NCBI GenBank assembly: GCA_934215995.1
Contig: CAKQBC010000051.1
Location: forward strand, 1 to 10,964
DNA length: 10,964 bases
Source of the DNA: an uncultured Bacillus sp.
GTDB lineage: Bacteria > Bacillota > Bacilli > Bacillales > DSM-1321
Direction: 5' to 3'
Positions 1 to 10,964 of the stretch are shown here, one piece after another. The notes beneath the pieces were generated by a model. It was given only the letters and a program-made list of their open reading frames with translations, was not told the DNA's origin and searched no databases. Made by a program: the position numbers and the translations under genes. Position 1 is the stretch's first letter; every line of letters starts with the position of its first letter.

Positions 1-368
1 TTCTTTTGATTACGCATGATTTGGGCGTGGTAGCCGAGATGTGCCATCGGGTGATTGTCATGTACGCGGGACAGATTGTAGAAGAAGCGCCGGTCAAGAT
101 ACTATTCGTGGAACCAAAGCATCCATACACTGTTGCTTTGCTGAAAACAATCCCTTCATTGGATTCGGAAGTAGACCGATTGCCATCCATCCCCGGAACC
201 GTCCCTTCAGCCAGCCAATTGCCGAATGGCTGCCGTTTCGCATCACGCTGTGAGCATGCGATGTCTGTCTGCCGGGAAGAACAGCCGGAGATTGTACAGT
301 TTGACGATGGCCAGCAAGTACGCTGTCACTTGTATACAGAGAAGGGGGCGACGGCAAATGCCCAATAA
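1..368 (+). CDS. Peptide ABC transporter ATPase, OppD/DppD type (3' part only)
   Basis: This is the C-terminal end of the first of two ATPases that power a peptide-type importer at the inner face of the membrane. The reading frame is open from base 3 and the gene starts upstream of the window. The first visible residues, [10 protein letters not shown], hold the H-loop histidine that follows Walker B in ABC ATPases. Then comes the oligopeptide/dipeptide C-terminal extension: HPYT, then a GCRF...C...C...C segment with spacing C-X5-C-X6-C-X17-C. Walker A, Q-loop and signature motif lie outside the window. The stop TAA is at 366-368. The next ATPase starts inside this gene at 358, an 11-base overlap, so the two are one transcription unit and probably translationally coupled. 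Whether it is closest to OppD, DppD or a nickel/glutathione relative cannot be told from this fragment. Confidence 0.93.
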
Positions 369-1344
369 AGAAGTGTTGCTGGAAGTTCGTAATCTTAAGA
401 CCTATTTTCCGGTGAAACGCAAATCCCTGCGCGAGGAAAAAAAGGTTGTGAAGGCAGTGGATGATCTTTCCATCGAAATTTTTCAGGGGGAAACATTAGG
501 GATTGTAGGGGAATCAGGGTCAGGCAAATCAACGTTGGGAAGAACCATTCTGAAGCTGAACGAGCCGACCTCAGGAGAAATAATTTTTAAGGGCAAGCCT
601 ATCCAGCAACTTTCCGGCCGAGCCCTGCAGCAATTCCGCAACCAAATGCAGATGGTTTTCCAAGACCCCTATTCTTCGTTAAATCCGCGCATGCGCATTG
701 GCGGAATAATTGAAGAGCCGATGAAGCTGCAATTATCTCTCACAAAGCAGGAACGCAAAAACCGTGTGAAAGAACTGCTGGGTAAAGTCGGTTTGCGTGA
801 AGACGCGATCAATAAATTTCCGCATGAATTTTCGGGAGGACAGCGGCAGCGTATCGGGATAGCCAGGGCGCTGGCGATCAATCCGGCATTTATCATTGCG
901 GATGAACCGGTGTCCGCACTCGATGTATCCGTCCAATCGCAGGTGTTGAATGTGATGCTCGATCTTCAGGATGACTTGGGACTGACTTATCTGTTCATTT
1001 CCCATGATTTGGGGGTTGTAAAGCATATAAGCGATCGGGTGGCAGTTATGTATCTGGGGAGAATTGTCGAAGTGGGGGAAAAGAAAGCATTGTATGAAAA
1101 TCCGTTTCACCCATACACACAAGCGCTGCTGGCTGCCATCCCTGTTGTGGATTTCGAGAAGAAACGGGATTCGGAGCCATTGAAGGGAGATCTCCCTAGC
1201 CCAATGGACCCCCCGGTCGGCTGTGTGTTCCATACACGCTGCCCGATGGCAATGCCGGTTTGTTCCGAGAAGCGGCCTGTATTGACTAGCCAAAATGACC
1301 ATCAGAAAGTCGCCTGTTTTTTATATGAAGAGGAGGAAGCCTGA
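358..1344 (+). CDS. Peptide ABC transporter ATPase, OppF/DppF type
   Basis: This is the second nucleotide-binding subunit of the importer, 328 residues, a usual length for OppF/DppF. Visible motifs are Walker [10 protein letters not shown] (51-59), Q-loop Q102 in [11 protein letters not shown], signature FSGGQRQR (158-165), Walker B FIIADEP (178-184, catalytic E183) and H-loop H216 in ISHDLGV. All ATPase residues look intact. The C-terminal extension has [12 protein letters not shown] and four cysteines (289, 295, 302, 320) with exactly the same spacing as in the ATPase before it. An open frame continues upstream to 226, but ATG 358 is chosen: it follows a purine-rich SD (AGAAGGGGG, about 340-348) and gives the normal OppF N-terminus with a beta-strand [12 protein letters not shown]. 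The acidic tail codons (EEEE) double as the AGGAGG ribosome binding site for the next gene, which begins on the last base of this stop codon. Confidence 0.95.
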
Positions 1345-2309
1345 TGTTCAACAATATTACGGATGTTCCAGGAATCGAAGTGGGGCATGCAGAGGATAAA
1401 GAGGGTGTCACCGGCTGCACTGCCGTGCTCGCGAGGAACGGGGCCGTATGCGGAGTGGATGTGCGGGGATCGGCTCCCGGCACACGCGAGACGGATGCCC
1501 TTGACCCAATCAATGAAATTAAGCAGGCCCATGCCATTTCCCTGGCTGGCGGAAGCGCATTCGGATTGGATGCCGCTACCGGGATAATGCGGTATTTGGC
1601 GGAGCAGAAAATCGGAGTGGATGTATCCGTGGCGCACATACCGATTGTGCCGGGGGCAGTCATTTTTGACCTGTTCCTCGGAAAACCCACTGCTTATGCA
1701 ACGGCAACTATGGGGTATGGGGCAGCAAAGAATGCCAAGACTGGCCCTTTTAAGAACGGCAATATTGGCGCCGGCTATGGAGCGACAGTCGGGAAGGTTG
1801 CCGGCCCGCAGTACTGCATGAAGGGAGGACTTGGCAGCAGCTCCATAAAAGGAAAGGATGATCTCGTCGTCGGGGCGATTGTGGCCGTCAATGCAGTCGG
1901 GGATGTGAAAGACCCGAATACAAATGAAACAATCGCAGGAGGACGCAACTATGAAACGGGAGAATGGATTGACAGCTGCGGCTACCTGAAAGAGAAAAGT
2001 GCATCAATAGCGCTGCCTGGCACAAATACAACAATCGGAGTTGTTGCTTTGAATGCGAAGCTGACGAAAGCAGAAGCGAAGAAGATTGCACAGCTGTCCC
2101 ATAATGCACTCGCGAGGACGATCTATCCGGTCCATACGATGCTGGATGGCGATACGATCTTTGTATTAGGGACAGGCGACCGGCATTATCCGCTTGATTA
2201 TCTGGGCCAATTGGCAATCGAGGCAATGGAGCAAGCGGTCCTGAATGGGCTAAAAGGAGCCCGGTCGATGGGCGGATTGGAAAGTTACCAAAGCCTAAAA
2301 GGCGAATAA
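1344..2309 (+). CDS. P1 family peptidase (DmpA-type aminopeptidase, MEROPS S58)
   Basis: Predicted cytoplasmic N-terminal-nucleophile aminopeptidase, 321 residues with no signal peptide. The family comprises aminopeptidases such as DmpA, which releases N-terminal L- or D-residues, and beta-peptidyl aminopeptidases. The proenzyme cuts itself so that a new N-terminal Ser or Thr becomes the nucleophile. Here the expected site is GTNTTIGVVALN (226-237), with cleavage most likely between N228 and T229, giving a Thr nucleophile as in ThnT rather than the Ser of DmpA. Other family features are the start ITDVPGIEVGHAED, the glycine-rich LAGGSAFGLDAATG (67-80) and IPIVPGAVIFDL (99-110). It sits between the ATPases and the binding protein of a peptide importer, joined by TGATG (one-base overlap), with AGGAGG at 1331-1336. 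That places it as the enzyme acting on what is imported. Exact specificity (L, D, beta or cyclic peptide) is not readable. Confidence 0.92.
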   Translation: MFNNITDVPGIEVGHAEDKEGVTGCTAVLARNGAVCGVDVRGSAPGTRETDALDPINEIKQAHAISLAGGSAFGLDAATGIMRYLAEQKIGVDVSVAHIPIVPGAVIFDLFLGKPTAYATATMGYGAAKNAKTGPFKNGNIGAGYGATVGKVAGPQYCMKGGLGSSSIKGKDDLVVGAIVAVNAVGDVKDPNTNETIAGGRNYETGEWIDSCGYLKEKSASIALPGTNTTIGVVALNAKLTKAEAKKIAQLSHNALARTIYPVHTMLDGDTIFVLGTGDRHYPLDYLGQLAIEAMEQAVLNGLKGARSMGGLESYQSLKGE

Positions 2310-2325
2310 ACAGGGGGGAAAGGGA

Positions 2326-3858
2326 ATGAAAAAAGGTTGGGTAGTTTTAATGGCCGTATTGCTTGCATGTTTGGTCGCAGCTTGCTCGTCAGAAGGCGGC
2401 AGCACGGATGGGGAGAAGGGTTCTACAGGTACCGCTCAGGAGATATCCGTTCGGGTTAATGATGATCCTGATTTTCTTGACCCGCATAAGGCAACAGCGT
2501 CCATTTCATTCCAGATGATTCTGAACATGTTTGAAGGATTGATGGCTCCGGAAACAGATGGTTCCCTTAAAGAAGCGATTGCCGAGAGCTACGAAGTTTC
2601 AGAAGATGGGCTGGAATATACATTCAAGATCCGCCAGGGAGTGAAATTCCATGACGGGTCCGACTTGACGGTTGAGGATGTGAAGTACACATTTGACCGC
2701 TTAATGGGCAAGGCCGGCGGCGAAAAGATGAAGAATAATTTTGATAACGTCACGTCTGCAGAGGTTGTGGACGAATCCACGTTTAAATTTACATTGGCAG
2801 AACCGAACTCAAATTTCCTATATTCTTTGACAGCGTTGACGTCGGCGATCGTACCGGCCAGCAACGATGGCAAGCATAATGAAAATCCGATCGGGACAGG
2901 CCCGTTTGCATTCGAAACATATTCGCCTGGCATGAATCTGGTCGTCAAAAAGAATAACGACTATTGGCGTGAAGGCCTGCCTCATTTGGACAAGGTGACG
3001 TTTGTGTTCCAATCTGACGATCAGGCAGCAATCATGAGCCTGCTTGCGAATGAAGTTGATGTTACGGCTGTGCCGTGGCAAAGGGTGAATGAAGTGACAG
3101 ACGGCTATAATACGTCCGATCAAAACAACAACTCATCCTTGGTTGTTACGTTCAATCAATCCAAAGCGCCGTTTGATGATGTGAAAGTACGCCAGGCGAT
3201 TGCGATGGCAGTCAACAAGGAGGATATCATCGACTCCGTCTTCAACGGCTATGCTGTGAAGCTTGGATCCAATATGAGTCCGGCTATGGGCGATTTCCAT
3301 GACCCGACTTTAGTGGACAAGTATCCATTTGATGTCGAGAAAGCGAAAGCCTTGCTCGCCGAAGCCGGCTATGAAGATGGCTTTAAGACGAAAATTACTG
3401 TTTCCTCTCATAACGGCATCTACAGCAACATTGCCCAGATTGTCGTTGAGAATCTGAAGGCAATCGGCATTGATGTCGAGATTGAAGTGGTGGAATGGGG
3501 CATTTGGCTTGAGCGCGTGTATGCCGGCAGGGATTACGAAATGACAGCAATCGACCTGACTGGCCGTCCGTCAGCCTATGAGGTGCTAAATGATTATGTA
3601 TCGACGAATGACGCAGAAAACTTCTTCTTGTTTAAAAATGAGGAGTTCGACAAAGTGATGTCGGATGTCCTGCATGAAACAGACCCAGCGAAGCAAGTGG
3701 ACTATTACAAGCAGGCGCAGGGAATCTTGGCAGAGCAGGCGGCAGCTGTGTATATCGCAGATTATCAGATCATTTGGGGTTCAAATAAAGCTGTAAGTGG
3801 ACTGAAGAGCTACCCGTTCTGGTTCCATGATATGTCTGAGGTGAAAATGACCAATTAG
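2326..3858 (+). CDS. Peptide ABC transporter substrate-binding lipoprotein (family 5)
   Basis: Extracytoplasmic receptor of the importer, 510 residues, in the SBP_bac_5 (cluster C, OppA/DppA) size range. It begins with a lipoprotein signal: basic MKKGW, a hydrophobic core and the lipobox LVAAC with C20 as the lipidated cysteine. A short Ser/Gly/Asp-rich tether follows. The mature part shows family features: VNDDPDFLDPHKATAS near residue 45, YTFKIRQGVKFHDGSDLTVEDV around 103-124, IGTGPFAFETY near 189-199 and VRQAIAMAVNKEDII about 288-302. It should sit on the outer membrane face and hand peptides to the two permeases that follow. A strong SD (AGGGGGGAAAGGG, 2312-2324) lies close to ATG 2326; the gap after the peptidase is only 16 bases. 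The ligand is not deducible; nickel or sugar binding is possible within the superfamily, but the adjoining peptidase favours peptides. Confidence 0.93.
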   Translation: MKKGWVVLMAVLLACLVAACSSEGGSTDGEKGSTGTAQEISVRVNDDPDFLDPHKATASISFQMILNMFEGLMAPETDGSLKEAIAESYEVSEDGLEYTFKIRQGVKFHDGSDLTVEDVKYTFDRLMGKAGGEKMKNNFDNVTSAEVVDESTFKFTLAEPNSNFLYSLTALTSAIVPASNDGKHNENPIGTGPFAFETYSPGMNLVVKKNNDYWREGLPHLDKVTFVFQSDDQAAIMSLLANEVDVTAVPWQRVNEVTDGYNTSDQNNNSSLVVTFNQSKAPFDDVKVRQAIAMAVNKEDIIDSVFNGYAVKLGSNMSPAMGDFHDPTLVDKYPFDVEKAKALLAEAGYEDGFKTKITVSSHNGIYSNIAQIVVENLKAIGIDVEIEVVEWGIWLERVYAGRDYEMTAIDLTGRPSAYEVLNDYVSTNDAENFFLFKNEEFDKVMSDVLHETDPAKQVDYYKQAQGILAEQAAAVYIADYQIIWGSNKAVSGLKSYPFWFHDMSEVKMTN

Positions 3859-3874
3859 AAAGGAATGAAGCATC

Positions 3875-4816
3875 ATGTTCTATATACTTCGCCGCTTCAT
3901 CCTGTTGATCATCACAGTCATCCTCGTGTCCATTATCACTTTCGGCGTCTTTCAGATTTTGCCCGGGGACCCAGTTCGCACGATGCTTGGCACCGAGGCG
4001 GATGCTGCACAGATTGAGAACCTGCGGTCCGAGCTGGGGCTGGACCGCCCCCTTTACGAACAGTATCTGGATTGGATGAAGGGGTTATTGACAGGAGATT
4101 TGGGCAACTCGATTCGCTTTTCCATGCCGGTGGAGGAGCTGTTATTGGCGAGGCTGCCTGTGACGATCTCTTTGGCGGCCATTACACTCTTCATCGTCTG
4201 CATCGTTTCCTTGCCTTTGGGGATGTTCGCGGCAAGGCGCCAGAATAAAATAAGCGACCTTACTCTTTCTACAGCTACACAAATTGGGATGGCCGTCCCT
4301 TCTTTTTGGCTGGGGATGATGCTTATTTTATATGTTGGCATGAAAATAGATTTCTTTAAAATCAGCGGCTATATCCCATGGTCTACAAGCATTGCAGGAG
4401 CGCTCAGTACCTTGCTCCTGCCTGCATTGACGATTGCGATTCCGCAGATTGCGGTGAATTTCCGCTATGTGCGGACAGCGATACTGGAGCAGGTAGGGAT
4501 GGATTATGTCCGTACGATCCGAAGCAAAGGGATTGTCGAGAGGGTTGTTATGTATAAGCATGTTCTTAAAAACGCAATGATCCCGATTTTGACGGTTTTC
4601 GGGATCATAACAGCGGAAATCGTTGCAGGCACAATCATCGTTGAACAGGTATTTTCTTTGCCGGGGGTCGGCCAGCTGCTGATCACGGCCATCAATAATC
4701 GTGATTTTCCTTTGGTGCAAGGAATCGTCATGTATATTACTGTAGCGGTCGTTATAATCAATTTCATTGTGGACATTTTATACACCGTTCTTGATCCACG
4801 TGTTCGATTGCGATAA
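3875..4816 (+). CDS. Peptide ABC transporter permease, OppB/DppB type
   Basis: First transmembrane subunit of the importer, 313 residues. The N-terminus MFYILRRFILLIITVILVSI is a membrane helix preceded by basic residues, followed by the OppB hallmark FQILPGDPVRTMLG (26-39) and an extracellular loop containing LGLDRPLYEQYLDWMKG. About six membrane helices are visible, near residues 9-28, 97-119, 134-155, 173-196, 235-256 and 281-303. The cytoplasmic EAA coupling loop that docks on the ATPases is around 208-240 (DYVRTIRSKG then VLKNAMIPIL). It ends with the typical DPRVRLR. ATG 3875 follows AAAGGAA (3858-3864), 16 bases after the binding-protein stop. Nothing is missing or broken. Confidence 0.95.
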   Translation: MFYILRRFILLIITVILVSIITFGVFQILPGDPVRTMLGTEADAAQIENLRSELGLDRPLYEQYLDWMKGLLTGDLGNSIRFSMPVEELLLARLPVTISLAAITLFIVCIVSLPLGMFAARRQNKISDLTLSTATQIGMAVPSFWLGMMLILYVGMKIDFFKISGYIPWSTSIAGALSTLLLPALTIAIPQIAVNFRYVRTAILEQVGMDYVRTIRSKGIVERVVMYKHVLKNAMIPILTVFGIITAEIVAGTIIVEQVFSLPGVGQLLITAINNRDFPLVQGIVMYITVAVVIINFIVDILYTVLDPRVRLR

Positions 4817-4829
4817 GGAGGAGTGGACA

Positions 4830-5654
4830 ATGAATATAAAACAATTTACAAAAAATATAAATTTCATCATTGGCACACTCATTATCGGTGGATTTTTCGT
4901 TCTCATGTGCATCAGCTTTATCTACACGCCCCATGATGTATTGGCAATGAATATCCAACAAAAGCTTATTGCGCCGAATGCAGTGAACTGGTTTGGAACA
5001 GATGAATTTGGCCGTGATATTTTCAGCAGGGTCATGAAAGGAACACAGACAGCGTTTGCTGTAGGAGTGTTGACGGTCACAATCGGGATAACGTTCGGAT
5101 TGCTGATTGGAGGGGTGGCCGGATATTTCGGAGGGTGGATCGATGAAATATTCATGCGTATTCTTGATGCCCTCATGGCTTTTCCGGGAATCATCCTGGC
5201 TTTGATGCTTGTGGCGATCTTTGGTCCAGGCATTGTCAATACCTCAATCGCGCTTGGGATAATTGCCGTCCCCAATATCGCCCGGATTGTCAGGAGCGGC
5301 TTTGTGCAGCATCGGGATTCGGAATATATATTGGCTGCAAAACTGATCGGTGTGAAGACGTATAAAATCATGTTCCGCCACATTTTGCCGAATATTTCAT
5401 CCCAAATTGTCGTAGCGGCGACGGTTACGTTTGCGACAGCCATGCTGGCAGAGGCGGCACTCAGTTATTTGGGGCTTGGCGTACAGCCGCCGAACCCGAG
5501 CTGGGGAAGAATGCTGAAAGACTCCCAATCTTATTTAGTGAGCGCACCCTGGTATACCTATGCGCCGGGAGCGGCCATTACCCTCATGGTGTTAGGTCTT
5601 TATATGCTAAGCAATGCTTTAAGGGATTTCTTGGACCCGCGCTCGAAAGCGTAA
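4830..5654 (+). CDS. Peptide ABC transporter permease, OppC/DppC type
   Basis: Second transmembrane subunit, 274 residues from ATG 4830. The open frame runs back to 4767 inside the previous gene, but 4830 is chosen because a near-perfect SD AAGGAGGA (4815-4822) lies seven bases before it. Family motifs are the N-terminal OppC segment NWFGTDEFGRDIFSRVMKG (53-71), helix RILDALMAFPG (110-120), EAA coupling loop EYILAAKLIGVKTYKIMFRH (165-184) with HILPN, and the signature ALSYLGLGVQPPNPSWGRML (210-229). About five to six membrane helices can be seen (near 12-32, 76-98, 119-135, 137-150, 195-215, 246-265). It pairs with the OppB-type subunit to form the channel. It is the last gene of the operon, and a strong terminator follows 67 bases downstream. 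Confidence 0.95.
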   Translation: MNIKQFTKNINFIIGTLIIGGFFVLMCISFIYTPHDVLAMNIQQKLIAPNAVNWFGTDEFGRDIFSRVMKGTQTAFAVGVLTVTIGITFGLLIGGVAGYFGGWIDEIFMRILDALMAFPGIILALMLVAIFGPGIVNTSIALGIIAVPNIARIVRSGFVQHRDSEYILAAKLIGVKTYKIMFRHILPNISSQIVVAATVTFATAMLAEAALSYLGLGVQPPNPSWGRMLKDSQSYLVSAPWYTYAPGAAITLMVLGLYMLSNALRDFLDPRSKA

Positions 5655-5721
5655 AAGAATCCATCAGGGGAAAATTGAGGCAAACTCTAGGCAAGCAGTC
5701 CACTGATGTGTGTCCATGAAA

Positions 5722-5773
5722 GAGGATATCCGGAAAGTCTTCTACACTGAATTTCCGGATATCCTCCTTTTTT
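5722..5773 (+). terminator. Rho-independent terminator of the peptide importer operon
   Basis: A perfect 15-bp inverted repeat (GAGGATATCCGGAAA at 5722-5736 and its complement at 5752-5766) with a 15-base loop is followed after one C by six T residues (5768-5773). It lies just behind the last permease and before the dus promoter. Confidence 0.92.
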
Positions 5774-5803
5774 GCTGTTCTTTGCTGAGGAATGCGTGAT
5801 AAT

Positions 5804-5833
5804 TTGATAAAAGCCCGTTACTCATGCTATAAG
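5804..5833 (+). promoter_or_regulatory. Probable sigma-A promoter (extended -10) for dus
   Basis: TTGATA (5804-5809) and TATAAG (5828-5833) are 18 bases apart, and TGC directly before the -10 box makes an extended -10 (TGCTATAAG). Transcription would start near 5840, giving a leader of about 65 bases. The location between the operon terminator and the next gene fits. No experimental support is possible from sequence. Confidence 0.6.
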
Positions 5834-5853
5834 TGTAAAAGGAGTTTTAATTC

Positions 5854-5882
5854 TGGGATCCGGCCAGTCAGATGGAATCCCA
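5854..5882 (+). promoter_or_regulatory. Leader hairpin in front of dus
   Basis: TGGGATCC (5854-5861) can pair with GGAATCCCA (5874-5882) with one bulged A, forming an 8-bp stem and a 12-base loop in the predicted untranslated leader. It ends only a few bases before the likely SD (AGGA, 5890-5893). No T-run follows, so it is not a terminator. It may tune translation or mRNA stability, or be incidental. Confidence 0.4.
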
Positions 5883-5906
5883 TGATGAGAGGATATGAAT
5901 GTAGCG

Positions 5907-6881
5907 ATGTTGGATAATTTTTGGCGTGATTTACCACGGCCATTTTTTATATTGGCACCAATGGAGGATGTGACGGATGTTGTTTTTCGTCATGTCGTCA
6001 GTGCGGCTGCAAAACCGGATGTTTTTTTTACAGAGTTCACGAACTCGGAAAGTTACTGCCATCCAAAGGGACACAATAGTGTCCGAGGTCGTTTGGCTTT
6101 TACGGAAGATGAACAACCGATTGTGGCCCATATATGGGGGGACAAGCCTGAATTTTTCCGGCAAATGAGTATTGGTATGGCGGAAGAAGGTTTTAGCGGC
6201 ATCGATATTAATATGGGCTGCCCTGTACCGAATGTTGCGCAAAATGGGAAAGGAAGCGGCCCTGTCTGCCGCCCGGATGTTGCAGCCGAGCTGATTCAGG
6301 CAGCAAAAGCGGGAGGATTGCCGGTAAGCGTAAAGACAAGAATCGGCTTCACTGAAGTGGACGAATGGCGCGGCTGGCTGACACATGTGCTCAAACAGGA
6401 TATTGCCAACCTGTCCATCCATCTGCGCACAAGAGAAGAAATGAGTGATGTTCCTGCCCATTGGGAGCTCATTCCGGAAATCAAAAAGCTTCGTGATGAA
6501 GTGGCGCCGGATACGCTTCTGACAATCAATGGCGATATCCTCGACCGCCAAACCGGATTGGAGCTCGCAGAAAAATATGGTGTTGACGGGATCATGATCG
6601 GGCGCGGAATCTTTAAAAATCCGTTTGCGTTTGAAAAGGAAAAAAAGGAGCATAGCAGCAAGGAATTGCTCGATCTTCTGAGGCTGCATCTGGATTTGTA
6701 TGACCGTTATACGAAGGAAGAAGGCCGGCCATACAAGCCGCTTACCCGCTTTTTCAAGATATACGTCAAAGGTTTCCGGGGAGCGAGTGAATTACGGAAT
6801 CGGCTAATGAGTACGAACTCTACCGACGAAGTACGTGAGTTGCTCGATGCATTCGAGGAGCGTAATGCGATAGGGGAGTAA
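5907..6881 (+). CDS. dus: tRNA-dihydrouridine synthase (YfjN type)
   Basis: FMN-dependent enzyme that reduces uridines in tRNA to dihydrouridine using NADPH; cytoplasmic. From ATG 5907 it has 324 residues. Family signs are the N-terminal TIM-barrel strand [12 protein letters not shown] (13-24), the active-site motif [11 protein letters not shown] with catalytic C105, VSVKTRIGF (K143), SIHLRTREE (H172), TINGD (206-210) and the FMN-phosphate loop [12 protein letters not shown] (229-240). The last 80 residues form the helical C-terminal domain. From memory it closely resembles B. subtilis YfjN, one of two Dus proteins there. The start is uncertain: ATG 5895 is in frame but lies two bases behind the only SD-like sequence (AGAGGA, 5888-5893), which is too close. 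ATG 5907, giving [12 protein letters not shown], matches where relatives begin, although the spacing of about 13 is long. The gene stands alone between its own promoter and terminator. Confidence 0.93.
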
Positions 6882-6886
6882 GCAGT

Positions 6887-6916
6887 AAAGGCAACAGTTC
6901 ACCTGTTGCCTTTTTT
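6887..6916 (+). terminator. Rho-independent terminator of dus
   Basis: A perfect 11-bp stem (AAAGGCAACAG, 6887-6897, with its complement 6903-6913) has a five-base loop and a run of six T (6911-6916). It starts six bases after the dus stop. Read from the other strand the T-run is only three bases, so it probably serves dus mainly and the converging small gene at 6925 only weakly. Confidence 0.9.
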
Positions 6917-6924
6917 GCGTTTCA

Positions 6925-7128
6925 TTAAAAGTTTATCAACGAGTCAAACATATCCCCAATCAGCCGGCCTGCCCCTCTAATCATCCAAAAGATCAGGCGG
7001 AACGGTAAGAGTATCAGTTCCGGAACCCAGCAAAGGACATCGGTAACAAAGTCCCAAAAAGTGTATTGATCGTTGCTTTTCCTGGCTTTTCTTGTTTTGG
7101 CTTTCCTTTTGCGCCACCATTCTTTCAT
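6925..7128 (-). CDS. Small, highly basic membrane-type protein of unknown function
   Basis: I do not recognise this 67-residue protein. Residues 2-17 (KEWWRKRKAKTRKARK) carry ten Lys/Arg and one acid; the rest is hydrophobic and aromatic, with Trp25, Trp34 and Trp48 and a stretch VLCWVPELILLPFRLIFWMI (31-50) long enough to cross or lie in the membrane. It ends in GAGRLIGDMFDSLINF. The basic end probably stays in the cytoplasm or binds lipid head groups or nucleic acid. Start ATG 7128 is chosen over an in-frame ATG at 7164: on the minus strand AAAGGG (7143-7138) precedes 7128 by nine bases, while 7164 has no SD and would fall about eight bases after the predicted transcription start. It converges on dus and diverges from the ECF sigma gene. 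A perfect ECF-type promoter lies upstream (7204-7179), which suggests an envelope-stress role. Confidence 0.7.
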   Translation of the reverse strand: MKEWWRKRKAKTRKARKSNDQYTFWDFVTDVLCWVPELILLPFRLIFWMIRGAGRLIGDMFDSLINF

Positions 7129-7168
7129 TTGAACCAACCCTTTATTATAGATTGCCAATGGCATTTGT

Positions 7169-7180
7169 TACATATATGTA
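7169..7180. repeat. 12-bp palindrome over the predicted start site of the small minus-strand gene
   Basis: TACATATATGTA is a perfect palindrome. It starts at the last two bases of the CGTA -10 box of the minus-strand ECF promoter and covers the expected transcription start near 7171-7173, a position where a repressor could act. A second imperfect repeat, TGCC-AAT-GGCA (7153-7163), lies further into the leader. A palindrome this AT-rich can arise by chance. Confidence 0.4.
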
Positions 7181-7204
7181 CGGTTGAAGGTTCGTTTCGT
7201 TTCA
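7179..7204 (-). promoter_or_regulatory. ECF sigma promoter (TGAAAC-N16-CGTA) of the small basic membrane protein
   Basis: On the minus strand TGAAAC (7204-7199) and CGTA (7182-7179) are separated by exactly 16 bases, a full match to the sigma-W-type consensus of Bacillus. Transcription should start near 7172 and give a leader of about 44 bases before ATG 7128. The first eleven bases, TGAAACGAAAC, match the sigma gene's own promoter (TGAAACAAAAC) at ten positions, so the same sigma factor may read both. Whether the neighbouring sigma or a sigma-W homologue is used cannot be decided here. Confidence 0.72.
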
Positions 7205-7434
7205 ATAATTTGCAAGTTGTGTTGCTGTAATGCGGCCTGTGAAAAACAAAAAGAGTGCTTTATACAGGCACTCTTATCTTGGTGATACACTCCCAGATAA
7301 ACCTTGGGAGCTGAAAATCGGGAACAGGCATTATTGGGCCTGACCGTTTTTATGGATTCTGCAATGATAATCCGCCCACATTTTTACACAATGGCTGCAC
7401 CTTTTAAGGTTGATGATAAAATCTATTCGAAAAA
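7205..7434. other. Non-coding stretch between the divergent ECF promoters
   Basis: About 230 bases without a convincing gene on either strand. It holds a minus-strand terminator (7242-7275), a small inverted repeat CTCCCA/TGGGAG (7288-7293 and 7303-7308) and a weaker one CAGGC/GCCTG (7325-7342). I see no known riboswitch core. A tiny minus-strand frame of about 22 codons ending near 7260 has no SD and is not called. Confidence 0.5.
7242..7275 (-). terminator. Orphan minus-strand intrinsic terminator
   Basis: AAGAGTGC (7251-7258) and GCACTCTT (7268-7275) form an 8-bp stem with a nine-base loop. Read on the minus strand it is followed by a T-rich tail (TTTTTGTTTTT, 7252-7242), so it ends transcripts coming from the right. 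No minus-strand gene lies there, so it may end an antisense or small RNA, or shield the small gene's promoter at 7204. Confidence 0.65.
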
Positions 7435-7460
7435 TGAAACAAAACTTTACTCTAAACGAC
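7435..7460 (+). promoter_or_regulatory. ECF sigma autoregulatory promoter (TGAAAC-N16-CGAC)
   Basis: TGAAAC (7435-7440) and CGAC (7457-7460) are 16 bases apart, 28 bases before the sigma start codon. ECF genes usually transcribe themselves, so this is most likely the element recognised by the sigma factor encoded next. The CGAC -10 resembles that reported for sigma-X more than the CGTA of sigma-W. The predicted start is near 7467, giving a leader of about 20 bases that still includes the SD (AGGGGG, 7475-7480). Confidence 0.8.
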
Positions 7461-7488
7461 AAGTATATAGAGACAGGGGGAGAGAGGG

Positions 7489-8016
7489 ATGGGAGGTACG
7501 ATTGATTTTGGAGAAATATATGAACGGTATTATCGCGATGTGTACCATTTCGCGCTTTATTATACGAACAACCGCCAGGAAGCGGAGGATATAACACAAG
7601 AAACCTTTCTGAAGGCAATGAGGAAAATCGGGTCGCTTCAGAATCACGACAAGCTGAAGCCATGGATATTGGCAATTGCGAAGCACACAGCAATAGACCA
7701 GAAGCGGAAAAGCAAATTTACCGGACTGTTTCCTGATTGGGTTTTCGATAAGGCGGATGAAGATACGAAACCGATCGAACAACAAGTGGAGGACAGGGAA
7801 GGCTGGCAGAACATCCAGGGGGCTCTCCTTAAGCTTAAGCCCCATTACCGGTCTGTCATCATCCTAAGAGGGCTTAAGGAGCTGACCGTGGAGGAAACAG
7901 CATTTGCCCTTAATTGCAGGGAACAGAAAGTGAGAGTCGATTATCACCGAGCGCTGAACAAGTTAAGGAAGCTTGTAAAATCTGAACAGGAAGGGTGGAG
8001 CATAAAAGATGAATGA
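7489..8016 (+). CDS. ECF RNA polymerase sigma factor
   Basis: A 175-residue sigma-70 family protein with only regions 2 and 4, as in extracytoplasmic-function sigma factors. Region 2 spans about residues 10-75: YERYYRDVYHFALYYT, then QEAEDITQETFLKAMRKI (30-47) and region 2.4 KPWILAIAKHTAID (57-70), which reads the -10 element. After a linker, region 4 covers about 107-163, with LKLKPHYRSVIILRGLKELT and a helix-turn-helix TVEETAFALNCREQKVRVDY (133-152) that reads the -35. The usual VKSRLHRAR of the recognition helix is replaced by VRVDYHRALNKLRK, still compatible with the fold. ATG 7489 follows AGGGGG by eight bases. A consensus ECF promoter precedes it, and the anti-sigma gene overlaps its end by eight bases, so the two proteins are made together. 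The family lacks a clear B. subtilis name; similarity to SigX, SigV or SigM is not strong enough to assign one by eye. Confidence 0.92.
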   Translation: MGGTIDFGEIYERYYRDVYHFALYYTNNRQEAEDITQETFLKAMRKIGSLQNHDKLKPWILAIAKHTAIDQKRKSKFTGLFPDWVFDKADEDTKPIEQQVEDREGWQNIQGALLKLKPHYRSVIILRGLKELTVEETAFALNCREQKVRVDYHRALNKLRKLVKSEQEGWSIKDE

Positions 8017-9118
8017 AGATAGAAACGAACCGATTGATCAAAAAATACTTGAACCTTTGAAAAGGCGTCCGAATCTTGAGCCTGACACACAATTTATAAG
8101 CAGTCTGCGTACAAGGCTTATGGACGAAGCGAAACGTTCCTCGCGGATTCCTGTAAAGAAGCCTGCGTTAGTATATTTGTCAGCTTCAGTGTTGGCGGCA
8201 ACCCTATTATTCATGCTTGCAGTTCCATACCTTCCTTCATTCACTGATCATGCATCAGAACAGCCTGCAGAAAAGAAGGGGGAAGTAGGAAGCATGTCTT
8301 TTGAAGAGATAATCGCAGAAAATGATGCGTATAGTGAATTTTACGATATGGTCAGTAAGGTCCTCAATGGTCCGTATCTTATTGGATCAGGACCTGCAAA
8401 GACAACCGTCTATTATTTTGAATCCTTGAGGATTGGCGATGCCGAAACTCTGGCGGCCTATCTGTTTGAAGGAGACTTACAGACAGCACAAAAGCTGATT
8501 GAGCACTATGGAGGGATGGACCATACTTCCATTGAGTTTGAGAAAATGGTGCAGATTGAGGATGGTGAAAGTTACTACGATATATTCTTTACCTACTTGG
8601 ATTCCGGAGAAACGAAGAACGGAAGCTTCCTGCTTAAAACGGTGGGAAAAAGCACTTATATACATGACGTTCCGGACGATGAGGTGAAAGATTACGGCTT
8701 GCCTGAGGGAGATAACTTAAACTTTAAGCTGACTGAGGAGGAAAGCGAAGCCTATGAAAGGTTTGCTCTTGATCATAACAATGAATATCTGAAAGGACTG
8801 TCGCCGATCAGCATTGCCAAGCTTTATATTCAGGCTCAGCTCGATAGCGATTACCATACGAAATATGCCCTTTACACCTCAAGGGAAGACCATCAAATGT
8901 GGACATTGGAAGAGGAACTGGAAAAAGCAGAAGGCGACATGCTTTCAACAGGTGCGCTCCTTGATTCATTGGGATGGGTTCAGGAGGGGGAATTCATTGT
9001 CGATGATGGGATATCCGGCCATATAGAATTCACTGATGAGTACGGGAACGTGAGAGGCTTCAACATGATCAGGGATGAAGACGGCATATGGAAGGTGACG
9101 TTTCTTCCTATCCAATGA
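8009..9118 (+). CDS. Probable membrane anti-sigma factor with duplicated extracellular domain
   Basis: A 369-residue protein with one membrane helix (about 53-75, PALVYLSASVLAATLLFMLA). It begins with roughly 50 cytoplasmic residues that include EPDTQFISSLRTRLMDEAKR (24-43), the expected sigma-binding segment. No HxxxCxxC zinc motif is present, so it is not a ZAS-type anti-sigma. The remaining 290 residues are outside. Two stretches look alike: around 130-222 (AKTTVYYFESLRIGDAETLA ... DGESYYDIFFTYLDSG ... IHDVP) and around 270-367 (AKLYIQAQLDSDYHTKYALY ... DGISGHIEFTDEYGN ... VTFLP). Each has a helical start and a strand-rich end, as in NTF2-like/DUF4878 domains. The gene starts in the last codons of the sigma gene, with AGGAAGGGTGGAG (7988-8000) before ATG 8009. 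The role as anti-sigma is inferred from position and topology; the ligand or protease signal is unknown. Confidence 0.8.
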   Translation: MNEDRNEPIDQKILEPLKRRPNLEPDTQFISSLRTRLMDEAKRSSRIPVKKPALVYLSASVLAATLLFMLAVPYLPSFTDHASEQPAEKKGEVGSMSFEEIIAENDAYSEFYDMVSKVLNGPYLIGSGPAKTTVYYFESLRIGDAETLAAYLFEGDLQTAQKLIEHYGGMDHTSIEFEKMVQIEDGESYYDIFFTYLDSGETKNGSFLLKTVGKSTYIHDVPDDEVKDYGLPEGDNLNFKLTEEESEAYERFALDHNNEYLKGLSPISIAKLYIQAQLDSDYHTKYALYTSREDHQMWTLEEELEKAEGDMLSTGALLDSLGWVQEGEFIVDDGISGHIEFTDEYGNVRGFNMIRDEDGIWKVTFLPIQ

Positions 9119-9157
9119 TAGATATCCTTTTTATCAGTCCCATATGTGCGGGAAATC

Positions 9158-9186
9158 TGCTTTTCTAATTAACTGTCCAGTATAAT
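9158..9186 (+). promoter_or_regulatory. Weak candidate promoter before the DUF2750 gene
   Basis: A perfect -10 box TATAAT is at 9181-9186, but the -35 at the right distance (TGCTTT, 9158-9163) is poor. A second, weaker pair is TTGCAC (9221-9226) with GATTAT (9243-9248), 16 bases apart. Some promoter is expected in the 160-base gap after the anti-sigma gene, where I see no convincing terminator, so read-through is also possible. Confidence 0.3.
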
Positions 9187-9279
9187 AATGGAATCAGTGC
9201 AGAAAGTTACAGAACCGTGATTGCACATTACCACATCTGACTGATTATGGCAGGATAATTACGAATGGGGGGATGAAGT

Positions 9280-9648
9280 ATGGAGATGGATTTGGAAATC
9301 AACTCAATTAGACGGCTTGAAAAATTCATTAAAAGAGTCAGTGAAAATAAGGAGGTTTGGGGACTGGAAAGTGATGACGGATGGTTCGTTTGTGAATCCA
9401 ACGAGTATGAGGATACACTTGTGATGCTGTTTTGGTCTGATCGGGCATATGCCCAACAATGCAAGGAGCAGCATGATTTATCTGAATATCATCCGGCTGT
9501 CCTGGACTTGGACGGATTTATTGAACAATGGCTGGAAGGATTGGAACAGGATGGATTGCTGGTTGGACTGAATTGGAGCGCAAAATTGATTGGCAAGGAA
9601 AGTGAACCTATGGATATTGCCGAAGCACTGGAAGAAGAGCTACTTTAA
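9280..9648 (+). CDS. DUF2750 family small protein
   Basis: A 122-residue soluble protein, acidic overall, without signal peptide or membrane helix. It matches what I recall of the DUF2750 family: an N-terminal helix INSIRRLEKFIKRVSENKEV, then VWGLESDDGWFVCESNE, FWSDRAYAQQCKEQH (51-65), the LDLDGFIEQWLEGLEQDG segment and LLVGLNWSAKLIG (93-105), ending with an acidic helix. The function of the family is not known; members occur in many bacteria as single domains and have been linked to no clear pathway. ATG 9280 follows GGGGGGA (9267-9273) by six bases; ATG 9286 is a less likely alternative. It stands alone between the anti-sigma gene and the cupin gene, on the same strand as both. Confidence 0.85.
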   Translation: MEMDLEINSIRRLEKFIKRVSENKEVWGLESDDGWFVCESNEYEDTLVMLFWSDRAYAQQCKEQHDLSEYHPAVLDLDGFIEQWLEGLEQDGLLVGLNWSAKLIGKESEPMDIAEALEEELL

Positions 9649-9702
9649 TCTATAAAGTGACTATGTGAAGAACTAGTTTTTATTTATCCCGGTTATACAG
9701 GC

Positions 9703-9731
9703 ACGGCAACCTGATTCATATGCATAGGATA
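9703..9731 (+). promoter_or_regulatory. Speculative mother-cell (sigma-K/E-like) promoter before the cupin gene
   Basis: CATAGGATA (9723-9731) fits the CATANNNTA -10 of sporulation sigma factors K/E. The nearest AC for a sigma-K -35 is at 9703-9704, 18 bases away, one more than usual. A start near 9738 would leave the SD (GGGGGGAAAG, 9747-9756) intact. It matters only if this organism forms spores, which the window does not prove. Confidence 0.25.
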
Positions 9732-9760
9732 GGAATAAAGCGCCGCGGGGGGAAAGAAGC

Positions 9761-10309
9761 ATGTATTTTGTTCCATACGGGTATCCTTATCCTTACTATG
9801 TAAATATGCCGGCATATGGTTATGGGCTTCAGCCTATGTATGCACCTATACCGGGAGAGGCATGGAATGCCGAACGGCTGCAGCAGCCAAGACAGAAAAT
9901 ACAGCTGAGAGACTACGGCCCAGATCCGTTTGTTGTTGATATTGAGGCTGCTGTTGAGCAAAACGAGACATTTCGCACAGCCTTATGGACTGGAGACCAT
10001 CTGCAGGTAACTGTCATGAACATTCGTCCAGGAGAAGATATTGGACTGGAAATGCATCCTCAATTGGATCAGTTTTTCCGTATTGAAGAGGGGCAAGGGA
10101 AGGTGCAGATGGGAAGTAAAATGAACCAATTGACGATTGAACGCAATGTAAATGATAACTATGCAATCATGGTTCCGGCGGGCACTTGGCATAATGTCAT
10201 CAATACAGGCAATACGCCATTGAAGCTATATTCAATTTATGCGCCGCCGCAGCATCCCTTCGGCACGGTTGATATGACGAAAGCAGATGATATGAGGGGC
10301 GAAAAATAA
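9761..10309 (+). CDS. Cupin-domain protein with Tyr/Pro-rich N-terminus (YrkC-like)
   Basis: A 182-residue single-domain cupin. The first 32 residues are rich in Tyr, Pro and Met (MYFVPYGYPYPYYVNMPAYG) and are not a signal peptide. The cupin barrel follows from about 45 to 165. Motif 1 is IRPGEDIGLEMHPQLDQFFR with ligand candidates E97, H99 and Q104; motif 2 is NYAIMVPAGTWHNVINTG with P139, G141 and H144. These would hold a metal such as Mn, Fe or Zn, so the fold could be an isomerase, a dioxygenase or a simple binding protein; the reaction is not deducible. The size and layout resemble the B. subtilis cupin YrkC from memory. A Tyr/Pro-rich start occurs in some spore coat proteins, which with the CATANNNTA upstream hints at a coat role, but weakly. 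ATG 9761 follows GGGGGGAAAG. A terminator lies 54 bases after the stop. Confidence 0.87.
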   Translation: MYFVPYGYPYPYYVNMPAYGYGLQPMYAPIPGEAWNAERLQQPRQKIQLRDYGPDPFVVDIEAAVEQNETFRTALWTGDHLQVTVMNIRPGEDIGLEMHPQLDQFFRIEEGQGKVQMGSKMNQLTIERNVNDNYAIMVPAGTWHNVINTGNTPLKLYSIYAPPQHPFGTVDMTKADDMRGEK

Positions 10310-10362
10310 CAGGAAACTATGCTTTTCGGAAACTTTCGGAGGGAATACGGCATGGCCGCATC

Positions 10363-10391
10363 AGCGGGGGAATCCACTTCCCCCGCTTTTT
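10363..10391 (+). terminator. Rho-independent terminator after the cupin gene
   Basis: AGCGGGGGAA (10363-10372) pairs perfectly with 10378-10387 around a five-base loop, followed by TTTTT ending at 10391. The stem is very GC-rich and should be efficient. A 13-codon frame with a good SD runs through it (see findings). Confidence 0.88.
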
Positions 10392-10471
10392 AAGCTGGAT
10401 TCTCATTCGATTGATTTATTTTATTTTCACGAATCTTTTTATCGTTTTTACCTGAAAAATGATCCGGATTT

Positions 10472-10497
10472 GTTAGCTATGAATGATGTCGGGGAAT
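10472..10497 (+). promoter_or_regulatory. Weak sigma-B-like promoter candidate before the HEPN-CBS gene
   Basis: GTTAGC (10472-10477) and GGGAAT (10492-10497) are 14 bases apart, compared with the general-stress consensus GTTTAA-N14-GGGTAT. The -10 fits at five of six positions, the -35 at only three. A start near 10505 would keep the SD at 10515-10520. No better sigma-A promoter is visible in this gap. Confidence 0.22.
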
Positions 10498-10524
10498 ATA
10501 GAGGTGTAAATGATAGAGGGAGAG

Positions 10525-10964
10525 ATGAAGATGGCGGAATCGCAAACTATGAAACAATCAGAACGCTTTGAAGCTGCATTTAACCGAATCCATAAAGTCC
10601 TGAAGGATACCCTTCCGCAGTGCAGGACTGACCGATTCGCTGAACTTGTGCAGGAAGGCAGGGGCCATGGCCTTATACGCTACTATGAGAGGGACTTATT
10701 TCAATTCGCGAAGCTAAGGAATGCGATGGTTCATGAAAAGATTGATAATGGGTACTACATAGCGGAGCCTCATAAGGAAGCGGTCGAGAAAATCGAAAAG
10801 ATAGCGGAAGAATTGGAGAAGCCGCCATCAGCCTTGTCGATCAGCACAAAGCCTGTCCGCTACTTCCATGAGGACGACAATCTTGCCGATGTGCTGAAGG
10901 CAATCAGGGAGCATTCCCATACGCGGTTCCCGATTTATAATGAGAAAGAGGAATACAAGTGGCT
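10525..10964 (+). CDS. HEPN-like / CBS-domain protein (5' part, runs off the window)
   Basis: The first 146 residues of a soluble protein that continues past the window end. Residues about 11-98 are all-helical and contain YYERDLFQFAKLRNAMVHEK (53-72), where R65-N-A-M-V-H70 is the R-X4-H motif of HEPN domains, many of which are RNases or nucleotide-transfer partners. From about 103 a CBS domain starts: LSISTKPVRYFHEDDNLADV, then LKAIREHSHTRFPIYNE, the usual strand-helix-strand pattern that binds adenine nucleotides in other proteins. The start is uncertain among in-frame ATG 10510, 10525 and 10531; AGAGGG at 10515-10520 favours 10525 or 10531, while 10510 could use GAGGTG at 10501-10506. The gene is probably monocistronic, since a strong terminator lies before it. 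The function is unknown; nucleotide-controlled RNA cleavage or a protein-partner role are guesses from the domains. Confidence 0.82.
   Translation, partial: MKMAESQTMKQSERFEAAFNRIHKVLKDTLPQCRTDRFAELVQEGRGHGLIRYYERDLFQFAKLRNAMVHEKIDNGYYIAEPHKEAVEKIEKIAEELEKPPSALSISTKPVRYFHEDDNLADVLKAIREHSHTRFPIYNEKEEYKW

Follow-up and report, generated by a model that had tools for sequence, protein, structure and literature searches.

SigX/RsiX, SigM and SigV are autoregulated operons of an ECF sigma factor and a membrane anti-sigma factor. For B. subtilis, the accessible part of one report describes common consensus elements and overlapping regulons for sigma M, V, W and X (PMC5126115). The published sigma-W consensus, as given in the accessible text of another, is TGAAACN16,17CGTA (PMC2375139), and sigma-W and sigma-X targets are described in an excerpt of a third as differing only in −10 nucleotides, which a region-2 loop recognizes (PMC8103513); the sigma-W regulon is also treated in PMC3498285. 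A literature search on ECF sigma factors in Mesobacillus found nothing.

Here, we analyzed a 10,964-nucleotide stretch of DNA from an uncultured Bacillus sp. (contig CAKQBC010000051.1 of assembly GCA_934215995.1; hereafter, the window), in which an ECF sigma gene and a small membrane-type protein gene face apart across a 360 bp gap, taken as the interval between their two start codons. A first-pass annotation of the window had proposed that a matched pair of divergent ECF promoters in this gap joins the sigma factor, its anti-sigma factor and the small protein in one self-contained regulon. On the evidence below, we consider it very likely that the locus is instead an autoregulated ECF operon next to a small membrane protein gene with a sigma-W-type promoter, with two different readers. 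As a side observation on the window, its dus gene is 73% identical to that on a record labeled as a Stutzerimonas stutzeri plasmid (L237; NZ_CP078511.1, 2312-9036); the genes around the latter look Bacillus-like, and the record may be a contaminating contig.

Two divergent boxes in the intergenic gap

Both boxes were verified in the sequence as the first-pass annotation had described them, with the same −35 hexamer and a 16-base spacer. The minus-strand box, TGAAACGAAACGAACCTTCAACCGTA, runs from 7205 to 7180 (TGAAAC 7205-7200, N16, CGTA 7183-7180) and is the candidate sigma-W-type ECF promoter of the small gene, an assignment consistent with its fit to a matrix of small-gene sites. The plus-strand box, TGAAACAAAACTTTACTCTAAACGAC, runs from 7435 to 7460 (TGAAAC 7435-7440, N16, CGAC 7457-7460) and is the putative autoregulatory ECF promoter of the sigma/anti-sigma operon, as suggested by the boxes of relatives and by matrix scores. 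The promoters of the small gene and of the sigma gene do not have the same −10 element (CGTA vs CGAC).

When the 360 bp gap was shuffled with its dinucleotide composition kept, none of 20,000 shuffles gave a strict divergent pair (TGAAAC-N16-CGW on each strand), and loosening the spacer to N15-17 raised this to 3 of 20,000. Over the whole window, at least two matches to TGAAAC-N15-17-CGW were present in 20 of 200 shuffles (mean 0.59), which makes the pair only mildly unusual on that scale. The shuffles led us to reject a chance origin for the gap pair, and the family loci described below did so for the small-gene box. We also rejected the extension TGAAAC-N-AAAC, which had been put forward as shared by the two boxes, as a common element: it is rare in both site classes (0/33 small-gene-class sites and 1/31 sigma-class sites) and hence is not conserved.

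Several hairpins were seen between the promoters, at 7251-7275 and 7290-7342, one of them terminator-like on the plus strand and another having a T-rich minus-strand tail. The terminator-like hairpin at 7251..7275, listed on the minus strand for its T-rich tail, had z-scores of −2.85 (minus strand) and −3.28 (plus strand). An Rfam search for RNA elements in the gap returned just two weak matches, far under the gathering scores. A DNA search with 6890-7488 against 193 relatives' genomes found matches in nine, all inside the small-gene part of the query, and the hairpin part of the gap had no DNA match in any of these genomes. The hairpins could possibly be a small RNA, or the terminator of an unseen transcript.

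The sigma operon and its CGAC box

The sigma gene (7489..8016, plus strand) encodes a 175-residue protein whose only domains are sigma-70 family regions 2 and 4 (PF04542 at residues 10-76 and PF08281 at 107-159), as defines an ECF sigma factor. In NCBIfam, the protein passed the cut-off for TIGR02937, the general ECF model, and scored under the cut-offs of the other 24 models among the 25 listed (of 93). A Mesobacillus selenatarsenatis protein shares 74% identity with it.

The sigma gene is overlapped by a gene for a 369-residue protein (8009..9118, plus strand) that has a single hydrophobic segment, near residue 54; an overlapping one-TM protein is retained downstream of sigma in the closest relatives. 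Judging from gene position, this protein is the probable membrane anti-sigma factor. It matched no Pfam or NCBIfam family, and its modestly confident structure model (mean pLDDT 71.6, pTM 0.41) suggests alpha+beta domains beyond the hydrophobic segment. A cystatin-like protein accounted for two structure matches at E ≤ 0.001, whose TM-scores were poor (0.16-0.19); NTF2-like matches had weaker E-values and TM-scores of about 0.4-0.5 on the target. The weak matches include a domain pair of C. thermocellum RsgI9.

A scan of named genomes for the sigma factor gave 80 loci. In 38 relatives (L001-L026, L111 and L145-L155, with a few genomes represented twice, e.g., by L019 and L150), boxes were sought in the 150 bases that precede the match. 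Of the 38, 31 had an exact [T/C]GAAAC box, and all 31, which represent 21 distinct site strings, had CGAC as the −10 element and none CGTA. The other seven comprise six Lysinibacillus loci with TGTAAC and CGACTTATT and the locus L026, which had no box in the 150 bases upstream. In a further scan, 12 of 30 sigma loci were distant relatives (L156-L167; 41-45% identical) that lack a TGAAAC box and carry TGTAAC with CGATTAAT, CGAATAAT or CGAGTTAT. The CGAC statement therefore holds for the closer sigma relatives, and the distant ones favor CGTA no more; their TGTAAC boxes suggest that promoter specificity drifted within the sigma group.

We followed the box across 21 genomes of Mesobacillus, the genus of M. 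selenatarsenatis (genome G001, locus L001). The strict motif TGAAACAAA-N12-14-CGACTTRTT occurred once in each of four genomes and not at all in the other 17, with 0 matches to a reversed-pattern control in all 21. A sigma match (E ≤ 1e-30) was found in those same four genomes and in them only, and the motif site lay at sigma's own gene alone. Since CGAC was found in 31 of 31 boxes and the motif tracks the presence and absence of sigma, these results support the plus-strand box as the sigma operon's own, probably self-activated promoter, in line with the ECF autoregulation that the first-pass annotation had assumed. Elsewhere, two genomes (G007 and G008) have four and three matches to sigma, respectively; one of the four contains internal stops, and each of the three in G008 has its own TGAAAC-CGAC box.

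A wider CGAC regulon was considered and rejected, as the strict motif in Mesobacillus marks only sigma's own promoter. A looser motif, TGAAACA-N14-16-CGACTT, matched 19 sites vs 36 for the reversed-pattern control in 27 genomes, which is background level, and was also found in 3 of 17 genomes without sigma. In ten sigma carriers, it matched 16 sites (vs 11 for the control): 12 lie at sigma or one of its paralogues, and four inside open frames of at least 120 codons, one on the opposite strand. Seven looser-motif sites lie away from sigma genes; six are inside open frames of at least 120 codons, on either strand, and the seventh (L196, in a genome without sigma) is outside such frames. Because the looser motif is at background, weaker targets of the sigma factor are possible.

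The small-protein family and its CGTA box

The small gene (6925..7128, minus strand) encodes a 67-residue basic membrane-type protein. An ATG at 7128 is preceded by the ribosome-binding site AAAGGG (7138..7143, minus strand), which supports the 67-residue start over a 79-residue start at 7164; the protein has a net charge of +6, and its most hydrophobic 19-residue stretch spans residues 32-50. Neither Pfam nor NCBIfam gave a match at E ≤ 0.01. Searched as a single sequence against 5.8 billion proteins, the small protein had only two close homologues, P0001 and P0002, which could share the window's gene arrangement, and an alignment search returned 164 homologues. Among the 120 homologues listed, those with names are 'hypothetical' or 'uncharacterized protein', one being also 'YqzE family' in UniRef. 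Relatives are widespread in the order and occur in several named genera: the family was found in 19 of 21 Mesobacillus genomes, in 34 of 193 genomes of a family sample and in 96 of 397 genomes of an order sample, about a quarter. Start codon, ribosome-binding site, charge, hydrophobic stretch and relatives all indicate that the protein is real, as first annotated; it belongs to a separate, widespread and unnamed Bacillales family.

We compared the upstream regions of 50 small-gene loci (19 from Mesobacillus, 11 from the family sample and 20 from the order sample), drawn from the best 30 of 34 family matches and the best 30 of 97 order-sample matches; two weak small-protein matches with internal stops (L086 and L087) were left out of all counts. 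A box of the form [T/C]GAAAC-N15-17-CGTA was present within 350 bases upstream in 33 of the 50 loci, against a chance expectation of 0.07. The same scan gave CGAC in 0/50 and CGTT in 2/50, and a downstream control gave the CGTA box in 0/50. The exact CGTA box was absent from 17 loci; among the 31 non-Mesobacillus loci, four had one-mismatch CGTA boxes, and a further locus, L085, had no exact one. All 18 Mesobacillus loci with a box had CGTA.

In 18 Mesobacillus loci (L081-L083, L088-L101 and L103), the CGTA box is followed by an ORF of ~54 residues with two CxxC motifs and then by the small gene. This ORF gave weak zinc-finger-like Pfam matches under the cut-off; it is partial in L082 and L098, where it may be broken. 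The 19th Mesobacillus locus, L102, had neither box nor Cys-rich ORF, and in the window no ~54-residue CxxC ORF was seen between the minus-strand box and the small gene.

In relatives, the small gene showed neither a positive association with sigma nor linkage to it. Fifteen of the 19 Mesobacillus genomes with the small gene lack sigma, and in the family sample sigma was missing from 30 of 34 small-protein genomes at a cut-off of E ≤ 1e-35 that also lets in relatives of about 40% identity. Both genes were found in 4 of 193 family genomes (about 8.1 expected) and in 13 of 397 order-sample genomes (about 11.9 expected); each of the 13 has them on separate contigs. One genome (G012) has the two on one contig, about 612 kb apart, and they were adjacent in none of the 14 distinct genomes with both. 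The small gene was not found in the flanks of 30 sigma loci (of the 80), nor a sigma match at the 31 non-Mesobacillus small-gene loci.

Probable readers of the two boxes

We scored both boxes with matrices of the two site classes. The plus-strand box scored 21.7 with the sigma class vs 7.5 with the small-gene class, and the minus-strand box −0.6 vs 18.3, where the leave-one-out minima were 20.8 (sigma) and 15.9 (small gene); each box lies at the low end of its class, with 1/21 sigma sites and 2/28 small-gene sites lower. Because the small-gene matrix was built from sites picked for CGTA, it is circular at the −10 positions; the 0/50 count for CGAC is not. With a matrix of the Mesobacillus small-gene sites alone, the minus-strand box scored 7.5, under the class minimum of 22.2; it is without the T-run that is common after the −35 element in those sites.

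All 21 Mesobacillus genomes had a SigW match above the curated cut-off, and in each of them the box upstream of the SigW gene itself was [CT]GAAAC with CGTA. Outside Mesobacillus, SigW was present in 61 of 64 genomes, that is, in 43 of 44 with the small protein and 18 of 20 without. SigW is almost ubiquitous, so co-occurrence with it was discarded as an uninformative test; no SigW match was found in G378, a genome whose small-family gene (locus L235) has a CGTA box. From its presence in relatives, we assume that the window's organism has SigW. In our own placement, the putative region-2 loop is LQNHDKLKPW in the window's sigma factor vs FNQNLKFSTW in Mesobacillus SigW.

We infer which holoenzyme reads each box from the boxes themselves, from the class they have in relatives and from the distribution of the two genes. 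The gap would hold two promoters of a shared ECF −35 class with differing −10 specificity. The adjacent ECF sigma factor would read the plus-strand CGAC box and turn on its own operon, which includes the probable membrane anti-sigma factor. A housekeeping sigma-W, not the adjacent sigma factor, would most likely read the minus-strand CGTA box, and this sigma-W-type promoter would drive the small basic membrane protein of the unnamed family. A sigma-W homologue, which the first-pass annotation had raised as a caveat, is the better explanation for the minus-strand box.

A milder form of this explanation, whose odds overlap with it, keeps sigma-W as the main reader and lets the adjacent sigma factor, when fully active, read the minus-strand box weakly, so that the small gene would receive two stress inputs. 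The −35 hexamer and the spacer are identical, and ECF regulons overlap in B. subtilis as far as the accessible part of PMC5126115 describes them; the minus-strand box might therefore be readable by both sigma factors. However, its score with the sigma matrix falls below the leave-one-out minimum of that class by more than 20 units, and we regard such weak reading as unlikely.

We find it very improbable that the adjacent sigma factor reads both boxes, with sigma, anti-sigma and small protein forming one stress module in this lineage. Such a module would fit the same −35 element, the same spacer, the head-to-head placement and a pair in the gap that is not due to chance, and proximity could have put the gene under the adjacent sigma factor in this lineage only. 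However, none of the 31 sigma-relative boxes has CGTA, CGTA is retained at the small gene where sigma is absent, and elsewhere the two genes show neither positive association nor linkage. Moreover, the strict motif in Mesobacillus carriers lies at sigma's own gene only, and the looser-motif sites of carriers lie at sigma or its paralogues (12) or inside open frames (4). A shared regulon of sigma and small gene is not supported, and the view of the small protein as its effector gives way to that of a separate family, often without sigma and unlinked to it, with CGTA and never CGAC at the 50 loci. It is scarcely credible that the small gene has a sigma-A promoter and that the minus-strand box matches by chance: a minus-strand match does exist at 7171-7144 (GTAACA, N16, TATAAT; 10/12), but two sigma-A-like matches in the region compare with 1.5 expected, the CGTA box recurs far above chance in the family, and a start from this match, which we place near 7137, would exclude AAAGGG at 7143-7138 from the transcript.

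With sigma-W and the adjacent sigma factor as separate readers, look-alike divergent ECF promoters need not make one regulon; here, two −10 bases and cross-genome conservation separate them. We lean toward the view that the small-protein family is a conserved sigma-W-type stress target, placed in the window head-to-head with an ECF switch that acts only on itself, possibly with two inputs. A widespread unnamed family of small membrane proteins, nearly always left hypothetical, would then be a candidate envelope-stress (sigma-W-type) target.

Compared with described systems, the window's sigma factor differs from the named Bacillus ECF sigma factors in falling under their curated cut-offs (among the 25 models listed). 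The operon differs from those of the SigX/RsiX type in that its candidate anti-sigma factor belongs to no Pfam or NCBIfam family and in the single strict-motif site per genome in the four Mesobacillus carriers. It resembles the SigX/RsiX, SigM and SigV operons in that the sigma gene is overlapped by a one-TM gene and has its own upstream ECF promoter. The minus-strand box, lying upstream of the small gene in the form TGAAAC-N16/17-CGTA that marks a sigma-W promoter, is an exact match to the consensus of the sigma-W regulon of B. subtilis and its relatives.
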